Positions 1-64,000 of a stretch of DNA of 64,000 nucleotides are shown here, piece by piece. The translations under genes were made by a program, and so were the position numbers. The stretch comes from Actinoplanes lutulentus (GTDB lineage: Bacteria; Actinomycetota; Actinomycetes; Mycobacteriales; Micromonosporaceae). Where the stretch lies: the NCBI RefSeq assembly GCF_003259845.1, contig NZ_QLMJ01000007.1, positions 1-64,000 of the forward strand, in the 5' to 3' direction. Position 1 is the stretch's first letter, and each line of letters begins with the position of its first letter. Below the pieces are notes generated by a model that saw only the letters and a program-made list of their open reading frames with translations, searched no databases and had not been told where the DNA came from.

Positions 1-309
1 CGCCGCGTTGACCAGGTTGGTGGCCTCCTGGAGCTCCTTCTCCGCGGACATGTGCGCCCAGAAGTCCGTCACCAGGTAAGCGCCGTAGGCCCCGGTGAAC
101 GCCGCCGTCAGGCTCTGCTCGTCGTAGTTGTCGGCCTGCACCACCTCGGCGCCGAGCTTGACCAGCTCCTGGGCCTTGGCCGAGGTGACATCCCTGGTCA
201 GCGCGCGGACCGCGTAGCCGCCGTCGGGGTCGTCCAGGATCGCGCGGACCAGACCACCACCCTGAGAACCGGTAGCTCCGACGACCGCGATGATCTTCTG
301 CTCGCTCAT
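1..309 (-). CDS. NmrA-like NAD(P)-binding protein, partial (C-terminus beyond window)
   Basis: This is the first 103 codons of a Rossmann-fold protein that runs off the left edge. The N-terminus has the dinucleotide-binding loop GATGSQGG at residues 11-18, after a beta strand (IIAVV), and later the segment LGAEVVQADNYDEQSL, typical of NmrA/atypical SDR proteins that sense or reduce with NAD(P)H. The ATG is preceded by AAGGTGAG on the minus strand. The substrate cannot be told from this fragment. It is divergent from the response regulator at 527, with about 220 bp of non-coding sequence between them in which I see no clear operator. Confidence 0.85.
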   Translation of the reverse strand, partial: MSEQKIIAVVGATGSQGGGLVRAILDDPDGGYAVRALTRDVTSAKAQELVKLGAEVVQADNYDEQSLTAAFTGAYGAYLVTDFWAHMSAEKELQEATNLVNAA

Positions 310-526
310 GTCACTCACCTTCGGAGAAACTTAAAATCTGAAGAACTGCTTCGTGATCGGTGGAACCTGGAGCAGGCATCGATAATTCCCGATTGATTGA
401 GACGCCGGTCACAGAGCCCGGGCCAGTCTTCGGCGATCGGCGTTTTCGCATTCCGGGCGGTTGAGGGTTGCCGTGTCGATAAGTTGTCCGTGAGACCGGT
501 TCACGCAGGTCCCAGGAGGAACGACG

Positions 527-937
527 ATGTGGCAGCCGACAGAACGAACAGGTCCGGTCGTCCTGCTTGTCGAGGACGACGAGGACCTGCGCGAGGTGAC
601 CTCCCAGATGCTGGAGTTGCGCGGCTTCTCGGTCATCGCCGCGCAGGACCCGGTCAGCGCGTTGATGAAGTGCCGGGTGCACGATGGCCCGATCGACGTG
701 CTGCTCACCGATCTAGGGCTGCCGGGAGTCTCCGGCGGCGAGCTGTCCCGCTCGGCCGCGGCCGTACGACCACAGATGAAAGTGGTGTACGTGTCGGGGC
801 TCCCGGAGGCAACAGCGGTGAAGAAAGGCCTGATCAAGGCCGGTTCACCGTTCATCACGAAGCCTTACACCGCGGACATCCTGGCAGGGATGCTGCGCAG
901 TGTGCTGGCGCAGGGAACGGCAACGCCGAGTCGATAG
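527..937 (+). CDS. Receiver-only response regulator (CheY-like)
   Basis: The 136-residue protein is a single REC domain with no output domain. The acidic pocket is EDDED (residues 16-20), the phospho-acceptor is Asp62 in VLLTDLGLPG, the switch residue is Ser90 in VVYVSG and the conserved Lys is Lys112 in ITKPYT. It should relay phosphate or bind a partner protein rather than DNA. The ATG follows AGGAGG by 6 nt. The Tad pilus operon starts about 110 bp downstream and a GAF-PAS histidine kinase lies beyond it, so the three may form one signalling unit; this is inferred from position only. Confidence 0.88.
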   Translation: MWQPTERTGPVVLLVEDDEDLREVTSQMLELRGFSVIAAQDPVSALMKCRVHDGPIDVLLTDLGLPGVSGGELSRSAAAVRPQMKVVYVSGLPEATAVKKGLIKAGSPFITKPYTADILAGMLRSVLAQGTATPSR

Positions 938-1051
938 CCAATCCGCAACCCGGTGCAACCTCTTGGCTCTCAAACCCAAGGCTCCGGGACCCGATAAGTC
1001 TGGCACAAGGCCGCCGAGCCGGACGGCCTGCCAGAACTTAGGGGATTGACT

Positions 1052-1231
1052 GTGGAGTTCATCAGCATGCTCGTCTCGTACATCCGCGCCGCTCACAAGT
1101 CGGACGAGGGTGCGACCGCGGTGGAGTACTCGCTGCTCGCGGCGCTCATCGCCGGCGGCCTGATCCTCGCGGTGACGAACCTCCGCAAGGACATCGAGGC
1201 GCTGATCACGACGCTGATGGCCGCCATCTGA
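1052..1231 (+). CDS. flp: Flp/Fap-type pilin (type IVb)
   Basis: Small pilin subunit of about 59 residues. It has the type IVb processing site G20-ATAVEY (cleavage after Gly20, Glu at +5, Tyr at +6) and then a hydrophobic stretch (SLLAALIAGGLILAV) that forms the polymerisation helix. GTG at 1052 is chosen because AGGGG at 1040-1044 is 7 nt upstream; TTG at 1046 is too close to it, and ATG at 1067 is another in-frame option. It is the only pilin gene in the locus. No prepilin peptidase (TadV/CpaA) is encoded in this window, so processing must depend on a gene elsewhere. Confidence 0.92.
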   Translation: MEFISMLVSYIRAAHKSDEGATAVEYSLLAALIAGGLILAVTNLRKDIEALITTLMAAI

Positions 1232-1258
1232 CGTACTGAGGAAAGGCACCGGCGAACG

Positions 1259-1720
1259 ATGAGGTTCGCGCACGCTCGCATCACGCCCCGCCTCGGGCCG
1301 GCTTCTTCGAAGTGGCCGGCCCGGGGGGACGATGGCGTCGCGGCCATCGAGTTCGCGATCATTCTCCCGGTGTTGTTGCTGATCCTCTTCTCGATCATCG
1401 ACATGGGCCGGATGCTGCAACAACAAATTCAAATGACCGAGGCGGCCCGCGAAGGTGCCCGCCTCGGAGCGCTGTCGGGTACCAGCACCGACGTGAAGAA
1501 CAAGGTGCAGAGCATCGTGGGCGCCGGCATCACCCTGAATTACGGGGCCACGCCGACCCTCTGCACCTCCGCCTCCGTCGCGGGCTCGGACGCTGTCGTG
1601 ACCATCACCCGGCCGTTCCAGCCCGTCACTCCGCTCACCAGCATGATCAAGCGGCTGAGCAACCACACCATCCCTCCCGTCACGCTCAAGGCCACTGGTG
1701 TCATGGCCTGTGTCGGCTGA
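1259..1720 (+). CDS. tadE: TadE-family pseudopilin
   Basis: The 153-residue protein has a short basic N-terminus, a prepilin-like site G26-VAAIEF (Glu31 at +5, Phe in place of Tyr as is usual for TadE) and one transmembrane helix (AIILPVLLLILFSIID). The extracytoplasmic segment QMTEAAREGARLGAL is characteristic of TadE. It acts as a minor pilin in Tad pilus assembly. ATG is 27 nt after the flp stop, with GAGGAAAGG upstream. TadF/TadG, often found beside TadE, are absent here. Confidence 0.9.
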   Translation: MRFAHARITPRLGPASSKWPARGDDGVAAIEFAIILPVLLLILFSIIDMGRMLQQQIQMTEAAREGARLGALSGTSTDVKNKVQSIVGAGITLNYGATPTLCTSASVAGSDAVVTITRPFQPVTPLTSMIKRLSNHTIPPVTLKATGVMACVG

Positions 1721-1777
1721 TCACCGGGTAATCCTGATCGGCCTCGACGGGTGACCTTCACCTGAGAAGGTGGAGAT

Positions 1778-2611
1778 ATGCGACGGCGCATCCTCATCCT
1801 GCTCGCCGCGCTCCTGCTGGCCGGAATCAGCGGAACGGCAGTCCTCTCGTACGCACGCTCGGCCGACCGCCGTGCGCTCAGTGGCAACCAGGGCCTGTGG
1901 GTCCTGGTGGCCAAGCAGCGCATCCCGGCGGACACGCTGGGTTCGGCCATCCGGGAACAAGGACTCACCGAGCGCATCCTGGTCCCGGCGAAGACCGTGC
2001 CTGATGGCGCTCTGACCGTCTGGGACCCCGACCTCGACAAGCTGCGGCTGACCGCACCGCTGGAGCGCAGCCAGTTGCTGATGCGACCGTTGTTCCAGAC
2101 GCAGGTCAAGGTGTCGCCCACGCCCTCGCGCCGGATCAAGGTGCCCAAGGGACGGCTCGCCGTGAGCGTCGCGCTCAACGTCGCGCCGCAGGTCGGCGGG
2201 GACGTCGAACCCGGTGACAAGGTCGCGGTCTACGCCTCCTGCATGTTCGACATCATCGGCGGCGAACTCGACGGCAAACAGGACAGGCGGACCCGTCTGC
2301 TGCTTCCGGACGCCAAGGTGATCACCATCGGTGAGGCTCCGGCCCCGACCACACCCGCTCCGACCACACCGACGCCGACGGCGACCACGTCGGTGACCGC
2401 GTCGCCGTCACCGTCGGCCAGCGGCAAGTACGACACCGCGCCCAGCACCACGTCACTCCAGCGATACGTCGCGACCCTCTCCGTCGACGCGACCGACGCG
2501 CAGCGACTGATCCACGCGACCCAGCAGTGCTGGCTCTACCTGGCACTTCTGGGCCCGAAGGCGACACCCACCGTCGGGGAGTGGGTCAACTCGCAGGAAC
2601 TGTTCGAATGA
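1778..2611 (+). CDS. cpaB: CpaB/RcpC-type Flp pilus assembly protein (SAF domain)
   Basis: The 277-residue protein has an N-terminal signal anchor (ILILLAALLLAGISGTAVL), a SAF-like domain (about residues 40-105: VLVAKQRIPADTLGSAI and the QLLMRPLF segment) and an RcpC domain (VSVALNVAPQVGGDVEPGDKV). A Thr/Pro/Ser-rich insertion lies at about 186-216 before the C-terminal strand region. In Gram-negatives CpaB sits near the secretin; here, with no secretin gene, it probably lies on the outer face of the membrane near the cell wall. GAGAAGGTGGAG precedes the ATG. Its stop overlaps the tadZ start (ATGA), indicating translational coupling. Confidence 0.87.
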   Translation: MRRRILILLAALLLAGISGTAVLSYARSADRRALSGNQGLWVLVAKQRIPADTLGSAIREQGLTERILVPAKTVPDGALTVWDPDLDKLRLTAPLERSQLLMRPLFQTQVKVSPTPSRRIKVPKGRLAVSVALNVAPQVGGDVEPGDKVAVYASCMFDIIGGELDGKQDRRTRLLLPDAKVITIGEAPAPTTPAPTTPTPTATTSVTASPSPSASGKYDTAPSTTSLQRYVATLSVDATDAQRLIHATQQCWLYLALLGPKATPTVGEWVNSQELFE

Positions 2612-3779
2612 GCCTTTACGTCTACGTCGAGCCCGACGAAAACCGCCGCGAGATCATCGGACCTCAGTTCCGGGAGGTCGGCTGCACCGTGCTGACCAGC
2701 ATGGCCGAGCTCGAGGTGCACCTGCCGCGCTATCCCGAGACGATCCTGGTGATCCTCGGTGCCGAGGTCGACCTCGGTGAGGCGCTGATGTTCACCGCGT
2801 ACCAGCGCCTTCAGCGTCCGCTCATCGGGGTGGTGCTGATCCGGCACATTCTGGAACCGGACATCGTGCTGCAGTGCCTGCGTTCCGGCGTACGCGAGAT
2901 CGTCGAGGAGAAGGACCAGCAGGGTCTCCGGGACGCGACGATCCGGTCGATCGACCTGTCGAAAGCGCTGAGCACCACGATGCGCAGCGCCACCGACGCG
3001 GCCCCGTACGCCCGGGTGATCACTGTCTTCGCCGGCAAGGGTGGTTGTGGCCGCAGTGTCGTCGCGGTCAACCTCGCTGTGGCGCTGGCGGGTGGCGGGC
3101 GACGCGTACTGATCATGGATCTTGATCTTCAGTTCGGTGACGTCGCGATCATGATGAAGCTGTCGCCGGACCGGAGCATCGCGGACGGCCTGTCGATGGC
3201 CGGCCGCCTCGACGAGCAGGGCATGCGCTCGATCATCACGTCGGCGCGCCCGGGCCTGGACGCTCTGCTCGCACCGGCCAGCCCGGCGGAGGGTGAGGGC
3301 GTGCGGCGCGAGTTCGTGGTGGAGCTGCTCGACGTGGCCCGTCCGCTGTACGACTTCATCGTTGTCGACACCCCGGCCGTGGTGACCGACCAGGTCCTCG
3401 CCGCGCTCGACATGTCCGACTGGTACATCCCGATCGTCACGCCCGAACTGCCCACCCTGAAGTCGGTACGGCTCACCGGCGAGATGTTCGACCTGCTCAA
3501 CTATCCGAAGGACCGCCGGCTGCTGGTCTTCAACCGGGCCAACACCCTGGTCGGTCTGACTCCCGCCGACGTCGAGGAAGCGGTCGGCATGGGCTTCGCC
3601 GTGCAGGTGCCGTCCAGTCGCGACGTTCCGGTCTCGGTCAACCAGGGCGAGCCGCTCACCGCGACCGACCCGATGCACCCGGTCAGCCGGGCCATCCGGG
3701 AACTCGCCGACCGGTGCGCCGGCGTCGAGACGGCGCCGCAGCGCCAGCGGCGCTTCTTCAACTGGAAGAAGGTGAGTTG

Positions 3780-3780
<1 letters not shown>
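2608..3780 (+). CDS. tadZ: TadZ/CpaE-family pilus localisation ATPase
   Basis: The 390-residue protein has an N-terminal receiver-like domain (about 1-130, without a clear phospho-Asp site) and a C-terminal ParA/MinD-type domain. The deviant Walker A reads AGKGGCGRS (142-150): the signature Lys144 is kept, but the usual P-loop Lys before Ser is Arg149. It is followed by VLIMDLDLQFGD and a switch-like VVDTPAVV. TadZ proteins place the Tad machine in the cell. The start is the ATG overlapping the cpaB stop; an in-frame upstream extension of the reading frame is not needed. It overlaps tadA by ATGA. Confidence 0.88.
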
Positions 3781-5164
<1,384 letters not shown>

Positions 5165-5168
<4 letters not shown>

Positions 5169-6127
5169 ACCCGATCCTCGTCGCGATCATCTGCGCCGTG
5201 ACGGCGGCGTTCGTCACGGCGTACCTGCTCATTGATCTTTTCTTCGGCCGCACGCCGATGCAGCGGCGTCTCGCCGCGCTGAAGCTCTTCACCGTGCATC
5301 GCGAGCAGGTGAAGATCCCGCTGATGCGCCGGATCCTCACCACGGCCGGCCGGTACCCGCTGCGTTATCCGGCGCTGATCCGGCTCGCCGACCGCGACGT
5401 GAGCCTGCTGGACCGGATCGGCGGCGTGCTGAAACCGACCGAGTGGCTGGTCATCCGGTTCGCCACCGGTGTGGTCCTCGGGCTGGTCCTGGTCGTCGCG
5501 AGCCGGTTTTTCACGGCCCTGCTGGTCGGGCTGCTGCTCGGGTTCTTCGGCGCCAACGGCGGCCTGCTGATCTACATCAAGAAGCGCGAGCGGACGTTCG
5601 CCGACGAGCTGCCGGGCGCGCTGGGCCTCATGATCAGTTCGCTGCGGTCCGGTTTCACCCTGCACCAGTCCGTCGAGGCCTCGGTACGCGACGACGAGGG
5701 CCCGGTCGCCGTGGAGCTGCGCCGGGCACTGGCCGAGACCCGGATCAGCGGCAACTTCGAGGACGCGCTGGAACGCGTCGGCGAACGGATGAACAGCTCG
5801 GAGATGGTCTGGCTGGTCATGGCTCTGCGTCTGCAGAGGGAGGTCGGCGGCAGCCTGGTCGACGTCATGCAGACCACCGCGGACACGATGCGGGAGCGCG
5901 CCTACCTGCACCGCCACGTGCGGGCCCTCTCCGGTGAGGGGCGGGTCTCGGCGTACGTGCTGACCGCGATGCCGATCGTCTCGGCCGGCGCCATCTACCT
6001 GACCGAGCCGGATTACCTGAAACCGCTGGTCACCGAGACGGCCGGGTTGGCCATGCTGGGCGTCGCGGTGGCCGGCGTGGTGCTCGGCGCTCTCTGGCTG
6101 CGTGTGGTCGTCAAGGTCGAGGTCTGA
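5165..6127 (+). CDS. tadB: TadB inner-membrane platform protein (T2SSF domain)
   Basis: The 320-residue protein has an N-terminal hydrophobic segment, a central pair of membrane helices (WLVIRFATGVVLGLVLVVA and the following ALLVGLLLGFFG), a T2SSF/GspF domain (ADELPGALGLMISSLRSGFTLHQS ... LVDVMQTTADTMRER) and two C-terminal helices. It forms the membrane platform with TadC. The GTG start overlaps the tadA stop (GTGA). GGAGG sits right at the start, so initiation probably depends on coupling. Confidence 0.92.
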
Positions 6128-6130
6128 TCC

Positions 6131-7030
6131 ATGACCGCCCTCATCGTCGCGCTGGCCTGCCTGTTCCTCGCCGTCGGGCTGTCCGCCACGGCGGTGCTGA
6201 TCCCGCCGCCGCGCCGCGAACGGGTCCTGAAGACGCTGGCCAAGTACACCCGCGGCGACGCACCCGACAAGGACGAGCAGGACGACAGCACCGAGTCGGC
6301 GGTGAGCCGCCTTCTCTACCGGATCGGCACGATGCTCGGCCCGCCCGGCGACCGGGAACGCCTGGTCCGGGGCCTGGATCGAGCCGGCAACCCGCCGGGC
6401 TGGCCGCTGACCAAGGTGATCCGGATGCGGCCGCTCTCCGCCGCCGGTCTCGCCATGTTCTGCTCGGCGCTCGGCGACACCTGGAAAGGCGACCCCGGCT
6501 CGGTGATCGGCGCGATCGGCGGGTTCGTCGGCGGGTGCCTGCTGCCGCAGCTGCTGGTCAACAACGCCGGGACGAAACGGCAGGAGCTGGTGCAGCGCAG
6601 CCTGCCGGACGTGATGGACGCGCTGGTCATCGGCGTCGAGGCGGGCCTCGGCCTGGACTCGGCGATGGACCAGGTGGCACGGACCATGCGCGGGCCGATG
6701 GCCGACGAGATGCACCGGGTGCTCCAGGAGATGCGGCTCGGCGTCTCGCGTACGGAGGCGCTGCGCTCGCTGTCCGGGCGTACCACGGTCCGGGACCTGA
6801 AACGGCTGGTCACGGCGCTGGTGCAGGCCGGTGACCTGGGCATCTCGGTCGCGCCGATCCTCCGTGAGCACGCTCAGGACCAGCGGGTACGCCGCCGGCA
6901 GCGGGCCGAGGAGCAGGCGCAGAAGATCCCGGTGAAGCTGCTCTTCCCGGTGCTGTTCTGCATGTTCCCGGCGATCTTCGTGATCATCATCGGGCCGGCC
7001 GTGCTGGAGCTGTCCGGCGCCTTCGGCTGA
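6131..7030 (+). CDS. tadC: TadC inner-membrane platform protein (T2SSF domain)
   Basis: The 299-residue T2SSF-domain protein is the usual partner of TadB. It has an N-terminal helix, the conserved LPDVMDALVIGVEAGLGLDSAM motif, the RTEALRSLSGRTTV ... LVTALVQAGDLGISVAPILREHAQDQR segment and a C-terminal membrane helix rich in Phe/Ile. ATG lies 3 nt after the tadB stop. It is the last gene of the Tad operon; a T-rich run at 7031-7044 follows directly and could contribute to termination, although no stem is visible. Confidence 0.92.
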   Translation: MTALIVALACLFLAVGLSATAVLIPPPRRERVLKTLAKYTRGDAPDKDEQDDSTESAVSRLLYRIGTMLGPPGDRERLVRGLDRAGNPPGWPLTKVIRMRPLSAAGLAMFCSALGDTWKGDPGSVIGAIGGFVGGCLLPQLLVNNAGTKRQELVQRSLPDVMDALVIGVEAGLGLDSAMDQVARTMRGPMADEMHRVLQEMRLGVSRTEALRSLSGRTTVRDLKRLVTALVQAGDLGISVAPILREHAQDQRVRRRQRAEEQAQKIPVKLLFPVLFCMFPAIFVIIIGPAVLELSGAFG

Positions 7031-7065
7031 TTTTTTCGTTTTCTCAAGTGGCGGTCTGCCCCGCC

Positions 7066-7071
7066 GATACT
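7066..7071 (+). promoter_or_regulatory. Putative -10 element of the histidine kinase gene (leaderless)
   Basis: GATACT ends 6 nt before GTG at 7078, the spacing seen for leaderless actinobacterial mRNAs. There is no Shine-Dalgarno before 7078 or before the alternative GTG at 7048. No good -35 is seen, so this is weak evidence. Confidence 0.3.
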
Positions 7072-7077
7072 GCCCCC

Positions 7078-8715
7078 GTGCCGACCTCGCTGATCGACCT
7101 CGAACAGGCCCGTGTCGCTGCTCTGCACGAGTACGGGCTGCTCGACAATCCCGCCGATGACGAGCTCTCCGCGGTCATCAGGATCGCCGCGACCATCGCC
7201 GACGTGCCGACCGCGGCGCTCAACCTGATCGACGAGTCCCGGCAGTGCCAGATCACCACGATCGGCTTCGACGGCTGCGACACCTCGCGCGACGACTCGA
7301 TGTGCGCGGTCGCGTTCCGCGACGGCAAGATCATGCACGTGCCGGACGCGAGCCGTCATCCGATCTTCGCGACCAACCCGTGGGTCGACGGCCGGCTCGC
7401 CGACGTGCGCTTCTACGCCTCCGCGCCCCTGATCACCCCCAATGGGTACGCGCTCGGCACGGTCTGCGTCTTCGACAGCGTCCCGAAGGTCCTCGGTGAG
7501 CGGCAGCTGCAGCGCCTCGAAGACCTGGCCCAGGTGATCGTCGGTCTCTTCGAGCGGCGTCGCCAGGCCCTGCTCAACGGCAAGCTGGCCACCGAGGCCG
7601 AGCGCAGCCGCAAGTTCATCGAAAGCCTGCTCGAATCGGTCGACGTCGGCATCGCCGCCGCCGACGCGCAGGGCCGGATGACGCTGCTCAACCGGGCGGC
7701 CCGGCACTGGGGCGGCGCCGCCGCCGACCCGGACGCGGCGCCCTGGATCGTGGCCGAGCGCTGCGAGGTGCTGGAGATCGACGGTGTCACCCCGCTGGCC
7801 GAGGACCGGCGCCCGCTGCGCCGCGCCCTCGACGAGGACGTCGTCACCGACGCCGAGATGGTCCTGCGTACGGTCGACGGCGAGCTGATCAACCTGGTCG
7901 CGAACGGCCGCAGCATCGTCAGCGACGCCGGTGAGCGGATCGGCGCGGTGATCGCGATGACCGACGTGACTGCCGACCGGACGTACCGTCACCAGCTCGA
8001 AGCGGCACAGACCGAGCTGCAGCGATCCAACGACGAGCTGGAGGGCTTCGCCGCCGCGGTCAGCCACGACCTGGTACGCCCGCTCGCCAGCGCCAGCGGA
8101 TATCTGGAGCTGCTGGGCCAGCTGTACGGCGACCGGCTGGACGAGCGGGCCGCCAAGTGGCTGACCGGCGCGTCCACCTCGATGGGCCGGATGCAGCAAC
8201 TGGTGCAGGCCCTGCTCTTCTACGCCCGGGCCGGCAACGCGCCCTGCTCGTTCGGCGCGGTGAGCCTCGCCGACGTGGCCGGCGGCGTCTCCGACGACCT
8301 GCGCACCCTGATCGACGCCCAGAGCGCCGAGGTGGTGATCGCCGACGACCTCTGCCTGGACGCCGACCCGACCCTGCTGCGCCAGCTGCTGCAGAACCTG
8401 GTCGACAACGCGATCAAGTACCGGCACCCGGACCGGCTGCCCCGGGTGGAGATCGCCGGGACGGCCACCCCCGATGGCTGGGAGATCACCGTGTCGGACA
8501 ACGGCATGGGCATCCCGCCGGCCGACCGGTTGCGGGTCTTCGACATGTTCGCCCAGGTGGACCCGACCGCGCGCAAGGGGCACGGTATCGGGCTCTCCAC
8601 CTGTCTGCGGATCGTCGAGCGCCACCACGGCACCATCACGGTGGACGGCTCACCTCTCGGCGGCACGACCATCCGGGTCACATTGCGGCGTGACCGTGCC
8701 GCCAGTACCCGATGA
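7078..8715 (+). CDS. GAF-PAS sensor histidine kinase
   Basis: About 545 residues. The order is a GAF domain (about 15-160, with LNLIDESRQCQITTIGFDG and the SMCAVAFRDG segment), a PAS-like domain (178-300), a HisKA box AAVSHDLVRPLAS with phospho-acceptor His330, and a HATPase_c domain: N box NLVDNAIKY (440-448), G1 DNGMGIP (474-480), F box FDMFAQV and G2 GHGIGLS (501-507). There is no transmembrane segment, so it is a cytosolic sensor. GTG 7078 is preferred on the leaderless signal; GTG 7048 adds ten residues. Its 3' end overlaps the convergent SIP gene by 38 bp. The receiver protein at 527 could be a partner, but this is inferred. Confidence 0.87.
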   Translation: MPTSLIDLEQARVAALHEYGLLDNPADDELSAVIRIAATIADVPTAALNLIDESRQCQITTIGFDGCDTSRDDSMCAVAFRDGKIMHVPDASRHPIFATNPWVDGRLADVRFYASAPLITPNGYALGTVCVFDSVPKVLGERQLQRLEDLAQVIVGLFERRRQALLNGKLATEAERSRKFIESLLESVDVGIAAADAQGRMTLLNRAARHWGGAAADPDAAPWIVAERCEVLEIDGVTPLAEDRRPLRRALDEDVVTDAEMVLRTVDGELINLVANGRSIVSDAGERIGAVIAMTDVTADRTYRHQLEAAQTELQRSNDELEGFAAAVSHDLVRPLASASGYLELLGQLYGDRLDERAAKWLTGASTSMGRMQQLVQALLFYARAGNAPCSFGAVSLADVAGGVSDDLRTLIDAQSAEVVIADDLCLDADPTLLRQLLQNLVDNAIKYRHPDRLPRVEIAGTATPDGWEITVSDNGMGIPPADRLRVFDMFAQVDPTARKGHGIGLSTCLRIVERHHGTITVDGSPLGGTTIRVTLRRDRAASTR

Positions 8716-9487
8716 AGTCGATGTTCTGCTTCGGCACCTGCCGCTCACCGACCAGGTAGCGGCGGGCGCCGGTGGCCAGCGCCGATTCACCGACGAGGTA
8801 CGCGTAGACGTCCCCGGCCGGCAGCTCGGTCTTCCTGAGCGTTTCCAGGGCGAGCTCGCCCGGCACCCCGTCGGCGCCGTCCCGGGACACCCAGACGATC
8901 TCGACGCCGGCCGGCGCCCGGAAGTCCTGCTTGTCCTCCAGCGACGGCAGCTCCACGATCGCGATGCCCTTGGCGTCGGCCGGCAGCGACTCGCAGACCC
9001 CGGCCACGGCCGGCAGGCCGGTCTCGTCGGCGACCAGCAGCGTCCACTCGTGGTCGGCGCGCGGGTTGTAACCGCAGCCCTGGTCGAGCAGGCCGACCTG
9101 CTCCCCCGGCTTCGCGGTGAGGGCGAACGAGCTGGCCGGGCCGCTGTGGCCGTCGGCGTCCACGTGCACCACGAAGTCGACGTCGAGCGCACCCGGACGG
9201 TGTCCGCGGACCGTGTAGCACCGGACGTAGGGGCGCTTCTGCTTGGCGGTCGCGAGGTATTGGGCGTACCAAAGGCCTGATGTTCTGGTCGGGAGTTTCA
9301 GGGTGTCCTGGCCGGGGCGGGCCAGGAAGAGCCGGAACCACTGGTCGTAACCGAGAGGCGTGAAGCGGTCGAGTCCGTCGCCGCCGAGGGTCACCCGGAC
9401 CACGTTCGGCGAGATTCGTTCGGTGCCGGTGACCTCCAGCATGAGCACATGCGGGTCGACCGGCTTACGAATCTTGTAGTTGGACAT
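8678..9487 (-). CDS. Siderophore-interacting protein (FAD/NAD(P)H ferric reductase)
   Basis: The 269-residue SIP/ViuB-like flavoprotein would release iron by reducing ferric siderophores in the cytoplasm. The FAD-binding motif is RCYTVR after RPYV, the SIP-typical acidic segment DVDFVVHVD is present, and the C-terminus has GEsALATGARRYL and the terminal GYWRHG motif. ATG 9487 has GGAGG 8 nt upstream, which places the start inside the upstream AraC reading frame (23-bp overlap), so the two are coupled. The 3' end overlaps the convergent kinase gene by 38 bp. Confidence 0.92.
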   Translation of the reverse strand: MSNYKIRKPVDPHVLMLEVTGTERISPNVVRVTLGGDGLDRFTPLGYDQWFRLFLARPGQDTLKLPTRTSGLWYAQYLATAKQKRPYVRCYTVRGHRPGALDVDFVVHVDADGHSGPASSFALTAKPGEQVGLLDQGCGYNPRADHEWTLLVADETGLPAVAGVCESLPADAKGIAIVELPSLEDKQDFRAPAGVEIVWVSRDGADGVPGELALETLRKTELPAGDVYAYLVGESALATGARRYLVGERQVPKQNIDFIGYWRHGHAAM

Positions 9488-10214
9488 CGAACGGACCTCC
9501 GGGGCAGTGTCGGGCGAGATAGGCGCCCGGCGTCTCACCGAAGTGCCGCCGGAACGCCAGGATGTAACCGTTGGCGCTGGTGAATCCGACCCGGGCGGCG
9601 ACCGCGCCGACCAGGTTCCCTTTCGCGAGCAGGTCCAGCGACAGGTTCAGCCGCAGCCGGGTCCGCCACTCGGTGAAGGCCAGCCCGGTCTCCGAGCGGA
9701 AGGCGCGCCGCAGGCTGGTGGAGCTGGTGAAGAAGACCGACGCCCACTCGGCCGCCGTCCGGGGGTCGGCGGGCTGGACGGTGAGCTCCCGGGCGACCGC
9801 CCGTGGGATCCGGCTCTGCGGCTCGGGCAGCGGCAGCCGGCTGCCGCGCAGCGCCGCCAGCGTCGCGAACAGCTCGGGACAGCCCAGCCCCTCGTCACCG
9901 GATCGGGCCCGGGCGAGCAGCCGGCGCCGGGCGAGCGGTGTCATCTCCACCGCGGTCGCCGCGCGGTACGGCAGGCGGTTCTCCCCGGCGTCGAACTCCT
10001 CCGCGATGACCAGGGCGTCCGGGCCGAAGCGGGCGCTGTGCTCCACGCCGGCCGGCATCCAGAGGCCGGACGCGCCCTCGATCACGTGCTCGGCGCCCTC
10101 GGCGGTCACCACGATCCGGCCCAGTGGCACGTAGAGGAACTGATGCTCCTCGTGGGTGTGTGGGTCGTGGCCCCACTCGGCGAGATCCGCGTCCAGCAGA
10201 GCTGTGTCCGTCAC
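9465..10214 (-). CDS. AraC-family regulator with cupin sensor domain
   Basis: The 249-residue protein has an N-terminal cupin-like domain (HDPHTHEEHQFLYVPLG with metal-type histidines, then LWMPAGVEHSARFG) and a C-terminal double HTH of AraC type (SLRRAFRSETGLAFTEWRTR ... AARVGFTSANGYILAFRRHFGETPGAYL). GTG at 10214 is preceded by GGAGG with 6-nt spacing. It is the first gene of an operon with the siderophore-interacting protein and probably controls iron uptake. An iron-box-like site lies 70 bp upstream. Confidence 0.9.
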   Translation of the reverse strand: MTDTALLDADLAEWGHDPHTHEEHQFLYVPLGRIVVTAEGAEHVIEGASGLWMPAGVEHSARFGPDALVIAEEFDAGENRLPYRAATAVEMTPLARRRLLARARSGDEGLGCPELFATLAALRGSRLPLPEPQSRIPRAVARELTVQPADPRTAAEWASVFFTSSTSLRRAFRSETGLAFTEWRTRLRLNLSLDLLAKGNLVGAVAARVGFTSANGYILAFRRHFGETPGAYLARHCPGGPFDVQLQDS

Positions 10215-10283
10215 GGCATTCCTCCCCGTCTCGGGCGTTCGCCTTCCGCTGTGGATCTGGCGACTTCCGCCGTGGATCCGGCG

Positions 10284-10302
10284 AGCGGTAAGGGTAACCT
10301 AA
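10284..10302. promoter_or_regulatory. Putative iron box (IdeR/DmdR/DtxR type)
   Basis: AGCGGTAAGGGTAACCTAA matches the DtxR-family consensus TTAGGTTAGGCTAACCTAA (recalled) at 14 of 19 positions, with a perfect right half. It lies between the divergent AraC/SIP operon and the SIP-fusion gene. On the minus strand it contains -10-like hexamers (TAGGTT, TACCCT), so repression of the AraC/SIP side by Fe-loaded regulator is the simpler reading. Confidence 0.6.
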
Positions 10303-10361
10303 GTGTGCTGCGGAGATGACGAAGCGGCTTCTCGTTTGGATCGAGAGGGCCCGGTCACCCG

Positions 10362-10367
10362 TACCCT
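10362..10367 (+). promoter_or_regulatory. Putative -10 of the SIP-fusion gene (leaderless)
   Basis: TACCCT fits TANNNT and lies 6 nt before GTG 10374; no Shine-Dalgarno precedes that GTG. A possible -35 (TTGGAT at 10336) is 20 bp upstream, longer than ideal. Confidence 0.4.
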
Positions 10368-10373
10368 CGCCTG

Positions 10374-12221
10374 GTGTCCAGCCGCAACATGCGCACCACC
10401 GTGACGTTTCCGATCGTGCTGCGGGAGTTGACAGTGCTGCGGGTCGCCGACATCAACGACGGCACCCGCAGGGTCACCATCGGGGGCCCGCAGCTCGGAG
10501 CATTTCACCGGGACGGGCTGGACCTGCCGGCGCTGCGAAGTGAAGGGTTCGACGACCACGTCAAGCTCTTCTTCGCGGCGCCGGGCGCCGACGAGCCGGT
10601 GCTGCCCAGGCAGGCCATCGCCAGCCTGGACTGGCCGGCCGACGCCCGTCCCATCGCGAAGGACTACACGCCGCACCGGGTCACCGCGTCCGAGGTCGAC
10701 CTCGACTTCGTCCGGCACGGCACCGGGCCGGCCGCGAGCTGGGCGGAGAGCGCCGCGGCCGGCGACACCATCTGGATGGCCGGGCCGAAGATGTCGCAGA
10801 GCCACCCGGCCGGCGCCGACTGGATCGTCGCTGCCGGGGACGAGACCGCTCTGCCCGCCTTGCGGCGGTGGCTGCGCGAGATGCCGGCGGGTTCGCGGGC
10901 GCGGGTTTTCGTCGAGGTGACCGATATGGATCGGTGGCAGGAGCTGCCGACGGCGGCGGATGCCGAGGTCACGTGGGTCAACGGGAGCGTGATGACGCTG
11001 GCTGAGGCTGTGATGTCCATGCCGTGGCCCGATGGGAAGGTTTTCGCCTGGGTGGCAGGGGAGGCCGGGGCGATCCGGCCGTTGCGGCGATATCTGCGGG
11101 TGGAGCGCGGGTTGCCGGCGGAGCAGGTGGAGATCACGGGATACTGGAAGCGGACCGGTGCGTCCTCTTTCTCCGCGGCCGTTTCCCCCGAAGCTGTTTC
11201 CCCTGCCGAGGCTTCCTCCGATGGGGCTGCCTTCGTTGGGGCTGCCGGACTTGTTGGTGAGGACGACGCTCATGAGCGGCTTCATGAGCTTGCGGAGATC
11301 ACGCCGGGGCTGGCGATCCGGGTGGCGGTGACGCTCGGGATCGTCGACCTGGTCGACCGGGGCACTAACACCCTCGCCGCGCTGGCCGGCGCCACCGGGG
11401 TGGAGGCGGGCTCTCTCGAACTGCTGATGAACTATCTGACCGGCCTCGATGTGTTCACGGTGAGCGACGGCGGCGGATATGGGCTCAGTGAGGTCGGCGA
11501 AGAGTTGCTCGACGACGGGGACGAGTACCACCTCGAAGGTCCGGCGTCCGTCCTGGAGTTCGCGCTGCTCGGCCTCGCCGGGCGGGCGGTCGCCGGGCAG
11601 TCGCTGGGCTCGCTGTTCGAACGCGAGCCCGGCCTCGGCGGACCCGCCCGGGTCGCCGTCGAGGACGCCGCCATCTGGATGGTGCCGAAACTGATCACCG
11701 CGTACGACTGGTCGTCGGCGACCGCGATCGTGGCGGCCGGACATGCGGCGGGTTCGGCGCTGAACGCTCTCGGCCGCGAGTTTCCCCATCTCGCGCTGAC
11801 CGCGGCCGCGCTGCCGTCGGCACTGGCCGTGTTGCGCTCGCAGGTGCTCGACGCGGACATCGCCGAGCGGGCCGAACTGGTCGCCACGTCGGGCGCGATA
11901 CCGGTCCGGGCCGGGGCCACTCATCTGCTGGTGCGGTTGCTGGACTGGCTCAGCGATGAGGACGCCGGGCATCTGCTGACCGAATTTGCCCAGGGTCTGC
12001 CGCCGGGGGCCGACGTGGTTGTGGTCGAGGAATATCGGCCCGCTGCCGACGATGACGAGCTTGAGGATATCGAGCAGGATCTGTTGATGCGGGCGGCGTT
12101 CGGTAGTGGCCGGCGCAGCGTTGCCCGGCTCGGCGAATTGCTTGACGCCTCGGGGCTGCGCGTTCTGAGCAGCGTCGACATAGGCTGGTCGCATCGGGTG
12201 TGGCACGCGACGCCGGCCTGA
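10374..12221 (+). CDS. Siderophore-interacting protein fused to a methyltransferase-like domain
   Basis: 615 residues in two parts. Residues 10-262 are a SIP flavoreductase domain: AKDYTPHRV in the FAD-motif position, VDLDFVRHG, and the closing GYWKRTG. An Ala/Ser-rich linker (263-297) leads to an O-methyltransferase-type dimerisation winged helix (298-375, ITPGLAIRVAVTLGIVDLVDRG) and a methyltransferase-like Rossmann fold (440-612). The expected SAM motif (DVGGGTG type) reads IVAAGHAAGSA (452-462), so SAM binding is doubtful. The LHDW region survives as LLDWLSDEDA. GTG 10374 is chosen on the leaderless signal; ATG 10389 is an alternative. Its role is probably ferric-siderophore handling, with the second domain structural or regulatory. 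Confidence 0.82.
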   Translation: MSSRNMRTTVTFPIVLRELTVLRVADINDGTRRVTIGGPQLGAFHRDGLDLPALRSEGFDDHVKLFFAAPGADEPVLPRQAIASLDWPADARPIAKDYTPHRVTASEVDLDFVRHGTGPAASWAESAAAGDTIWMAGPKMSQSHPAGADWIVAAGDETALPALRRWLREMPAGSRARVFVEVTDMDRWQELPTAADAEVTWVNGSVMTLAEAVMSMPWPDGKVFAWVAGEAGAIRPLRRYLRVERGLPAEQVEITGYWKRTGASSFSAAVSPEAVSPAEASSDGAAFVGAAGLVGEDDAHERLHELAEITPGLAIRVAVTLGIVDLVDRGTNTLAALAGATGVEAGSLELLMNYLTGLDVFTVSDGGGYGLSEVGEELLDDGDEYHLEGPASVLEFALLGLAGRAVAGQSLGSLFEREPGLGGPARVAVEDAAIWMVPKLITAYDWSSATAIVAAGHAAGSALNALGREFPHLALTAAALPSALAVLRSQVLDADIAERAELVATSGAIPVRAGATHLLVRLLDWLSDEDAGHLLTEFAQGLPPGADVVVVEEYRPAADDDELEDIEQDLLMRAAFGSGRRSVARLGELLDASGLRVLSSVDIGWSHRVWHATPA

Positions 12222-12285
12222 GCCGTCGATCGGGTCCCGCAATGCCTTTGCGTGCGGCGCGGCCGGAAACCCGGAGAATGACGGG

Positions 12286-12387
12286 ATGGGCCGAGTGCTT
12301 TTGTGGCGTGGTCTCGGCGTACTTCTGACCCTGCTTTTGATCTTGCTGCTTTTGCTCTTTCTGCTTGCGTCTTGCTTATTGCGGTGA
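12286..12387 (+). CDS. Possible 33-residue hydrophobic membrane peptide
   Basis: A short ORF with ATG 9 nt after GGAG encodes a peptide with a basic N-terminus (MGRVLLWRG), a run of about 22 almost purely Leu/Ile/Val/Phe residues (LGVLLTLLLILLLLLFLLAS) and the ending CLLR. It looks like a single-span membrane peptide. Size and shape resemble type I toxin peptides or small membrane regulators, but nothing in the sequence identifies it. Local base composition is richer in T than its neighbours because of the TTG/CTT leucine codons. It could be fortuitous. Confidence 0.4.
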   Translation: MGRVLLWRGLGVLLTLLLILLLLLFLLASCLLR

Positions 12388-12494
12388 GTTACACGGCCTC
12401 ATGTTGTCCCCAGGTCGTGCTCGTCCCTTATTTCTGGGGGGCGTTGTCCACAGGGGTGGCGGCGATCTCCGGCGATTTCGGCGACGCTGTCGCG

Positions 12495-13361
12495 ATGGCC
12501 GCCCCACCCACGTCAGTCCCGTTCCGCGGCTCCGCCGTGATCTCCGCAGGCCTCATCACCCGAGCCCGGCTGCGTGGCGATGACTGGCGGCGCCTGTTGC
12601 CGGACGTGTACGTCCATCGTGACGTGCCGATCGATCATCGGATCTGGTGCATCGCGGCGGGCCTGCTGCTGCCGACCGGCGCGGCTATCGGGGGCCTCAG
12701 CGCGGCCTACCTCTGGGGCGCCGACCTGATCCGGCCCGATGCGCTCGTCTCCGTGGTGACACCCCGCGACCGGCGGATCAGGGGTCACAGCCGGATGGTT
12801 CCGCACTACACGCTCCTCGGCGAAGCCGACGTGACAACTCTCGGTCCGCCGGTCACCACGCCGGAGCGAACGGCGTTCGACCTGGCCCGCCGCCTCCGGC
12901 GTACCGAGGCTCTCGTCGCGGTCGATGCTCTGGCCGGCACGGGCCGCCTGGACCTGCCGGCGGTATCCCAGCTGGTCCGCGAACGCCGTCATTGGCCGAG
13001 AACGGCACAGGCCAAGGAGGTGATCCGCCTCGCCGACTCCCGCGCCGGTTCCCCGATGGAGACGCGGCTGCGACTGCTCATCCACGACGCCGGTCTGCCC
13101 GCGCCGGAGCCTCAATACGAGGTACGCGACGAGCACGGTCACCTGATCGGCCGGGTGGACCTGGGCTGGCCGGCGAAAAGGGTGGCCGCCGAATACGAGG
13201 GCGACCACCACCGCAACCGTGACCAGTTCCGCCACGACCTGGCCCGCGCCAACGAGTTGCGGATGGCCGGATGGATCGTGCTCCGCTTCACGGCGAACGA
13301 CGTCCTCCGCAACCCGCAAAAGACAGCCGCCATGATCGCCGTCGAGCTGGCCCGCCATTGA
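12495..13361 (+). CDS. DUF559-type nuclease-fold protein with AbiEi-like N-terminus
   Basis: About 288 residues. The N-terminal part (ITRARLRGDDWRRLLPDVYVHRDVP) resembles the AbiEi-type antitoxin/winged-helix module common in actinobacterial DUF559 proteins. The C-terminal part carries a Vsr-like PD-(D/E)XK arrangement: SPMETRLRLLI, then RVDLGWP, then AAEYEGDHHR, followed by RDQFRHDLARANEL. DNA endonuclease activity is possible but unproven. ATG 12495 is taken as the start because the conserved part begins 15 residues later; the frame is open further upstream and TTG 12444 is an alternative. It is not obviously linked to the iron genes around it. Confidence 0.75.
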   Translation: MAAPPTSVPFRGSAVISAGLITRARLRGDDWRRLLPDVYVHRDVPIDHRIWCIAAGLLLPTGAAIGGLSAAYLWGADLIRPDALVSVVTPRDRRIRGHSRMVPHYTLLGEADVTTLGPPVTTPERTAFDLARRLRRTEALVAVDALAGTGRLDLPAVSQLVRERRHWPRTAQAKEVIRLADSRAGSPMETRLRLLIHDAGLPAPEPQYEVRDEHGHLIGRVDLGWPAKRVAAEYEGDHHRNRDQFRHDLARANELRMAGWIVLRFTANDVLRNPQKTAAMIAVELARH

Positions 13362-13408
13362 TCACGACCCCAGCCGCCCCGGCCGCGGGCGGTGCGCAGC
13401 CGGCGGGG

Positions 13409-13461
13409 CCCAGTCGCGGGGGCCCAGTCGCGGGGCCCAGTCGCGGGGCCCAGTCGCGGGC
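13409..13461. repeat. Four tandem copies of a 13-bp G+C-rich unit
   Basis: The unit CCCAGTCGCGGGG occurs at 13409, 13423, 13436 and 13449; an extra G separates the first two and the last copy ends in C. It lies in the gap between the DUF559 gene and the longer repeat array. No function is apparent. Confidence 0.85.
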
Positions 13462-13487
13462 GGGCTGTTGACCGGCCGAGCTGTCGC

Positions 13488-13799
13488 CCACGGCTGTTGG
13501 CTGCACGTGGCGGCGACCGTGGTGTTCAACCCGTTGCCGGCTGTCATCCAGGGCTGCCAGCCGTACGCCACGGCGACCCTGACGTTAAGCCAGCGTGAGT
13601 CGGCTGCACACCAGGGCTGCCAGCTGCACGTCACGGCGACCGCGGTGTACAGCCCGGCGCCAGCTGTCGCCCAGGGCTGCCAGCTGCACGCCACGGCGAC
13701 CCTGACGTTAAGCCAGCGGGAACGGGCTGCACACCAGAGCTGCCAGCTGCACGTCACGGCGACCGTAGCGTTCAGCTGGTTGCCGGAGGCGGCTGTCGG
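13488..13799. repeat. Alternating 60/63-bp imperfect tandem repeat array
   Basis: Five units start at 13488, 13548, 13611, 13671 and 13734. Each opens with a variant of CCAGGGCTGCCAGCTGCACG and continues into CACGGCGACC. Two tail types alternate: A (60-66 bp, with GTGTTCAACC-like sequence) and B (63 bp, CTGACGTTAAGCCAGCG), giving a 123-bp higher-order period. All unit lengths are multiples of three and both strands are open through the array: the plus frame from 13468 would encode repeats of GCQLHxTAT and the minus frame repeats of CSWQPW. No start signal supports either frame, so I annotate the DNA repeat and not a gene. Confidence 0.85.
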
Positions 13800-13892
13800 C
13801 CAGAGGGCTCGTGACCAGTGCGACCTGTAGGCCAGCGACGACGACGCAACAACCGGGGGGACGAGAGGCTGTGGGCGGAGGACAAGATGCCT

Positions 13893-13911
13893 GTTGGTTA
13901 GGGTGGCCTAA
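13893..13911. promoter_or_regulatory. Putative iron box overlapping the ABC transporter promoter
   Basis: GTTGGTTAGGGTGGCCTAA matches the DtxR/IdeR consensus at 14 of 19 positions and forms, with the next bases, an inverted repeat GGTTAGG-GTGG-CCTAACC. It contains TAGGGT (13899-13904), a TANNNT -10 that ends 9 nt before ATG 13914, where no Shine-Dalgarno exists. Iron-loaded repressor here would block a leaderless transcript of the ABC pair. Confidence 0.65.
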
Positions 13912-13913
13912 CC

Positions 13914-15584
13914 ATGAAACGAAGTCTGCTTCTTCGCGCGATCAAGCGCCACCGTGGCCGTCTGGCCGGCGGGGTGGCGTTGCTCTGTCTGCATCAGGCG
14001 ACCGAGGCGCTGGTGCCGGTGGTGATCGGGCTGGTCATCGACCGGGCCGTGGCCACTTCGGACACCGGGGCGCTCGTTGTCACGCTGGCCGGGCTGGCGG
14101 TGTTGTTCACCGTGCTGGCGATGGCCTGGCGGTTCGGGTCGCGGCTGAGTTATGGGGCGGCTGAGCGGGAGGCGCACCTGCTCCGGGTGGAGATCGCCGA
14201 GCGGGCGCTGGACCCGCGGGGGCGCAGGACCGGGCTGCGGGACGGTGAGCTGCTCAGTGTGGCGGCCGGGGACACCGAGCACGCGGTGGACGCGATCCGG
14301 GCGGTCGGGCTGTCCGCGGCGGCCTGCACGGCGTTGCTCGTGTCCGCCGTCGCGCTTGTCGTCGTCGATCCGCCTCTCGGGATCGGGGTGCTGGTAGTCG
14401 TACCCCTGGCGCTTCTTGCGTTGCAGTGGCTCGCGCCGCTGCTGACCCGCCGCAGTGACGCCCAGCAGGCGGCTCTTGCGGAGACGACCGCGACAGCGGT
14501 CGATCTGGTGACCGGCCTGCGGGTGCTGCGCGGAATCGGTGCGCAGCACCATGCCGCCGAACGGTATGCGGCCGCCAGCAAGCACACGCTGGTGCAGACG
14601 CTGCGGACGGCGAACACGAAAGGCCTGCACCTGGGCCTGACCACCGCGGTGAACGGCCTGCTGCTCGCGGCGATCACCGGTGTCGCCGGCTGGCTGGCGC
14701 TACGTGGCGACATCACGATCGGTGAGCTGGTCGCGGTGGTGGGTCTGGCGCAGTTCATCGCCGAGCCGGTGCAGACGCTCGGCTGGTGCGTGCAGCTGTT
14801 CGCGACCGCGCGCGCTTCCGCCGGGCGGGTGTCGAAGGTTCTCGACGCGCCGCCGGCCATCACGCCGGGTGAAGGACGCGTTCCGGCGCCGGCTTCCGAC
14901 CGGCTCCTTCTCCAGAACATTTCGTACGGTGGACTCGAGCGGTTCGGCCTGCGCGTGAAAGCCGGTGAGGTGCTCGGGGTGCTCGCCTACGACCCGCGGG
15001 ACGCCGAGTCGCTGCTCGCCCTGCTCGCCGGCAACGTGGCGCGCGACGACTACCAGGGAACGGTACGCATCGACGGCGTGCCCGCGGAGACCCTGGACAT
15101 CGCCGAGGCCCGAAGCGTGGTGCTGGTGGAGCACCACCACGTCACGCTGTTCGAAGGATCGCTGCGGGAGAACCTGGGAGACCGCCCCGACGAGGAGCTG
15201 CTGGCGGCGGTCCATGCGGCCGCGGCGGAGGACGTATTGACGGCAGGGCTCGACCACGAGCTCGTCGAACGCGGCGCCAACCTCTCCGGCGGCCAGCGGC
15301 AGCGGGTCGCGCTCGCGCGGGCGTTCGCCGCCGATCCCCCGGTGCTGGTCCTGCACGACCCGACGACCGCCGTGGACGCGGTCACCGAGGCGCTGATCGC
15401 GGACCGGCTGGCCGAGGCGCGTGGCCGGTCGCCGCGGGGCACCATCGTGATCACCAGCAGTCCGGCGCTGCTGCGGGCCGCGCACCGGGTCACCGTGCTG
15501 GACGGCGGCACGGTGGTCGCCGAGGGAACCCATGACGAGCTTGTGGCGGCGCAGCCGCGTTACCGGGAGATGGTGCTCCGATGA
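13914..15584 (+). CDS. ABC exporter half-transporter, degenerate ATP site (iron-regulated)
   Basis: The 556-residue protein has an exporter-type membrane domain (about 1-310) fused to a nucleotide-binding domain. The NBD is degenerate where it would bind ATP: the Walker A position reads VLAYDPRDAESLL without GK[ST], the catalytic Glu after Walker B is Pro483 (VLVLHDP), the Q-loop position is Glu406 and the H-loop His is replaced (VITSSPAL). The signature LSGGQRQR (457-464) is intact. It can only work as half of a heterodimer with the next gene (ATGA overlap). By context (iron box, SIP neighbours) a siderophore or heme transporter is likely, as for IrtAB/YbtPQ; this is inferred. Confidence 0.87.
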   Translation: MKRSLLLRAIKRHRGRLAGGVALLCLHQATEALVPVVIGLVIDRAVATSDTGALVVTLAGLAVLFTVLAMAWRFGSRLSYGAAEREAHLLRVEIAERALDPRGRRTGLRDGELLSVAAGDTEHAVDAIRAVGLSAAACTALLVSAVALVVVDPPLGIGVLVVVPLALLALQWLAPLLTRRSDAQQAALAETTATAVDLVTGLRVLRGIGAQHHAAERYAAASKHTLVQTLRTANTKGLHLGLTTAVNGLLLAAITGVAGWLALRGDITIGELVAVVGLAQFIAEPVQTLGWCVQLFATARASAGRVSKVLDAPPAITPGEGRVPAPASDRLLLQNISYGGLERFGLRVKAGEVLGVLAYDPRDAESLLALLAGNVARDDYQGTVRIDGVPAETLDIAEARSVVLVEHHHVTLFEGSLRENLGDRPDEELLAAVHAAAAEDVLTAGLDHELVERGANLSGGQRQRVALARAFAADPPVLVLHDPTTAVDAVTEALIADRLAEARGRSPRGTIVITSSPALLRAAHRVTVLDGGTVVAEGTHDELVAAQPRYREMVLR

Positions 15585-17323
15585 GCCGGCCGCTTCTGCC
15601 CACCGCCACCGCGCGCGAGACGTGGGCGGTGACCCGGGCCGAGTTCGCCCGGCTGCCCGGTCTGAGCACGGCCGCGGCGGTCCTGCTGGTCGGTGCGTCG
15701 GCGACCGGTCTGGTCGCGCCGTGGGTGCTGGGCCGCCTCGTCGACGACGTGATCGCCGGCGCCGGAACCGAACAGTTGCTATACCGGGTCGCGGTGATCG
15801 CGGCGGCCGCTGTCGTCGGTGGCCTGCTGACCGCCGCCGGGGCGGCGGTCTTCGCCCGGCTCGGTGAGACCGTGCTGGCCCGTCTGCGCGAGCGGGTCGT
15901 CGACCGGGCGCTGCACCTGCCGTCGGCCACGCTGGAGCGGGTCGGTACCGGGGACCTGGTCGCGCGTACCGGTGACGACGTCGCTGTGGTCGCGACCGCG
16001 ATCACCGGTGGTGGGCCGCTCTTCGTCGGCGCGTTGCTGTCCATCGTGCTCACCGCGGCCGGGCTCTTCGCCCTCGACTGGCGGCTCGGCCTCGCCGGCC
16101 TCGCCGCCGCGCCCGGGTACGCCCTCGCGCTCCGCTGGTACCTCCCGCTCTCCGTTCCCTTCTACGTCAAGGAGCGGGTCGCGTCGTCCGAACGAGCGCA
16201 GGCCATGGCGGGGGCACTTCAAGGAGCAGCGACGGTACGCGCGTACCGGCGGGAGCGGGAACAGACGGATCTCATCGAACAGCGGTCGCAGGTCACCCGT
16301 GATCTGGCGCTGGACGTCTTCACGATCTACACGCGGTTCAGCTCCCGGATCAACCGGGCCGAGCTGATCGGGCTGTCGGCCGTGCTGATCGCCGGATTCC
16401 TGCTGGTCAGGGAGGACATGGCGACGGTCGGGGCGGCTACCGCGGCGGCGCTGTACTTCCACCGGCTGTTCAACCCGATCGGTCTGCTGCTGATGGAAGC
16501 CGACACCGTGCTGCAGGCCGGCGCGAGCCTGGCCCGGCTGGTCGGTGTCTCATCGCTGCCGCTGCCGCCGGAGGCCGCGCCGCACCAACCGGGCCAGAAA
16601 CGGCTCGAGGTCACCGTCGCCGAACACCGGTACGAGGGCGGGCCGGTGGTTCTCGCCGACGTCACGCTCACCCTCGAACCCGGCGAGCGGGTCGCCCTGG
16701 TCGGTGCCAGTGGCGCCGGCAAGACCACGCTGGCCGCCATCGCCGCCGGGATCATTCCGCCTTCTGACGGGGCGGTACGCCTTGGTGGCGTACCCCTGAC
16801 CGACCTCGGGGAGTCCGCGACCCGGCGGCGCATCGCCCTGGTCAGCCAGGAGGTTCATGTCTTCGCCGGGCCGCTCGCCGACGATCTGCGCCTGGCCCGG
16901 CCGGACGCGAGCGACGACGAGCTGACCGCCGCGCTGGAGCGGACCGGCTCGGGTGCCTGGCTGCGCGCCCTGCCGGACGGCCTCGCCACCCACGTCGGTG
17001 AGGGCGGGCACCAGCTGACCGCCGGCCAGGCCCAGCAGCTCGCCCTGGCCCGGCTGATCCTGGCCGGCCCGGACGTGGCGGTGCTGGACGAGGCGACCGC
17101 CGAGGCGGGCAGCTCCGGCGCCCGCGATCTGGAACGCGCCGCTGTCGCCGCGACCGAGGGCCGGACCACGCTGATCGTGGCGCACCGGCTCACCCAGGCT
17201 GCCGCGGCGGACCGGATCCTGGTCATGGACGAGGGCCGGGTCGTCGAGGAGGGCAGCCACGAGCAGCTGCTGGCCGGCGGCGGCCGGTACGCCCAGCTCT
17301 GGAAGGCCTGGCAGACGAACTGA
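15581..17323 (+). CDS. ABC exporter half-transporter, catalytic subunit of the heterodimer
   Basis: The 580-residue protein has an exporter-type membrane domain (about 25-320, with the GTGDLVARTGDDV coupling region) and an NBD with intact Walker A GASGAGKT (375-382), Q423, Walker B VAVLDE with Glu504, and switch His535 (IVAHRL). Its signature is altered to LTAGQAQQ (479-486). This complements the first subunit: intact Walker A/B here pairs with the intact LSGGQ there, leaving one active and one dead site, as in asymmetric exporters such as TM287/288 or BmrCD. ATG overlaps the stop of the upstream subunit. A bidirectional terminator follows. Confidence 0.9.
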   Translation: MSRPLLPTATARETWAVTRAEFARLPGLSTAAAVLLVGASATGLVAPWVLGRLVDDVIAGAGTEQLLYRVAVIAAAAVVGGLLTAAGAAVFARLGETVLARLRERVVDRALHLPSATLERVGTGDLVARTGDDVAVVATAITGGGPLFVGALLSIVLTAAGLFALDWRLGLAGLAAAPGYALALRWYLPLSVPFYVKERVASSERAQAMAGALQGAATVRAYRREREQTDLIEQRSQVTRDLALDVFTIYTRFSSRINRAELIGLSAVLIAGFLLVREDMATVGAATAAALYFHRLFNPIGLLLMEADTVLQAGASLARLVGVSSLPLPPEAAPHQPGQKRLEVTVAEHRYEGGPVVLADVTLTLEPGERVALVGASGAGKTTLAAIAAGIIPPSDGAVRLGGVPLTDLGESATRRRIALVSQEVHVFAGPLADDLRLARPDASDDELTAALERTGSGAWLRALPDGLATHVGEGGHQLTAGQAQQLALARLILAGPDVAVLDEATAEAGSSGARDLERAAVAATEGRTTLIVAHRLTQAAAADRILVMDEGRVVEEGSHEQLLAGGGRYAQLWKAWQTN

Positions 17324-17325
17324 AA

Positions 17326-17356
17326 TCCCGCACGATCGTGGCAGGATCGCGCGGGA
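17326..17356. terminator. Bidirectional hairpin between convergent genes
   Basis: TCCCGC-A-CGATC pairs with GATCG-C-GCGGGA around a 7-nt loop (GTGGCAG), an 11-bp stem with one internal mismatch. It fills the 34-bp gap between the ABC operon and the convergent LuxR gene. There is no T-tract. Confidence 0.7.
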
Positions 17357-17357
17357 G

Positions 17358-19814
17358 TCACAGCAGATTCAGGTTGTTTGCCCTGGTCACCGCCTCGCGG
17401 CGGCGGGCCGCGCCCAGCTTGCGGTAAATCGATCTGAGGTGCGCCTTGATCGTGTTGACCGAGACCGCCAGCTCGACGGCGATCTCGCTGGCGGTGAGCA
17501 CCGAGGGCAGGAATTGGAGAACCTCGATCTCGCGTTCGGTCAGCGGCTCGGCCAGGATCGAGTCCGGTTCCGGTTTCCGCAGATGTCCCGCGCCGAGAAC
17601 CCGGAACGGCCGGATGATGCCCTCCTGGTCGGCAAGCGCGACAGCCCGTGCCGCGGCCGCCGTGCCACGGACGGCCTCGCCTCGGGCCGAGTCGTTCCTG
17701 GCCTCCGCCGCCAGCGCGATCGCGATTCCGGCGGTGACCGCTGCGAACGGATCGTTTCCGGTCAGAACCTGGTGAAGGTCGTCCGTTCCGTGACCGAGCG
17801 CCAGATGAGCCCGGCCGAGGAGGACCTGTTCGGCCGGGGACGGGCCGGCGACCTCGCCCAGCCGCTCCACGACGCGCGCGGGTTCACCGTTCGCCAGGTC
17901 GATCTCGCACTGCACCGCGTTCAGCCACCGGGAGAGCAGTGGAGCCCGCAGCGACGGCCCGGCGTCCTCGCGGGCTTGCCGCAGCGCCGCCGCGACCGCC
18001 GCGACATCGCCGAGCGCCAGCGCGAGATGCGCCCGGACCAGCACGGACACGACGGCGAGGGTGGCCTCCGGCGGATCGGCCACCGAGCGCTGCGCGTTGC
18101 GGAGCAGGACCTGCGCCTCGACATGCCGGTCCCGTTCCACCTCGACGAGAGCGAGGGCCAGGTACGCGGCGGTGACCTGGATGCTTCCGGTGACATCGAG
18201 CGCCTCGGCCTGCGCGTAGGCCTCACACGCACGACGCTCGGCCTCCCGCAGCGACCCGCGGAAGTACGCGATCAGCGCCAGGTGGCTCTCCGCGGTGATC
18301 GCGGTGATCGGCATGCCGAGATCCCGGGCTTCGGCGAGACCGGCGCTCAGGTGCTGGCGCGCGTCCTCGAGCTGGAGGGTCCAGAGCAGAGCGACGCCTT
18401 TGTTGATCTTCGCGACGGCGCGCACGTGCGGCGCGATCGGCAGCGTCCGCGGCTCGGCGCGCAACTGATCCAGGATCCGGCCGGCCGCCGCGACCATGGC
18501 GGGCATGTCGCCCGTCACGCGCAGGACGGTGCACACCTCGATCAGGTCCACCACGATGCCGACGGCCTGACGTTCGACCGGCGGGCGGCCCGCAAGCAGG
18601 CTCCGCGCCCGGTCGATCAAGGCCGGAACAGCGCGGATGTCGCCGGCGAACACCGCGAGCATCACCGCGCAGACGACGAACTCGGCAGTGGTGGGCAACA
18701 GCTCCGGAGGGATCCGCCGGAGCATCATGGCGAACGTGTCACGCTGGGGAGACAGGCTGAGCTGTGGTCCCAGGACGACGACGAGACGGCTCAGATAATC
18801 CCAGTCCCCTCCGTCAGCGGCGTGCCGCATCGCCTCGGGGATCATCCGGGCGCCGGCATACCATCGGGCAGCCCGGCGATGCAGTCCGGCCACCTCGTCG
18901 GGTGCCTCCCGGTCCAGCATCCGGCGCAGTTCGGCGCGCAGCTGGCCGTGATACCGAGACCCGGTCACCAGGCCGGTACGCCCTTCCAGCAGGGTCAGCA
19001 CCCGCCGGCTTCCGGTGCCGCCGGCGAGGACGTCGGCGAGTTCCGGCGGCACCTCGTCCACGATGCTGGTTCGCATCAGGAACCGGCGTACCGCCGCGCT
19101 CTGCCCGCCGATCACCTCCCGGGTCAGGTAGTCGCCGATCTCCTCCCCCGGGTCGCTGCCGTGCGTGAGGGCAGCGAGGCGCAATCCCACCGGCCAGCCC
19201 TCGGCCGGGCCGGTGACCACGCCGGTGGCCGCGGTCACCGCGCCGGGCCGCAGCAGGGTGACCAGCGCGGCCGACTCCCGGTCGTCGAACCGCAGGTCGG
19301 CGGCGCTGAGCGGGAACAGCCCGCCGGCCGACCGCGGCACGTGCAGCGGCAGGTCCGGCTCGGTCCGGCTGAGCAGCACGAACCGCAGGCCGGCGGGCTG
19401 CCGCCGGATCAGCGCGGCGAGCACCCGCATCGCCGGCGAGCCGTCGATGGCCTGCATGTCGTCGAGGACCAGCGGCACCGGCTGGCCGAATCCGCCGCAG
19501 AGCCGGCGCAGCCCGTTCTCGTCGGAGACGTGACCGAACCGGCCGGGCACCGAGGCCGGCGGGAACGCGGCCTGCAGCGCGGCCGCGACCCCGGAGCAGA
19601 ACCCGGGCACCGTGGAGTGCCACCGGCGAAGCGTCAGCCACGCCACCGGCTGCGGCCGCCGGGCCGCCCAGGCCGCGGCGAGCGTGGTCTTCCCCCAGCC
19701 CGGACCGGCCCGGATCAGGGTCACCGCGCGCTGCACGCCGTCGTCGAGCAGCCCGTGCAGTCTCGGGCGGATCAGGTGTGGTTCGGCTATGGCAGGTTGG
19801 TCCGACGTACTCAT
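17358..19814 (-). CDS. LAL-family (MalT-like) LuxR transcriptional regulator 1
   Basis: The 818-residue protein has an N-terminal STAND/AAA ATPase with Walker A GPGWGKT (37-43) and Walker B PLVLDDMQ (114-121), a long helical/TPR-like middle region and a C-terminal LuxR HTH (LTEREIEVLQFLPSVLTASE ... VSVNTIKAHLRSIYRKLGA). Proteins of this kind integrate ATP and a small ligand. Its neighbours are the iron ABC operon (convergent) and the M24/MFS operon; its targets are unknown. A well-formed promoter lies 130 nt upstream. Two further LAL regulators occur in the window (44819 and 48320), similar in layout but divergent in sequence. Confidence 0.92.
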   Translation of the reverse strand: MSTSDQPAIAEPHLIRPRLHGLLDDGVQRAVTLIRAGPGWGKTTLAAAWAARRPQPVAWLTLRRWHSTVPGFCSGVAAALQAAFPPASVPGRFGHVSDENGLRRLCGGFGQPVPLVLDDMQAIDGSPAMRVLAALIRRQPAGLRFVLLSRTEPDLPLHVPRSAGGLFPLSAADLRFDDRESAALVTLLRPGAVTAATGVVTGPAEGWPVGLRLAALTHGSDPGEEIGDYLTREVIGGQSAAVRRFLMRTSIVDEVPPELADVLAGGTGSRRVLTLLEGRTGLVTGSRYHGQLRAELRRMLDREAPDEVAGLHRRAARWYAGARMIPEAMRHAADGGDWDYLSRLVVVLGPQLSLSPQRDTFAMMLRRIPPELLPTTAEFVVCAVMLAVFAGDIRAVPALIDRARSLLAGRPPVERQAVGIVVDLIEVCTVLRVTGDMPAMVAAAGRILDQLRAEPRTLPIAPHVRAVAKINKGVALLWTLQLEDARQHLSAGLAEARDLGMPITAITAESHLALIAYFRGSLREAERRACEAYAQAEALDVTGSIQVTAAYLALALVEVERDRHVEAQVLLRNAQRSVADPPEATLAVVSVLVRAHLALALGDVAAVAAALRQAREDAGPSLRAPLLSRWLNAVQCEIDLANGEPARVVERLGEVAGPSPAEQVLLGRAHLALGHGTDDLHQVLTGNDPFAAVTAGIAIALAAEARNDSARGEAVRGTAAAARAVALADQEGIIRPFRVLGAGHLRKPEPDSILAEPLTEREIEVLQFLPSVLTASEIAVELAVSVNTIKAHLRSIYRKLGAARRREAVTRANNLNLL

Positions 19815-19952
19815 GGCTCACCCCGTGATCGACTCGGGGCGCGACCGCGAAAACCGGCTCTCGGTGGGGAGGGGCCCGGCCGTCACGCCAATGGCGCAGT
19901 GCATCATCCTCGCAGCCGAGCAGGCCGAAGACCGTCAGCTAGGTGACACAAG

Positions 19953-19980
19953 ATCATATACACTGATCGATATCGGTCAA
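19953..19980 (-). promoter_or_regulatory. Promoter of LAL regulator 1 with overlapping near-palindrome
   Basis: On the minus strand TTGACC (-35, 19980-19975) and TATGAT (-10, 19958-19953) are separated by 16 bp, a strong housekeeping-sigma match in a locally A/T-rich stretch. A near-perfect palindrome TGATCGATATCGGTCA (19964-19979, one mismatched pair) covers the spacer and most of the -35, so it may be an operator. It predicts a 5' leader of about 130 nt. Confidence 0.65.
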
Positions 19981-20888
19981 GCGTAATAGGGCTCGGTGGG
20001 CGCCTGCCGGGGCGGCGGCGGAGGTGGAGGCGGGTCGAGCATCGCGCTCAGCCGGTCCAGGATCGCGTTCACCCGCGGCCTCAGCTCCTGCCATTCCCGG
20101 CCGGTGGCGAGCGCCTCGTTCTCCGCGTCGATCGACGGGACCAGGTCCCGCAGCAGCACGGCGATCTGACTCGCGCTCGCCTGCCGCTCGCCGTCCGGCG
20201 CGTCCTGAGCCGACAGGCCCCACCGTGCGGAGAGGTCACGCAGATCGTCACGGACCGGCGGCCAGTAGAGGCCCCGCTCCGCCGCGCTCCGGATGGTCAG
20301 CACCGGCGGCAGCCGCACCCCGACCACACCGCGTGTCTCGGCAGCCAGGGCGCCCCCCTCGGCGTCCCACACCGACACCCGCCGCGAGCGGTTGATCACC
20401 ACGATCGCGATCACACCGCCGATCAGCAGGAACAGCAGCAGCCAGGGCCAGAATCCGCCGGCATCGTCGGTTCCGGAGACCGGCACGGTCGCCGCGGCCG
20501 ACTGCGTCTCCTCGACGGGCGCCGCGGTGGTCGCCGCAGGCGTCTCGGTCGCGGTCGCTTCCTGGGTACGCGTCACCGTGGTCGCCGTGGGCACGGCACC
20601 GCCCGTGTTCCGGGTCCGGGTCGGCTCGGTCGTCTCCTCGGGCTCCTCCGTCTTCTGCGTCTCGGTCGTCCGGGTCTCCTCGGGCTCCTCGGTCTGTTCC
20701 TCCTGGGTCTGTTCCTCCTGGGCCGTCCGGGTCACCTCCGGCGTCACCGTCCGCTCCGGCAGGTCGATCGAGGGCAATGCGGTCGGCAGTGCCACCCCGC
20801 CGCCGTCCTCGGTGCCGCCGCATCCGGCCACCGCCAGGCTCAGCGCCGCCACCAGGGCGAGCGCCGCCCGTCCGCTTCGCGATCCCAT
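19977..20888 (-). CDS. Lipoprotein-like membrane protein with Thr/Glu-rich stalk
   Basis: The 303-residue protein has a lipobox signal (ALALVAALSLAVAGC, Cys at about 23), a 100-residue stalk of repeated Glu-Glu-Thr and Thr-Arg-Thr motifs, a transmembrane helix (FWPWLLLFLLIGGVIAIVVI) followed by RSRR, and a cytosolic C-terminal domain of about 125 residues ending in a run of eight prolines. A lipid anchor plus a second span would tie an external loop at both ends. ATG 20888 has GAGGA upstream; the reading frame extends further upstream without evidence of use. It lies 8 nt after the M24 peptidase, in the same operon. Function unknown. Confidence 0.8.
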   Translation of the reverse strand: MGSRSGRAALALVAALSLAVAGCGGTEDGGGVALPTALPSIDLPERTVTPEVTRTAQEEQTQEEQTEEPEETRTTETQKTEEPEETTEPTRTRNTGGAVPTATTVTRTQEATATETPAATTAAPVEETQSAAATVPVSGTDDAGGFWPWLLLFLLIGGVIAIVVINRSRRVSVWDAEGGALAAETRGVVGVRLPPVLTIRSAAERGLYWPPVRDDLRDLSARWGLSAQDAPDGERQASASQIAVLLRDLVPSIDAENEALATGREWQELRPRVNAILDRLSAMLDPPPPPPPPRQAPTEPYYA

Positions 20889-20896
20889 GCCCGTCC

Positions 20897-22006
20897 TCAC
20901 GCGACGATTCGCAGGTCGTGACTGGTGTTGTTGAGGCGGCGACCGGCGTTCTCGGTGACCGTCACGATGTCCTCGATCCGCACCCCGAACCGGCCCGGCA
21001 GATAGATCCCCGGCTCGATCGAGAAGCACATCCCCGGCACCAGCGGCTGCCGCTCCCCCTCGACCATGTACGGCGGCTCGTGCGTGGTCAGCCCGATCCC
21101 GTGCCCGGTCCGGTGGATGAAGTACTCGCCGTAGCCACCGCCGGTGATCACCCGCCGGGCGGCGCGGTCGATGTCCTGGCAGGCGACGCCGGGCTGCACT
21201 GCTTCGAAACCGGCCTGCTGGGCCGCTTTCACCAGCTCGAACACCTCGCGCTCCTCGGCCGTCGGCTCGCCGACGTGCACGGTGCGGGTGGTGTCCGAGC
21301 CGTACCCGTCCTTGAGGCCGCCGAAGTCGAGCACCACCATGTCGCCCTCGGCGATCACCCGGTCGGCCATCTCGTGGTGCGGGTTCGCGCCGTTCGGGCC
21401 GGAGCCGACGACCGTGAAGTCCACCTGGGAGTGTCCGTGCTCGCGCAGCAGCCCGGCCAGCTCGGTTCCTACGTCACGCTCGGTGCGGCCGCTGAAGCGT
21501 ACCGTCGTGATCTGTTCGTAGGCCGCGTCCGCGGCCGCGCCGGCGGCAGCGAGCCGGTCCAGTTCGTCGGTGTCCTTCACCGCTCGCAGCATCGGCAGCG
21601 AGCCGGTGATCGAGGTGTACCGGGTCTCGCGGAGCGCGTCCTGCAGGCCGAGCAGGTGCATGGCCCAGGCCGAGTCGGAGAGCGCGTAACGGCCCTGCGG
21701 GTCGAGCAGGCGGGCGGTGGCCGCGTACGGATCGGAGCCGTCCGCCCAGTCGGTGATCGTCACCGCGGCGGCGCCGGGCGCGGCCTCGGCGTCCGGGCGT
21801 TCCAGCACCGGGACGATCAGGTGCGGGTCGTGGTCGGCGTCGAGGACCAGCATGGTGATCCGCTCGGTGATCGCGGTGGGCTGGTACCCGAGGAAGTAGA
21901 CGAGGTCGGGTCCGGGAGTGACGAGCACGCCGGTCAGGCCGGCGCCGGCGGCCTGCGACAGCGCCCGTTCCATCCGGCGGGTGAAGTCCTTGGTCGTGAA
22001 GCTCAT
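20897..22006 (-). CDS. M24-family Xaa-Pro aminopeptidase
   Basis: 369 residues: a creatinase-like N-terminal domain followed by a pita-bread metallopeptidase domain. All five metal ligands are visible: Asp227 (VLDFGG), Asp238 (GSDTTRT), His302 (TGHGIGL), Glu331 (SIEPGIYL) and Glu345 (VRIEDIV). It cleaves N-terminal residues before proline in peptides, in the cytoplasm. ATG overlaps the stop of the upstream MFS gene (ATGA) and has AGGAGG 9 nt upstream. Confidence 0.93.
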   Translation of the reverse strand: MSFTTKDFTRRMERALSQAAGAGLTGVLVTPGPDLVYFLGYQPTAITERITMLVLDADHDPHLIVPVLERPDAEAAPGAAAVTITDWADGSDPYAATARLLDPQGRYALSDSAWAMHLLGLQDALRETRYTSITGSLPMLRAVKDTDELDRLAAAGAAADAAYEQITTVRFSGRTERDVGTELAGLLREHGHSQVDFTVVGSGPNGANPHHEMADRVIAEGDMVVLDFGGLKDGYGSDTTRTVHVGEPTAEEREVFELVKAAQQAGFEAVQPGVACQDIDRAARRVITGGGYGEYFIHRTGHGIGLTTHEPPYMVEGERQPLVPGMCFSIEPGIYLPGRFGVRIEDIVTVTENAGRRLNNTSHDLRIVA

Positions 22007-23511
22007 CGATCAACGCCTCCTGGGGTCGTTACCGGCGCCGGCCGGGTCGGAATGGTGTGGCTGGTGCCGGCCGCGGCCGCCGCCAGGTGCACGGCGGTCG
22101 TCTTCTCACCGCGGTGCCGCCCCATCAGGACCAGCAGCGCGACACCGGCCGCCGACATGAGGGTCAGCACGATCGCAGCGGCGCCCAGCCCCGCGGCGAG
22201 CGCGTCGGCGACGGATTTCCCGGCGGCGCCGCTGCTGTCGGTGACCGAGGTGGAGACCGTGGCGACCGCCGCCACGGCGAGTGACCCGCCCACGTACCGG
22301 GCCATGTTGGAGATGCCGGAGGCCTGACCGACCTCGTCCGCCGACACCGACGAGGTGGACGCCGACGAGGCCGGCCCGTTCGCCACACCGAGCCCGATCG
22401 CGATACCGATCATCGACGGGACGAAGGCGAGGTAGGCCCACGAGGAGGTCACGAAGATCAGCCCGACCGCGGCGACGGTGGACAGCCCGAAGCCGAGCGC
22501 GACCGCTTTACGCGGGCCGATCCGTACCGCGAACGGCGTGATCAGCGGCGTGATCGCGATCATCGCGGCGGCTGCCGGCAGGGTGGCCAGGCCCGCTTCG
22601 AACGGGCTCATCCCGAACGTGGCCGGATCCTGGAAGTAGAGGCTGAACAGGTACATCAGCGCGTTGAGCACCCCGGCCACCAGCAGGATCGCGAGGGTCG
22701 AGCCGACCAGTACCCGGTTGCGCAGCAGACGCAGGTCGACCAGCGGAGCGGCCGCACGCCGCTCGGCGGCCACGAAACCGGCGCCGCCGAGGATCGCGAT
22801 CGCCAGGCAGGCGAGCGTCGCCGGGGAGAACCAGCCCCACGAGCTGCCCTCGCTGAGCGCCAGCACCAGCGGCACCAGGGCGACCGCCACCAGGACGGTG
22901 CCGAGCACGTCGATCGATCGGGGCCGGTCCGGGTCGCGGGACTCCGCGACGGTGGCCAGGGTCAGCGGCACACAGGCCGCGGCGATCCCCGCGTCGATCC
23001 AGAACAGCCCCTGCCAGCCGGCCACGTCGACCAGCAGGCCTCCGATGAGCGGCCCGGCAGCCGCGCCGATCGCGGAGGCCGCGCCCCACAACGTGATGGC
23101 CCGCATCTGTCCCGCACCGGACCCGGCCACCGAGAGCAGGCTCATCCCGCAGGCCAGGATCGTGGAGCCGGCCGCGCCCTGGATCATCCGGCCGGCGATG
23201 ACGCCGGCCGCGCCGTCGGACAGCGCGATCAGCGCGCAGGAGGCGATGAAGAGCAGGAGACCGCCGAGGAACACCTTGCGCCGGCCGAAGACGTCGCCGA
23301 GCGCGCCCGAGGTGACGATCACCGCCGCACCGACCAGCATGTACCCGGTCACCGCCCACTGAAGCAGGTCGAGTGACGCGCCGGTGTCCTCGCTGATCGC
23401 CGGTAGAAGGATGGTGACGGCCGAAGTGTTCGCATTCACCACGAGCGCGGAGACGCAGGCTGCCAGCAGCACCCCGAGTCCCGCCGCGCGGTCGGTTCCG
23501 GTCGTGGACAT
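22003..23511 (-). CDS. MFS drug-type efflux transporter (DHA2/EmrB-like)
   Basis: About 502 residues with 14 predicted membrane helices. The DHA2 signatures are visible: NANTSAVTILLPAIS in helix 1, the loop motif GALGDVFGRRK, and GRMIQGAAGSTI in helix 4. It exports drugs or small metabolites by proton antiport; the substrate is unknown. ATG 23511 is chosen (the start of a typical N-terminus, STTGTDRA); ATG 23547 would add 12 residues. It is the first gene of an operon with the M24 peptidase and the membrane lipoprotein, and is divergent from the ThrE-like pair. Confidence 0.87.
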   Translation of the reverse strand: MSTTGTDRAAGLGVLLAACVSALVVNANTSAVTILLPAISEDTGASLDLLQWAVTGYMLVGAAVIVTSGALGDVFGRRKVFLGGLLLFIASCALIALSDGAAGVIAGRMIQGAAGSTILACGMSLLSVAGSGAGQMRAITLWGAASAIGAAAGPLIGGLLVDVAGWQGLFWIDAGIAAACVPLTLATVAESRDPDRPRSIDVLGTVLVAVALVPLVLALSEGSSWGWFSPATLACLAIAILGGAGFVAAERRAAAPLVDLRLLRNRVLVGSTLAILLVAGVLNALMYLFSLYFQDPATFGMSPFEAGLATLPAAAAMIAITPLITPFAVRIGPRKAVALGFGLSTVAAVGLIFVTSSWAYLAFVPSMIGIAIGLGVANGPASSASTSSVSADEVGQASGISNMARYVGGSLAVAAVATVSTSVTDSSGAAGKSVADALAAGLGAAAIVLTLMSAAGVALLVLMGRHRGEKTTAVHLAAAAAGTSHTIPTRPAPVTTPGGVDR

Positions 23512-23611
23512 GTGATCCAGCGTCGTCGTGGACCCCAGCCGGAGCATCCTTCGCGCCGGGTGATTTCAAACGTTGCTCGAACACCTACCGTCCGAACGCG
23601 GAGGTGCCCGG

Positions 23612-24856
23612 ATGGCGAAACCGATCACTGAGGACCAGGAGCTGCACGAGTTCCTGCTGTACCTGGGCAGCGCGCTGACGGCGGCCGGCGAGGCGGTGAA
23701 CCAGATCCAGGAACATCTGCTGAGGGTGGCGACCGCGTACGGCTCGCCGCAGGCCCGGATCAGCGTCTTCCCCACCTTCCTGGTGGTGTCGCTGGAACCG
23801 GGCCTGCCGGTGACCCAGGAGCCGACCCGGCAGCTCGGGGGTGGTCTGCGACTGGACCAGACCGCCGCGCTCTACCGGTTGCTCCGGTCCGCCGAGCGCG
23901 GCCATGTCGATCCTGGCGACGGCGCCCGGCAGGTCCTGGCGCTGGTCGCCATGCCACCTCGATTCGGCCCGGTGATCCGGGTGCTCGGCCACGCCATTCT
24001 CACCGTCGGCATCTGCATGATCCTGATGCCGACCGGTGAGGACCTGCTGATCGCCGGGCTGTTCGGGATTCTGGTCGGCGTCTTCAAACTGGCCGGTCTC
24101 CGATGGCAGAGCCTCCAGATGCTGATGCCGGTGATCGCCGCGTTCACCGTCGCCTCGATCACGTTCCTGCTGGCCAGGTCCGGGTGGGTGGACGCCGACC
24201 TGCGGGCCATGGTCGCCCCGCTCGCCACGTTCCTGCCCGGGGCCATGCTGACGATGGCGGTTGTGGAGCTCTCCGCGTACGAGATGGTCACCGGGGCGAG
24301 CCGGCTGGTCGCCGGGATCATGCAGTTGCTGCTGCTGACGTTCGGGCTGATCGGGGCGGCGCAGGCGGTGGGCGTACCGCCGCCGGAGGCCGGGCCGGCC
24401 GCCGCGCCGGCCGGGATCGGCTGGTGGGGGCCGTGGGTGGGCACGCTCGTGGTCGGGCTCGGCAACTACCTGATGCTGGCCGGGCCGCCGCGGTCGCTCG
24501 GCTGGCTCTGCCTGGTGCTGCTCGCCGGCTGGACCGGGCAGTACGTGGGCAACCTGCTCCTCGGCGGTTACCTGAGCGGTTTCGTCGGCGCGGTGGTGCT
24601 CACCGTGGTCGCGTACCTGGTGGAGCGAAGGCCCACCGGCCCACCGGCGCTGGTCTCGTTCCTGCCCGGCTTCTGGCTGCTGGTGCCGGGCGCTCTCACC
24701 CTGATCGGGATGACCGAGTACCTCGGCCAGGACTCGGTACGCGGCTCGGAGGACCTGACCGCCGCGACCGCCTCGATGCTGGCGGTCGCGCTCGGCGTGC
24801 TCTGCGGCCACCCGGTCTATCGGGCACTGGCCGGTGCGATGCGGAAAGTCTCATGA
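23612..24856 (+). CDS. ThrE-family threonine/serine exporter-like protein 1
   Basis: The 414-residue protein has an N-terminal soluble ThrE (DUF1212) domain (EFLLYLGSALTAAGEAVNQIQ ... ISVFPTFLVV), followed by about ten membrane helices, including FLPGAMLTMAVVELSAYEMVTGASRL, which is conserved in the family, and a DUF3815-like C-terminal half. It probably exports small hydroxy amino acids or short peptides. ATG 23612 has GGAGG 7 nt upstream. It overlaps the next, paralogous gene by ATGA, so the two proteins may work together. Confidence 0.87.
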   Translation: MAKPITEDQELHEFLLYLGSALTAAGEAVNQIQEHLLRVATAYGSPQARISVFPTFLVVSLEPGLPVTQEPTRQLGGGLRLDQTAALYRLLRSAERGHVDPGDGARQVLALVAMPPRFGPVIRVLGHAILTVGICMILMPTGEDLLIAGLFGILVGVFKLAGLRWQSLQMLMPVIAAFTVASITFLLARSGWVDADLRAMVAPLATFLPGAMLTMAVVELSAYEMVTGASRLVAGIMQLLLLTFGLIGAAQAVGVPPPEAGPAAAPAGIGWWGPWVGTLVVGLGNYLMLAGPPRSLGWLCLVLLAGWTGQYVGNLLLGGYLSGFVGAVVLTVVAYLVERRPTGPPALVSFLPGFWLLVPGALTLIGMTEYLGQDSVRGSEDLTAATASMLAVALGVLCGHPVYRALAGAMRKVS

Positions 24857-26079
24857 CCCGGGCGACGACCAGCGGCGAGGAGCTGCTCGGGCTGCTCGGG
24901 CCGCTCACCGAGTGGCTGCTGAGCTCCAGCTTCGAGGGCACCGTGGAGTGCGAGGCGATCGTGCGGGACGTCGCGGCCCGGTACGGCCATCCGGTCGAGG
25001 CCGTCTTCCTGGCCGACGCCGCGCTGCTCACCGTGGGCGGCCGCACCCTCTCGTACGCCCGCGAACCCGGTGTGCCGCCGCTGGACGAGGTGTCCCGGAT
25101 GAAGGAGCTGCTGGCCGCGATACACGGCGGACTGCCGGTCGGTGAGGCCGCCGCCCGGCTCGTCGAGATCCGGGCCATGCCGCCGCGATGGCGGCGACCC
25201 GCGCAGGTCGCCGGTCTGGTCGCGTTCACCGTCGGCTTCGGCATCTCGGTGCAGGCCACCTGGCAGCAGGTAGGCGTCTCCTCGCTCACCGGTCTGCTGA
25301 TCGGCCTGCTGGTCGTGGGTTCCGCCGGGCACCGCCGGCTCGTGCTCCTCTCACCCTTCGTCGCCTCCCTGCTGGTCTCGACCGTCGTGATCCTGATGTC
25401 CGAGCACGGGCTGATCGACGGCGGCCCGATCCAGCTGATCGTCCCGGCGTTGTTCTACTTCATCCCCGGCGACGCGATCACGGCGGCGGCGCTGGAACTC
25501 TCCGCCAACCGGATCACCGCCGGCGCGGCCCGGCTCGTCTACAGCGTCTCGGTGCTCCTGGTCCTGGCATTCGGGGCGCTGGTCGCCACGGTGCTGCTGC
25601 GCGTGCCGCAGAGCGAACTGTTCGACGTGCCGGTGCCCGGCAACCTGGGCCCGATCGGGGTCTGGGGCGGCTGGGTGCTGTTCGGGATCGGGGTGATGCT
25701 GACGTTCTCGATGGCGGCCCGCGACTTCCCCTGGGCGCTCGGGCTGATCCTGCTCACCGCGGCCGTGACCGAAGTGGCCACCCGGGCGTTCGGTGATCCC
25801 TTCGGTACGTTCGCCGGGGCCGTGGTGATGACCGTCGTGGCGCTGCGGCTCGGGCGCCGGCCCGGTGTTCCGCCCGCGTACGTGCTCTATCTGGGCGCGT
25901 TCTACGTGCTGACTCCGGGTTCGCACGGCCTGCGCGGCCTGGAGAGCTGGATCGGCGGCGACCCGATCCGGGGCGTGACCGGGCTGGCCGACATGGTGAG
26001 CCTGCTCGTCGCGCTCGCGGTCGGCATGCTGGTCGGCGCGGCGGCGGCCGGACCGGCACAACGAGGGTTCACCCCTTAG
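24853..26079 (+). CDS. ThrE-family threonine/serine exporter-like protein 2
   Basis: The 408-residue paralogue of the preceding gene has the same architecture: a soluble N-terminal domain (LLSSSFEGTVECEAIVRDVA ... GGRTLSYAREPG), then ten or so helices with the matching family segment FIPGDAITAAALELSANRITAGAARL. Identity to its neighbour is modest, so the duplication is old. ATG overlaps the upstream stop. A palindrome of the 19-bp family lies just downstream and belongs to the next operon. Confidence 0.87.
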   Translation: MTRATTSGEELLGLLGPLTEWLLSSSFEGTVECEAIVRDVAARYGHPVEAVFLADAALLTVGGRTLSYAREPGVPPLDEVSRMKELLAAIHGGLPVGEAAARLVEIRAMPPRWRRPAQVAGLVAFTVGFGISVQATWQQVGVSSLTGLLIGLLVVGSAGHRRLVLLSPFVASLLVSTVVILMSEHGLIDGGPIQLIVPALFYFIPGDAITAAALELSANRITAGAARLVYSVSVLLVLAFGALVATVLLRVPQSELFDVPVPGNLGPIGVWGGWVLFGIGVMLTFSMAARDFPWALGLILLTAAVTEVATRAFGDPFGTFAGAVVMTVVALRLGRRPGVPPAYVLYLGAFYVLTPGSHGLRGLESWIGGDPIRGVTGLADMVSLLVALAVGMLVGAAAAGPAQRGFTP

Positions 26080-26087
26080 CACCCTCG

Positions 26088-26106
26088 ATCACCCGTCTGG
26101 GGTGAG
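26088..26106. promoter_or_regulatory. 19-bp palindrome, copy 1 (perfect)
   Basis: ATCACCCGTCTGGGGTGAG fits NTCAYCC-N5-GGRTGAN exactly. It ends 70 nt before the DUF2231-like start at 26177, heading the operon to 29896. Confidence 0.65.
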
Positions 26107-26176
26107 GTGCGAATCGCCCCGGCGGCCGAGGCTGGAGGACGTCCGGTCCACCGGCGAACGGCAGGGGGCCCGCCGC

Positions 26177-26665
26177 ATGCAGAGCCGACTCCGTCTCGGA
26201 GGCCACGCGGTCCAGCCGCTGTTGCTGATGTTCCCGCTCGGACTCTTCGCGATGGCGCTCATCTTCGACCTGGCCAGCCTGCTCGGCGGCCCGAAGCTGT
26301 TCGGCACCCTCGCCTTCTGGAACATCGTCGCCGGCCTGGCCGGCGGGTTGTTCGCCGCGCTGGCCGGCGGGTTCGAGGCGTTCACCGCCCGGAATCCGGA
26401 CGCGGCCCGGGTCGCGTTCCTGAGCCTGCTGCTCGACGGCAGCGTGCTGATCCTGTTCGCGGTGCTGACCCTGACACGGGTACGCGGCCAGGACCGTCTC
26501 GCCGATCCGGGTCTGCTCGTGGTCGAGGTCGCCGGGCTGGCCCTCGCCGTGTTCGGCGCCTGGTTCGGCGGACGCTTCACCGAGTCGAACCGCCCGCCGA
26601 GGATGAGGCGGACGGCATTTCGCAGCGCTGATGATGCGGCCGGGACTCGATCTCGAACCGTGTGA
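26177..26665 (+). CDS. DUF2231-like integral membrane protein
   Basis: 162 residues with four membrane helices. The opening GGHAVQPLLLMFPLGLFAMALIFD is typical of DUF2231 (small membrane proteins of unknown function, sometimes beside redox genes), and the C-terminus is basic. ATG 26177 has AGGGGG 8 nt upstream; GTG 26102 would add 25 residues but starts at the palindrome. It begins an operon with the APC permease, an anchored protein and an M20 peptidase. Confidence 0.75.
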   Translation: MQSRLRLGGHAVQPLLLMFPLGLFAMALIFDLASLLGGPKLFGTLAFWNIVAGLAGGLFAALAGGFEAFTARNPDAARVAFLSLLLDGSVLILFAVLTLTRVRGQDRLADPGLLVVEVAGLALAVFGAWFGGRFTESNRPPRMRRTAFRSADDAAGTRSRTV

Positions 26666-26676
26666 ACGGAGGCAGC

Positions 26677-28149
26677 GTGAGCGCAATGGACGTGCCCGCG
26701 AAGCGATCGGCTGAGAAGCCGGCGCGAGCGGCGGACAAACCCAAGTCCACCAAGGCGGTGGCGTACATCTCGTGGGTGGCGCTGGCGCTGATGACCACGA
26801 GCTCGGTGGCCAGCCTCCGACCGTCGCCGACCATGGCGGTCTACGGGCTGGCCAGCATCTTCCTGTACGTCGTACCGGCCCTGGTCTTCCTCCTGCCGAC
26901 CGCTCTGGTCTCGGCGGAGCTGGCCTCCGGCTGGGAGGGCGGCGTCTTCAAGTGGGTGAGCGAGGGCATCTCCAAGCCCGCGGGCTTCTTCGCGGTCTGG
27001 TGCCAGTTCGCCATGACGATCTTCTATTACCCGAGCCTGCTCGGCTTCGTGGCGAGCACCCTGGCGTACGTCATCAACCCGGAGCTGGCCTCCAGCGGGG
27101 TCTGGACCGCCATCGTGATCATGGTCTGTTACTGGACCGGCGTCTGGGTGTCGTCCCGCGGTACCAGCGGCGTCGCCGGGCTGGCCAGCGGCGGCCTGAT
27201 CATCGGCACGCTGATCCCGGGAGCCCTGCTGGTGATCCTCGGTGTCGCGTTCCTCGGCCAGGGCAACGAGTCGGCCGCGCCGATGACCGCGAGCAATCTG
27301 CTGCCGGCCTGGGCGGGCCTGTCCAGCCTCGTGTTGATCGTCAACAACTTCCTGTCGTACTCCGGCATGGAGATGAACGCCGTGCACGTGAGCTCCCTGA
27401 AGAACCCGGGCCGGGAGTTCCCCCGCGCCATGTTCCTCTCGATGGGACTGGTGCTGCTGATCTTCATCCTGCCCGCCCTGGCGATCAGCTGGATCGTCCC
27501 GGCCGAGCAGCTGTCGCTGACCGCCGGCGTGATGCAGGCGTTCGACGCGGTGTTCGCCGCGTTCGGATCGCAGTGGCTCACCCCGATCCTCGGCGTGATG
27601 CTGGTCGCCGCCTCGCTCGGCGGCATGCTCACCTGGCTGGCCGGCCCGTCCCGGGGCCTGCTGCTGATCTCGCGCCAGGAGGGTTACCTGCCGCCGTTCC
27701 TGCAGCGGCTCAACAAGCACGGCGTGCAGCAGAACATCCTGGTCGTCCAGGGTCTGGTGACCACGCTCATCGCCTTGGCGTACGCGTTCATCCCGGACGT
27801 CTCCAGCGCGTACTGGATCTTCTCGGTGATCACCACGCAGGTCTACCTGATCATGTACCTGCTGATGTTCGTGGCCGCTGTCCGGCTGCGCCGCAAGCAC
27901 CCCGACCACCCGCGTGGTTACCGCGCCCCGATGCTCACCGGGCTCTGCGGCGTCGGATTCGCCGCTTCGCTCGCCGCCCTGCTCATCGGCTTCGTCCCGC
28001 CGTCCCAGTTCGGATCCGGCAGCGTCGGCATCTACCTGACCGTCGTCGCGGGCGGTGCCCTCGGGCTGGGCCTGCTCGTCCCGTACCTCTTCCTCCGCCT
28101 GCGCAAGCCGTCCTGGCGGACCGAGCCCGCCGAGGAGGTCACGGCATGA
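26677..28149 (+). CDS. APC-superfamily amino-acid permease/antiporter (GadC-like)
   Basis: 490 residues with twelve predicted helices after a basic, hydrophilic N-terminus. It resembles glutamate:GABA-type antiporters: VAYISWVALALMTTSSVASLR in helix 1, then GWEGGVFKWVSEGI and SYSGMEMNAVHV, which matches the helix 6 region. It would exchange or import amino acids. GTG 26677 follows GGAGG by 4 nt; GTG 26662 and ATG 26686 are alternatives. Its partner in the operon is a peptidase, which suggests a peptide/amino-acid scavenging unit. Confidence 0.87.
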   Translation: MSAMDVPAKRSAEKPARAADKPKSTKAVAYISWVALALMTTSSVASLRPSPTMAVYGLASIFLYVVPALVFLLPTALVSAELASGWEGGVFKWVSEGISKPAGFFAVWCQFAMTIFYYPSLLGFVASTLAYVINPELASSGVWTAIVIMVCYWTGVWVSSRGTSGVAGLASGGLIIGTLIPGALLVILGVAFLGQGNESAAPMTASNLLPAWAGLSSLVLIVNNFLSYSGMEMNAVHVSSLKNPGREFPRAMFLSMGLVLLIFILPALAISWIVPAEQLSLTAGVMQAFDAVFAAFGSQWLTPILGVMLVAASLGGMLTWLAGPSRGLLLISRQEGYLPPFLQRLNKHGVQQNILVVQGLVTTLIALAYAFIPDVSSAYWIFSVITTQVYLIMYLLMFVAAVRLRRKHPDHPRGYRAPMLTGLCGVGFAASLAALLIGFVPPSQFGSGSVGIYLTVVAGGALGLGLLVPYLFLRLRKPSWRTEPAEEVTA

Positions 28150-28559
28150 AGAACCACACCGTTCTCTACGTCTGCGCGGGGCTGCTCGTCCTGCTGCTCG
28201 GCGGCATCGCGGTGTTCAGCTGGCACGCCGCCGAGGAGAGCCGGGACGCCACCGCCAAGGCCGAACAGCTGCAGACCGCGCTGTCCACGGCCGGGATGCG
28301 TACGCCGACCACCGACCAGATCGTCCGGACCCTCGGCGACGACGGCGGCGCGGTCTGCTTCGACCCGGGCAGCGCGCTGCGCCGGGGCGTGCTCTACGGC
28401 CAGCTCACCAACGGGGCCGGCGGTCCCGGCCAGCGCCCGGTGATCGCCGACAACAAGGTGGTCAAGGGCCAGCTCCTGATCGTCGAGGTCTACTGCCCGC
28501 AGTACCTCGATCGTTTCCAGCAGGTGGTCGACGACCTCAAGCTCGCGGAGGTGGCGTGA
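28146..28559 (+). CDS. Membrane-anchored protein of unknown function
   Basis: The 137-residue protein has one N-terminal helix (VLYVCAGLLVLLLGGIAVF), a short coiled-coil stretch (EESRDATAKAEQLQTALS) and a small outer domain with two cysteines (Cys71, Cys117) that could form a disulfide. ATG overlaps the permease stop, and the M20 peptidase start overlaps its own stop, so it is fixed within the operon between permease and peptidase. I do not recognise the family. Confidence 0.75.
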   Translation: MKNHTVLYVCAGLLVLLLGGIAVFSWHAAEESRDATAKAEQLQTALSTAGMRTPTTDQIVRTLGDDGGAVCFDPGSALRRGVLYGQLTNGAGGPGQRPVIADNKVVKGQLLIVEVYCPQYLDRFQQVVDDLKLAEVA

Positions 28560-29896
28560 TGAGCCTGTCCGACCGTATCGACGCCCTGATGGGCCAGGCC
28601 CGCACCGACCTGGGTGAGCTGGTCGCCATCCCGTCGGTCGCCGACCCGCGGCAGTACCCGCCCGAGGAGTGCGGCAAGGCCGCGAACTGGGTGGTGGACC
28701 GCTTCGCTCAGGTCGGTTTCACCGGCTTGTCGCTGCGGCCCACCGCCGACGGCAGCAACGCGGTCTACGGCGAGCGACTGACCGCCGGGCCGGACGCGCC
28801 GACCGTGCTGCTCTACGCCCACTACGACGTACAGCCACCGCTCGACGAGAAGGCCTGGCGAACCCCGCCGTTCGAGCTGACCGAGGTGAACGGCCGCTGG
28901 TACGGCCGGGGCGCCGCGGACTGCAAGGGCAACATCGTCATGCATCTGACCGCGCTGCGGGCGCTCGGCGACGACGTGCCGGTCAACCTCAAGCTGATCG
29001 TGGAAGGCTCGGAGGAGCAGGGCACCGGAGGGCTCGAGGACTTCGTCGAGCACCACCCGGACCTGCTGCGCGCCGACGCCATCCTGGTCTGCGACACCGG
29101 TAACGCCGCGGTCGGCGTACCGGCCGCGACGGTCACGCTGCGCGGGCTGGTCAACGTGGTGGTGACGGTCGAGGCGCTCGCCGGCGAGCTGCACTCCGGC
29201 ATGTTCGGCGGCGCCGCGCCGGACGCGCTGGCCGCGCTGATCCAGATCCTCTCGACCCTGCGCGACGCGGCCGGCAACACCACGATCGCCGGGCTGGCGA
29301 ACGACCAGACCTGGCACGGCGCGCCGTACCCACCCGATCAGTTCCGCTCCGACATCGGCCTGGTCGGCGGGGCCGGGCTGCTCGGTGACGGCACGGTCTC
29401 GGACATGGTCTGGGCCCGGCCGGCCGTCACCGTGCTCGGCATCGACTGCCCGCCGGTGGTCGGCTCGGCGGCGGCGATCCAGCCGCACGCCCGGGCCCGG
29501 CTCAACCTGCGGGTGCCGCCGGGCACGGACGCGGTGAAGGCGCAGGACGCGCTGATCGCGCACCTGCACGCGGCGGCGCCCTGGGGTGTGCGGGTGACCG
29601 TCGAACCGGAGGCGCACGGGCAGCCGTTCGAGGCGCGTACCGGGGGCCCGGCGTACCGGGCGCTCTCCGCGGCGATGCTCGAAGCGTTCGGGCAGGAGAT
29701 GACCAGTCTCGGACAGGGCGGCTCGATTCCGCTCTGCAACGTGTTTGCCGGCACCTACCCGGACGCGGAGATCATCCTGATGGGTGTCGAGGAGCCGCAG
29801 GCCCTGATCCACGCACCCAACGAGAGCGTTGATCCCGGCGAGATCGCCCGTCTGGCGCTCGCCGAGGCCCGGTTCCTCCAGCGTTATCGCGGATAG
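28559..29896 (+). CDS. M20-family metallopeptidase (dipeptidase)
   Basis: The 445-residue zinc peptidase resembles the CNDP/ArgE group. Metal and catalytic residues are visible in order: His in YAHYDVQPP, Asp in GRGAADCKGN, Glu-Glu in VEGSEEQGTG, Asp in VCDTGN and His in IHAPNES near the C-terminus. The dimerisation-domain motif GELHSGMFGG is present. It hydrolyses dipeptides or N-acyl amino acids in the cytoplasm. ATG overlaps the upstream stop. A strong hairpin follows 13 nt after the stop. Confidence 0.92.
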   Translation: MSLSDRIDALMGQARTDLGELVAIPSVADPRQYPPEECGKAANWVVDRFAQVGFTGLSLRPTADGSNAVYGERLTAGPDAPTVLLYAHYDVQPPLDEKAWRTPPFELTEVNGRWYGRGAADCKGNIVMHLTALRALGDDVPVNLKLIVEGSEEQGTGGLEDFVEHHPDLLRADAILVCDTGNAAVGVPAATVTLRGLVNVVVTVEALAGELHSGMFGGAAPDALAALIQILSTLRDAAGNTTIAGLANDQTWHGAPYPPDQFRSDIGLVGGAGLLGDGTVSDMVWARPAVTVLGIDCPPVVGSAAAIQPHARARLNLRVPPGTDAVKAQDALIAHLHAAAPWGVRVTVEPEAHGQPFEARTGGPAYRALSAAMLEAFGQEMTSLGQGGSIPLCNVFAGTYPDAEIILMGVEEPQALIHAPNESVDPGEIARLALAEARFLQRYRG

Positions 29897-29909
29897 GAGG
29901 ACGGGCACA

Positions 29910-29949
29910 CGAAAGCGGGTCCGGCGTGGGGGCGCCGGACCCGCTTTCG
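29910..29949. terminator. Perfect 17-bp hairpin between convergent genes
   Basis: CGAAAGCGGGTCCGGCG (29910-29926) pairs perfectly with 29933-29949 around a 6-nt loop. It serves the M20 operon and the convergent HdeD-like gene, which ends at 29957. There is no T-tract, as is common in high-G+C terminators. Confidence 0.9.
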
Positions 29950-29956
29950 CTGTGGC

Positions 29957-30502
29957 TCAGGCGGTTACCGTACGCGCGGTGCGCAGCCCCGAGATGGCGC
30001 TGATCACCAGGAGCAGGCCCACGAAGATGACCGACGTCGCGCCGATGAACAGGAACGCGGAGAGACCGATGTTCGGCCAGACCAGGATCGCGATGCCGGC
30101 GAGCACCGCGACGATGCCCAGGCCGATCCGCCATCCACCACCTTCGCGACCGGATCCGAGCGACACGAAGATCTCGGCGAGCCCGTCCAGCATCCAGCCG
30201 ATCGCGACCAGGACCAGCATCAAGGCCAGCGAGGCGACGATGTTGCGCAGGCAGAGCAGGCCGACGATGGCGACCAGCAGGCTGAGCAGGATGCCGAGCA
30301 CCCGGTAGGTCACCGGGTGGTTCGGCGCGTAGAAGAGCAGGAGCAGCATCCGGGTCACACCCATCAGCAGCAGGTTGAGGCCGAACAGGAATCCGACGAC
30401 ACGCAGTGTCGCCTCCGGCCAGGAGAACGCGAGGATGCCCAGGCCGACGGCGAACACGCCGAGCACGAGCCGGGCCCAGTGCCAGGAACGCGAGTTGTCC
30501 AT
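29957..30502 (-). CDS. HdeD/DUF308-family membrane protein
   Basis: 181 residues with six helices arranged as three DUF308-type pairs (LVLGVFAVGLGILAFSWPEATL; GILLSLLVAIVGLLCLRNIVAS; GIVAVLAGIAILVWPNIGLSA). The repeated pattern of a Gly-rich helix followed by WP is characteristic. Homologues are linked to acid or envelope stress. ATG 30502 has GAGGTG upstream; the frame extends further without support. The 130 bp upstream contain no copy of the 19-bp palindrome. Confidence 0.85.
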   Translation of the reverse strand: MDNSRSWHWARLVLGVFAVGLGILAFSWPEATLRVVGFLFGLNLLLMGVTRMLLLLFYAPNHPVTYRVLGILLSLLVAIVGLLCLRNIVASLALMLVLVAIGWMLDGLAEIFVSLGSGREGGGWRIGLGIVAVLAGIAILVWPNIGLSAFLFIGATSVIFVGLLLVISAISGLRTARTVTA

Positions 30503-30633
30503 CACCGCACCTCGCGCCCGTGCACGGCCGGTGTGTTGATGATCGTGCCTGGCCAGACGGCGGGTTCGGTCTCGGCGTACGTTCGGGTGTCTGTTGTCGA
30601 CATGCACCTGCTCCCTACTGGAGATCCGTTTTC

Positions 30634-31293
30634 CTATGACTCACGCCCCGGTTCGCTCCATGCACCGGGCCGCCAGTTGTCCACCACCTTCGCCACCGCG
30701 GTGACCAGGAAGAGCTGGCCGACGAGGGCCTCCAGCACGGCGAGGCTCTGTGCCGGGTTGCCGTCCGGGACGAAGTCGCCGTACCCGGTGGTGGTCATCG
30801 TGACGAAGCTGAAGAAGAGCGCGTCGGCGAGCCCGGGGTCGCCCTCCGAGCCGAAGAGCGGGCCGGGCTGCAGGACGGCCAGGCACTCGTACGCGAACCC
30901 GAACGACATCCCGATCAGCAGGTACGCGGCGAGGGCGCCGAGCAGCGTCTGCCGGTCAACCCGCTCGCGACGGCCGAGGTGCCGGACGATCGGGACCGGC
31001 GCGAGCAGGTACAGCGCGCTGGCCGCCGAGAACGTCCAGCCGACCAGCGGCGACGCATGGGCGAGCAGATTGAGCCCCGCCGCGATCAGCGCGAGCAGGA
31101 ACACCAGCGCCGCGGCGATCCGGAAGCCCCGACGCGCGCCGGCGATCCGGAGCACCTGCCAGACCGTGAGGGTCTGCGCGAACAGCAGCAGCGTCACCAT
31201 CCAGCGGTTCTCCGCGGAGAGCGCCAGGACGTACGTCACCAGGATCATCACGAGCGCGGCGCCGTAGCCTCCGCGGGCCGGAGGGGCTCTCAA
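30634..31293 (-). CDS. Potassium channel family protein
   Basis: The 219-residue membrane protein has about four N-terminal helices and a pore module: outer helix, selectivity filter TMTTTGYGDFVP, inner helix (LAVLEALVGQLFLVTAVAKVV). No RCK/TrkA-N domain is attached, so gating must differ from ligand-gated channels. The start is TTG 31293, which overlaps the stop of the upstream 80-residue gene (TTGA); coupling explains the rare start and no better start exists before the first helix. Confidence 0.83.
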   Translation of the reverse strand: MRAPPARGGYGAALVMILVTYVLALSAENRWMVTLLLFAQTLTVWQVLRIAGARRGFRIAAALVFLLALIAAGLNLLAHASPLVGWTFSAASALYLLAPVPIVRHLGRRERVDRQTLLGALAAYLLIGMSFGFAYECLAVLQPGPLFGSEGDPGLADALFFSFVTMTTTGYGDFVPDGNPAQSLAVLEALVGQLFLVTAVAKVVDNWRPGAWSEPGRES

Positions 31294-31532
31294 CGCAGCA
31301 TGCCCGGCGGCGCGTCCGGATCGTCGTCCGCCGGCAGCCGGCGGACCTCGATGAGCCGCAGCCCCAGCCCGTGGATCCGGGAGATCAGGCCGACCACGGC
31401 CGACTGATCGGGCAACGAGCCGTGCAGGATCGTCTCCGGCGGCTCCACGCTCACGGTGAGGTCCTGTAACTCCGCTAGTACCTCGGCGGGGATCACCCCC
31501 GAGACCCGTACCTGATATGTCGCGTCGGGCAT
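31290..31532 (-). CDS. Small conserved-looking protein of unknown function
   Basis: The 80-residue soluble protein opens PDATYQVRVSGVIPAEVLAEL, has a central TILHGSLPDQSAVVGLISRIHGLGLRLIEVRRL with a beta-alpha-beta pattern, and an Asp/Pro-rich tail. The HGSLPDQSAV segment and overall shape suggest an ACT-like or ligand-binding fold; this is a guess. ATG 31532 has a strong GGAGGGAGG upstream. It is coupled to the downstream K+ channel gene and may regulate it. Confidence 0.78.
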   Translation of the reverse strand: MPDATYQVRVSGVIPAEVLAELQDLTVSVEPPETILHGSLPDQSAVVGLISRIHGLGLRLIEVRRLPADDDPDAPPGMLR

Positions 31533-31558
31533 GAGCTGCCCCTCCCTCCGCCTTACGC

Positions 31559-32338
31559 TCATCCGGTGAACCTGCCGCTGTTTCTGCGCTCGGCTTCCAT
31601 CAGGGCGATCTCCCGCTCCCCGGCGACCACGATCTCCGGGTCCGGCGCGAAGTCGAGGGTTCGGTCGCGTCCCTTGTAGTCGGCGGCGTTGAGAATGACC
31701 TTCATGGTGTTGAGCCGAGCGCGCTCCTTGTCGTTGGAGCGGACGATCAGCCACGGCGCCGCGATGGTGCTGGTGCGCTGGAGCATCTCGTACTTGTGGA
31801 TCGTGAAGTCGTCCCAGCGGTCCTGCGCCTGCATGTCGATCTCGCTGAGCTTCCACTGCCGCAGCGGGTCGGTGCGGCGGCGCTCGAAGCGGCCGGCCTG
31901 CTCCTCACGGGTGACGCTGAAGTAGAGCTTCACCAGGATCGTGCCCTGCCGGACCAGATCCTTCTCGAAGCCGGTGACGCCGCGCAGGAAGTCGCGGTAC
32001 TCCTTGGCGCTGCAGAAGCCGAAGACCCGCTCGACCATCGCGCGGTTGTACCAGCTCCGGTCGAACAGGACCATCTCGCCGCCGGCCGGGAACTGCGCCA
32101 CGTACCGCTGGAAGTACCACTGCGAGCGCTGTTCCTCGGTCGGCCGCCCGAGCGCGACGACCCGGTAGTGCTTCTCGTTCATGAACCGGGTGACCCTGCG
32201 GATGGCGCCGCCCTTGCCGGCCGCGTCCCGCCCCTCGAACAGGACGATCATGCGAAGCTTCTCCGCCTCGAGGTGTGCCTGAAGCTTCAGCAATTCGACC
32301 TGCCAGGGACGTAACCCTCGCTCAGCCTTGTGCCCCAT
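31559..32338 (-). CDS. ppk2: Polyphosphate kinase 2
   Basis: The 259-residue PPK2 transfers phosphate between polyphosphate and nucleotides. Walker A GRDAAGKGG (36-44), the lid region with RPTEEQRSQWYFQRYV, and Walker B LFDRSWYNR (91-99) are all present, with the family C-terminus (DDFTIHKYEML ... RSNDKERARL). Single-domain length fits class I. ATG 32338 has GAGGAG 6 nt upstream; TTG 32344 is less likely. A perfect copy of the 19-bp palindrome lies 56 nt upstream, consistent with a stress-induced energy role. Confidence 0.94.
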   Translation of the reverse strand: MGHKAERGLRPWQVELLKLQAHLEAEKLRMIVLFEGRDAAGKGGAIRRVTRFMNEKHYRVVALGRPTEEQRSQWYFQRYVAQFPAGGEMVLFDRSWYNRAMVERVFGFCSAKEYRDFLRGVTGFEKDLVRQGTILVKLYFSVTREEQAGRFERRRTDPLRQWKLSEIDMQAQDRWDDFTIHKYEMLQRTSTIAAPWLIVRSNDKERARLNTMKVILNAADYKGRDRTLDFAPDPEIVVAGEREIALMEAERRNSGRFTG

Positions 32339-32394
32339 GCGCAACTCCTCGTCTAGCCGGTGGTCACAGGGTGTTCCGGATCGTGCCGGCGCAC

Positions 32395-32413
32395 GTCACC
32401 CCACAGGGGTGAG
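32395..32413. promoter_or_regulatory. 19-bp palindrome, copy 2 (perfect)
   Basis: GTCACCCCACAGGGGTGAG fits the motif exactly. It ends 56 nt before the ppk2 start (which has a Shine-Dalgarno) and lies 5 bp beyond the stop of the M48 gene. Confidence 0.65.
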
Positions 32414-32418
32414 GGCGA

Positions 32419-33264
32419 TCAGACCGTCGTGCCGGACTCGGCCTCGCCGCGGACCCGGGCGTGCAGCAGGCCCAGCCGGAACAGCCGTTCCAGGCGGCGG
32501 ACCGTGAACGGGTGCGACTGCGGCAGCTGGGCCAGCTCCACCCAGAAGCCGTGCAGTGCCTGGCCCTGGCGTACCAGCTCCTCGACGTCGGTGGTGTGCT
32601 CGGTGTGCCGGCCGGAGGCGAGGATGACCAGGCCGGTCGCGCCGGACGGGCAGAGGTGCGCGCCGTGCCGGTCGCAGGAGTACTCGCGCAGCCGGGACAG
32701 CGCCGGGCCGAGCAGCGGGATCCGCTCCGAGTACGCGACCGACAGCTGGTACCAGAGCGCCACGTGGTGCAGTTTCACGTGACCCATCTCGTGGCCGAGG
32801 ATGAACCGCAGCCCTTCCCGGTTGTTCTGGTACAGGTTCACGAACAGTTCGTTGGAGAGCACCACGTAATCGTGTCCGGTGGCCTGCGCCGCGAACGCGT
32901 TCAGCGCCCCGTTGCCGTTGCCCAGGTAGATGGTGGGCCGCCGGGGCAGCCCGAGCCGGTGCGCGAAATCGTCGGCGGTGCGGTACAGGTCGCCGTACTG
33001 GCGCGAGGAGAGCTCGACCGCGGTGCCGCGGATCGAGGCGCGCTGCGTCTCCCGGATGATGACCAGCCCGGGTACGAGCAGCAGCAGGCCGATCAGAGCA
33101 CTGCGCACCGTGGTGGCCCAGGCGCCTTCCTGGAACCGCTCCGGCAGGAACGGCAGCGTGATGGCGGCCTGCACGATCAGCCAGATGATGATCAGGTTCA
33201 GGATCACCATGAAGACGTAGAAGGGGATTTCAGCGGGGTGCCGCAACCTGGTGCCTGTCGCCAC
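32419..33264 (-). CDS. M48-family membrane metalloprotease (HtpX-like)
   Basis: 281 residues. Two N-terminal helices (FYVFMVILNLIIIWLIVQAA; SALIGLLLLVPGLVII) precede a zinc-protease domain with HEMGH (158-162) and the third ligand Glu194 in REYSCDRHG. The Asn-Ala-Phe-Ala segment before the active site is typical of HtpX/STE24. It would degrade damaged membrane proteins. GTG 33264 follows AGGAGG by 6 nt. A copy of the palindrome lies 61 nt upstream, shared with the divergent lipid kinase. Confidence 0.9.
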   Translation of the reverse strand: MATGTRLRHPAEIPFYVFMVILNLIIIWLIVQAAITLPFLPERFQEGAWATTVRSALIGLLLLVPGLVIIRETQRASIRGTAVELSSRQYGDLYRTADDFAHRLGLPRRPTIYLGNGNGALNAFAAQATGHDYVVLSNELFVNLYQNNREGLRFILGHEMGHVKLHHVALWYQLSVAYSERIPLLGPALSRLREYSCDRHGAHLCPSGATGLVILASGRHTEHTTDVEELVRQGQALHGFWVELAQLPQSHPFTVRRLERLFRLGLLHARVRGEAESGTTV

Positions 33265-33325
33265 GACGAGCCTCCTGTCCGCGAGGGTTGACGGTCGACG
33301 ATCCAACGCGACGGCCGGGCCGCAC

Positions 33326-33344
33326 CTCATCCCGCCGGAATGAG
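33326..33344. promoter_or_regulatory. 19-bp palindrome, copy 3 (one mismatch)
   Basis: CTCATCCCGCCGGAATGAG. It lies 33 nt before the lipid kinase ATG (no Shine-Dalgarno) and 61 nt before the divergent M48 GTG (with Shine-Dalgarno). Confidence 0.65.
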
Positions 33345-33377
33345 GCCGGGCCCGGGCGCGGCCGCGACGCTGAATCC

Positions 33378-34736
33378 ATGCTGGAATCCCGCTCCCACCG
33401 CTGGCTGGCCCGGCTCTGCTTCCTCGGCGCCGCCGCGGCCGTGCTGCTCGTGCTCACCGTCGCCGGTGTCGCGGCGAGCCTGCTGCTGGTGCTGACCGCC
33501 GCGATCGGCACGGCCGCCGGGCTCGCCGCCGCCTGGTGGTTCCTCACCCACCGCGGGCTGCTGCGATGGCTGGCCGGGGCGGTCGTGGTGGTCGCCCCGC
33601 TGGTCGTCGCGGTGCTCTTCGCACGGGCGAACCTGATCTGGGTGGTGCTGGTCTTCGGCCTGCTCTGGGCGGCCGCGGTGGCAGCCGGGAAGAGGGCGTT
33701 GGCGGTGCCTTCGACCGGGGACGGCGTGACGTCCTCTTTCGAGACCGCAGCGCCGCTTCGTCCGTACCTGATCATGAATCCGCGCTCGGGTGGCGGGAAG
33801 GTGGAGCGGTACCGCCTGGCCGAGCGGGCTCGCGCGCTCGGCGCGCAGGTTTTTCTGCTGGAGGGACCGGCGGTGGACGTGGCCGAAATCGCCCAGCGGG
33901 CGATTCGCGACGGCGCCGATCTGCTCGGTGTGGCCGGAGGCGACGGGACGCAGGCGCTGGTGGCCGGGATCGCGGCGGAACACGGTGTGCCGTTCCTGGT
34001 GATCTCGGCGGGCACGCGCAACCACTTCGCGCTCGATCTCGGCCTGGACAGGGAGAACCCGGCGGCCTGCCTGGACGCGCTCACCGACGGCGTGGAGCTG
34101 ACGATCGACCTGGGCCTGATCGGCGACCGGACGTTCGTGAACAACGCATCGTTCGGCGCCTATGCGGAGATCGTGCGGAGCCCGGCCTATCGGGACGACA
34201 AGATCGGTACGACGCTGGAGCTCCTGCCGCGTGTGCTGGCTGATTCTGATCAGCGGCTGGAGCTGACTGTGGACGGGACGACGGTGACCGGGCCGCAGGC
34301 CGTGCTGGTCAGCAACAACCCCTATGCCGCCGACGACATCGCCGGGCTGGGCCGCCGCCACCGGCTCGACAGCGGGGTGCTCGGCGTCCTCGCGGTAACA
34401 GTGCGTGGCGCCGCCGACGCCGCCGGCCTGATCAGCGGCAAGGGCCGGGCGCGCTCGCTCACCGTCCGCAACACCGGCCGGGTGGTGATCGACGCCGACG
34501 CGCCCGCCGTGCCGGTCGGCATCGACGGCGAGGCGGTGACCATGCCGACGCCGGTACGCTGCGAGATCCGGCCGGGCGCGCTGCGGGTACGCGTCCCCCG
34601 CCACCGCCCCGGCGTGCCACCGCCACCGCCCGAACTGGACTGGTCGCGGCTGCGGCGGCTGGCGCTGGGATCGTCGCCCTCATCCGCCCCGGGTGAGGAA
34701 AAGGCCAGGCCGGCGGCGGCATCCTCAGCGGTATGA
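33378..34736 (+). CDS. Diacylglycerol kinase-family (lipid kinase) membrane protein
   Basis: The 452-residue protein has about four N-terminal helices (residues 10-110), then a DAGK catalytic domain: LIMNPRSGGGKVERY, GGDGTQALVAGIAAEHG, and NHFALDLGLDRENP with the NNASFGAYAEIV segment, then a C-terminal beta domain (VLGVLAVTVRG, GIDGEAVTMP). It phosphorylates a lipid or long-chain base at the membrane. ATG 33378 is chosen: no Shine-Dalgarno, but the palindrome ends 33 nt upstream, as for other probable leaderless genes here. The last codons overlap the next start (ATGA). Confidence 0.87.
   Translation: MLESRSHRWLARLCFLGAAAAVLLVLTVAGVAASLLLVLTAAIGTAAGLAAAWWFLTHRGLLRWLAGAVVVVAPLVVAVLFARANLIWVVLVFGLLWAAAVAAGKRALAVPSTGDGVTSSFETAAPLRPYLIMNPRSGGGKVERYRLAERARALGAQVFLLEGPAVDVAEIAQRAIRDGADLLGVAGGDGTQALVAGIAAEHGVPFLVISAGTRNHFALDLGLDRENPAACLDALTDGVELTIDLGLIGDRTFVNNASFGAYAEIVRSPAYRDDKIGTTLELLPRVLADSDQRLELTVDGTTVTGPQAVLVSNNPYAADDIAGLGRRHRLDSGVLGVLAVTVRGAADAAGLISGKGRARSLTVRNTGRVVIDADAPAVPVGIDGEAVTMPTPVRCEIRPGALRVRVPRHRPGVPPPPPELDWSRLRRLALGSSPSSAPGEEKARPAAASSAV
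34679..34697. promoter_or_regulatory. 19-bp palindrome, copy 4 (perfect), inside the 3' end of the lipid kinase
   Basis: CTCATCCGCCCCGGGTGAG ends 35 nt before ATG 34733, which has no Shine-Dalgarno. It suggests an internal promoter for the three downstream genes. Confidence 0.6.
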
Positions 34737-35143
34737 CACGCAACCCAGGGCTACTCACCGCGATCCTGGCAGCCGCTGTCCTCGGCGCCGGTGGCTGCGC
34801 CGGCGGCGAGGCGCAGGCCCCGGCGGTGTGCGAGAGCTTCGCGACAGTGCAGAACACGGTGACCCAGATCCGCAACGCCAACGTCTCGGAGAACGGCCTG
34901 GTCGCCGTCCGGCCGTACGTCGCCGAGCTTCTCAACCAGCTCAACCAGCTGGTCCTCGACGCGCAGGCGCAGTTCAAGCCGCAAGCTGACCAGCTGCGTG
35001 CCGCCGTGGACCAGCTCTCGGCCAGCGTCGAGACCGCGCGTACCGACCCGGGCGCCGCCACGTTCGCCGTGGTGCGTACCGCGATCACCGCTGTCGGTGA
35101 CAGTGCCCGCTCCCTGCGCGACGCGATCGGCGGGACCTGCTGA
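34733..35143 (+). CDS. Putative lipoprotein of unknown function
   Basis: The 136-residue protein has a signal peptide ending VLGAGGC (Cys22, a weak lipobox) and a mature part that is almost all alpha-helical with heptad-like leucines (VAELLNQLNQLVLDAQAQF, LRAAVDQLSASVETA). A Cys near 33 and the C-terminal Cys136 could pair. ATG overlaps the lipid kinase stop and the stop overlaps the next ATG, so the gene is coupled on both sides. I do not recognise a family. Confidence 0.75.
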   Translation: MTRNPGLLTAILAAAVLGAGGCAGGEAQAPAVCESFATVQNTVTQIRNANVSENGLVAVRPYVAELLNQLNQLVLDAQAQFKPQADQLRAAVDQLSASVETARTDPGAATFAVVRTAITAVGDSARSLRDAIGGTC

Positions 35144-35556
35144 TGGACGTCGAGGAGAGCCGCGCCACCGGATGGGTCGCCTGGGTTCTGTTCGGCGGCA
35201 TCGCCCTGGTCCTGCTCGGCACCGTGCACCTCTGCATGGGCTCGCTGGCCCTGCTCAACCCGGACGTGCTGGCCGGCACCCGCGGTGCCCTGCTTCTGCC
35301 GATCTCGCTGACCGCGCTCGGCTGGCTGCACATGGGTGTCGGCGTCCTCGCCGTGATCACCGGTGCGGCGCTGTTCCTGGGCCGGCTCTGGGCCCGGATG
35401 GTGGCGATCCAGCTGGCGGCCCTGGCCGCTCTGTTCGACTTCCTGTTCCTCGCCGAGCACCCGGTCTGGTCGGGCATCGCGATCGTGCTGGCCGCCGTGG
35501 TGATCTGGGCGGTGGCCAAGCACGGCGCCGAGGTGGCGGACGCGCAGGGAAAGTGA
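35143..35556 (+). CDS. DUF7144-like four-helix membrane protein, paralogue 1
   Basis: The 137-residue protein has four helices with the family pattern: GWVAWVLFGGIALVLLGTVHL, LGWLHMGVGVLAVITGAALFLG-RLWAR, and VWSGIAIVLAAVVIWAVAKHG. Two clearer paralogues lie at 47873 and 58063. ATG overlaps the lipoprotein stop; the next GTG overlaps its own stop. Function unknown. Confidence 0.8.
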   Translation: MDVEESRATGWVAWVLFGGIALVLLGTVHLCMGSLALLNPDVLAGTRGALLLPISLTALGWLHMGVGVLAVITGAALFLGRLWARMVAIQLAALAALFDFLFLAEHPVWSGIAIVLAAVVIWAVAKHGAEVADAQGK

Positions 35557-36464
35557 TCCTCCGCCGTCTCGACGACCTGCAGCGGCAGCACACCGCGCTC
35601 GGCTTCGGATGGGCGGTGATCCGCAAGTACCTCGACGACCGGGGCGCTCGCGAAGCCGCGCTGATCACCTATTACGGGTTCCTCAGCCTCTTCCCGATGC
35701 TGCTGCTCGGCGTCGCGATCGTGACGCAGGTGCTGGCCCGCCGGCCCGAGCTGCGGCAGGAGCTGGTGGCCGCGATCGTGCCACCCGTGCTGCAGCCCGG
35801 CATCGAGTCCGGCATCGCGGAGATGTCGGGCTCGACCGGTGCGCTGGTCGCCGGTGTGATCGGGCTGCTCTTCTCCGGTACCGGGGTGGTGTTCTCGGCG
35901 TACGAGACGCTCAACCACCTCGCCGGTGTCCCGTTCCGGGAGCGCGGGGTGATCTCCCGTTACCTGCGGGTGTTCGCCGGTCTCGCCGTCATCCTCACCG
36001 GTGCGGTCGTCGCCGGCGCGCTCACCGTCACGTCGTTCCCCTCGGCCGCACTCGGGTCGTTCCTGGTCGTGTTCGGGGTGCTGCTGCTCCTCGCCCGGCT
36101 GCTCCTGGCCCGCCGGGCCCCGCTGAACGGGATCTGGCCGGCCGCCGCGCTCGGCGCGATCGCGGTCACCGCGCTGCTCGGTCTCGGCGCGTCGGTGCTG
36201 CCCGAGCTGGTACGCCGGGCCGGCCGGGTCTACGGCGCGTTCGCCACCGTGGCCGGGGTGTTCACCCTGCTCTACCTGCTGAGCAACCTGCTGGTGCTGG
36301 CCGCCGAGCTCGCGGTCGTCCGGCACGCGCGGCTGTGGCCCCGCGCGCTGGACCCGGCGCGCCCGGCGCCCGCCGACCTGCGGGCCATGGAGTTGCTGGC
36401 CCGCGAGCAGGAGCGGACGCCGGGCGACCAGGTGATCTACGCCCGGCGCGGCTCGGGCGTCTGA
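35553..36464 (+). CDS. YihY/BrkB-family membrane protein 1
   Basis: 303 residues with six helices. Family signatures: REAALITYYGFLSLFPMLLLGVAIV in helix 1, SGTGVVFSAYETLNHLAGVPFRER in the middle, and YLLSNLLVLAAELAVVRHAR at the end. The family is variously linked to envelope integrity or transport; the old RNase BN label is wrong for it. GTG overlaps the DUF7144 stop (GTGA). A second, distant copy is at 43979. Its last 28 bp overlap the convergent MFS gene. Confidence 0.87.
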   Translation: MILRRLDDLQRQHTALGFGWAVIRKYLDDRGAREAALITYYGFLSLFPMLLLGVAIVTQVLARRPELRQELVAAIVPPVLQPGIESGIAEMSGSTGALVAGVIGLLFSGTGVVFSAYETLNHLAGVPFRERGVISRYLRVFAGLAVILTGAVVAGALTVTSFPSAALGSFLVVFGVLLLLARLLLARRAPLNGIWPAAALGAIAVTALLGLGASVLPELVRRAGRVYGAFATVAGVFTLLYLLSNLLVLAAELAVVRHARLWPRALDPARPAPADLRAMELLAREQERTPGDQVIYARRGSGV

Positions 36465-37861
36465 GAGGTGCTCGGCGTCGGCCGCGACGGGCCGACGCGC
36501 GGCAGAAAGGCCGCGGCGACCAGGCCGATCAACCCCGCGGCGGCCACCGAGACCATGGCCCAGACGTACGCGCGCCCCGGCGCCGACCCGTCCACCCCGG
36601 CGACCAGGATCGTGCCGGTGAGCGCGGCGCCCAGCGACGACCCGAGGTTGGAGACGCTGCGGGACAGTCCGGAGATCTCGCCCTGGAGGTTCTCGGAGAA
36701 AGCGGACTGCACGACGTTCACCGACGGGGTCAGCATGCCGCCCAGGCCGAGGCCGATCACGAAGAGTCCGGGCAGCATCGCCCACACGTTGCCGTCGGTT
36801 CCGCCGGCCGTCAGCAGCAGGATGATGCCGGCGATCGTGATCAGGAAACCCGCCATGATCAGTGTCCGCTGCGCGCGCCGCTCGGCCATCCGCTCGGCGC
36901 CGAGCGACGCGATCAGCACACCGGCCGTCGTCGCGGTGAAGACCCCGCCGGTCTCGATCGCGTTGAAACCCTTCACCACCTGCAGGTACGTCGACACCAC
37001 GAAGGACGTGCCCATCACCATGAGCCACTGGGTGTTCTGGGTGATCAGGCCCAGATTCGAGACCCGATTGCGGAACAGCTGGGTGGAGAGCAGCGGGGTG
37101 CGGCCGGACCGCTCCTTCGCGCGTACCGACAGGAAGAACCAGGTCAGCACGAGCGCACCGGCCACGATCAGGCCGATGGTCGCGAGAACGTTCTGGTCGG
37201 CCAGCAGGATGCCGTTCACGATCAGGATCAGTCCCAGGGCGGAGAGCACGGCGCCACCGACGTCAAACCGCTGGGACCGGTCAGCCGGCAGCGGGTCGCG
37301 CACGGCCTTGCGGCTGAGCAGCACGATCAGCAGGCAGATGAGGCTCTGCAGGACGAACGCCGCCCGCCAGTCGATCGCGGAGGCGACGAGCCCGCCGATC
37401 AGCGGACCGGCCACCGCGCCCACCCCACCCATCGCGCTGATCAGGCCGAACGCGCGGGCCCGGGCGGCGACACCGGTGAAGAGCAGCGTGGTGAGGATGT
37501 ACACCGGCGGGATGAGCAGCGCGGTGCCGACGCCTTCCAGCACCGAGTACCCGATGATCAGCGTTGGCAGGCCCTGCGCGAACGCGCTGAGCAGCGCGCC
37601 GCTGCCGAACAGGATCAGCCCGAGGATGAGGCACCACTTGCGGCCGAGCAGGTCGGTCAGCTTGCCTCCGGGGATCATCAGAGCTGCCATCACCAGCAGG
37701 AACAGAGTGATCGCGAGCTGAACACCCTGAACCGTGGTGCCCAGGTCCCTGCTGATGTCGGTGATCATCACGTTCATGTTCGAGCCGGCGAAGCTGCAGA
37801 TGAACTGGGCCAGTGCGAACGCCGCAAGTGCCTGTCGTAGCTGGGGCGGGAATCTCACCAT
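36437..37861 (-). CDS. MFS efflux transporter (DHA2-like)
   Basis: 474 residues with 14 helices. SNMNVMITDISRDLGTT opens helix 1, the loop motif is GGKLTDLLGRKW, and the helix 4 segment is LPTLIIGYSVLEGVGTALL. Substrate unknown. ATG 37861 is taken from the alignment-like start (VRFPPQLRQALAAF); the upstream GGAAG is a modest Shine-Dalgarno and the frame extends 22 codons upstream. It starts 28 bp after the stop of the Rv1733c-like gene and is probably co-transcribed with it. Confidence 0.85.
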   Translation of the reverse strand: MVRFPPQLRQALAAFALAQFICSFAGSNMNVMITDISRDLGTTVQGVQLAITLFLLVMAALMIPGGKLTDLLGRKWCLILGLILFGSGALLSAFAQGLPTLIIGYSVLEGVGTALLIPPVYILTTLLFTGVAARARAFGLISAMGGVGAVAGPLIGGLVASAIDWRAAFVLQSLICLLIVLLSRKAVRDPLPADRSQRFDVGGAVLSALGLILIVNGILLADQNVLATIGLIVAGALVLTWFFLSVRAKERSGRTPLLSTQLFRNRVSNLGLITQNTQWLMVMGTSFVVSTYLQVVKGFNAIETGGVFTATTAGVLIASLGAERMAERRAQRTLIMAGFLITIAGIILLLTAGGTDGNVWAMLPGLFVIGLGLGGMLTPSVNVVQSAFSENLQGEISGLSRSVSNLGSSLGAALTGTILVAGVDGSAPGRAYVWAMVSVAAAGLIGLVAAAFLPRVGPSRPTPSTSQTPEPRRA

Positions 37862-37889
37862 CACGCATCGCTTCCCATCAGAAGAAAAG

Positions 37890-38428
37890 TCATCGGCGGT
37901 CCTTGCTCCAGAGCGGGCCGACCGCAAGCCATTCGCGCTGCCAGGCCCGCGCGCGGTGGCGGTCGAGCAGGCCGAGACCGATTTTCCGCAGCCCGGCCAC
38001 CGCGCCCGCGAGGCAGAGGACCGCCGCCGCCGCGGCCATCAGGGCCTGCGCCATCGGGTCCCGGTCCATCGGCTGCCCGCGTAACCGGCCGCGGTCGTCC
38101 ACCCAGACCCGGATCGTGTCCCCACTCCGGCTGCCCGGCTCGACCGGTACGAGGCCGCTGCGGGGTGTGCCGTCCGGCGCGGTCCAGTGGGCCGTCGCGG
38201 CACGCGGCGCGACAGTGCCCGCCGGGGTTGACGCGGGTTCGCCCACCAGCTGAGCCGTCACCGCGAAGACGTGTGTCCGTTCCCATTCCTCGGCCCGGAC
38301 GTCGGAGAGGTAACTGGATCGTCCGGCCCACCATCCGAGCCCCGGCGCACCGGCCAGGAACACCATCACCAGTATGAAGATCATCGAGCTCTCGACGCGA
38401 TCGGAACGCCGTCGCAGCGGATTCCCCA
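37890..38428 (-). CDS. Rv1733c-like two-helix membrane protein
   Basis: The 179-residue protein opens MGNPLRRRSDRVESS, followed by a helix (MIFILVMVFLAGAPGLGWWAG), an outer domain with ATAHWTAPDGTPRSGLVPV and GDTIRVWVDDRGRL, and a second helix with ALMAAAAAVLCLAG. This is the layout of M. tuberculosis Rv1733c, a dormancy-regulon antigen. ATG 38428 is chosen over 38440 and 38468 because the typical N-terminus begins here and because the palindrome then ends 35 nt upstream, matching other genes without a Shine-Dalgarno. Confidence 0.8.
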
Positions 38429-38463
38429 TGGCGATGAGCATCGCTCGCCGGGGCGGCGGGTGA

Positions 38464-38482
38464 TTCATCCCTGCCGGACGAG
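38464..38482. promoter_or_regulatory. 19-bp palindrome, copy 5 (one mismatch)
   Basis: TTCATCCCTGCCGGACGAG. It lies 35 nt before the Rv1733c-like start (minus) and 49 nt before the divergent gene at 38532, which has a Shine-Dalgarno. Confidence 0.6.
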
Positions 38483-38531
38483 GTCTGCCGGTCCCAGTGC
38501 GACGAGTCTCAAACCGTCGAAGGGAGCTCCC

Positions 38532-39032
38532 ATGGCCGGCACGAACCCGCTCCGGGTCCGCGTCACCCGGGACAACCAGGAGGCGACAGCGTCCGGCATC
38601 TACGGACTGATCGTCGGCGCCTCGGTCCTGGTCGCCTCGCATGCCAAGACCGCCGCGGGTTCGGTGATCGCCGAGCTGGTCACGCTCACCATCTACTGGG
38701 CGGCGGAACGGTACGCCCGGGTCGTCGCCGAGCGCATCCACGAGGGCCACCGGCCGACCTGGCACACCGTGCGGCAGCAGCTGACCACCGGCTGGGAGAT
38801 CGTGACGGTCTCCGCCCTGCCGCTGCTGGTTCTGCTGATCACCCGGCTGGCGGGCGCCGCGCTGGTCACCGCGGAGATCGTGTCGCTGATCTGCACCACG
38901 ATCCTGCTCTGCGTGGGTGGCTGGCGGATGGGCGCGGCCGGCCGCCTCACCGGACTGGAACGGCTCGCCTCCACACTGGTGGCCGGCACGTTCGGCATCG
39001 CGCTGATCGCGCTCAAGACCCTGCTGCACTGA
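38532..39032 (+). CDS. Membrane protein of unknown function
   Basis: 166 residues with four helices (SGIYGLIVGASVLVASHA; VIAELVTLTIYWAAERYARVVAERIHEG; VSALPLLVLLITRLAGAALVTAEIVSLI; LVAGTFGIALIALK). The basic N-terminus (NPLRVRVTRDNQEATASG) and charged loop after helix 2 face the cytoplasm. I do not recognise the family beyond similarity in layout to small actinobacterial stress-associated membrane proteins. AGGGAG precedes the ATG by 5 nt. The 3' end overlaps the convergent phosphoesterase by 20 bp. Confidence 0.78.
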   Translation: MAGTNPLRVRVTRDNQEATASGIYGLIVGASVLVASHAKTAAGSVIAELVTLTIYWAAERYARVVAERIHEGHRPTWHTVRQQLTTGWEIVTVSALPLLVLLITRLAGAALVTAEIVSLICTTILLCVGGWRMGAAGRLTGLERLASTLVAGTFGIALIALKTLLH

Positions 39033-39792
39033 TATTCGGCACGGTCACGAGCCGCCCGGTCAGCCATCGGCCGTCACGGAGGTACCGCTCCCGTACCACG
39101 ACCTCACCACGATGCACGCTGATCAGGCTCCAGGAGCAGCCGATCGCCTGCCGGGTCCGGCGGCTGACCGAGGTGCCCGCCACCACGAAGACCGGGCCAC
39201 CCGGCACCGGCACCCGGACGTCCGGCACATGCGTGTGCCCGGCCAGCACCAGATCGACGCGAGCCGCACGGATCGCGTCGAGCAGGCGGTCCCGGCCGAT
39301 GACCCGGGCCGTACCGGTGGCGAGCGGCGGATGGTGCAGCGCCAGCAGCCGCACGTCACCGGCGGGCGCGCCGCCCAGCACCCGGACCACCGTCGCGGCC
39401 TGGCGGGCACTCACCCGCCCGTTCTTCCACCGCCACCGCGGCATCGATTGCAAACCCAGAGCGGTGAGGCCCAAGACCTGGCGGTCCGGGTCCAGGTCCG
39501 CGGTCATCCATCTCCGATAGCGAGCGTACGGCCGGAGCACACGCCGCCAGCTCACCAGTGGGAGGTCATGGTTCCCGGTGACCGTGAGCAGCGGCCCGGG
39601 CAGCCGATCGAGCAGTTCCCTGGCCCGGCGGAACTCGCCGTCGCGGGCCCGCATCGTGCTATCCCCGGTCACCACGGTCAGCGCCGGCCGGGCCCGGGCC
39701 ACGTCGGCCACGATGCTCTCCACGGCCCGGTGGTCGTGGGCGCCCAGATGCAGATCGGACAGGTGCGCCACGACCACCGGACCATCCGTCAT
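39013..39792 (-). CDS. Calcineurin-like metallophosphoesterase
   Basis: The 259-residue dinuclear metal phosphoesterase has motifs in order: HLSDLHLG (Asp13, His15), VVTGDSTMR, VTGNHDLPL, LALHHPPLA and LAGHTHVP. The GDST version of motif II keeps the Asp ligand. No signal peptide, so it is cytosolic; it may act on cyclic nucleotides or nucleoside phosphates. ATG 39792 lies 13 nt after the arcA stop, so it is the third gene of the amidotransferase/arcA operon. Confidence 0.88.
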   Translation of the reverse strand: MTDGPVVVAHLSDLHLGAHDHRAVESIVADVARARPALTVVTGDSTMRARDGEFRRARELLDRLPGPLLTVTGNHDLPLVSWRRVLRPYARYRRWMTADLDPDRQVLGLTALGLQSMPRWRWKNGRVSARQAATVVRVLGGAPAGDVRLLALHHPPLATGTARVIGRDRLLDAIRAARVDLVLAGHTHVPDVRVPVPGGPVFVVAGTSVSRRTRQAIGCSWSLISVHRGEVVVRERYLRDGRWLTGRLVTVPNISAAGS

Positions 39793-39805
39793 GTCGCCGG
39801 GCGAT

Positions 39806-41029
39806 TCAGACGGCGTCGCGTTCGATCGGGCAGGTCATGCACCGGGGGCCACCCCGGCCGCGCCCGAGCTCGCCACCGGCGATGGTGATCACTTCGACGC
39901 CCTGCCGGCGCAGGAAGGTGTTGGTGGTGACGTTGCGCTCGTAGCCGACGATCACGCCGGGCTCGATCGTGAGGAAGTTGTTGCCGTCGTCCCACTGCTC
40001 GCGCTGTGCGGCACGGACGTCCTCGGTGGACTCCAGGATCTGAAGCTTGTCGACGCCGAGGGTCTCGGCGATCGTGGCGAACAGGTCCTCGTTGCGGACC
40101 ACGCGCAGACCGTCCGGTTCGGCCGCCGGCCGCACGGTCCAGGACCGGAGCGCACCCCGCAGGTACGGATAAACGACGAACGCATCCCGATTGATCATGG
40201 TCATCACGGTGTCGAGGTTCATCGTGGCCGGCGACTGCGGCAGCTCGACGGCGATCACCTTGGTGGCCGCGCCCGCCGCGAAGAGGCCGCGGGCCAGGTT
40301 CTCCACACCCATCGCGGTGGAGCGCTGACCCACGCCGGCCAGCACGGCTCCCCGGCCGAGCACATGGATGTCACCGCCCTCCAGGGTGGCGGACCCGGAC
40401 CGGTGCGGGATGTCGTCGCCGTACCAGACGGTGAAGTCGGCGAGGGTGAACATCGGATGGAAGCGGTAGATGGCCGCGCTGTGCACCGACTCGCGGAGCC
40501 GGGCCGGCATCGCCATCGGATTGATGCTGACGCCACCGTAGATCCAGGCGGAGCTGTCCCGCTGGAGCAGATGGTTGGGCAGCGGGGCGAGCACGAAATC
40601 GTCGGCGCTCAGCAGTTCCCAGCGCAGGCTGTGCACGGTGAAGCCGGCCAGCTCGCTCTTGAGCACGCCGCCGATCAGGTACTCGGCCAGCATCTCGCTC
40701 TCCGCCTGCTCGGCGAGCCGGCGTAGCGGGCCGGCCAGGGCCGGGCCGGCCGTTTCCTCGGTGACGGTCCGGTCCAGCACCCAGGCGCGGGCCCGCGGGA
40801 TGTCCAGCACGTCGGCCAGCAGGCGGGCGAGGTAGTGCACCCGGACGCCGCGCTCGCGCAGGAACTCGGCGAACGCGTCGTGTTCCTCCCGTGCCCGGCG
40901 AGCCCAGAGGATGTCACCGAAGAGCAGGTCACCGGCGTTGTCCGGGGTGAGCCGGCTCAGCTCGACGCCCGGGCGGTGCAGAATCACCTGACGCAGGCGG
41001 CCGATCTCGGAGCCGACCTGGAAACCCAT
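39806..41029 (-). CDS. arcA: Arginine deiminase
   Basis: The 407-residue enzyme hydrolyses arginine to citrulline and ammonia. Visible features are the N-terminal [16 protein letters not shown], the NPMAMPAR segment, [10 protein letters not shown], the active-site loop EGGDIHVLG, and the C-terminal [10 protein letters not shown] with catalytic Cys397. No arcB or arcC (carbamate pathway) is nearby, so ATP production is not assured; ammonia release for acid or stress defence is possible. It lies 2 nt after the class II amidotransferase gene. Confidence 0.94.
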
Positions 41030-41031
41030 GG

Positions 41032-41868
41032 TCAGGGCACCGCCGGCTCGAAGTGGCCGAGTTCGTCCTCGCCTTTCTGGATCACGCCGTAACTGGACTC
41101 GGGCACCGGCTGCCAGGCGCCTTCCAGCTCTCCGAGCGGTTCCGAGACGACCAGCCTGGTCTCGTCGGAGAGCCGGGCCAGCTGCCTGTTCTCCGGGTAC
41201 ATCGTCTGCAGGGCGGTGGTCTCGGTGCTGTAGAAGAGCGACCGGCTGTGCCCCTCGGAGGAGTACCGGACGCACCAGATCCGGTCACCGTCGGTGGTGG
41301 CGATGGTCATCTGCAACGGGTGGGGCACTCCGTACGCGCGGCCGACCGACTCGACCAGCCCGGCCATCCGTTCCACGGCGGCGATCGGGCGATCCCGCAG
41401 CCCGAACGTGAGAGCCAGGTAGAACATCACCTCGGAGTCGGTGGAGCCGACCATCGACGGGTACAGCTCCGGGTCGACCGCGAGGACCAGGTCCCGCTTG
41501 AGCCGGGCGAAATCGTGGATCGAGCCGTTGTGCTGCCAGAGCCAGCTCCCGTACCGGAAGGGGTGGCAGTTGGTCTGCTGCACCGCGGTACCGGTGCTGG
41601 CCCGGATGTGGGCCAGGAACAGCGGCGACATGGTCGAGCGGGCGAGCTCCCGCAGGTTCGCGTCGCTCCACGCCGGTCCGACACCCCGCAGCAGGGCCGG
41701 TTCGGCCGGGCCGTCGACCGGGTACCAGCCGACTCCGAACCCGTCACCGTTCGTGGTCTCCACCCCGAGCCGGGAGTGCATGCTCTGATCGATCAGTGAG
41801 AAACGGGGCTTGTAGAGCAGCTCTTCAAGCCGGATCGGCGTGCCGGAATAGGCCAGCCAGCGACACAT
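41032..41868 (-). CDS. Class II (Ntn) glutamine amidotransferase-like protein
   Basis: 278 residues. After Met removal the N-terminal Cys (CRWLAYSG) would be the Ntn nucleophile; [28 protein letters not shown] and [10 protein letters not shown] are the other glutaminase motifs. It resembles YafJ/EgtC-type stand-alone amidohydrolases. ATG 41868 is fixed by the nucleophile and by AAAGGA 7 nt upstream; the longer frame would bury the Cys. It is the first gene of an operon with arcA and the phosphoesterase, all concerned with nitrogen release or small-molecule hydrolysis. Confidence 0.88.
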
Positions 41869-41921
41869 GACGGGTCCTTTCGACGGGTACCTCATCGTCA
41901 CGGCCCCGGTGCCCGGGCTGG

Positions 41922-41940
41922 CTCACCCCGGACGGATGAG
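41922..41940. promoter_or_regulatory. 19-bp palindrome, copy 6 (perfect)
   Basis: CTCACCCCGGACGGATGAG ends 53 nt before the amidotransferase ATG (with Shine-Dalgarno). It covers the last codons of the upstream phosphodiesterase gene. Confidence 0.65.
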
Positions 41941-43893
41941 GTCCTGTTCGGCCGTCCGGCAGCCGGTCTGTTCCAGCCAGCCGCAGAGCAGCCGGTGCAC
42001 CGCGTCGGCGCCGACCAGCTCGGCCGGCGTACGCCAGGACCGGGGGTGGATCAGCACCGGCCGGTTCTGCCAGCCGCCCAGCCCGCCGTGACAGCCGATC
42101 AGGTCCTCGAACGCGGCGACCTCCTGGGACTCCGGATTCCAGCTGCTGTTGATCACCAGGTCGCCGGTGTTCGCGAGCCCGTCGTGCCGGCGCAGATCGT
42201 CGGCGGCACGCGGGCCGTACCCGAGAAGCGGATCAAGTCCCTCGACGTGGCCGTCCCGCAGCCGCCGCCGGCCGGCCGGGCCCAGCACCACGGCGCCGTG
42301 CTCCTCGGAACGGACCATCACCCAGCCGACGCCGGGGTGCGCGGTCAGGCCGGGCAGCAGGGCCGGGTGCCGTTCCTCGATCACTTCGAGGCTCACCCGG
42401 CCGGGCAGCCGGGCCAGGTAGACGAGCGACAGGTTGCCGGAGGACGCCACGACGATCTCCGGGACGTCCGGGGCGCCTGCTTCGCGCGTACCCAAGGGGT
42501 CTGTCCGAGAGAGACTGGCGCGCAGAGCGCGCGCACGTCCTTCCTGCTCGTCCTCGCGGGTCGCGACCACGTTCCCGGCGGCGGTCAGCCGGCCGATCAG
42601 CTCCTCCAGACGCAGGCCGAACCGCTGCTCGAAGGTGGCGCCCTGGCTCTGCCCGTGATCGGAGAGGACCACGAACCGGTACGGCCGGGGTGCCGCGGCC
42701 GCGACCTCTTCGAGGGTGGCGAGCACGCCGTCGATCCCTTCGAGGGCGGCCAGCGACTCGGGCCGGGCCGGGCCGGCGTGGTGTGCGATCTCGTCGTAGT
42801 CCACGAAGTCGCAGAAGACCGAGGGCGCGCCGCGCATCATCTGCTCGGCGAGGATCGTCAGGTTGAGGTGGCGTAACAGCACGTTGGTGGCGCCGCGCAG
42901 CAGCACGTAGGAACCTCGGCGGCGCATCCGCGGGCGCACGTCGCGCAGACGTTGCCGGCGGGCCTGGTACAGCTCCTTGACGATCTCCCCGACCGTGAGG
43001 ACCAGGGAGTGCGTCAGCCCGAACGGGTCGATCAGGTACGCGCTGAGGTAACGGGCCGGCCCTTTCGCCGAGACCGTGCTCATGGTCAGCAACGACGTGG
43101 TGGCGTCGCCGGAGAAGACGTTGCTGACGCTCACCCCACCCCCGGCCAGCAGCCCCCGGCCGTCCGAGCAGCGGGATTCGACAAGCGCGCTGTCCTTCGG
43201 ACGGTTCGTCACGACGAGGCGGGCGGCCGATTTCTCGTACCATCGGAAAGCCGGAACCTGATCGCTCGCGCCATGCAGAAGCCCGGCCTGGCTGGCCGGC
43301 GTCGTCGCCGGCAGCTGCGCGTGCCATTCGGTGAGCGTGTGACTCCCGGAGCTCAGCCACCGGCCGAGCGTGGGCAGGTTGCCCGCCTCGACCGCCCAGC
43401 GGGCCAGCGGCGCCGACAGCCCGTCGATCTGGATCATGATGACGCCCGGGGTGTCGCTGTGCGGGACACTGCTCCGGAAACGCCGGTTGGCGCGCAGCAG
43501 GTGCTGGGTGACCGCGCCGTTCTGCCCGGCGGTGACCGCCCAGAGCGCCGCGCTCATCAGCGTCGCGCCGAGCCAGGACGCCCAGAACGCCGCCCAGAAA
43601 CCATCCACGTGCACACCCGGCGCCAGCCACAACGCCGTGTAGACCAGCAACGCCTGGGCGACCAGCCAACCGGCCACCACCCCGGCCCAGCCGATCCGGG
43701 AGAAAAGGGTGACCAGGACCGGGCGCAGCACCGCACCGAGCAGTCCGAGCACGATCGCCGCGCCGAGCACCGCCCAGCCGTTGTCCGCGCTGATACCGGG
43801 CAGCAGCCCGACCGTGATGCCCAGCGCCACCGAGCCGAGGCACACGATGACCACAGTGGAGAGGACGGGTACCGGACGGCCGGGCTTGGGCAT
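41923..43893 (-). CDS. Holin-like membrane domain fused to a type I phosphodiesterase
   Basis: 656 residues. Four N-terminal helices (about 10-125) match the phage holin family 4 type of membrane domain; the rest is an alkaline-phosphatase-superfamily phosphodiesterase (IMIQIDGLSAPLARWAVEAG with the metal Asp, TPASQAGLLHG with the nucleophile-region Thr, FCDFVDYDEIAHHAGP and SDHGQSQG). The catalytic domain probably lies at the membrane surface; its substrate may be a lipid or nucleotide. ATG 43893 has no Shine-Dalgarno and lies 33 nt from the palindrome, as other probable leaderless genes here. Confidence 0.82.
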   Translation of the reverse strand: MPKPGRPVPVLSTVVIVCLGSVALGITVGLLPGISADNGWAVLGAAIVLGLLGAVLRPVLVTLFSRIGWAGVVAGWLVAQALLVYTALWLAPGVHVDGFWAAFWASWLGATLMSAALWAVTAGQNGAVTQHLLRANRRFRSSVPHSDTPGVIMIQIDGLSAPLARWAVEAGNLPTLGRWLSSGSHTLTEWHAQLPATTPASQAGLLHGASDQVPAFRWYEKSAARLVVTNRPKDSALVESRCSDGRGLLAGGGVSVSNVFSGDATTSLLTMSTVSAKGPARYLSAYLIDPFGLTHSLVLTVGEIVKELYQARRQRLRDVRPRMRRRGSYVLLRGATNVLLRHLNLTILAEQMMRGAPSVFCDFVDYDEIAHHAGPARPESLAALEGIDGVLATLEEVAAAAPRPYRFVVLSDHGQSQGATFEQRFGLRLEELIGRLTAAGNVVATREDEQEGRARALRASLSRTDPLGTREAGAPDVPEIVVASSGNLSLVYLARLPGRVSLEVIEERHPALLPGLTAHPGVGWVMVRSEEHGAVVLGPAGRRRLRDGHVEGLDPLLGYGPRAADDLRRHDGLANTGDLVINSSWNPESQEVAAFEDLIGCHGGLGGWQNRPVLIHPRSWRTPAELVGADAVHRLLCGWLEQTGCRTAEQDLIRPG

Positions 43894-43895
43894 GC

Positions 43896-43927
43896 GGTCA
43901 GTGTCGGCGTGCCCCGGGACACTGACC
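43896..43927. promoter_or_regulatory. 10-bp inverted repeat between the palindrome and the phosphodiesterase start
   Basis: GGTCAGTGTC (43896-43905) and GACACTGACC (43918-43927) are perfect inverted repeats with a 12-nt spacer, abutting palindrome copy 7. The repeat begins 2 nt upstream of the ATG, so in a leaderless mRNA it would not be transcribed; it would act on DNA. Confidence 0.5.
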
Positions 43928-43945
43928 CCATCCGCGCCGGATGAT
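43927..43945. promoter_or_regulatory. 19-bp palindrome, copy 7 (one mismatch), divergent
   Basis: CCCATCCGCGCCGGATGAT sits exactly midway between two starts: 33 nt to ATG 43893 (minus) and 33 nt to GTG 43979 (plus). Confidence 0.65.
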
Positions 43946-43978
43946 GCTCGGCCGTGCCCGGCCACCGACCATGGCAGA

Positions 43979-44833
43979 GTGACCGAGCCCGACCGCCGTT
44001 TCACACCCGGGACAGTGCTCGCCGCGGTTCCCCGGCGGCTGCGCCCGCAGGCGGCGCTGATCCTCGGCAACCGGGCCGGGGACCTGCTGTTGCGCACCGC
44101 TGGCGAACTGTTCCGGGTGCAGATCTTCGACCGGTCGATGACCCTTGCCGCGCAGGCCTTCACCTCGATCTTTCCGCTGCTCATCATGCTGGGCGCGCTG
44201 GCCGGCCACCGGGCAAGGGACGAGCTGGACGAGGTGCTCCAGGTGCCGGACAGCAGCGCCCGGCTGATCGACGAGGCACTGAGCGGCAGCCGCAGCAACG
44301 CGTTCGGTGTGGTCGGCAGCCTCATCGTGATCGTCTCGGCGACCGGCCTGGCCCGGGCGCTGACCCGGTCCTACCGGGCGATCTGGTCCGAGTCCGGCCG
44401 CCGGGCCGGGCCGGCGGCCACCGCCTGGCAGATCGGAACCATCCTGCTGCTGGTGCTCTTCATGGTCGGCGCACGGACGCTGGCCTGGGTCAGCGGCCTG
44501 CTGCCCGCGCCGCACGTCACCGGGGCGGTGCTGACCCTGGTCGCCGACTTCGCGCTGGCCGTCCTGCTGCCCCGGATCCTGCTCGGACCCGGTCTGCCCC
44601 GAGCCCGCCTGCTCGTCTCCGGGCTGATCTTCGGAGCCGCGATGATCGGCGTCCGGTCGGTGGGCACGGTCTATCTGCCGCGGGCGTTGCAGGCCAGCGC
44701 CGATCGGTACGGAACGATCGGGCTGGCCTTCACCTACATCGGCTGGCTCTATGTGCTGTCGTTCTGCCTGCTGCTCTGCGCGGTGGCCGGCAGCGTGCTG
44801 ACCGGCCACCGCACCGGGTCAGAGGAGCCCTAG
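43979..44833 (+). CDS. YihY/BrkB-like membrane protein 2
   Basis: 284 residues with six helices. The family opening is present in altered form (DRSMTLAAQAFTSIFPLLIMLGAL), followed by SNAFGVVGSLIVIVSATGLARALTRSYRAIW and YIGWLYVLSFCLLLCAVAGSVL. It is more divergent from the family than the copy at 35553. GTG 43979 lacks a Shine-Dalgarno and is placed by the palindrome spacing of 33 nt. The 3' end overlaps the convergent LAL regulator by 15 bp. Confidence 0.8.
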   Translation: MTEPDRRFTPGTVLAAVPRRLRPQAALILGNRAGDLLLRTAGELFRVQIFDRSMTLAAQAFTSIFPLLIMLGALAGHRARDELDEVLQVPDSSARLIDEALSGSRSNAFGVVGSLIVIVSATGLARALTRSYRAIWSESGRRAGPAATAWQIGTILLLVLFMVGARTLAWVSGLLPAPHVTGAVLTLVADFALAVLLPRILLGPGLPRARLLVSGLIFGAAMIGVRSVGTVYLPRALQASADRYGTIGLAFTYIGWLYVLSFCLLLCAVAGSVLTGHRTGSEEP

Positions 44834-47440
44834 CTGGCGGCTCAGCACCACCGCCTCACGGCGCCGCCCGGCACCGAGCTTGCGGTAGATCGAGCGCATG
44901 TGCGCCTTGACCGTGTTCACCGAGATGCCGAGGTTCTCGGCGATCTCCGCCGCGGTCAGCACGGTCGGCAGATATTTCAGGACCTCCTGCTCCCGCTCAC
45001 TCAGCGGGCCGGCGGCCGGTGTTCCCCCGATGATCGGGATCTCTCCGGTGATCTCGGCGAGCACGTTGTCGCCGGCCGGGCCGCGCGCCTCGTTCAGCCA
45101 CTGCTGCCGTTCGGCCAGGACCAGCATGCGCGGCGCGCCGAACCGGCGGAACGGCTGCCGGATCAGCTCGGGCTCGGCCTCGGCCAGCGCCCGGGACAGC
45201 GCCTCACCGGCCCGGCCACCGTGCCCCTGCGCGTCGGCGGCGAGCGCCGTGAGGATCCAGGCGGAGACCGCCGACACCCGGTCCGAGCCCTCCCGGACCC
45301 GGGCCAGCAACTCCTCGGCCGCCGCCGGGTCGCCGCTGTCCTGGTACGCGCGAGCCAGGCAGACCTGTTCGGCGGGCATCAGGGCCGGCACTGCCGGGCG
45401 GTGCGCGTACCGGGTGATGACCGCGGCGGGGTCGCCGAGGGCCAGGTCGGCCTCAGCCATCCCGAGTCCCAGCAACCGGACGAGCAGGGAGGCCGTGAAG
45501 TGTGGCCCGGCCTCGGCGAGAGCCCGGTACAGCACCGCCCGGGCCGCCAGCGGCTCCCGGCGGTCGAGCAGCAGCCGGGCCCGGACCAGCGCCACCACCA
45601 CCGCCGGCGCCGCCTCCGGCTCGTCGCCGATCGCGTGCAGCCCCCGGCGCAGCAGGCTCTCCGTCTCGGCCTCGCGGCCGCGCTCGGCTTCGGTCAGGGC
45701 CCGGGTCAGGTACGCCACCGCGGACGCCGGCCGGGTCTTCGCGTCGATCCGGCCGGCCAGATCGATCGCGGCGTTCGCGTGCTCGTCCGCGGCGTTCAGC
45801 GCGCCCTGGAGATGGACCAGCAGCGACAGGTGCGCGAGCGCGTTGATCTCGACGAGTGGAACCCCGGCGGACCGGCCGGCCGACGCGGCGGCCCAGAGGA
45901 ACCGCTCGGCGTGGTCCAGCCGTCCGGTCCAGAGCAGGCCGGCACCCTTGTGGTTGAGCGCCATGGCCCGGTAATGCAGGCGGGCGGGCACCTGGTCCCA
46001 GCGCAGCGTGGTCAGCTCGTCGAGCAACTGGGAGGAGACCGCCACCAGGTGGGGCATGTCGCCCCGCCAGCGGATCACCACGCCGCTCTCCAGCACGTTC
46101 AGCGCCAGATCGACCACGGCGCGGTACCGGGGGCCACGCCCGGCGAGCAACGTCCGCGCCCGGGCGATCCGCTGGGGCACCGAAGCGACGTCATGATCCG
46201 CGAAAGCCATCAGGGCCGCGCAGAACGACAGCTCGGCGCTCTCCATCAGTCGTTCCGCCGGGATGCGCCGGAGCACGGCGATGAAATCCTCCCGGTCGAC
46301 CGAGGCGAACAGCTGCAGCCCGTGATCGACCACCAGGCGTGCCACGAACTCCCAGTCACCGCCGGCGGCGGCGTGGGTGATCGCGACCAGGCCGTTGCCC
46401 TTGGCGGCGAACCATTGCGCGGTCAGCAGGTGCAGCTGCGGCACACGCTCGGGCTCGACGATGGAGATCTGATGGCGCAGCGCGGCGCGGAACATGCCGT
46501 GATAGCGGAACCAGCGGCTCATCCCGATCCGCTCGACGAACAGGTTCGACTGGGCCAGGCGTTCCAGGGTCCGATGGCCGTAATTCTGACCGGTGAGCAC
46601 CTCGGCCAGCTCGCCGCAGATCCGGTCGGTCAGGCTGGTGCTCAGCAGGAACTCCCGGAACTGCGGCGGCTGGGTGGCGAGCACTTCCCGTACCAGGTAG
46701 TCCTCGATCGCCTTGCCGCCGAGATCCTCCAGACCGAGCCGCAGCCCGGCACCCCAGCCCTCGGCGCGCCGCACCCTGACGGCCACCTCCTCCACGGAGG
46801 GCCGGCGGCCCTGGAGCGCCAGCAACTGGGATGCCTCGTCGACCCGGAACGCGAGCGCGGCGGCACCGATCTCGGTGAGCTCCCCGGCCGCGCGGAGCCG
46901 ATGCAGGGGCACACCCGGCTCGGTCCGGCTGATCAGCACGAACCGCAGCCGGTCGGGCATGGTGTGCAGAATGCCGGCGAGGTCGTTGAGCACCTGCGGG
47001 TCGGTCACCTCGTGCAGGTCGTCGAGGACCAGGACGGTCACCTGGGGCAGGCCGGCCAGTCCGGAGACAAGGCGGCGGAACAGGGCGGGGTCGTCGTCGG
47101 CGGCGCGCGATCCGGTGTCCGGCAGACCGCTGCCGGCGGCGCGCAAGGCCATGATCAGATCCGACCGGAACACCACCGGGTTGTTGTGCCGGGCCTCCAG
47201 CGTGAGCCAGGCGACCGGCCCGGACAGCGACCGGGTGCCCGCCCAGGAGGCGGCGAGAGCGGTCTTGCCCCAGCCCGGCCCGGCACAGATCACCGTGACA
47301 GCCCGGCGCACACCGGCGTCGAGCGCCTCGGCGAGCCGCGGTCGCCACAGCACCCCGTGCGGCGACCTCGGTCTCGCCACCAGCCTTGGCCGGGCGACGG
47401 GTATCGGAATGGAAAGTGCCTTTCGTGCCGCTTCCGTCAT
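44819..47440 (-). CDS. LAL-family (MalT-like) LuxR transcriptional regulator 2
   Basis: The 873-residue protein has Walker A GPGWGKT (54-60), Walker B VTVLVLDDLHE, a long helical repeat region and a C-terminal HTH (LSEREQEVLKYLPTVLTAAE ... ISVNTVKAHMRSIYRKLGA). ATG 47440 has GGTGGTGG upstream; the reading frame runs about 58 codons further, through an 18-bp tandem repeat, without a credible start. It lies inside the palindrome-bearing island, so it is a candidate regulator of that motif, though no copy precedes its own start closely. The upstream gap holds several inverted repeats. Confidence 0.92.
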   Translation of the reverse strand: MTEAARKALSIPIPVARPRLVARPRSPHGVLWRPRLAEALDAGVRRAVTVICAGPGWGKTALAASWAGTRSLSGPVAWLTLEARHNNPVVFRSDLIMALRAAGSGLPDTGSRAADDDPALFRRLVSGLAGLPQVTVLVLDDLHEVTDPQVLNDLAGILHTMPDRLRFVLISRTEPGVPLHRLRAAGELTEIGAAALAFRVDEASQLLALQGRRPSVEEVAVRVRRAEGWGAGLRLGLEDLGGKAIEDYLVREVLATQPPQFREFLLSTSLTDRICGELAEVLTGQNYGHRTLERLAQSNLFVERIGMSRWFRYHGMFRAALRHQISIVEPERVPQLHLLTAQWFAAKGNGLVAITHAAAGGDWEFVARLVVDHGLQLFASVDREDFIAVLRRIPAERLMESAELSFCAALMAFADHDVASVPQRIARARTLLAGRGPRYRAVVDLALNVLESGVVIRWRGDMPHLVAVSSQLLDELTTLRWDQVPARLHYRAMALNHKGAGLLWTGRLDHAERFLWAAASAGRSAGVPLVEINALAHLSLLVHLQGALNAADEHANAAIDLAGRIDAKTRPASAVAYLTRALTEAERGREAETESLLRRGLHAIGDEPEAAPAVVVALVRARLLLDRREPLAARAVLYRALAEAGPHFTASLLVRLLGLGMAEADLALGDPAAVITRYAHRPAVPALMPAEQVCLARAYQDSGDPAAAEELLARVREGSDRVSAVSAWILTALAADAQGHGGRAGEALSRALAEAEPELIRQPFRRFGAPRMLVLAERQQWLNEARGPAGDNVLAEITGEIPIIGGTPAAGPLSEREQEVLKYLPTVLTAAEIAENLGISVNTVKAHMRSIYRKLGAGRRREAVVLSRQLGLL

Positions 47441-47515
47441 GTAGCCACCACCCCCAAGGGCACGATGCGGCCTCTGGCGCCCCACTTCGCGGTAGTGGCG
47501 CCCGCCCGTGCCCGG

Positions 47516-47551
47516 TCCTTGAAGCCGTCGTGGTCCTTGAAGCCGTCGTGG
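47516..47551. repeat. Two tandem copies of an 18-bp unit
   Basis: TCCTTGAAGCCGTCGTGG is repeated exactly at 47516 and 47534, followed by TCC of a third unit. It lies 76 bp upstream of LAL regulator 2. Confidence 0.9.
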
Positions 47552-47714
47552 TCCGCCGACACGTAGCGTGATCTGTCGCCGTGGATTCATCGCCAGTGAG
47601 TCCACATTGAACAATCATTACTACGCAGAGTGAGACACCGAGAACCTTTCGCCGCCACAGAAGCACAGAAAGTAGGCGGACGACAACCCCTCGTATTCGG
47701 TAAATTCAGGAACC

Positions 47715-47755
47715 TGGTGCTCAACATGCAAGTTGCATGTTTGATCAGAGCACCA
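47715..47755. promoter_or_regulatory. Nested palindromes around AACATGCAAGTTGCATGTT
   Basis: A perfect 19-bp palindrome (47723-47741, 9-1-9) is framed by inverted arms TGGTGCTC (47715-47722) and GAGCACCA (47748-47755). A further 14-bp palindrome TTCAGCTTGCTGAA lies at 47760-47773. The stretch is unusually A/T-rich for this genome. It sits between LAL regulator 2 and the DUF7144 gene at 47873 and may be an operator; an RNA structure is the alternative. The rest of the 430-bp gap holds nothing else I can identify. Confidence 0.6.
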
Positions 47756-47797
47756 GAACTTCAGCTTGCTGAAAGACAGGGCAACTCGCGTGGCACG

Positions 47798-47816
47798 TTC
47801 ACCCGGCCCGCATGAG
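47798..47816. promoter_or_regulatory. 19-bp palindrome, copy 8 (one mismatch)
   Basis: TTCACCCGGCCCGCATGAG ends 56 nt before the DUF7144 ATG at 47873 (with Shine-Dalgarno). Confidence 0.6.
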
Positions 47817-47872
47817 GCGGTGAACCCGCCCGCTCAGGTCTCCTGATAGGACCACGACGAGGGAGACGAACG

Positions 47873-48313
47873 ATGTCGAGCAGTTACGCCACGGAACGCC
47901 CCGCCAACACCGGACCGGCTCCGGACACCACCGGCTGGATCGGCCTGGTGGTCTTCGCCGGAATCATGATGCTCATCCTGGGCACCTTCCAGGTCGCCGA
48001 GGGCGTGACCGCCCTGTACCGCGAGGAGGTGTACCTGGTCACCGCGGACGGGCACCTGCTCGACCTGGATTACACGGTCTGGGGCTGGGTGCATCTGGTC
48101 TTCGGACTGATCACGCTCGCCAGCGGCGCCGGGATCCTTCTCGGCCAGACCTGGGCCCGGGTCACCGGCATCATCATCGCCGGCATCGGCGCCCTGCTGC
48201 ACTTCTCCTTCCTGGCCGCCGCGCCGGTCTGGTGCTCCATCCTGATCTGCATGGACATTCTGGTCATCTACGCGCTCGCGGCACACGGCCGTGACGTGCG
48301 CCGCAAGCGCTGA
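47873..48313 (+). CDS. DUF7144-like four-helix membrane protein, paralogue 2
   Basis: 146 residues: a hydrophilic N-terminus, then helices GWIGLVVFAGIMMLILGTFQV, WGWVHLVFGLITLASGAGILLG-QTWAR, GIIIAGIGALLHFSFLAAAPVW and a last one ending YALAAHGRDVR. It is clearly paralogous to 58063 (shared WGW[VT]HL...GQTWARV and VIYALxAHGR) and less so to 35143. GAGGGAG precedes the ATG. Six nt separate it from the convergent LAL regulator 3. Function unknown. Confidence 0.87.
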   Translation: MSSSYATERPANTGPAPDTTGWIGLVVFAGIMMLILGTFQVAEGVTALYREEVYLVTADGHLLDLDYTVWGWVHLVFGLITLASGAGILLGQTWARVTGIIIAGIGALLHFSFLAAAPVWCSILICMDILVIYALAAHGRDVRRKR

Positions 48314-48319
48314 GGCACC

Positions 48320-50992
48320 TCAGATCAGCTTGAGCGACCGGGCCCGGCGCACCGCCTCGTTGCGCCGGGAGGCCGACAGTTTCCGCAGGATGCTCCGCAC
48401 ATGCGTCTTCACGGTGTTGACCGAGACGTACAGCGTCGCGGCGATCTCCTCGGTCGGGAGCATCGCCGCCATCCCCCGCAGCACGTCGAGCTCCCGCTTA
48501 CTCAGCGCCTCCACGACCACCGGTTCGGCGTCCGCCACCGCGGCGGACGCGCCGGCCTGGGAAGGTACCGGCGTGACACCCAGTGCCCCGAACTGCACGG
48601 CCAGCCGCTCGTCGTCGCGCAGCAGCCGGCGCAGCTGGCCCCACGCCTGATGCACCGGGCGCCGCTGGTTCTCGGCCCCGGCCACTCGCAGCGCGCGCCG
48701 CAACGCCTCCCGGGCGCCCGAGGCGTCCTCGCCCTGCGCCGCGACGACGGCCAGCAAGAGCCAGGCGTCGAGGGCCACCGGTGCCGGCACACCCACGGCG
48801 TCGGCGGTGGTACGGGCCAGGTCATACGCGTTCCGGGTGTCGCCGCGTCTCATCGCGAGCGCGGCATGCACCACCGCCACGTCAGGCGAGGATGTCTCCG
48901 GGCACCGCCCCAGCAACTCGGCCGCGTGGTCCGGATGCCCGCCCGCGATCAGAAGCCGGGCTTGTCCGAGCAGCACCTCACGGGTCAGCCAGCGGGGCGC
49001 TGTCATCTCGGCGGCGGCCACCTCCGCCGCCCGCAACGTGTTGACCGCAGCGCGCAACTCGCCACGGGTGTGCAGGCGACGAGCTCGCACCACGGCGTAC
49101 CCGAGCATCGCGGGCGCGCCGGAATCCGGGCCGCAGAGTGGCTGGGCCGCTCGCAGGTGCCGGTCGGCGGCCTCGATGTCGTACCGCTCCAGGGCCACCC
49201 ACGCCAGCGCCACCTCGGCGACGCCCGGTCGTTCGGTCCGGCCCATCCCCGCCTCGGCCGCCAGGTCCAGAGCCTGCCGTGCGGTGTGCTCGGCCCGGCT
49301 CAGCCGCCCCCGGTACGCCTCGATCAGGGCCAGCTGCGCCAGGCTGCCGATCCGCACCACGTCGCACCCGGGCACGATGCTCGCGGCCGCGTCGGTCAGC
49401 ACATCCACTGCTGCGTCGACGGATCCCATGCTGTTCAGGGCGGATCCCTCCGCGGTCCGCAGCAGGACCCGCAGCTCGGGGTGGCGGGCCAGCCGTTCGG
49501 GTGGGGCCACCGCGAGGAACGTCTCGGCGACCGCGACCAGTTCGCTCACCCGCTCGGGTTCCGGCCCGTCGGCCAGGAGCAGGATCTGGACGAGGAAGCC
49601 GGTCAGGGTGAGCCCGTCACCGCAGGTGCTGCCGTGTACGGCGAGCAGTTTGCCGGCGTACGCCAGAAGGTCGGCGGCCCGGTCCGGCCGCCGGTCACCG
49701 TAAGCGATCGCGGCCTGGACCATCACCGCCTCCGGCAACTCCATGTGCTCCGGCATCCCGGCGAAAAGCCTGCCCAGCCGGCCTGAACCACCCTCGATCA
49801 CCAGGCGGCCCACCGCGTAGTCCTCGACCACCATGCCGGCGGCCGAACCCCAGTCGCCGGCCTGCGCCGCGTGGCCGACCGCCTCCACGAGCCGGCCCTG
49901 CTCGGACAGCCAGGCCGCCGCCCGGGTGTGCAGCATCGGCACCTCGTCCGGCTCGGCCCAGGCCAGCTGCGCCCTCAGCAGCTCGGCGAAGAGCCGGTGG
50001 TACCGGTACAGGTCGGAGCCCGTGCCCACCGGCTGGATGAACGCGTTCTCCCGGGTCAGGGTGCTGAGCAGCCGGCTCGCGTCGGACCGGTCGGTGACCG
50101 CCGCGGCCAGCGCCGGGGTGAAGGTGTCCAGCACGCTCGTCTCCAGCAGGAACCGGCGCACCTCCGGCGTCTGCAGGCGCAGCACCTCACCGACGAAGTA
50201 GTCGGCGATCGTCGACTCATCCCCCGAGATCGTGTCGACCAGGCGTTTCACGTCCGGGCTGTTCTGCAGCGCGCAGGCGCAGAGCCGGATGCCGGCCGCC
50301 CAGCCCTCGGTGTGCTCCAACAGTTTCGCCAGCTCCGCAGCCCCGAGGTCGACCCCGTGCAGCACCATCAGCTCGGCTGCCTCGTCCGAGCTGAACGCCA
50401 GATCGGCGGTGCGCAGCTCGTGGAGCTGTCCGGCGAGGCGGTACCGGTACAGCGGCAGCGGCGGGTCCCACCGGCCGGTCAGCACCACCCGCAGCTGCCG
50501 CGCGTGGCTGATCAGGAAGTCCAGCCCCAGGGCCCACTCCCGGCCGGGCAGTTGCGAGGCGTTGTCGAGGATCAGCACGACCGGCGCCGGCTGCTCGTCG
50601 ATCGCGGCGGCCAGGCGGCTGATGACCGCCCGGCCGGCCGTGCCACCTGGCACGGCGGGAACGGCCACACCGGCCCGGCGCAGCCCTTCGATCACATAGG
50701 TCCAGAAGGCCGAGGGTTGTTCGTCACCGGTCTCCAGGCTGATCCAGGCGATCGGCCAGTCCACCGCACCGCTGGTCACCCAGGTGGCCAGCAGCTGCGT
50801 CTTGCCGCTGCCGGCCAACCCGGTGACCAGGGTGACCGGACCCTGCACGCCCTCGGTCATCCGGGCGAGCAGGGCGGGACGGGCCACCATGAACGGCGGT
50901 GCCGCCGGAACCATGAACTTGGAGTCCAGTAACGAACTGTCCGCGTCGAAACCGGACCCACCGGGCAGATCCGCGATCAGTTCTGTGGACAC
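48320..50992 (-). CDS. LAL-family (MalT-like) LuxR transcriptional regulator 3
   Basis: 890 residues. Walker A GLAGSGKT (58-65), a Walker B-like VVLILDNAS (Asn for the second acidic residue), a helical repeat middle part and a C-terminal HTH (LSKRELDVLRGMAAMLPTEE ... VSVNTVKTHVRSILRKLSA). GTG 50992 follows AAGGA by about 7 nt. The gene lies downstream of the GH63/GH13 genes on the same strand, which recalls MalT and sugar metabolism. With regulator 2 it is a candidate for the palindrome-binding factor. Confidence 0.92.
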   Translation of the reverse strand: MSTELIADLPGGSGFDADSSLLDSKFMVPAAPPFMVARPALLARMTEGVQGPVTLVTGLAGSGKTQLLATWVTSGAVDWPIAWISLETGDEQPSAFWTYVIEGLRRAGVAVPAVPGGTAGRAVISRLAAAIDEQPAPVVLILDNASQLPGREWALGLDFLISHARQLRVVLTGRWDPPLPLYRYRLAGQLHELRTADLAFSSDEAAELMVLHGVDLGAAELAKLLEHTEGWAAGIRLCACALQNSPDVKRLVDTISGDESTIADYFVGEVLRLQTPEVRRFLLETSVLDTFTPALAAAVTDRSDASRLLSTLTRENAFIQPVGTGSDLYRYHRLFAELLRAQLAWAEPDEVPMLHTRAAAWLSEQGRLVEAVGHAAQAGDWGSAAGMVVEDYAVGRLVIEGGSGRLGRLFAGMPEHMELPEAVMVQAAIAYGDRRPDRAADLLAYAGKLLAVHGSTCGDGLTLTGFLVQILLLADGPEPERVSELVAVAETFLAVAPPERLARHPELRVLLRTAEGSALNSMGSVDAAVDVLTDAAASIVPGCDVVRIGSLAQLALIEAYRGRLSRAEHTARQALDLAAEAGMGRTERPGVAEVALAWVALERYDIEAADRHLRAAQPLCGPDSGAPAMLGYAVVRARRLHTRGELRAAVNTLRAAEVAAAEMTAPRWLTREVLLGQARLLIAGGHPDHAAELLGRCPETSSPDVAVVHAALAMRRGDTRNAYDLARTTADAVGVPAPVALDAWLLLAVVAAQGEDASGAREALRRALRVAGAENQRRPVHQAWGQLRRLLRDDERLAVQFGALGVTPVPSQAGASAAVADAEPVVVEALSKRELDVLRGMAAMLPTEEIAATLYVSVNTVKTHVRSILRKLSASRRNEAVRRARSLKLI

Positions 50993-51104
50993 ATTGTTTC
51001 CTTCCGAGAGACGACCCCATTCGATCTCCTCGTTCAGACTCGTCGGGGTGACTCACCCGCGCATCGTCCGGATCGGATAGTCGTGACCCTCGGTGTGGCG
51101 ATCA

Positions 51105-52574
51105 TTACTCCACGGTCAGGACGTGTGCCCCCCACGCCGGAAGGTCGACGAAGACCCCGTTCGCCACGAGATCGTCACCGTCGCGTTCGAACACCCGGCC
51201 GTCGAGCACGTTGGTCAGCCGCCACGCGCGCCCGCCGAGCGCCGACCAGGGCAGCTCCACCATGCCCTGCGACGGGTGCGCCGCGAAGTTGACCACGATC
51301 ACGTGTTGCGGGATGCCGTTGTCGTACCAGGCCCAGGCCAGGAGGTCCTGGTGCGACGCGTTGTCCGGCCAGCCGTGGCAGTCGAGCATCCGCCAGTCAC
51401 CCCGGCGCAGGCGCGCGGCCAGCGCGAGCAGCCGGTGATAGAACTCGCGCAGGCCCAGGTCGGCCGGCTCGTCGCGGTACCGGCCCAGGAACACCGGCAG
51501 GTGCGCCCGGCGTCCCTCGAACTGGCCGTCGTGCCAGAGGACCGCGCCGGGCAGCGTCGCCACGGCGATCGCGGCGGCGCGGTCCCGGCCGGCCGGCATC
51601 GTGGTGGCGGCCCGGGGCTCGTCGTGGTTCTCCAGGAAGCGGATCAGCCGGTCCTGGTAATCGCGGCCGGCGGTGAGGTGGGAGCGGACCGCGCCGGCGT
51701 TCTCGTGCACGAGCCGGTCGTAGAGCCGCTTGTCGTAACAGAAGTCGAAGCCCTGCTGCTGGAGCGTCCACTCCATGTCCCAGTACGCCTCGGCGATCAG
51801 CACCAGATCCGGGTTGACCGCCCGGATCCGCGCGAAGATCGACGGCCAGAACTCCTCGGCGGGCGCCGGGCCGGCGTACTTTCCCCAGGTGCGGGCGAAG
51901 ATCTCATTGGTGAGCAGCATGGCCATGTCGCAGCGCACGCCGTCGCACTGCTCGCCGATGCCGATCAGCGCCTCCGCTGTCGCCTCCCGCAGACCGGGCT
52001 CGAACGCGTTCAGCTGAGCCACGTCCGGCCAGGCCGGGAAGAGCGGGTCCCGGCCGTGCGCCAGCACCCGGCCACCGGCGGTGAACCAGCTCGCCGGGTC
52101 GGCGGCGAGGTCCTCGGGGGTGCCCTGGATGAACCACTCCGGGTGCTGCACGGTCCCGGGATGGTCCGGGGCGGTGTGGTTCGGCACGTAGTCGAGCACC
52201 AGGCGCAGCCCTCGCGAGTTCAGCTCGGCGCGCGCTTTCGCCAGCCCGTCGCGGCCGCCGAGCCGGTCGTCGGCGGAGTACCGGCGCACGCAGTACGGCG
52301 AACCGACCACGTCGTCCGGGGTGAAATCGGGCAGCGCCTGCCGGAAGGCCTGCTGGAGGCCCTCGTTCGTGTGGGCCAGCGCCAGCCCGGCCGGGCTGCG
52401 CTCCCAGACGCCCATCAGCCAGACCGCGTCCAGCCCGTCGGCCGCCACCTCGTCCCAGATCTCGCCCGGGACCTCGCCCAGGGTGACCGTGCGGCCCAGC
52501 CGGCGGCTCAGACCCTCCAGCCACGGCCACGTGTCGATCTCGTAGATCGTCGGGGAAGAAGGCCACCCGCTCAT
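51105..52574 (-). CDS. GH13 alpha-amylase-family glycosidase
   Basis: 489 residues with a (beta/alpha)8 catalytic domain. LVLDYVPNHTA (region I), GVRCDMAML with the nucleophile Asp (region II), LIAEAYWD with the acid/base Glu (region III) and RFLENHDEPRA (region IV) are all visible, and a C-terminal beta domain ends the protein. No signal peptide, so it acts on cytosolic alpha-glucans or a related sugar. ATG overlaps the stop of the GH63 gene and has GGAGGAG upstream. Together they suggest storage-glucan or compatible-solute breakdown. Confidence 0.92.
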   Translation of the reverse strand: MSGWPSSPTIYEIDTWPWLEGLSRRLGRTVTLGEVPGEIWDEVAADGLDAVWLMGVWERSPAGLALAHTNEGLQQAFRQALPDFTPDDVVGSPYCVRRYSADDRLGGRDGLAKARAELNSRGLRLVLDYVPNHTAPDHPGTVQHPEWFIQGTPEDLAADPASWFTAGGRVLAHGRDPLFPAWPDVAQLNAFEPGLREATAEALIGIGEQCDGVRCDMAMLLTNEIFARTWGKYAGPAPAEEFWPSIFARIRAVNPDLVLIAEAYWDMEWTLQQQGFDFCYDKRLYDRLVHENAGAVRSHLTAGRDYQDRLIRFLENHDEPRAATTMPAGRDRAAAIAVATLPGAVLWHDGQFEGRRAHLPVFLGRYRDEPADLGLREFYHRLLALAARLRRGDWRMLDCHGWPDNASHQDLLAWAWYDNGIPQHVIVVNFAAHPSQGMVELPWSALGGRAWRLTNVLDGRVFERDGDDLVANGVFVDLPAWGAHVLTVE

Positions 52575-55252
52575 GTCTGCTCCTCCGTGTTCACCACGGG
52601 AAGCTGGTGCAGCATCCCGGCCATCCCCTGATCCAGCAGGTGCGTCCCGGCCAGCCCGGCGAAGACGTTGGGGAAGAGCGCGACCAGCCCGGTCCAGCCG
52701 GTCTGATGAGCCGCGCCGAGACCCGCGCCGTTGTCGCCGTGGAAGTACTCCGAGAACAAGATCAAATCGCGCCAGTGCTCCGAGGCGAAGACCTTCTGGC
52801 CACCGTAACAGGGCCGCTCGCCGGAGGCGCCGGGCAGGAAGATTCGGGTCTGCCGGTCGGAGAGCTCCCGGGCCACCTCGAACAGGTTCTTCTGCTCGCC
52901 GGAGCCGGTCGGGCACTCGACGGTGAACTCGTCGCCGTACGCGAGATACAGGTTGAGCAGCGCCCGGATCATCAGCACGTTGGCGGGGAACCAGATCGGC
53001 CCGCGCCAGTTGGAGTTGCCGCCGAACATCGCGCTGTCCGACTCGGCCGGCTGGTACCGGACCTCGAACGTATGGTCGCCGACCCGGAACTCGAACGGAT
53101 GCTCGGCGTGGTGCCGGGAGAGCGACCGGATGCCGTACGGGCTGAGGAACTCGTTCTCATCCAGGAGCCTCGTCAGGATCCGGCGCAGACGGGTCTCGTC
53201 GAAGAGCGCCAGCAGGTGTTCGCCTCGCTGTCCGCGTACCCGGCCCGGCATCAGCACCGAGCTCACGCTGGGGTGCCGGTCCACGAAGTCCCGCATGTTG
53301 TCGAGGAGCTGCGGGTGCCGGGTGGTCAGCCCCGGGTCGTACACGGTGGCGGCGGCGAGCGGGAGCAGGCCGACCAGCGAGCGCACCCGCAACCGCTGCG
53401 CGCTGCCGTCCGGCAGCCGGAGCAGGTCGTAGAAGAAGCCGTCCTCCTCGTCCCACATGGCCGCGCTGCCGGTCTCGTGGTTGACCGCCACCGCGATCCA
53501 GGCGAAGTGCTCGAAGTACGCCTGCGCCTGCTCGGCGTAGACCGCGTCGGTCAGCGACAGCTCCAGGGCGATCTTGAGCATGCTCTGGCAGTACAGCGCC
53601 ATCCACGCGGTGCCGTCCGCCTGGTCCAGGTATCCCCCGGTGGGCAGCGGCGCGCTGCGGTCGAAGACGCCGATGTTGTCCAGCCCGAGGAAGCCGCCCT
53701 GGAAGACGTTGTTGCCGTCGTGGTCCTTGCGGTTCACCCACCAGGTGAAGTTCTTCGCCAGCTTGTGGAACATCGACTCCAGCCAGGCGTGGTCACCGAC
53801 GCCGTTGCGGGCCTTGTCCAGGTCGTAGACGAGGTGGGTGGCCCAGGCGTGCACCGGCGGGTTGACGTCGCTGAAGTTCCATTCGTACGCCGGGATCTGC
53901 CCGCTCGGGTGCAGGTACCGGCGGCTCATCAGCAGGTCGAGCTGGGTCTTGGCGAAGCCGAGGTCGACAAGGCTCAGGGCGATCGTGTGGAAGGCCAGGT
54001 CCCAGGCCGCGAACCAGGGGTACTCCCACTTGTCCGGCATCGAGATCACGTCGTGGCAGATCATGTGGAACCAGTCGCCGTTGCGCAGGTCGCGGGCCTG
54101 CAGCGGGTCCCGGCCGTGCTCGGTGAGCCAGCGCTCCACGTCGTAACCGAAGTACTGCTTGCTCCAGAGCATGCCGGCCATCGCCTGCCGGGCCACCTGG
54201 CGCTCGCCGTCGCTCAGCGCCGGCGCGAAGCACTCGGCGTAGAACTCGTCGGCCTCGGCGATCCGCCGGTCGAAGATCTGATCCACCTCAGATGGCGACA
54301 AATCACCCAGGGTCTGACTGAAACGCAACCGGATGACCGCGGAGCCGCCCGCCGGGATATCGGTGAAGACATCGAACGCGGCCTTCGTCCCCGTCTCCGC
54401 CGGGTTCACCGCCTCCTTCTCACCGCCGATCACGTACCGATGGAAAGCGTCCTTGCGGAACGCGCCGTCCGTCTCGTTCTCGGTGAACAGCAGCGGGTGG
54501 TCGCCCGCGATGGCGAGGAAACGTGTCCCGGTCCGCTCGTGGGTGGCCTCGATCGCCGCCCGGCCGGGCACCGCGCGCAGCGACGGCCGGGCGCCCTCGG
54601 CGGTCCCCCACGACCAGGTGTTACGGAACCAGATCGTCGGCAGGACCCGCAGCGTCGCCTCCTCCGGCCCGCGGTTGTGCACGGTGATCCGGGCCAGGAT
54701 GTCCTCCGGGCCGTCCTTCGCGTACTCCACCACCACGTCGAAGTAGCGGTCGTCGGCGAAGATCCCGGTGTCCAGCAGTTCATACTCGAAGCCGTCGCGT
54801 CCCCGCTCGCCGTTCGTCGCGACCAGGTCGTTGTACGGGAACTCGCGCTGCGGATACTTGTAGACCATCTTCTGGTACGAGTGGGTGGGCGTCGCGTCGA
54901 CGTAGAACCAGTACTCCTTGACGTCCTCGCCGTGGTTGCCCTCGCTGTTGGTCAGCCCGAAGTACCGCTCCTTGAGGATCGGATCGCGACCGTTCCACAG
55001 CGCCAGTCCCAGGCAGACCGACTGCTCCTCGTCGCAGAACCCGGCGATGCCGTCCTCACCCCACCGGTACGCCCGGGAGCGCGACTCGTCGTGACTGAGA
55101 AAGTTCCAGGCGTCCTGGTCCTGGCTGTAGTCCTCACGGACGGTGCCCCACTGACGCTCGCTGAGATAGGGACCCCAGCGCCGCCAGGGCTTGGTGCCGG
55201 TGTCGGCGTCGTGCAGGCGCCGATGCTCGGCGCCGGAATGAGAGGTGGCCAT
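52571..55252 (-). CDS. GH63-like (MGH1-type) glycoside hydrolase
   Basis: 893 residues. The C-terminal (alpha/alpha)6 barrel shows [53 protein letters not shown] and [16 protein letters not shown], as in GH63 glucosidases; the N-terminal beta-rich half has [24 protein letters not shown] and [17 protein letters not shown]. It is cytosolic by lack of a signal. Substrate candidates are alpha-glucosides such as glucosylglycerate. It is coupled to the GH13 gene and begins 21 nt after the SulP stop. Confidence 0.88.
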
Positions 55253-55273
55253 GTCGTCAGGGTCGGCGCGTCG

Positions 55274-56974
55274 TCAGCCGGTGGGCTCCCCCGGCAGGGA
55301 TGAAATCATGCGGTACGCCGCGACCGCGTCCTCCACCGTCGGATAGAAGTGCTCCGGATCGATGGTGCGGGTCAGCCCGTACCGATCGATCTTCTCCCGG
55401 ACCGGGCTCTTCATCTCCGCGAAGATCATCGAGATCCCGGCGCTGTTCAACTCCTCGTCGAGGTCCTCCAGCATGTCCGCGGCGGTGGTGTCCACATCGG
55501 TGATCGGCTCGGCGGCCACCAGGATCCACCTCGGAGCCGGGTCCTGCCGCGCCAGATGCCGGATCTCCTCACGGAACGTCCGGGCGTTCGCGAAGATGAG
55601 CGGCGCGTCGAAGCGGAACATCGTCAGGCCCGGGATCTGCGCGGCGTCCGGATACTCACGCAGGTCGTGGTAACCGTCCACGCCGTCGGCCCGGCCCAGC
55701 ACCGCCCGGTACGGCCACCACAGCCGGCGGAACACGTTGAGCACCGACAGCACGACCGCCACCAGGATGCCGGGCAGCACGCCGAGCAGCGCGACACCGA
55801 GGAAGGCCGCCACCGCCAGGGCGAACTCGATGCGCCGCTGCCGCCACAGCCGCCGCAGCCCGGCCGGATCGGCCAGTGACAGCGACGCCGCGATCACCAC
55901 GGCGGCCAGCATCGGCTGCGGCAGATCCTTGAGCAGGCCCGGCGCCAGCACGAGCATCAGCGTGATCGCCCCGGCGCCGACCACGCCGGTGAGCTGGCTG
56001 CGGGCGCCGGCGGTGAACGCCACCGCCGTACGCGAACCGCTGGTGCTGACCGGGAAACCCTGGAAGAAGCCGGAGGCGATGTTCGCCGCGCCGATGCCGA
56101 TCATCTCCTGGTTGCCGCGGACCTCCTGGCCGCTGCGCTCGGCGAACGCCGATGCCGTGGAGATCGTGTCGGTCACCGAGACCAGGGTGATGCCGAGCGC
56201 GCCGGCGGCCAGCAGACCCAGGTCCGACCAGGACACCGAGGGGATGTCGAACGGCGGGAAACCCTGCGGCAGCGGGCCGACCACGTCGACGTCGCCGACG
56301 CCCAGGAAGACCACCGCCGCGATCCCGCCGAGGACCGCGATCAGGATGCCCGGCACCTTCGGCAGGAAACGCTGCAACAGCAGGATCACCAGCAGGCCGC
56401 CGGCGCCGATCGCCAGCGCGGCCGGCACCGTGTCACCGGCCGCCACACCCTCGACGAAACCCCTCGTCTCGGCGATCAGCCCCTCGCCGTCCACCGAGAA
56501 ACCGAACAGTTTCGGCAGCTGGCCGATGAAGATGGTCAGCGCCAGTCCGTTGACGTACCCGAGCTGCGTCGGGTGGGACAGCAGGTCGGCGATGAAACCG
56601 AGCTTGGCCGCTCCGGCGACCGTCATGAACAGCCCGACCAGCAGGCCGAGCATCGAGGCGAGCGCGACCGCCCTGGCCGGGTCGCCGTCCGAGGCGGCGA
56701 TCGGCAGGATCACCGCGGCGATCATCGGGCCGAGCGACGAGTCCGGGCCGAGGACCAGAACCCGTGACGGGCCGAAGACCGCGTACGCCAGCAGGCACAG
56801 GATCGACGTGTAGAGCCCGGTGATCGCGGGCAGGCCGGCCAGTTCGGCGTACGCCATGCCCTGCGGGACCAGCAGCGTGGTCAGCACGATGCCGGCCAGC
56901 ACGTCTCTCGGCAGCCAGGCCGGCTGATAGGTGGACACGGCCTTCAGACCGGGGATCCAGTCGGCCGCTGCCAT
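55274..56974 (-). CDS. SulP-family anion transporter with STAS domain
   Basis: The 566-residue protein has an N-terminal cytosolic segment, a SulP membrane domain (LTTLLVPQGMAYAELAGLPAITGLYTSI, the family signature, then about 12-14 helices) and a C-terminal STAS domain (about 430-550, IPGLTMFRFDAPLIFANA ... DVDTTAADMLEDL). It imports sulfate, bicarbonate or another anion. GAGGAG precedes the ATG by 6 nt. It heads a run with GH63 and GH13 on the same strand. Confidence 0.93.
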   Translation of the reverse strand: MAAADWIPGLKAVSTYQPAWLPRDVLAGIVLTTLLVPQGMAYAELAGLPAITGLYTSILCLLAYAVFGPSRVLVLGPDSSLGPMIAAVILPIAASDGDPARAVALASMLGLLVGLFMTVAGAAKLGFIADLLSHPTQLGYVNGLALTIFIGQLPKLFGFSVDGEGLIAETRGFVEGVAAGDTVPAALAIGAGGLLVILLLQRFLPKVPGILIAVLGGIAAVVFLGVGDVDVVGPLPQGFPPFDIPSVSWSDLGLLAAGALGITLVSVTDTISTASAFAERSGQEVRGNQEMIGIGAANIASGFFQGFPVSTSGSRTAVAFTAGARSQLTGVVGAGAITLMLVLAPGLLKDLPQPMLAAVVIAASLSLADPAGLRRLWRQRRIEFALAVAAFLGVALLGVLPGILVAVVLSVLNVFRRLWWPYRAVLGRADGVDGYHDLREYPDAAQIPGLTMFRFDAPLIFANARTFREEIRHLARQDPAPRWILVAAEPITDVDTTAADMLEDLDEELNSAGISMIFAEMKSPVREKIDRYGLTRTIDPEHFYPTVEDAVAAYRMISSLPGEPTG

Positions 56975-57000
56975 GTCTCACTCCTCGATAGAGCCACGAG

Positions 57001-57032
57001 GGACGCCGCCCAGGTGCACCCGGGCGGCGTCC
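57001..57032 (-). terminator. Terminator hairpin after the DUF1269 gene
   Basis: GGACGCCGCCC (57001-57011) pairs perfectly with GGGCGGCGTCC (57022-57032) around a 10-nt loop. It lies 16 bp downstream of the DUF1269 stop and 26 bp upstream of SulP, so it separates them or attenuates read-through. Confidence 0.8.
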
Positions 57033-57048
57033 AGACGATGATCGAACG

Positions 57049-57540
57049 TTACTGCGGCGCGCCGTGCAGCGCTTCCTGAAGCTCCGCCTCGGCCTCCTTG
57101 GACAGCGACGACTTGATCACGGTGCCGCCGAACTTGCTCAGCGCCTCGACCGCCTTGTCCGGGGTGACCGCCTCGACGACCAGGAACAGCGCGGACGTGC
57201 CGGGCTGGAGCTCGTCCCGGATCCGGTCCTGGAACTCCTTGCTGATCGCGTTCTTGGTGAGCTTGCCGGTCAGCGCGCCCAGTCCGGCGCCGATCGCCAT
57301 GCCCAGCACCGGGATGAAGAAGAGCATGCCGAAGAGCAGCCCCCAGAACATCCCCCAGGTCGTGCCGCCGGCGACAGCATGGTGGTTCGTCGTGACGTGG
57401 AACTTGCCCTCGCGGTCCCGGATGATCGCAGCGATCGCGTCCGGCTGGATGATCAGGTCTTTTGCCAGCCGACCGGCTTCCAGCGACGCCGCCGTAGCCG
57501 TGGTCTCGTCGGGATACCCGATGGCGACCAGAGTTGACAT
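57049..57540 (-). CDS. DUF1269-family protein 1
   Basis: 163 residues. An N-terminal soluble domain (TLVAIGYPDETTATAASLEA) is followed by two glycine-zipper hydrophobic segments (GMFWGLLFGMLFFIPVLGMAIGAGLGAL) and a C-terminal ferredoxin-like half (LQPGTSALFLVVEAVTPDKAVEAL). A second member is at 59590 with the same order. Members are probably membrane-associated and of unknown function. ATG 57540 has AGGAGA upstream; the longer frame to 57660 lacks support. Palindrome copy 9 lies 79 nt upstream. Confidence 0.87.
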   Translation of the reverse strand: MSTLVAIGYPDETTATAASLEAGRLAKDLIIQPDAIAAIIRDREGKFHVTTNHHAVAGGTTWGMFWGLLFGMLFFIPVLGMAIGAGLGALTGKLTKNAISKEFQDRIRDELQPGTSALFLVVEAVTPDKAVEALSKFGGTVIKSSLSKEAEAELQEALHGAPQ

Positions 57541-57619
57541 TGCGTTCTCCTCTCGTGCTGTGCCGCCGCGGCGCGGCACGGCGTCTGGAATCAGTGAGCC
57601 ACGGCCGCGATCGACGCTC

Positions 57620-57638
57620 CTCATTCCGCGCGGATGAC
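57620..57638. promoter_or_regulatory. 19-bp palindrome, copy 9 (one mismatch)
   Basis: CTCATTCCGCGCGGATGAC lies 79 nt before the DUF1269 start (minus), in the 235-bp divergent gap. Confidence 0.6.
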
Positions 57639-57692
57639 TTCCGCGCCCTGCCGGGCGCACCTCCGCACGCTGCGTGCGCCCGCTGCGAGCCG

Positions 57693-57711
57693 TTCATCCC
57701 TGACGGACGAG
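57693..57711. promoter_or_regulatory. 19-bp palindrome, copy 10 (one mismatch)
   Basis: TTCATCCCTGACGGACGAG ends 64 nt before ATG 57776. It differs from copy 5 at one spacer base only. A short palindrome CATGGGTACGCCCATG follows at 57713-57728. Confidence 0.6.
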
Positions 57712-57775
57712 GCATGGGTACGCCCATGTGGACGACGGTCGAAGGCCAGCGATCACACGACGAAGGAGCAGGGTG

Positions 57776-58051
57776 ATGGCAGAGCACTACGTGATCAGGG
57801 TCCGCGGCTTTCTCGGGCCTCTGTTGCGGAGGGCGTTCAGTGATCTGCGCTGCCGGACGCTGCCGTCGCAGAGCACGATCCGCGCCCGGCTCTCCGACCG
57901 TGACCTGGAACGGCTGCTCACCGACCTGGACCGCTCCGGCCTCGAGGTGGTCTGCCTGAACCGTGTCCCCTCCGGTTCATTCGCCACGGATGGCGTGCCC
58001 GCGCCCGGCTCCGGACCACGATCGGGGCTCAGCCGCAATACCTCTGACTGA
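57776..58051 (+). CDS. Small protein of unknown function
   Basis: 91 residues: EHYVIRVRGFLGPLLRRAFSDL, then STIRARLSDRDLERLLTDLDRSGLEVVCLNRV, then a Ser/Gly/Pro-rich tail. The central part has a beta-alpha-beta pattern in which a short domain could bind a partner. AAGGAG lies 8 nt before the ATG. First gene of a probable five-gene operon to 61478. I do not recognise the family. Confidence 0.75.
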   Translation: MAEHYVIRVRGFLGPLLRRAFSDLRCRTLPSQSTIRARLSDRDLERLLTDLDRSGLEVVCLNRVPSGSFATDGVPAPGSGPRSGLSRNTSD

Positions 58052-58062
58052 GGAGATGGAGC

Positions 58063-58506
58063 ATGACGGACACAGAGTCCAAACGGTCGTACGACGACCC
58101 GCCGTACACCACCGGGCGGCATCAGCCCTCCGGATGGGTAGGCATGGTGGTATTCGCCGGCGTCATGCTGTTGATGCTCGGCGGGTTCCAGATCATCGAG
58201 GGGCTCGTCGCCCTCTTCCGCGACGACTTCTACGTCACCACCGACGCGGGCCTGGTCATCCCGATGGACTTCAGCGCCTGGGGCTGGACCCACTTGATCA
58301 TCGGCCTGATCACGCTCGGCACCGGCTTCGGAATCCTGTTCGGACAGACCTGGGCCCGTGTGGTCGGCGTCGTCATCGCGGTGTTCAGCTCGCTGGCCAA
58401 CCTGGCGTTCCTTCCGGCGTACCCGGTCTGGGCGACGATCGTGATCGCCCTTGACGTGCTGGTCATCTACGCGCTCACCGCACATGGCCGTGAGGTCCGG
58501 TACTGA
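58063..58506 (+). CDS. DUF7144-like four-helix membrane protein, paralogue 3
   Basis: 147 residues, close in layout and sequence to the paralogue at 47873: GWVGMVVFAGVMLLMLGGFQIIEG, WGWTHLIIGLITLGTGFGILFG-QTWARV, and VLVIYALTAHGREVR. The loop after helix 1 (DDFYVTTDAGLVIPMDFSA) is likewise shared. GAGGAGATGGAG lies before the ATG, 11 nt after the upstream stop. Function unknown. Confidence 0.88.
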   Translation: MTDTESKRSYDDPPYTTGRHQPSGWVGMVVFAGVMLLMLGGFQIIEGLVALFRDDFYVTTDAGLVIPMDFSAWGWTHLIIGLITLGTGFGILFGQTWARVVGVVIAVFSSLANLAFLPAYPVWATIVIALDVLVIYALTAHGREVRY

Positions 58507-58528
58507 CGCCCGGCAGGGCAGGACCGTT

Positions 58529-59593
58529 GTGCAGCAGCCGGTCCTGCCCCGCGGCGTCATCGTGCTGCTCGGCACCGCCTGCATGGTCGTCGTGGTCGCC
58601 GGGATGCGCGGGGTCGCCGACCTGATCGGCCCGGTTTTCCTGGCTCTCATGCTCACCGTCACGGTCAGCCCGATCACCGGCTGGCTCCGCCGGCACGGCG
58701 CGCCCGTCTGGGTGGCACTGACCGCGATGATCATCACGGTCAACCTGATCCTGATCGGCCTGGGCGCCGCCCTGGCCGTCTCGGTGGCGCAGCTGATCAA
58801 CATGATGCCGCAGTACGCCGCCCAGTTCGCTGAGCTGCGCGACAGCCTCGTACAGGGCCTGGGCGGGCTCGGGATCAGCGCGGCCCAGCTTCAGGACGCG
58901 GTGGCCGGCGCCGACCCGAACACCGTGGTCAACGTGATCGAGAGCCTGCTCGGTGGTCTCGCCGGCACCCTGTCGAGCACGTTCTTCCTGCTCGCCTGCC
59001 TGCTCTTCATGTGCCTCGACGCCGTGTCGTTCCCGGAACGGCTCCGCGCCACGACGGACGAGCGGCCCCAGGTGGTCGGGGCGTTCCGGTCGTTCGCCCA
59101 GGGCACCCGGCGTTACCTGTGGGTGTCGACGGTCTTCGGCCTGATCGTCGCGGTCGTCGACACGCTCGCGCTCTGGGCTCTCGGCGTACCGCTGCCGCTG
59201 CTCTGGGGCCTGCTCTCGTTCATCACCAACTACATCCCGAACATCGGCTTCGTGATCGGGCTGATCCCGCCGGCCCTGCTCGGTCTTCTGCAGGGCGGCC
59301 CGGAGCTGATGCTGGCCGTGATCGCCGTCTACTGCCTGGTCAATTTCGTGATCCAGTCGGTGATCCAGCCGAAGATCGTCGGCAACGCGGTCGGCCTCTC
59401 GGCGACGGTCTCCTTCTTGTCCCTGATCTTCTGGGCCTGGGTCCTGGGTGGGCTCGGCGCACTGCTGGCGATCCCGCTGACCCTGCTGGCTAAGGGTTTG
59501 CTCGTCGACATCGACCCGGATACCCGCTGGGTGAACGTCCTGCTCTCCAGCGACACACAGCCTCCGTCCGAACCCGCGAGGAGCACCTCATGA
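58529..59593 (+). CDS. AI-2E/PerM-family transporter
   Basis: 354 residues with eight helices in the family pattern: GVIVLLGTACMVVVVAGM, DLIGPVFLALMLTVTVSPITGWLRRHG, a long amphipathic part (LVQGLGGLGISAAQLQDAV), then LLSFITNYIPNIGFVIGLIPPALLGLL and VNFVIQSVIQPKIVGNAVGLSA, which are diagnostic. Substrate uncertain. GTG 58529 with AGGA 5 nt upstream is chosen; ATG 58484 would overlap the DUF7144 gene. The stop overlaps the next ATG. Confidence 0.88.
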   Translation: MQQPVLPRGVIVLLGTACMVVVVAGMRGVADLIGPVFLALMLTVTVSPITGWLRRHGAPVWVALTAMIITVNLILIGLGAALAVSVAQLINMMPQYAAQFAELRDSLVQGLGGLGISAAQLQDAVAGADPNTVVNVIESLLGGLAGTLSSTFFLLACLLFMCLDAVSFPERLRATTDERPQVVGAFRSFAQGTRRYLWVSTVFGLIVAVVDTLALWALGVPLPLLWGLLSFITNYIPNIGFVIGLIPPALLGLLQGGPELMLAVIAVYCLVNFVIQSVIQPKIVGNAVGLSATVSFLSLIFWAWVLGGLGALLAIPLTLLAKGLLVDIDPDTRWVNVLLSSDTQPPSEPARSTS

Positions 59594-60087
59594 CCACGTT
59601 CACGGTATGGAAATTCGACGACCCGGACCGCGCCGAGCAGATGTCTGAAATCCTCCACTCGGCGGCCTCCGACGGCCTCGTGAAGATCGTCGACTACACG
59701 GTCGTCACCTGGCCCGAAGGCGCCGAGAAACCGGAGACCCACCACGAGCACGCGGGCACCGCGCGGCACGTCGGCTGGGGCGCGTTCTGGGGCGTCGTGA
59801 TCGGCGGCCTCTTCCTCGTGCCCATCGCGGGCGGCGTGCTCGGCGCCGGCATCGGTGCCCTCGACAAGACGTTGCAGGGCACCGGCATCGGCCGCGACGA
59901 GCTGGAACGCATCCGCACCCAGATCACGCCGGGCACGTCCGCGCTGTTCCTGGTCACCGACCACGGCAATCTCGACCGGCTCGGCGAGCGTTTCCACGGC
60001 CTGCACAGCAAGCTGATCGCGACGAATCTGACCGAGGGCGAGGAGGAGATCCTGCTCGAGGCGTTCGGCGGGGGCGGGGCCCGATGA
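59590..60087 (+). CDS. DUF1269-family protein 2
   Basis: 165 residues, paralogous in order to the protein at 57049: FTVWKFDDPDRAEQMSEIL domain, glycine-zipper membrane-like segments (GWGAFWGVVIGGLFLVPIAGGVLGAGIGAL), then the ferredoxin-like half (ITPGTSALFLVTDHGNLDRLGERF). ATG and stop overlap both neighbours (ATGA each), so the three genes 58529-61478 are translationally coupled. Confidence 0.87.
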   Translation: MTTFTVWKFDDPDRAEQMSEILHSAASDGLVKIVDYTVVTWPEGAEKPETHHEHAGTARHVGWGAFWGVVIGGLFLVPIAGGVLGAGIGALDKTLQGTGIGRDELERIRTQITPGTSALFLVTDHGNLDRLGERFHGLHSKLIATNLTEGEEEILLEAFGGGGAR

Positions 60088-61478
60088 CGCGTACCCTCGG
60101 AAGCCGGGAACCGGCGGCACGCGCGGCAGCAGGCCGCGCCGCTCGCGAGATCGCGCCGCTCGAGGGACACGCCGAGTACGCGCCTGCCGGCGGCCGCGTG
60201 GATCCGATCACGCTGGTCACGTCGGACGAGGCGGACCGCCTCGCGGAACTGCTGCCGATCAGGCACGCCCGGATGGCGCTCTCGCCGCTCGCGTTCCTGC
60301 GCGGCTCCGCCGGGGTGATGGCGGCCGACCTCGCGGCGGCGCCGCACTCCGGGCTGCTCACCCAGCTCTGCGGTGACGCCCACCTGTTCAACTTCGGGGT
60401 GTACGCCTCACCCGAGCGCCGCCTCGTCTTCGATCTCAACGACTTCGACGAGACGTACCCGGGCCCGTTCGAATGGGACGTCAAACGCCTGGCCGCCAGC
60501 ATCGCGCTGGCCGGCCGGGCGAACGGCTTCCGGCGCAAGGACCGGGCCGCTGCCGTCCGTTTCGCCGGACGGCGTTACCGCGAGGCGATGACCGAGTTCG
60601 CGGCGATGCGCGAGCTGGACCTCTGGTACGCCCGTGCCGACATGGAGGACCTCCGGGAACAGTTCGGCGACCGGCTCGGCAAGAGCCGGCTGGCCCGGCT
60701 CACCAAGGCCGGCGCGAAAGCACGGACCCGGACGAGCCTGCAGGCCTATCGGAAACTCACCGCCGTGATCGACGGCGAACGCCGGATCGTCGCCGATCCA
60801 CCACTGCTCGTCCCGGTTCAGGACCTGGTGCCGGACCTGGCCCGCAAGCAGCTGGAAAGCCAGATCCGCGGCCTGCTGGACGGTTTCCGGGAAAGCCTGG
60901 CCGAGGACCGGCGACGGCTGTTCGACGCGTTCGAGTTCGTCGACCTGGCCCGCAAGGTGGTCGGGGTGGGCAGCGTCGGCACCCGCTGCTGGATCGTGCT
61001 GCTGACCGGCCGGGACGACGAGGACCCTCTGCTGCTGCAGGTGAAGGAGGCCGGGCCGTCGGTGCTGGCGACCGGCCCGTCGGACGTTCCGGAGGGACGC
61101 CGGGTGGTCGCCGGGCAGCGGCTCATGCAGGCGGCCAGCGACATCTTCCTGGGCTGGCACCGGCTTGAGGGTTTCGACGGCCGGACCCGCGACTTCTACG
61201 TGCGCCAGCTGCGGGACTGGAAAGGCGGCGGGGTGGTCGAGGAGATGGACGTGACCGGGATGAGCGCGTACGGCGGGCTCTGCGCCTGGACACTGGCCCG
61301 CGCGCACGCACGCTGCGGCGACCGGATCGCGATCGCCTCCTATCTCGGTGCGAGCGACACCTTCGACAAGGCGCTCGTTTCGTACGCCGAGCTCTACGCG
61401 GATCAGGCCGAACGCGACCACGCGGCGTTCGCCGGGGCGGTCGAGGAGGGCCGGCTGAGCAGCCAGCCGGGCATCTGA
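60084..61478 (+). CDS. DUF2252-family protein (kinase-like fold)
   Basis: 464 residues. The family motifs are plain: RHARMALSPLAFLRGSA, GDAHLFNFGVYASPERRLVFDLNDFDETYPGPFEWDVKRLAAS, and DFYVRQLRDWKGG near the C-terminus. The GDAHLxNFG and DFDE segments resemble the catalytic and metal loops of aminoglycoside-kinase-like proteins, which suggests phosphotransfer, unproven. Last gene of the operon; a terminator follows 23 nt later. Confidence 0.9.
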   Translation: MTRTLGSREPAARAAAGRAAREIAPLEGHAEYAPAGGRVDPITLVTSDEADRLAELLPIRHARMALSPLAFLRGSAGVMAADLAAAPHSGLLTQLCGDAHLFNFGVYASPERRLVFDLNDFDETYPGPFEWDVKRLAASIALAGRANGFRRKDRAAAVRFAGRRYREAMTEFAAMRELDLWYARADMEDLREQFGDRLGKSRLARLTKAGAKARTRTSLQAYRKLTAVIDGERRIVADPPLLVPVQDLVPDLARKQLESQIRGLLDGFRESLAEDRRRLFDAFEFVDLARKVVGVGSVGTRCWIVLLTGRDDEDPLLLQVKEAGPSVLATGPSDVPEGRRVVAGQRLMQAASDIFLGWHRLEGFDGRTRDFYVRQLRDWKGGGVVEEMDVTGMSAYGGLCAWTLARAHARCGDRIAIASYLGASDTFDKALVSYAELYADQAERDHAAFAGAVEEGRLSSQPGI

Positions 61479-61501
61479 GACGCCGGAGCGGCATATCGAC
61501 A

Positions 61502-61534
61502 ATGTGGCTACACCCACTGCGGGTGTAGCCACAT
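61502..61534. terminator. Perfect 14-bp terminator hairpin
   Basis: ATGTGGCTACACCC (61502-61515) pairs with GGGTGTAGCCACAT (61521-61534) around a 5-nt loop. A partial third copy of the arm (GTGGGTGTAGCAC) follows at 61539-61551. It serves the operon ending at 61478 and the convergent gene ending at 61558. Confidence 0.9.
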
Positions 61535-61557
61535 CCGTAGTGGGTGTAGCACAGAAA

Positions 61558-62928
61558 TCACACCGTGGATTCGGTGGGCCCGTATTGACGGGCCATCAGC
61601 GTCACGGCCACCTCGAACGCCGCCAGCAGGATCACGATCACCAGCAGACCGGTCCACGACGACCAGATCAGCGCGGCCAGCACCGCCACCACCAGCCCGC
61701 CGATCCGCACCGGGTCGAGGTTGCGGGAGACGAAGCCAGGCCCGCGATCGGCCACGACGCGGCCGCCCGCCGCCATGCCCCGCCAACCAGCCGCGGATCC
61801 GCGCCGGACCTGACCGCGCAGCCACACCGGGATCCGGCCAGGCCCGGCCAGGTAACCGATCAGCGCCAGCAGCACCCCGATGATGATCAGCTGGACACCG
61901 CGTTCCCGGAGCAGGCTGAACACGGTGGTCACGGCCGCATCGACGCCGTCACGATAAACACCGCCCGGAACGGCTTCGAGGATTTCCCGCCGGACCGCCC
62001 GGAGCACGACAGTGATCGCCACCGCGGCGATCACCAGCCACAGTCCCAGCTGGACCATGGTCCGCCGGCGGCCGGGCGACACCACGAACGCGGCGATCAA
62101 CAGAACGAGCGTCAGGGCGACAAATCCCGCTAAATACCGTTTTGCTGTGACTACCGCCTGCTGTGCCTCGTACAGCTGCCCGGAATCGTAGACGGTGAAC
62201 TGCGCGAAGTTCGCCGGGAGCGTCACGCCCACCGCTTCTTCGATCCGCAACCGCAGGTTGGCCGGGATCTCCCCACTGCTGAGGTCGGGCAACGTCACCG
62301 TCTTGCCGAACAGGGTGGGCAACTGTGCGCTCAACTCCCGCAGCACCTGATTGATCAGTGGCAGCAGGTCGATCTGGACGCTGTCACTCGCCGCCGTCAC
62401 CACCTCGCTCCGCCCCTCCAGCACGGCTAGCGCGCGCTGATGGAGCTGCTGATTCAGCGACACCCAGATCACCTGGAACCGGTCGCTGCCGAGCACGTTC
62501 TGCACGGTTTTGCGTACCTGCTCGCGGAGCTGCCCGGCGATCGGCCCGGCCACGAACGCCGCCTGCGCCGGCAACACCTCCCGCAGCCGCTGCTCCACGT
62601 CGACGACAGCGAAGACCTCGGTGGTGGCGTACTCGGCGACTGCCGCGTTCACCCTCGGATCAGCCGGCAGCGGCGCGATCGTCGCCACCCATCGATCGGT
62701 GTCCAGCGTCGTGCGTGCGGCCCACAGGCCCACGACGCTCGTCACCAGCGCGAACGCGGCCAGCGCAACCAGCATGGCGGCAAGGGCCGAGCGAATGGTC
62801 CGGGCCGTCTGCCGCTTCCGGGGACGTGCGTCCAGCTGGGCGCGCAACGCGGCCACCTCGGCCTTGAGGCGCGAGACCTCCAGATCATCGGGTACGACGG
62901 ACGGCTCCTCGTCAACCGGAATCGTCAT
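61558..62928 (-). CDS. Multi-span membrane protein of unknown function
   Basis: 456 residues. A short N-terminal coiled coil (VSRLKAEVAALRAQL) precedes one helix, a large extracytoplasmic domain of about 190 residues (ARTTLDTDRWVATIAPLPADPRVNAAVAEYATTEVF ... LPANFAQFTVYDSGQLYEAQ), and then about five helices. It resembles a conserved actinobacterial membrane family I know only as hypothetical. ATG 62928 has GGAGAGG upstream. Palindrome copy 11 is 108 nt away. Confidence 0.8.
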   Translation of the reverse strand: MTIPVDEEPSVVPDDLEVSRLKAEVAALRAQLDARPRKRQTARTIRSALAAMLVALAAFALVTSVVGLWAARTTLDTDRWVATIAPLPADPRVNAAVAEYATTEVFAVVDVEQRLREVLPAQAAFVAGPIAGQLREQVRKTVQNVLGSDRFQVIWVSLNQQLHQRALAVLEGRSEVVTAASDSVQIDLLPLINQVLRELSAQLPTLFGKTVTLPDLSSGEIPANLRLRIEEAVGVTLPANFAQFTVYDSGQLYEAQQAVVTAKRYLAGFVALTLVLLIAAFVVSPGRRRTMVQLGLWLVIAAVAITVVLRAVRREILEAVPGGVYRDGVDAAVTTVFSLLRERGVQLIIIGVLLALIGYLAGPGRIPVWLRGQVRRGSAAGWRGMAAGGRVVADRGPGFVSRNLDPVRIGGLVVAVLAALIWSSWTGLLVIVILLAAFEVAVTLMARQYGPTESTV

Positions 62929-63036
62929 GGCCTCTCCTCACCTTGGCTCAGTGCGCCGGCGAGGGCGCCCGATCGCGCGGGCGTCGGGGCGCTCCCGCCG
63001 GCTCCGCCGACCTTCCCGGACCACTGGGCACCGCAC

Positions 63037-63055
63037 CTCACCCGCCGCGGATGAA
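63037..63055. promoter_or_regulatory. 19-bp palindrome, copy 11 (perfect)
   Basis: CTCACCCGCCGCGGATGAA. It is the exact reverse complement of copy 12, 38 bp away. Confidence 0.65.
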
Positions 63056-63074
63056 CGCCACAACTGGCACCGAG

Positions 63075-63093
63075 TTCATCCGCGGCGGGTGAG
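63075..63093. promoter_or_regulatory. 19-bp palindrome, copy 12 (perfect)
   Basis: TTCATCCGCGGCGGGTGAG ends 33 nt before ATG 63127, which has no Shine-Dalgarno. Confidence 0.65.
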
Positions 63094-63126
63094 TTTGTCC
63101 CGCCGCCGGTCGCGCAGGCTGAGCCC

Positions 63127-63549
63127 ATGGCATTCGGGCCGCTGGAACTGATGGTGTTGTCATTCCCCACCGACCGACTGAACGACGGCGTGCGTACGAC
63201 CTTGGACCGGCTCGCGTCGGCCGGCGAGATGCGAGTCGTCGATGTCCTGGTGGTGCGTACCGATGCGGCGGGTGGCGCGTGCGCCGTGGAGCTGACCGAG
63301 ATCCCCGGCCTGCGTGGCGATCGGACACGACTGGCCCGGCTGGCGACCGGGTTGATCACCGAGTCGGACATCGACGAGATGGCACCGATGGTGGACAACG
63401 AGACCGACGCGCTCGCCGTGCTTCTGGAACACCGATGGGTCCGTGACCTCGCGGGCCCGATAGCGGCGTCGCGCGGAAGCATCGTGGCGCTGACCCACAT
63501 CTCGGGTGCGCCGGGACACGGCCGCGTCCTGACCGGCACGACGATCTGA
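63127..63549 (+). CDS. DUF6325-like protein 1
   Basis: 140 residues: FGPLELMVLSFPTDRLNDGV, MRVVDVLVVRTDAAGGACAVEL, then a helical part and HRWVRDLAGPIAASRGSIVAL in the place where the next gene has NTWAAPLAVTLRRNGAQLVAG. The shared order shows it is a paralogue of the next gene, though diverged. Small soluble protein of unknown role. Start without a Shine-Dalgarno, 33 nt from palindrome copy 12 (probable leaderless). Confidence 0.75.
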   Translation: MAFGPLELMVLSFPTDRLNDGVRTTLDRLASAGEMRVVDVLVVRTDAAGGACAVELTEIPGLRGDRTRLARLATGLITESDIDEMAPMVDNETDALAVLLEHRWVRDLAGPIAASRGSIVALTHISGAPGHGRVLTGTTI

Positions 63550-63576
63550 GGAGAGCGATGAGCAGAAGGAGTACCG

Positions 63577-64000
63577 ATGCCTGACGAACTTCTGGAGATG
63601 GGTCCCATCGACTATCTGTGCTTGGAGTTCCCCGACGGCAGCTTGAAGGGCGACGCCTTCCCGCTGCTGCTGGACCTGGTGGACCGCCACATCGTCCGGG
63701 TGCTCGACATCGCGTTCGTGCGCAAGAACCTGGACGGCACCGTGACCGCGGTGGAGGGCCGCGACCTCGATTTCGCCGAGCTCGGCGCGTTCCACGGCGC
63801 GGCCTCGGGCATGCTCGGTGGCGACGACCTGCGCGACGCCGGCGAGGTTCTCACCGCCGGCTCGGCAGCGGTGATCCTGGTGTACGAGAACACCTGGGCG
63901 GCCCCACTCGCCGTGACCCTGCGGCGCAACGGCGCACAGCTGGTCGCCGGCGGCCGGATTCCGGTACAGGCCCTGCTCGCCGCTCTGGACGAGACCGAGT
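63577..64000 (+). CDS. DUF6325-like protein 2, partial at the right edge
   Basis: At least 141 codons, continuing past the window. MGPIDYLCLEFPDGSLKGDA, IVRVLDIAFVRKNLDGTVTAVE, and the family ENTWA segment in VILVYENTWAAPLAVTLRRNGAQ fit DUF6325. AAGGAG lies 7 nt before the ATG; it follows the paralogue by 27 nt, so they form an operon under palindrome copy 12. An 8-codon open frame (63558-63584) crosses the start but is probably not used. Confidence 0.78.
   Translation, partial: MPDELLEMGPIDYLCLEFPDGSLKGDAFPLLLDLVDRHIVRVLDIAFVRKNLDGTVTAVEGRDLDFAELGAFHGAASGMLGGDDLRDAGEVLTAGSAAVILVYENTWAAPLAVTLRRNGAQLVAGGRIPVQALLAALDETE

Follow-up and report, generated by a model that had tools for sequence, protein, structure and literature searches.

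Between two open reading frames of the actinobacterium Actinoplanes lutulentus lies a tandem repeat whose units recur at alternating distances of 60 and 63 bp and which is open on both strands, and the question is what kind of element it is. A first-pass annotation, made from the letters of the sequence, offered three answers: a dispersed repeat family, a rapidly evolving coding repeat or a structured RNA. The window referred to below is the whole stretch of DNA that was analysed, 64,000 nt long (positions 1 to 64,000 of contig NZ_QLMJ01000007.1); its genome is G000 in our numbering of genus genomes, within which C marks contigs and L loci.

The five-unit tandem repeat is real. In the unit definition that holds genome-wide, the array consists of five gapless 53-bp units at 13479–13777 on the + strand; the limits first proposed, 13488–13799, start 9 bp inside unit 1 and end 22 bp beyond unit 5. 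The units occupy 13479–13531, 13539–13591, 13602–13654, 13662–13714 and 13725–13777, scoring 56.1, 61.9, 69.1, 64.5 and 62.6 bits, respectively, with the covariance model R1 introduced below, and the spacers at 13532–13538, 13592–13601, 13655–13661 and 13715–13724 are 7, 10, 7 and 10 bp long. Because the spacers alternate in this way, the array reads as a 60/63-bp alternation with a 123-bp period, and TRF likewise resolves 13500–13776 into 2.2 copies of 123 bp (88% matches) or 4.5 copies of 63 bp (72%). The A-B-A-B-A order seen at first reading holds in unit sequence as well as in spacer length: unit 2 is 91% identical to unit 4 and unit 3 is 89% identical to unit 5, as expected with duplication of a two-unit block. 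Unit 1, with its layout of 13-7-13-7-13, is the most diverged (68–77% identity to the other four), and for unit 3 end-to-end folding is predicted on either strand (−24.8 and −32.1 kcal/mol).

Directly before the array, as had been noticed, is a 13-bp tandem repeat, GCGGGGCCCAGTC (13403–13460, no strand assigned; TRF 4.4 copies, 95%), which adjoins the array and, as far as seen, stands outside the hairpin family. Upstream of both is an ORF at 12303–13361 on the + strand (352 aa from its first start), which may be DUF559-like; downstream, also on the + strand, is an ABC-type exporter ORF at 13914–15584 (556 aa), whose ATG lies 136 bases beyond unit 5. A simple codon-usage gene caller trained on the window, for which gene starts are approximate, begins these two genes at 12456 and 13974.

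The guess of a dispersed family is supported. BLAST of the array against its own genome gave 43 matches, and the unit follows the formula X-GGCTGCC-Y-GGCGACC-Z′ (36 regions), in which the letters X, Y and Z denote words of 13 bp, most of them starting with GGCTG, and Z′ is inverted. The unit has the form of an imperfect hairpin: its arms, inverted relative to each other, flank a 13-bp middle, and its ends read GGCTG...CAGCC. The covariance model R1, built from 72 units (alignment A1; a regular expression had yielded 81, of which nine were dropped by hand), found 142 matches when applied to the own genome with an E-value limit of 1. Our census comprises the 108 rows at or above 43.7 bits and leaves out the 34 weaker ones, many of which are the opposite strand of a listed unit; because 150 of 33,668 first-look candidates were scored, its counts are lower bounds. 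By this census there are at least 108 units in at least 59 arrays of one to five units. The length is exactly 53 bp in 104 of the 108, and spacings within arrays are 63 bp in 23 of 49 cases and 60 bp in 13. Identity is 0.82 between units of the same array (75 pairs) and 0.70 between arrays (5,281 pairs), a signal of local amplification. Among the 72 units of subfamily F1, to which the window array belongs, columns 1–4 (GGCT) and 50–52 (AGC) show conservation of 90% or more. Linkage between columns of the F1 words is strongest for positions 6 and 9, in X, Y and Z alike, which would fit recombination of word classes (nCRC, nACR) as blocks.

A second family of 53-bp units with a 63-bp period, F3 (GGCTTGYGCTTRYGGTCG...CGACCRYAAGCRCAAGCC), often stands beside F1 arrays (locus L009, 2365–2480; L281, 13378–13619). 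At the ends of contigs C15 and C16 of the same genome (L004 and L008), the contigs end in identical sequence shortly past an array, so these two arrays adjoin a duplicated stretch, which probably broke the assembly.

With the family in hand, the coding interpretation can be judged. The window array is indeed open on both strands, in one frame on each, but this says little about coding: the same openness arises in 826 of 1,000 shuffled 123-bp units placed in tandem and in 193 of 1,000 shuffles of the full 312 bp. Because openness is so frequent in shuffles it is no evidence of coding, and open frames in arrays of such repeats are to be expected by chance. Similarly, lengths that are multiples of 3 are a property of the window array and of 38 of the 49 spacings in the family, but not of the other 11. 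Since these 11 spacings break the frame, only one of the 59 arrays falls in a called gene and openness is at the level expected from shuffles, we reject a coding role for the repeat, rapidly evolving or otherwise.

When the repeat lies inside a protein linker, it can be read through. The in-gene array, L014 (C18:21890–22167 of the own genome; 2326–2603 of the locus), has four units at spacings of 81, 81 and 63 bp, in frame. It translates to about 92 linker residues, comprising four repeats (AEQGGRRDVQPAALSDS), of an ABC protein that fuses two halves and has ABC_membrane and ABC_tran domains; on our reading the protein is CydDC-like. DNA matches to the fused gene occur in 67 of 67 genus genomes, and the linker is different in all ten relatives inspected (of 66). 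The linker of G014 contains a 63-bp repeat of the hairpin layout. If G014 had a family of its own, this repeat would be expected to be dispersed there, and the prediction held: it has 71 matches in G014 and none in G000, G076 or G007. The linkers of G063, G076 and G079 (L252, L248 and L250) carry other tandem repeats, of 36, 48 and 54 bp.

Beyond the own genome, the family is restricted in range. The exact layout pattern had no matches in a search of one genome per species over 84,980 species, from which the own genome or a very near one was possibly left out, and none in viral contigs, and the array sequence matched nothing among plasmids or phages; on these results, a plasmid, phage or viral origin is rejected. 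Among the other 66 genus genomes, R1 at E up to 0.01 with stricter filters had matches in eight: eight matches in G076 and one in each of seven others, the best at 39.4 bits. The word GGCTGTCRCYCASGGCTG occurs 77 times in G076, 20 times in G000, twice in G078, once in G007 and never in the 63 other genus genomes, and its backward control is absent from all 67. By count, the match in G007 is a 53-bp unit in its own right, and one of the G078 matches lies, by eye, within a dehydrogenase-like gene.

A looser pattern, scanned in 200 genomes of the taxonomic family (36 of the genus and 164 of other genera), revealed expansions in six of the 36 genus genomes: 651 matches in G014, 331 in G010, 109 in G076, 78 in G081, 61 in G000 and 30 in G072, with at most 4 for the backward control in these six. 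By this pattern no expansion was seen in the remaining 30 of the genus or in the 164 from other genera, each of which had nine or fewer matches, at control level. Searching the own genome and its relatives for the unit, as the first-pass annotation had proposed, thus turned up at least 59 arrays at home and, in relatives, families that differ in interior sequence. These families are not wholly private to a species: one word type is common to G000 and G076, and much of the inner stem is common to G014 and G010.

In the five sampled genomes of the genus, the same length and stem pairing return while the interior sequence differs from species to species. For length, we counted GGCT-to-AGCC distances from 24 to 109 bp in contiguous intergenic samples of these genomes (G+C of the G000 sample, 69%), with an anchor taken from known units and samples that are non-random, being contigs or stretches already known to hold hits (for G063, near the fused ABC gene). 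Pairs at 53 bp, compared with the mean of other lengths, number 8 against 1.4 in G000, 11 against 1.9 in G076, 30 against 1.3 in G010 and 12 against 0.7 in contig C73 of G014, making 53 bp the commonest intergenic spacing in four of the five genomes. The fifth, G063, has two units (2 against 0.24, level with four other lengths), and a further stretch of G014, from C26, has 2 against 0.5 with its top at 58 bp (4). A second peak in G010, 16 pairs at 49 bp, consists mostly of the same units counted to an earlier, or from a later, repeat of the end motif. Coding DNA has little or no excess at 53 bp (for example, 10 versus 7.7 in G000). After filtering for arm pairing, 90, 33, 36, 23 and 2 units remain at 53 bp in G000, G014, G076, G010 and G063, respectively, and no other length exceeds 15 (54 bp, G076). 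The G014 units read 13-7-13-7-13, as in G000, and TRF periods of 61–64 bp cover units in 7 of 9 G014 loci. Periods of 63 bp recur in both G014 and G076, and the relatives also have periods of 74, 79, 82, 85 and 107 bp.

For stem pairing, we pooled units in an alignment, A2, of 95 of 97 selected units (two from G076 were dropped by hand), with at most 24 per genome, from G014, G076, G010, G063 and, with 24 units of the F3 type only, G000. These units have GGCT and AGCC ends because they were selected by those ends, and they passed a filter that required 6 of the 11 arm pairs in columns 5–15. An 18-pair stem is formed in 87.4% of cells, compared with 75.4% in shuffles and 32–42% in slid alignments, and 219 cells are changed on both sides, compared with 98 in shuffles; none of 500 shuffles reaches either value. 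In columns 16–22, which lie outside the filter, 77.7% of cells are paired versus 61.2%, and 118 are changed on both sides versus 75; the number of pairs with two-sided change there (5 versus 6.0) and of pair types (20 versus 20.0) is not above shuffles. RNAalifold draws A2 as stems 1–6/48–53 and 12–17/37–42 with a 5 × 5 internal loop. Within single families, where a few outliers weigh on some positions, pairing exceeds shuffles at certain positions only (10, 11 and 13 among the unfiltered units of G010, for instance). Because the families are partly alike (G000 with G076, G014 with G010), inherited changes are counted many times in the pooled covariation, and templated correction inside quasi-palindromes could be a source of complementary changes without selection; the signal could therefore come in part from shared family descent and in part from such correction.

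The suggestion of a structured RNA (or DNA) is supported for the element class, through the compensatory changes in units pooled from five species, but is weak for F1, the subfamily in the window. F1 is a poor hairpin, with a left half like the G076 type (CACGGCTG) and a right half like F3 (GGCGACC). Its outer X:Z′ pairing, at 78.7% versus 76.4% in shuffles, is slightly in excess and is not above pairing with neighbouring units (4.71 versus 4.51 matches, p = 0.87), a comparison against which the X:Z′ word correlation (z = 5.5) also fails as proof of selection on the F1 stem. The inner Y:Z′ pairing is below shuffles (69.1% versus 71.7%), and a conserved inner hairpin is rejected on that basis. 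Predicted folding energies of F1 have medians of −26.4 and −27.3 kcal/mol, with z of −2.0 and −2.5 (first 30 of 104 units); the other families, sampled as their first 30 units (23 for G010) and, unlike F1, passed through the arm-pairing filter beforehand, have median z of −4.0 to −5.9.

By predicted folding, the transcribed strand would carry a stable hairpin, as in an intrinsic terminator; the T-run of such a terminator is absent directly after the units, where spacers 1–4 read CGTTGCC, AGCGTGAGTC, CGGCGCC and AGCGGGAACG. Rfam has no matches in the window and, at five other loci, five matches, all far below threshold, of which two (mir-4672, 29.1 of 98 bits) fall exactly on G076 units.

The arrays are found preferentially where genes end. 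In the own genome, with the in-gene array counted as tandem, 25 of 54 classed arrays lie in convergent gaps, compared with 4 of the 40 other gaps of at least 150 bp at the same loci (Fisher p = 2 × 10⁻⁴), and 5 of 54 lie in divergent gaps, compared with 14 of 40 (p = 0.004). An array edge is within 60 bp of the facing stop codon in 23 of 76 cases and of the facing start codon in none of 35. Across the five-genome samples, counting gaps of 60 bp or more, filtered units occur in 14 of 107 where genes converge, in 9 of 373 between tandem genes and in 2 of 219 where genes diverge (convergent versus divergent, p = 6 × 10⁻⁶; convergent versus tandem, p = 5 × 10⁻⁵), and 8 of 65 filtered units lie inside called genes. 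In the G000 sample by itself this bias is absent, with units in 1 of 17 convergent gaps, none of 80 tandem ones and 2 of 50 divergent ones. Unit strand has no fixed relation to gene strand, at 15 same against 8 opposite in tandem gaps and 8 against 17 in convergent gaps. A preference for convergent gaps is reported for bacterial stem-loops in general in excerpts of PMC1590033, so the bias points to a 3′-end niche and not, by itself, to a function. The same preference is expected of neutral insertions.

Several known kinds of repeat share features with the element. Rickettsia palindromic elements (RPE) are palindromic repeats able to sit in frame inside protein genes, as the L014 units do; unlike them, nearly all arrays here are outside called genes. 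The MIRU repeats of mycobacteria are, like the present element, tandem, intergenic, tens of bp long, actinobacterial and in some cases open in frame, and they are not known to have a palindromic 53-bp layout. REP-like repeats are well known in Proteobacteria, their spread there being explained by a dedicated transposase.

It is of the REP repeats that the element looks like an undescribed relative in kind, as it is palindromic, present in many copies and mainly intergenic. REPINs, in excerpts of PMC8049555, consist of two inverted arms that form an imperfect palindrome with a diverse spacer, and the element resembles them in its inverted arms, diverse middle, many intergenic copies, tandem clusters, preference for 3′ ends and occasional presence in genes. 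We do not file it as REP, because the RAYT domain Y1_Tnp (PF01797) has no matches in the own genome (it was found in 5 of 14 control genomes) and because the GTAG or CGTC tags of the REP families described in excerpts of PMC3733652 are missing, with no such column at either end of the 72 F1 units. The lack of a Y1_Tnp match in the own genome is also the ground on which mobilisation by a RAYT is rejected. The element differs from REP further in its GGCT/AGCC ends, its recurrent 53-bp length and its actinobacterial host, which is outside the groups listed in the PMC3733652 excerpts for GTAG repeats (Proteobacteria, Cyanobacteria, Chloroflexi and PVC) and for CGTC repeats (Proteobacteria, Chlorobi, Bacteroidetes, Spirochaetes and Thermotogae). 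A large-genome actinobacterium is also what the G+C of 69% would suggest, together with the best of the matches listed for an ABC-F protein, which are 74–75% identical to Actinacidiphila and Embleya. The repeated stem-loops of Petrillo et al. (2006) are similarly sited, clustering at the 3′ ends of genes and between convergent genes; in excerpts of PMC1590033 their new families come from Yersinia, Bordetella and Enterococcus and have no fixed length across species, unlike the 53 bp of the element. Excerpts of the literature on actinobacterial intergenic or palindromic repeats, stem-loops and REP, BIME or RAYT contain no description of this family that we could find.

Dispersal, restriction, recurrent length, covariation of the pooled stem and genomic context are all observed, and the explanation that we prefer, with a probability of about one half, is a REPIN-like hairpin element, dispersed and non-autonomous, of which the array forms one local cluster and which is tolerated or used at gene 3′ ends. 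A copying function that depends on ends, length and shape would carry the unit, folded into a single-stranded hairpin, to new sites. Unequal exchange or slippage would subsequently lengthen and shorten the arrays, a process proposed to make neighbouring units more alike, and copies would survive mainly past stop codons. There the hairpin, which can form on both strands, may serve as a two-way 3′-end signal, as a transcription end or a barrier to RNA decay, or may simply be harmless. A rather doubtful extension is that a RAYT-free mobility system of the genus copies hairpins by their ends, shape and 53-bp length and not by their interior, with lineages carrying co-diversifying populations of their own.

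The units could also be functionless palindromes with no dedicated spreading machinery, generated by template switching and slippage and piling up where selection is weakest, in long convergent gaps and variable linkers. This is possible, if not what we expect: the units are enriched where insertions should hurt least, arrays are locally amplified, and the fused-ABC linker varies in all ten relatives inspected, several of which hold other short tandem repeats, yet a recurrent 53 bp and compensatory stem changes are hard to obtain without a reader of ends, length or shape, and spread to dozens of sites needs a copying step. An unlikely explanation is a role in chromosome architecture, of the kind proposed for BIMEs: units of 53 bp repeating every 63 bp (about five and six helical turns) would be binding sites for a topoisomerase or nucleoid protein and would relieve positive supercoiling where genes converge. 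It would suit the imperfect dyad and strongly kept ends, the favoured convergent gaps of the pooled samples, the 36 of 49 spacings that are 63 or 60 bp and the 63-bp periods of G014 and G076; against it, 60 bp does not make an integral number of turns, single-unit arrays are numerous, relatives also have periods of 74 to 107 bp, and 30 of 36 genus genomes have no expansion by the pattern used. Highly improbable is a translated or regulatory feature specific to the downstream ABC operon. The array does stand just upstream of a + strand ABC gene, but 58 other arrays of the family stand beside other genes, openness is at chance expectation, and the DNA matches to the exporter ORF in G015, G007 and G021 (77–79% identity) cover the ABC side of the query only, the upstream ORF matching elsewhere or nowhere, and none of these relatives displays an empty counterpart of the array site. 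Dispersal largely refutes an operon-specific reading.

The genus holds several families that agree in length and in the plan of the stem, and a RAYT-type transposase had no match in the genome examined, which makes it a test of whether recognition of ends, shape and length can sustain repeats. The six expanded and thirty non-expanded genomes among 36 are natural replicates for finding the machinery.

Other palindromic repeats were encountered alongside these families. In the own genome, a second dispersed palindrome family, GAGCCGTAGCTCAGATAGGTCATCG...TGACCTATCTGAGCTACGGCTC, about 54 bp long, has 12-mers in up to 19 of 56 loci, with sites at L005 1119–1239 (63-bp period), L006 about 1160–1300 and C1:211748 and 276512; another palindromic repeat, GTGTCGATTTCGGGTTCGATACGCGCC...TTCGACAC, has 12-mers in up to 10 of 56 loci, with sites at L006 about 1020–1070 and about 1410–1460 and at C1:258075. 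Contig C107 of G076 contains a distinct family of long palindromes of 73–85 bp, GATGTTGATCTGCTAGCG...CGCTAGCAGATCAACATC, at ten sites in 400 kb (for example, 19546, 37365, 173407 and 194338). Finally, at 61502–61550 of the window, between convergent genes, are overlapping palindromes, GCTACACCCACTGCGGGTGTAGCCACATCCGTAGTGGGTGTAGC, with a similar one at C1:231667 of the own genome; these are perhaps another dispersed family.
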